From assembly GCA_030067055.1 (NCBI GenBank), contig JASJAL010000332.1:1-5987 (forward strand): 5,987 nucleotides of DNA, in the 5' to 3' direction. Each line of letters begins with the position of its first letter. Within the stretch, counting starts at the first letter, position 1. The stretch comes from Kiloniellales bacterium (lineage in GTDB: Bacteria > Pseudomonadota > Alphaproteobacteria > Kiloniellales > JAKSBE01). A model generated the notes under the pieces. The model did not search any database. It saw only the letters and a list, made by a program, of their open reading frames with translations, and had not been told where the DNA came from. A program made the translations under genes and the position numbers. Below, piece after piece: positions 1 to 5,987 of this stretch.

Positions 1-471
1 GATGGTCAGCGCGTCCAGCAGCGCCTGGGTCGGATGCTCGTGGCTGCCGTCGCCGGCGTTGATCACCGCGCAGTTGACCTTCTCGGACAGCAGCTTGACC
101 CCGCCGGAATCGGGGTGGCGGACGATCAGCACGTCGGGGTGCATGGCGTTCAGGGTCATGGCGGTGTCGATCAGGGTCTCGCCCTTCTTGATCGACGACC
201 AGGCGACCGACATGTTGATGACGTCGGCGCCCAGGCGCTTGGCCGCCAGCTCGAAGGAGGTCCGGGTCCGGGTCGAGCTCTCGAAGAAGAGGTTGATCAC
301 CGTCCGGCCGCGCAGCAGGTCCTGCTTCTTCTCGGCGGCGCGGTTGACCTCGACGTAGCCCTCGGCCAGGTCGAGCAAGAAGAGGATCTCTTGGGAGGAA
401 AGCCCAGCGATGCCCAGCAAATCACGATGCGGGAAACGGCTGCCGAAGGTGTCGGAATCGGGTGTGCTCAT
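1..471 (-). CDS. pyrB: Aspartate carbamoyltransferase catalytic subunit, N-terminal part (cut by left edge)
   Basis: PyrB condenses carbamoyl phosphate with L-aspartate to N-carbamoyl-aspartate, the committed step of de novo pyrimidine synthesis, in the cytoplasm. Reading the minus strand from the ATG at 471-469 gives 157 open codons to the window edge, about half of the usual ~310-320. Visible are a typical N-terminus with FPHRDLLGI (13-21), the carbamoyl-phosphate loop STRTR (66-70), the SSIKKGET loop carrying the active-site lysine (92-99), RHP (118-120, matching the catalytic-subunit arginine) and [10 protein letters not shown] (144-153). These hallmarks make the family secure; ornithine carbamoyltransferase is excluded by the KKGET loop and HEHPTQ context. 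No in-frame start lies just upstream of 471 and no good Shine-Dalgarno precedes it; a possible promoter sits 9 nt upstream. pyrC or another pyrimidine gene may follow beyond the left edge, but this cannot be seen. Confidence 0.97.
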
Positions 472-480
472 TAAAGGCGT

Positions 481-509
481 CTTATGGCACTGCGCTGCCG
501 CGCGCGCAA
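481..509 (-). promoter_or_regulatory. Putative pyrB promoter giving a nearly leaderless message
   Basis: On the minus strand, TTGCGC (509-504) and CATAAG (486-481) are separated by 17 bases, resembling sigma-70 -35 and -10 boxes (4 of 6 matches in the -10). Only nine bases separate the -10 from the pyrB ATG at 471, so transcription would begin within a few bases of the start codon. This fits the absence of a Shine-Dalgarno sequence there. It rests on motif matching only. Confidence 0.35.
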
Positions 510-542
510 GACGGTGAGGTGGGTGATTTGGTTCTTCTCATC

Positions 543-619
543 TGTCATGCCCGGACTTGATCCGGGCATCCATGGTGCCGCTTGTTCGATGGATTCCCGG
601 GTCAAGCCCGGGGATGACA
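543..619. repeat. Alphaproteobacterial dispersed palindromic repeat (double hairpin)
   Basis: A 77-bp element made of two 31-bp inverted arms (543-573 and 589-619) around a 15-bp loop. The arms match at 27 of 31 positions. Each arm holds its own small hairpin, CCCGG-A/G-CTTGA-T/C-CCGGG, so the transcript could fold as two short hairpins or one long one. The core TGTCAT.CCCGG.CTTGA.CCGGG..TCCAT is the kind of sequence found many times between genes in alphaproteobacterial genomes, and its translation (PGLDPGIH, MDARIKSGHD) is a frequent tail of spurious short proteins. It lies between the oxidoreductase stop and the pyrB promoter, so on the minus strand it could act as a 3' stabiliser or weak terminator. 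There are no ORFs, target duplications or T-tracts. Confidence 0.85.
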
Positions 620-649
620 GCGAGAAGGATAGGGGCGCTCCGACCTGCC

Positions 650-1735
650 TCACCCGTTGACGAAGCGGTCCGGGCGGAAGGGCGCCAGCAGCTCCACCTC
701 GGCGCCGTCGAGGAGTTCCATGGCGGCGAAGCGGCCGACCGCGGGCGCCAGTGTGATACCGCTGTGCATGACCGCGAGGTAGAGGCCATCGACGCCGGGC
801 AGCGGACCGATCGCCGGGTGGCCGTCCTCGGGGATCGGGCGCAGGCCCAGGGTGACGCGTTCCATCTCCAGCCCTTCGGTGCCCGACAGGGCCGCCTTGA
901 TGCGATCGATCAGACGCTGGCCCTCGGCCTCCGGGTCGTTGGGCAGGGGCCCGCCTCCGAAAGTCATCCCGGCGACGAAGCGGCCGTCCGGGTCCTGCTT
1001 CATGTGCAGGCCAGGGGATTCGATCACCCGGCCGAGCAGCGGGGGCATCGGCCGGCTGTGAACCAGCAGGCCGGGCGAGGACTGCAGCGGCAGCTCAAAG
1101 CCCAGGCGGGCCGCCAGGACCGCGCTGGCCACGCCGGCGGCGAGCACGACGCGATCGGCCTCCAGGCTGCCGGCCGTCGTTTCGAGGCCGGTGATGCGCC
1201 CTCGATTGACAGTGAAATCAGAGAGTTCTTGGCCGATCCTGACGTCGACGCCAAGGTCGGCAGCCGCGGCCAGCAGGGCCTCGGTCGCGGCCACCGGCGC
1301 CAGGGCGCCTTCGCAGGCGGAGAAGACCGCGCGCTCGGGCGGTGACGTCAGCCTGGGCTCCAAGGCCAGGATCTCGTCGCGGCCGACGATCCGCTGATCG
1401 TAGCCCCAGGCCGCGTGCTGCCGGACCAGGGGCTCGATCTCGCTGTCTTCCAGATCCCAGTTGAGGCCGCCACCCCAGGTCACGACCAGGTGGCCGGCCA
1501 GCTCCGCCTCCAGTCGGCGGTACTCCTGGAGCCCGACCATGCGCAGGTCGTAGTAGGGCTTGGGATTGCGGAAGGAGGCGTTGATCCAGGCGAAGGAGGC
1601 CCCGGTGGCCTCGCCGGCGGGCGGGCCGCGGTCGAGCAGGGTCACGCGGGCGCCACGGCGGGCGAGGTGGTAGGCGATCGAGGCACCGAGGATCCCGGCG
1701 CCGACGACGATGACGTGCTGTTCGCTGCGGCTCAT
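650..1735 (-). CDS. FAD-dependent oxidoreductase, DAO family (glycine/D-amino-acid/sarcosine oxidase-like)
   Basis: A 361-residue protein of the DAO superfamily, whose members oxidise amines or amino acids with FAD as cofactor. The N-terminus has the dinucleotide-binding fold GAGILG (12-17) after a beta-strand, with an acidic residue closing the second strand (D35) to hold the adenosine ribose. Next come the ATGASFAWINASF segment (43-55) common in this family, the second FAD strand VVLAAG (196-201), and a C-terminal signature GLRPIPEDGHPAIG (297-310) plus MHSGITLAP (323-331), which closes over FAD. Length is normal, and no signal peptide or membrane span is seen, so it should be cytoplasmic. 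ATG 1735 is preceded by a weak GGGA. It lies 56 bp downstream of the methyltransferase gene on the same strand, and co-transcription is plausible. The substrate cannot be told from sequence; candidates are glycine, sarcosine, N-methylated or D-amino acids. Confidence 0.9.
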   Translation of the reverse strand: MSRSEQHVIVVGAGILGASIAYHLARRGARVTLLDRGPPAGEATGASFAWINASFRNPKPYYDLRMVGLQEYRRLEAELAGHLVVTWGGGLNWDLEDSEIEPLVRQHAAWGYDQRIVGRDEILALEPRLTSPPERAVFSACEGALAPVAATEALLAAAADLGVDVRIGQELSDFTVNRGRITGLETTAGSLEADRVVLAAGVASAVLAARLGFELPLQSSPGLLVHSRPMPPLLGRVIESPGLHMKQDPDGRFVAGMTFGGGPLPNDPEAEGQRLIDRIKAALSGTEGLEMERVTLGLRPIPEDGHPAIGPLPGVDGLYLAVMHSGITLAPAVGRFAAMELLDGAEVELLAPFRPDRFVNG

Positions 1736-1791
1736 GGTCCCAGCTATCGCACCCGCCGCCGGCCCGGCGCAAGGTCGATCGCGGGAGCGGG

Positions 1792-2706
1792 TCAGTCTAG
1801 GCGCTGGCGCAGGCGGGCGATGTGAGCGGGTCCGACCTCGCAGCAGCCGCCGACCACCTTGGCACCGGCCATGACCCAGTCCGAGGCGTACTCCGCGTAG
1901 GTGAAGGGATCGAGATCGCGCCGCAGGCCGAGCGCGGCGACGCCGTCCTCGACGATGTCCCAGTTCTTTGGCACCTCGGCGAAGGCGTTGGCGAAACCGC
2001 CGGCGACGCCGCCGCGCGCGGTCGCGATTTCGGCCAGGTCAGGCATGGCGACGGTGATGCTCTCGGGCGCACAGCAGTTCGCGAAGAAGCCGCTCACCGG
2101 CAGGTCCTGCAGGGCCCTCGCGGCTTCGGCGACGGTCTCGCCGCTGCGCAGCCGCGGGCTGCCGCCGTCCTGAAGGGTCCAGGCCACCCAGACCGGCTTG
2201 CCGGTCGCGGCCGCGCCGCTGGCCGCCGCCCGGGCCTCGGCGGCGCTGGACATGGTCTCGCAGAGGAAGACGTCGACGAAGGGCGCCAGGACCTCGGCCT
2301 GCTCGCGGTAGAGCGGCTCGATCTGCTCGAAGGGCGCGATTCGGTCCGGGCGGTAGCTGCCGTGCAGCGGCGGCAGGGAGCCGGCGATCAGGACCTCGGC
2401 GCCGGACTCATCCCGGGCCCAGCAGGCGAGCTCGCCGGCCGAGCGATTCAGCTCGTGGAAGCGCTCGGCCATGCCGTTCTCCTCTAGGCGGGTCCGGCAC
2501 GTCGCATAGCTGTTGGTGGTGATGATCCGAGCGCCGGCCGCGATGTAGTCCAGGTGCACGGCCAGAACCTTGGCCTGCGCCGATACCAGGGCATAGGCCG
2601 ACCACAGCGGATGGCTCTTGAGCCCGCGGTGGCGCAGCTCCTGGCCCAAGCCGCCGTCCAGCACCACCACGCCCTCGGGCAGGGCAAGCTCGGGAGTCCC
2701 GTCCAT
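1792..2706 (-). CDS. Homocysteine S-methyltransferase family protein
   Basis: A 304-residue member of the homocysteine-binding-domain family, which moves a methyl group from a donor such as S-methylmethionine or a betaine to homocysteine, giving methionine. It has VVLDGGLGQEL (14-24), ITTNSYAT (62-69), AGSLPPLHGSYRP (108-120), ANCCAPES (209-216) and VGGCCEVGPAHI (285-296). C211 and the C288-C289 pair match the three zinc-binding cysteines, so the enzyme should be active. Length fits stand-alone MmuM-type enzymes (~300-310) and not the ~1200-residue MetH. ATG 2706 is preceded by GAGAGG on the minus strand, a good ribosome binding site. It is first of a probable two-gene unit with the FAD oxidoreductase and divergent from the transporter. 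The methyl donor is unknown. It could equally be a betaine-type or selenocysteine/S-methylmethionine enzyme, so no symbol is given. Confidence 0.92.
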   Translation of the reverse strand: MDGTPELALPEGVVVLDGGLGQELRHRGLKSHPLWSAYALVSAQAKVLAVHLDYIAAGARIITTNSYATCRTRLEENGMAERFHELNRSAGELACWARDESGAEVLIAGSLPPLHGSYRPDRIAPFEQIEPLYREQAEVLAPFVDVFLCETMSSAAEARAAASGAAATGKPVWVAWTLQDGGSPRLRSGETVAEAARALQDLPVSGFFANCCAPESITVAMPDLAEIATARGGVAGGFANAFAEVPKNWDIVEDGVAALGLRRDLDPFTYAEYASDWVMAGAKVVGGCCEVGPAHIARLRQRLD

Positions 2707-2830
2707 CGCGCCTCTCTATATCTCTTGGCATAAGCTGCCCGACAATAACGGCGGGGATGAGGCAAGACCAGAATCCTTTCCGAATCAAGGGACGACATCA
2801 GAAGAGGCGGCGTCGCTTGACATCGCTTCG

Positions 2831-4105
2831 ATGACGGAGGATCTGGAGCGGGGTCCGAGTCCGAGGGCCTGCGGAGGGGAGGGGGCCTTGGTCCAGGGTC
2901 CGGAAACCGGTAGCGGCAATGCCAGGGGCGGCAAACTCGCCTTCGTGGTCACCCTTGGTGCGCTGGCCGCGGTCTCGGCCACGACGGTCGACGTCTGCAT
3001 CCCGGCCCAGCCCGAGATCGCCCGGGCCTATGGTGCCGCGCCGGCGGCAGGTGCGGCCCTGGTCAGCGCCTATCTGCTCGGCTACGGGCCGGGCCAGCTG
3101 ATCTGGGGACCGCTGGCCGACCGTTTCGGCCGCCGGCCGCCGCTCTTCCTTTCGCTCGCCGGCTTCATCCTGGCCAGCGTGGTCTGTGCCCTGGCGGGCA
3201 GCTTCGAGGTGCTGCTGCTGGCCCGTGGTGCCCAGGGACTCCTCGGCGCCGCCTCGCCGGTGATCGCCCGGGCCATCGCCCGCGACCAGGGCGGCGGTGC
3301 GGCCAGCGCCTCGCTGATCTCGGCCATGACCATCGTCCTGGGCGGCGCGCCCCTGCTGGCGCCGGCGATCGGCTCCGGGCTGCTGGTGCTCTTCGAATGG
3401 CCGGCGATCTTCTGGTTCCTGGCGCTCTTCGGACTCCTGACCGCGCTCTCGGCCTACGTGGTGCTGGCCGAGAGCCTGCCGCCGGCCAATCGCAGGTCCC
3501 TGTCGCCGGCCGGGCGCCTGCGCGACGCCCGCCGGCTCTTCGCGGCGCGCGACTTCCGGGTGGGGATCGGGGTCTCGGCATCGATCTTCGCCGGCTACGC
3601 GGCGCTGCTGTCGATCGGCGCGGCGGTCGCGCTCGAACGCTACGCTGTACCCGCCGAGGCCTTCGGGCCGCTCTTCACCCTGGCCGCCGTCGCCTTCGTC
3701 GTTGGCTCGGTTGCCGCGCGTCAGTGGGTTCGCCGCTTCGGGATTCACGCGGTGCTGACCCTGGGCGCCGGCATCGCCGGCCTTGCCGGCCTCGGCCTCG
3801 CGCTGGCCGCCGGCGCGGCCTTGGCACTGCCGGTGTTCTGGGGCCTGGTCGGGCTCTACGTCCTGGCCTTCGGCCTCTTGCTGCCCGCCTCAACGGCGCT
3901 GGCGCTGGAGCCGGCCGGCGAGATGGCCGGCTTCGGCTCCTCCCTGATCGGCGCCCTCCAGGTTCTGGCCGGCGCCCTCGGCGCCCAGCTCGCCGCCGCC
4001 GGGATCTGGCCGAGCAGCTACGCCGCGCTCTGCTGGGTCATGGCCGCCGCCGCCGGCCTTTGCCTCGGCGTGCGTATCGTCTCTGTGGTCGCAAAGCGCG
4101 CCTGA
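2831..4105 (+). CDS. MFS multidrug efflux transporter, Bcr/CflA-like
   Basis: A major facilitator superfamily proton-driven exporter of the inner membrane. From ATG 2831 it is 424 residues with about twelve hydrophobic segments from residue 36 to 420. Family signs are a first span followed by DVCIPAQPEIA (54-64), SAYLLGYGPGQLIWGPLADRFGRRP (79-103; motif A between spans 2 and 3), ARGAQGLLGA (131-140), and GGAPLLAPAIGSGL (171-184), the antiporter-type motif in span 5. This pattern is typical of Bcr/CflA drug-resistance transporters (usually ~390-410 residues). The start is uncertain. ATG 2831 lacks a close Shine-Dalgarno, while in-frame TTG 2888 follows a GGAGGGGAGGGGG run and would give 405 residues. 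The open frame continues upstream to 2618, but that part overlaps the methyltransferase gene and reads as non-coding. It is transcribed divergently from the methyltransferase. The exported substrate is unknown. Confidence 0.9.
   Translation: MTEDLERGPSPRACGGEGALVQGPETGSGNARGGKLAFVVTLGALAAVSATTVDVCIPAQPEIARAYGAAPAAGAALVSAYLLGYGPGQLIWGPLADRFGRRPPLFLSLAGFILASVVCALAGSFEVLLLARGAQGLLGAASPVIARAIARDQGGGAASASLISAMTIVLGGAPLLAPAIGSGLLVLFEWPAIFWFLALFGLLTALSAYVVLAESLPPANRRSLSPAGRLRDARRLFAARDFRVGIGVSASIFAGYAALLSIGAAVALERYAVPAEAFGPLFTLAAVAFVVGSVAARQWVRRFGIHAVLTLGAGIAGLAGLGLALAAGAALALPVFWGLVGLYVLAFGLLLPASTALALEPAGEMAGFGSSLIGALQVLAGALGAQLAAAGIWPSSYAALCWVMAAAAGLCLGVRIVSVVAKRA
2873..2890 (+). promoter_or_regulatory. 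Purine-rich ribosome binding site and alternative TTG start of the MFS gene
   Basis: GGAGGGGAGGGGG (2873-2885) precedes an in-frame TTG at 2888-2890, with ten bases between the first GGAGG and the TTG. The upstream ATG at 2831 has no comparable site. If this is the true start, the 19 residues before it (glycine-, arginine- and proline-rich) are leader sequence, not protein. Confidence 0.35.
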
Positions 4106-4146
4106 GCCGAGGGCTGCCGTCGCAAGCCCATCTGCGGGTCGAATGG

Positions 4147-4168
4147 CCGCGGTGTGATCACAGAGCGG
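4147..4168. promoter_or_regulatory. Perfect TGTGATCACA palindrome inside a larger inverted repeat
   Basis: TGTGATCACA (4153-4162) is a perfect 10-bp palindrome. It is framed by CCGC (4147-4150) and GCGG (4165-4168), with two mismatched pairs between. It sits 41 bp after the MFS stop and about 120 bp before the GbsR-type gene. It could be a regulator site or a poor terminator stem followed by TTTC. The TGTGA/TCACA half-sites recall CRP boxes, but the usual 6-bp spacer is missing. Confidence 0.3.
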
Positions 4169-4220
4169 TTTCAGAGAGTTGCGCTGGAACTCAAATGTCG
4201 CGAGGCAAGAAGAGTATCGC

Positions 4221-4249
4221 TTGACGAATCGCCTCGACTTCAGTAATTT
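4221..4249 (+). promoter_or_regulatory. Putative promoter of the GbsR-family regulator
   Basis: TTGACG (4221-4226, five of six matches to the -35 consensus) and TAATTT (4244-4249) are 17 bases apart, the optimal sigma-70 spacing. Transcription would start near 4256, giving a leader of about 24 nt with GGGA ahead of ATG 4280. The -10 box overlaps the first bases of the inverted repeat at 4247-4264, as expected for a repressed promoter. CGAGGC (4201-4206) and GCCTCG (4231-4236) form an inverted pair around the -35 box. Confidence 0.5.
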
Positions 4250-4264
4250 CAGTTCATACAGAAA
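4247..4264. promoter_or_regulatory. Candidate GbsR operator 1
   Basis: TTTCAGT-TCAT-ACAGAAA, an 18-bp inverted repeat in which six of seven arm positions pair. The arms are identical, base for base and with the same 4-bp spacer, to the site at 4859-4876. It covers part of the predicted -10 box and start point of the regulator gene and ends 15 bp before its ATG, so binding should block transcription. That the GbsR-type protein is the binder is inferred from position and from the second copy. Confidence 0.55.
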
Positions 4265-4279
4265 TAACGGGAACGACTT

Positions 4280-4816
4280 ATGAAGCTGACGCCGGTCATG
4301 GAGAAGTACGTCCTCCACTGGGGGGAGATGGGGGCCCGCTGGGGCACCAACCGCTCGATCGCCCAGATACACGCGCTGCTCTACCTGGCGCCCCAGCCCC
4401 TGCCGGCGGAGGAGATCGCCGAGACCCTGTCGATCGCGCGGTCCAATGTCAGTACCAGCCTGCGCGAGCTGCAGTCCTGGGGCCTCGTGCGGGCGACCCA
4501 CAACCTCGGCGACCGGCGCGACCACTTCGAGGCCCAGCAGGATCTCTGGCAGATGCTCACGGTCATCGTCGAGCAGCGCAAGCGCCGCGAAATCGATCCG
4601 ACCCTGACCATGCTGCGTCAGTGCGTCCTCGAGTCCGACGCGGATTCCGAGACGCCGGCCGTGGTCAAGGAGCGGATCGCCAACATGCTGGGTTTTCTCG
4701 AGCGCCTGACCGGCTGGTACGAGCAGGTCTCGGGCCTGCCCAAGGCGACTCTGCTCGCCCTCATGAAGATGGGCGGCCGGATCGCCAAGTTCGTCGGCAA
4801 ATCGCCCGCGAGCTGA
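4280..4816 (+). CDS. GbsR/MarR-family transcriptional regulator
   Basis: A 178-residue DNA-binding protein of the GbsR branch of the MarR superfamily. Members known in other bacteria are mostly repressors, some answering to choline or glycine betaine. The N-terminus MKLTPVMEKYVLHWGEMGARWGTNRS fits the family. The winged helix-turn-helix spans about 26-85: PLPAEEIAETLSI (40-52) is the positioning part, ARSNVSTSLRELQSWGLV (53-70) the recognition helix, and LGDRRDHFE (76-84) the wing. The remainder is helical, likely for dimerisation. It starts at ATG 4280 with a modest GGGA upstream. It heads a same-strand cluster with a 64-aa gene, a DUF4166 gene and a membrane-protein gene. Paired 18-bp inverted repeats before this gene and before the next suggest it represses both itself and its neighbours. 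No gbsAB or betaine-transport gene is in the window, so the osmolyte role of the family's founder should not be assumed. Confidence 0.93.
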   Translation: MKLTPVMEKYVLHWGEMGARWGTNRSIAQIHALLYLAPQPLPAEEIAETLSIARSNVSTSLRELQSWGLVRATHNLGDRRDHFEAQQDLWQMLTVIVEQRKRREIDPTLTMLRQCVLESDADSETPAVVKERIANMLGFLERLTGWYEQVSGLPKATLLALMKMGGRIAKFVGKSPAS

Positions 4817-4858
4817 CGCAGTCGCGGCAAGAAGGGGCCAAAAAATTTTGCCAAGATG

Positions 4859-4876
4859 TTTCAGTCTGAACAGAAA
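4859..4876. promoter_or_regulatory. Candidate GbsR operator 2
   Basis: TTTCAGT-CTGA-ACAGAAA, flanked by G and C that extend the symmetry to 20 bp (one central A/A mismatch per arm pair). Arms and spacer length match operator 1 at 4247-4264 exactly. It lies in the 82-bp gap between the regulator stop and the ribosome binding site of the 64-aa gene, ending 22 bp before that ATG. A possible -35 TTGCCA (4848-4853) precedes it, but no convincing -10 is seen. It suggests a second, regulated promoter inside the cluster. Confidence 0.55.
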
Positions 4877-4886
4877 CAACAGAATT

Positions 4887-4892
4887 AAGGAG
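4887..4892 (+). promoter_or_regulatory. Strong ribosome binding site fixing the start of the 64-aa gene
   Basis: AAGGAG with a 6-base spacer to ATG 4899, the best Shine-Dalgarno in the window. It rules out the upstream in-frame ATG at 4848, which lies before operator 2 and has no such site. Confidence 0.8.
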
Positions 4893-4898
4893 CAAGCA

Positions 4899-5093
4899 AT
4901 GGCACGACGCTTCTGGGACTCGGACTTCGCCGGGCTCTGGTTCGGCCTCCGCAATCCCCGCGACCTCAGGGTCCGCAAGCCGCTGCCGCCGCGCCCCCAG
5001 GGAGCGGCGGATCTCGAAGCCAAGCCTTCTGGCATCGTCGAACGGAACCGCCGGGCCCGGCGCGAGAAGTGGGCGCTGCGCACAACGCGCTAG
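4899..5093 (+). CDS. Small basic protein of unknown function (64 aa)
   Basis: I do not recognise a family. Translation from ATG 4899 gives 64 residues with 14 Arg and 3 Lys against 7 acidic residues, for a net charge near +10. The N-terminal third is aromatic (FWDSDFAGLWFGLR, 5-18), the middle is proline-rich (KPLPPRPQG, 27-35), and the C-terminal part is a likely basic helix (IVERNRRARREKWALR, 46-61). There is no signal peptide, membrane span or cysteine. That it is a real gene is supported by the strong AAGGAG site, the operator-like repeat just upstream, the tight spacing (18 bp) to the DUF4166 gene, and the long competing minus-strand frames having no start signals. It may bind nucleic acid or a membrane surface through the basic helix, or act as a partner of the DUF4166 protein; both are inference. 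Confidence 0.7.
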   Translation: MARRFWDSDFAGLWFGLRNPRDLRVRKPLPPRPQGAADLEAKPSGIVERNRRARREKWALRTTR

Positions 5094-5111
5094 CGCGCCC
5101 GGGGGGACGTC

Positions 5112-5798
5112 ATGACCATCGGAACCGCGACTTTGGCGAGAGTGTCGGAGGCTGGGCCGCCGTCTTCGCGCGCCCTCCTGGCGCCGGAGGCGGCGATCGC
5201 CGAGGCGCTGGGGCCCGCCGCCTGGGGCCGGCTCAGCCCGGCGATCCGGGCGCGCTTCGACGCACGGGCCCTCGCTCTCGGCCCGGTTCATCATCGGGGG
5301 GTGATGGGCGCGGTGCGCTGCTCCCGGCTGGGCTGGCTCTTCGCCCAGGCGAGCCGGCTGTTCGGCACACCGCTGGCGCCTGGCGGCGGCCGGGACGTGC
5401 CGGTCGAGGTCCGGGTATTCCGGGACCGGCGCCGCAACGGCGTCACCTGGGAGCGCCGCTACCGCTTTCCCGGCCGCCCGCCGGTCACCGTCGCCTCGAC
5501 CAAGTGCCGCGACGCCGAGGGCGGCTTCCTCGAGGTGACGGCGGGCGGGCTCGGCATGTGGCTCGACCTCTTCGAGGCTGATGGCCGGCTCCGCTTCCGC
5601 AGCCGTGGCTACTTCATCGAAGGGCTCGGCCGGCGCTGGACCCTGCCGGATTGGATTACGCCCGGTGAGACCTTGGTGGAGCACGGCGACGAGCCGGAAG
5701 GCCGCTTCCGCTTCACCATGACCATCCGCCACCGCCTGTTCGGCGAGACCTTCTTCCAGGACGGGGTGTTTCAGACGCTCGAGAAAGAGGAGACCTGA
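5112..5798 (+). CDS. DUF4166 domain-containing protein
   Basis: A 228-residue protein matching the DUF4166 pattern over about residues 30-222. It has LSPAIRARFD (41-50), a hydrophobic segment LGWLFAQASRLFGTPLAP (73-90), VPVEVRVFRDRRRNGVTWERRYRF (96-119), GGLGMWLDLFEADGRLRFRSRGYF (145-168), and a C-terminal LPDWITPGETLVEHGDEPEGRFRFTMTIRHRLFGETFFQDGVF (178-220). The alternating polar and aromatic strands suggest a mostly beta fold, perhaps barrel-like. No catalytic residues are known for the family and no signal peptide is seen; residues 73-90 are unlikely to be a true membrane span. DUF4166 also occurs fused to Rossmann-fold oxidoreductase-type domains, but here it stands alone. ATG 5112 follows a GGGGGGA run. 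It sits between the 64-aa gene and a membrane-protein gene that begins one base after its stop, so these are very likely one transcript. Confidence 0.85.
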   Translation: MTIGTATLARVSEAGPPSSRALLAPEAAIAEALGPAAWGRLSPAIRARFDARALALGPVHHRGVMGAVRCSRLGWLFAQASRLFGTPLAPGGGRDVPVEVRVFRDRRRNGVTWERRYRFPGRPPVTVASTKCRDAEGGFLEVTAGGLGMWLDLFEADGRLRFRSRGYFIEGLGRRWTLPDWITPGETLVEHGDEPEGRFRFTMTIRHRLFGETFFQDGVFQTLEKEET

Positions 5799-5799
5799 G

Positions 5800-5987
5800 A
5801 TGGAAGCGCTGCTGTGGCTCGTGCTCTTTCAGGCGCCGCTCGGCGCCTTCGACATCGTCTACCACCACGAGGTCACCGAGCGCCTGACCTGGAAAGCAAG
5901 CGCCGCGCGCGAGCTGCGCCTCCACGCCTGGCGCAACGGCTTCTATGTCCTGATCTTCCTCTCCTTCGGTTGGCTCGCCTGGGAAGG
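5800..5987 (+). CDS. Small membrane protein, N-terminal part (cut by right edge)
   Basis: ATG 5800 starts one base after the DUF4166 stop (TGA 5796-5798), with AGAGGAG at 5786-5792 as ribosome binding site, so translational coupling is likely. The 62 visible codons show a hydrophobic segment (2-18, LLWLVLFQAPLGAF), the conserved-looking loop FDIVYHHEVTERL (17-29), a charged stretch with ARELRLHAWRN (36-46), and a second hydrophobic segment (47-61, GFYVLIFLSFGWLAW). This fits an integral inner-membrane protein of several spans. I recall similar D-x-x-Y-H-H/Y-H-E proteins annotated only as hypothetical membrane proteins, and I cannot name a function. The His/Glu residues near the membrane face might bind a metal, but that is speculation. 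Confidence 0.8.
   Translation, partial: MEALLWLVLFQAPLGAFDIVYHHEVTERLTWKASAARELRLHAWRNGFYVLIFLSFGWLAWE

Follow-up and report, generated by a model that had tools for sequence, protein, structure and literature searches.

Introduction

CydE, the GbsR-type repressor of cydEAB in Alishewanella WH16-1, belongs to a sister group of the regulator studied here (PMC6096048). In the available passages of that report, one footprinted site reads TATTTCAGAAATTTCTGAAAGTTCA and footprinted site 1 contains TTTCAGAAATTTCTGAAA, which is two mismatches away from the pattern TTTCWGT-N4-ACWGAAA considered below; footprinted site 2 is unrelated in sequence, and the genes under control encode cytochrome bd. CioR of Chromobacterium violaceum is likewise a GbsR-type autorepressor of its own operon, as judged by gel shift, but that operon encodes cytochrome bd and the passages compared give no site sequence (PMC11837568). 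GbsR of Bacillus subtilis, acting at gbsAB/opuB, is autoregulated, binds an inverted-repeat operator with a 4-bp spacer and, according to the passages compared, represses by a roadblock downstream of the start site, as we propose below for a second operator; it differs in its A/T-rich operator, its choline-responsive osmoprotection genes and its divergent gbsR gene, and the passages on it mention no T tract (PMC7396694).

Other families offer two further parallels. In the trpR-trpBA intergenic region of Chlamydia trachomatis, the passages compared place a YtgR operator between a regulator gene and a downstream operon, with transcripts from the upstream promoter ending there; however the upstream gene encodes a protein other than YtgR, which is of another family, and an internal promoter exists (PMC6504234). 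At the RNA polymerase I terminator, as described in the passages compared, a DNA-bound protein (the Reb1/Nsi1 roadblock) acts with a T-rich stop stretch ~15 bp upstream; this system is eukaryotic and a hairpin is reported as required, whereas most sites here are without a clear one (PMC12366685). Roadblock termination by LacI has been tied to Mfd, again as far as the passages compared go (PMC10310618). No bacterial repressor with a T-rich or U-tract roadblock was found by title and abstract among the listed matches of our literature search, and of the listed papers whose full text contains both half-sites, none was relevant by title.

Here we analyzed a stretch of 5,987 nucleotides ("the window") from a Kiloniellales bacterium (contig JASJAL010000332.1, assembly GCA_030067055.1). 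An initial annotation, made from the sequence alone, had proposed that a gbsR-like gene in it is bracketed by two operators of a kind not known to be described for this alphaproteobacterial GbsR branch. The footprinted site of CydE matches; therefore the operator type is known already, for a sister group (PMC6096048, in the passages available), while on this branch and its DUF4166 operon no publication was found among the listed matches of our searches of open-licence PMC papers.

Results

Two repeats around the gbsR-like gene

Two copies of TTTCAGT-N4-ACAGAAA lie where they had been reported, at 4247-4264 (O1) and 4859-4876 (O2), with equal arms and the spacers TCAT and CTGA. The window holds five strand-matches to the repeat at up to three mismatches, four of which are O1 and O2 read on both strands; the shuffled window gave 0.01 on average and in 0/200 shuffles reached five. 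In neither copy is the dyad perfect: TTTCAGT on the left faces TTTCTGT when the right side is read in reverse, so that 12/14 arm positions are symmetric. Moreover the repeat extends beyond its earlier description, since TTCAGT at 4239-4244 and ACAGAA at 4879-4884 are extra half-sites in register. The initial annotation was also right that O1 overlaps the predicted -10 of the regulator gene and that O2 precedes the 64-aa gene, the end of O2 lying 22 bp upstream of the ATG of that ORF. Sites before gbsR are called first sites and those behind it second sites; the features are as follows.

4221..4249, plus strand: gbsR promoter, -35 TTGACG (4221-4226), 17 bp, -10 TAATTT (4244-4249); top sigma-70-type match in the O1 stretch
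4239..4244, plus strand: left outer half-site of O1, TTCAGT (offset matched in 42/92 first sites)
4247..4264, no strand: core of operator O1, TTTCAGT-TCAT-ACAGAAA, over the -10 and the presumed transcription start; conserved upstream of orthologues
4267..4272, plus strand: right outer half-site of O1, degenerate (ACGGGA; offset matched in 71/92 first sites)
4280..4816, plus strand: gbsR-like gene, 178 aa, MarR/GbsR-type winged helix regulator and presumed binding protein (Pfam MarR_2, 2.5e-10)
4840..4849, plus strand: A/T tract AAAAAATTTT, ending 10 bp before O2; presumed stall and release tract (TTT register in second sites)
4859..4876, no strand: core of operator O2, TTTCAGT-CTGA-ACAGAAA; presumed elongation roadblock (no promoter signal at 42 second sites)
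4879..4884, plus strand: right outer half-site of O2, ACAGAA, 9 bp from the inner half-site (offset matched in 28/42 second sites)
4899..5093, plus strand: 64-aa ORF, first gene after O2 (ORF cluster c175, seen in 2 loci)
5112..5798, plus strand: DUF4166 gene of the presumed controlled operon (PF13761, 1.7e-29; cluster c3, in 29 loci)
5800..5985, plus strand: start of the next gene, which runs off the window; N-terminus like that of the L013 epimerase-DUF1731 protein

The ribosome-binding site may take up part of the right outer half-site at O1; at O2 a Shine-Dalgarno-like AAGGAG (4887-4892) is separate from the right outer half-site. Searched to E 0.01, the 64-aa ORF matched nothing in Pfam or NCBIfam. 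The gene at 5800 has the same position as in L013 and, by eye, a membrane N-terminus similar to that of the epimerase-DUF1731 protein there. Named families behind gbsR orthologues include DUF4166, epimerase, DoxX, DUF2269 and DCC1-like proteins, among others. Elsewhere in the window, an imperfect palindromic repeat (TGTCATGCCCGGACTTGATCCGGGCATCCATGG ... CCCGGGTCAAGCCCGGGGATGACAG) lies at 541-620 between two minus-strand genes; palindromic repeats of this kind are frequent in alphaproteobacteria.

Class of the regulator

The window protein carries a MarR-like winged helix domain (Pfam MarR_2 2.5e-10 and MarR 1.6e-05, both over cut-off), and a fold search with it matched MarR-type structures. 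The nearest solved structure is MJ223 (1ku9), first in both the profile comparison (1.3e-16) and Foldseek (4.4e-09); the same structure has served as template for GbsR models (PMC6207618, in the passages available). Assignment to GbsR proper is not supported by linkage, as the window gbsR is followed by the 64-aa ORF and the DUF4166 gene and by no glycine betaine synthesis or Opu transport genes. The CudC model gave 49 bits against a cut-off of 218, and no cytochrome bd gene, the linkage of the CydE subgroup, is present in the window. The paralogues beside cydA in L146 and L147 share 40 and 33% identity with the window protein, respectively. The closest locus to the window among the best 80 of 573 loci is L001, titled Kiloniellales, at 82% identity.

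Residues 53-58 in the recognition helix (ARSNVS) are invariant in 81 proteins, except for one V57I. We draw no conclusion on covariation of this helix with the site: L010 and L021 combine V59 with altered arms at both sites, but L075 has V59 and a normal site. A mutual-information scan for the choice between A5 and T5 was dropped, as its top-ranked positions all fell outside the helix.

In one genome (G017) we observed a further GbsR-type protein (L145, 2822-3394) with TTTCAGTAATTTTTGAAA at its start (2803-2820), beside what appears by eye to be a cytochrome oxidase cluster; the same genome holds an exact TTTCAGTAATTACTGAAA before a cytochrome bd gene (L108).

Conservation of the operator upstream of orthologues

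The initial annotation had offered TTTCWGT-N4-ACWGAAA as a consensus that should recur before related genes, and it does: at no more than two mismatches it precedes gbsR in the window and in 79/79 loci with upstream DNA (from the best 80 of 573 loci, among which L074 lacks sequence ahead of gbsR). Among these 80 first sites, 54 have no mismatch, 20 have one and six have two, while simulated upstream regions gave 59/16,000 at up to two mismatches and none at zero.

In a sample of 289 genomes from the class of Kiloniella litopenaei (G003), which was not selected by motif and in which GbsR-type proteins were called at E 1e-20, the exact motif occurred in 40 genomes (48 sites), as against 12 sites of a reversed control pattern. 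It was present in 15/27 genomes with a GbsR-type protein versus 25/262 without (Fisher 5e-8), and in 12 of those 15 an exact site adjoins gbsR, the site lying elsewhere in G215, G274 and G308. At up to two mismatches, an upstream site was found in 22/27 GbsR-bearing genomes; the remaining five offer weaker evidence, their best match to the looser TTTCNGN6CNGAAA having 0-2 mismatches. The exact motif is also found where no GbsR-type protein is encoded, at 28 sites in 262 genomes, above the 12 control sites in 289. In the class of Sedimenticola (G020), 27/369 genomes encode a GbsR-type protein at E 1e-40, and 25/26 loci have an upstream site at up to two mismatches (L231 has none); the 26 loci include three duplicates of earlier loci and leave out L113 and L125, which belong to the first set. 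The operator type is not confined to alphaproteobacteria, as had been supposed: judged by the titles of their records, gamma- and betaproteobacteria carry it too, as do a few Phycisphaerae/Planctomycetota MAGs.

In the MAGs titled Phycisphaeraceae, Phycisphaerales and Planctomycetota (L068, L070, L074, L077) the regulator is 56-57% identical and the operators are the same, which suggests horizontal transfer or binning error.

A cydA relative stands beside gbsR at eight loci of the Kiloniella litopenaei class sample and nine of the Sedimenticola class sample. These 17 cydA-linked relatives resemble CydE in carrying such sites, at 26 to 81 bp upstream of the regulator gene, and differ from this branch at site position 5, which is A in 16/17 of them but T in 59, A in 18 and another base in three of the 80 sites here.

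First and second sites differ in promoter signal

Second sites were found in 26/37 loci whose co-directional next gene starts more than 25 bp behind gbsR (absent in 11/37), in 2/17 with a closer co-directional gene, in 4/24 whose next called gene is oppositely oriented and in 1/2 with none; these neighbor counts are approximate, as the ORF caller misassigns some genes. For comparison we used 92 first and 42 second sites: 80 and 34 from the main set plus 12 and 8 from hand-chosen alphaproteobacterial loci. Excluded were eight cydA-linked loci, L185-L187 (more than two mismatches), L195 and L199, the duplicates L119 and L127, and L205 (which overlaps L190).

When first sites were aligned by their dyads, TTGACA appeared at -26 and TAATTT at -3. 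Exact TTGAC in columns -30 to -20 was present in 62/92 first sites versus 0/42 second sites, and the 42 second sites had no sigma-70 match above shuffles (median rank 0.52 versus 0.017 at first sites). In the window, the best match at O2 (TTGCCA/CAGAAA) scored 3.6 versus 10.7 for the strong promoter at O1. Reading the T tract of the second site as the -35 of a promoter was rejected, its scores equaling those of shuffles.

The initial annotation had taken O2 for an ordinary promoter operator, where the repressor would prevent initiation from a separate promoter of the 64-aa/DUF4166 operon. In its favor, TAA, TTA, TAT or TTT stands ahead of TTTC in 16/42 second sites, and TTGAC occurs 28-30 bp upstream in 3/7 inspected sites away from gbsR (L108, L109, L148); however the missing TTGAC and the shuffle-level scores at second sites, with the low score at O2 itself, argue against it, and we consider this reading unlikely, even if a promoter of a non-sigma-70 type may be present there. 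Comparison of sequences supports a dimer-type operator of the GbsR-like protein, with predicted autorepression and control of the neighboring operon, but not O2 as a second promoter operator, for which no sigma-70 promoter was found.

Outer half-sites stand 9 bp further out than the inner ones. The left one (TTCNGT, at most one mismatch) occurred at -8 in 42/92 first sites (in 8 or fewer at the other offsets tested) and in 1/42 second sites; the right one (ACNGAA, at most one mismatch) occurred at +20 in 71/92 first and 28/42 second sites. Half-sites at +29 (21/92 first, 7/42 second) partly resemble start-codon sequence and are not claimed. As a separate observation, the four-base center (columns 7-10) is T-rich in second-site operators and A-richer in first sites.

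An A/T tract in fixed register before second sites

A TTT ending exactly at column -10 was found in 33/42 second sites versus 9/92 first sites, and in 0/42 second sites did it end at -9 or -8. The difference persisted in similarity-thinned sets (22/31 second versus 4/50 first sites; Fisher 4e-9). Ten further non-duplicate gammaproteobacterial second sites showed the exact register in five cases, giving 38/52 overall; L220, an eleventh such site, lacks the register and was kept out of the 52. A/T runs of at least six occur in 49/52 second sites, but those of L184 and L188 are out of register, so that five of the 52 are without an in-register run of this length (L053, L060, L074, L184, L188). 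The tract in the window, A6T4, spans -19 to -10, which we take to be, from the dimensions of RNA polymerase, the expected position of the RNA-DNA hybrid in a polymerase stalled by O2.

Upstream of the tract, an adjoining stem of at least 5 bp with three G-C pairs was present in 12/52 second sites and missing in 40/52; by a looser energy criterion a hairpin was counted in 13/52, window included. The 32 nt before the window's tract fold at -10.0 kcal/mol into two small hairpins, and folding upstream of the tract was slightly stronger than in shuffles across the 52 sites (mean z -0.66). Such hairpins, with clear stems in L012, L013, L019, L027, L064, L211, L221 and others, would fit a reading in which the tract is the U-tract of an intrinsic terminator of gbsR, with O2 behind it through compact packing and the operon served by an unrecognized promoter or by read-through. 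We regard this as improbable: packing leaves the single exact column at which the tract ends unexplained, most sites have no such stem, and many tracts run A-then-T, as does that of the window. Since second sites have no sigma-70 promoter, O2 is most likely not a second promoter operator; the A/T tract at a fixed distance suggests a roadblock or terminator.

Sites away from gbsR

In 30 genomes, hand-chosen among those of the best 80 loci, the exact pattern occurred in 24 genomes at 41 sites, 34 of them at gbsR, as against two sites of the reversed control pattern. Exact sites away from gbsR lie 25 bp before an NAD-binding gene (L105), 14 bp ahead of an NAD-binding/DoxX-DUF2269 pair, with gbsR ~38 kb away in the same contig (L109), near a DUF4166-epimerase pair (L107) and 261 bp before the gene for cytochrome bd subunit I (L108). 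A sequence-only profile built from 76 sites and run on the same 30 genomes added a site 17 bp before a small operon that ends in a saccharopine dehydrogenase-like gene (L148; its middle gene has no Pfam match), a two-mismatch site 34 bp upstream of DUF4166 in L107, and a two-mismatch site 69 bp upstream of a DCC1-like gene with a catalase gene behind it (L149, 889-3024); the catalase neighbor may point to a role in oxidative stress. Sites thus accompany distant relatives of the operon genes in L105, L107, L109, L148 and L149. Of these, the sites in L105, L107 and L149 belong to genome G012, where they and gbsR itself are on four contigs, all short. Three further exact matches (L106, L110, L111) have no evident target gene and are either chance occurrences or further regulon members.

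That a different protein, for instance a CydE paralogue, binds these sites instead is suggested by the near-identity of CydE-type operators but is very improbable, given that 24/30 genomes encode a single GbsR-type protein (E 1e-6) while the site profile has matches in 30/30 (E up to 1), and that sites occur at gbsR even where the next gene lies on the other strand.

Discussion

These comparisons give good support to a GbsR operator. Since the second site appears to be part of the gbsR transcript and not of a promoter, we prefer a repressor roadblock at O2, and the full reading, in which both repeats are operators of the protein encoded between them, O1 serving classical repression and O2 a roadblock with assisted release, seems to us fairly probable. 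Binding by the window protein, a halt and release of polymerase at O2, a shared transcript of gbsR and the operon and relief of repression by a signal are inferred, along the following lines: i) A dimer is predicted to bind TTTC(T/A)GT-N4-AC(A/T)GAAA, aided by the half-sites 9 bp outside; ii) At O1 the bound repressor would cover the -10 and the start of the gbsR promoter, blocking initiation (autorepression); iii) At O2, past the gbsR stop codon, it would halt polymerase coming from the gbsR promoter after the gbsR mRNA has been made; iv) The RNA end of the halted polymerase would lie on the A/T tract, where a weak RNA-DNA hybrid would favor release, and the 64-aa/DUF4166/epimerase operon would thus be doubly shut while some repressor could still be produced; v) Removal of the repressor by a signal would yield a single long transcript across gbsR and the operon.

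More tentatively, such sites might constitute a conserved bacterial roadblock terminator, in which the bound protein replaces the terminator hairpin at an A/T tract mostly without a stem. Because initiation would be blocked as well, the arrangement would be a two-stage lock, leaky for the repressor gene but not for the operon; it would span alpha- and gammaproteobacteria and parallel the Reb1/T-rich terminator of RNA polymerase I.

For the family, the operator consensus is backed by many genomes and comes with a candidate regulator for genes of unknown function. The candidate regulon is small and coherent, comprising DUF4166, epimerase-DUF1731, NAD-binding/DoxX, DUF2269 and DCC1-like genes. 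Should the proposed action of the second site hold, such sites would amount to a simple and widespread kind of terminator under ligand control, and to a counterpart, at the level of elongation, of the roadblock reported for Bacillus GbsR.
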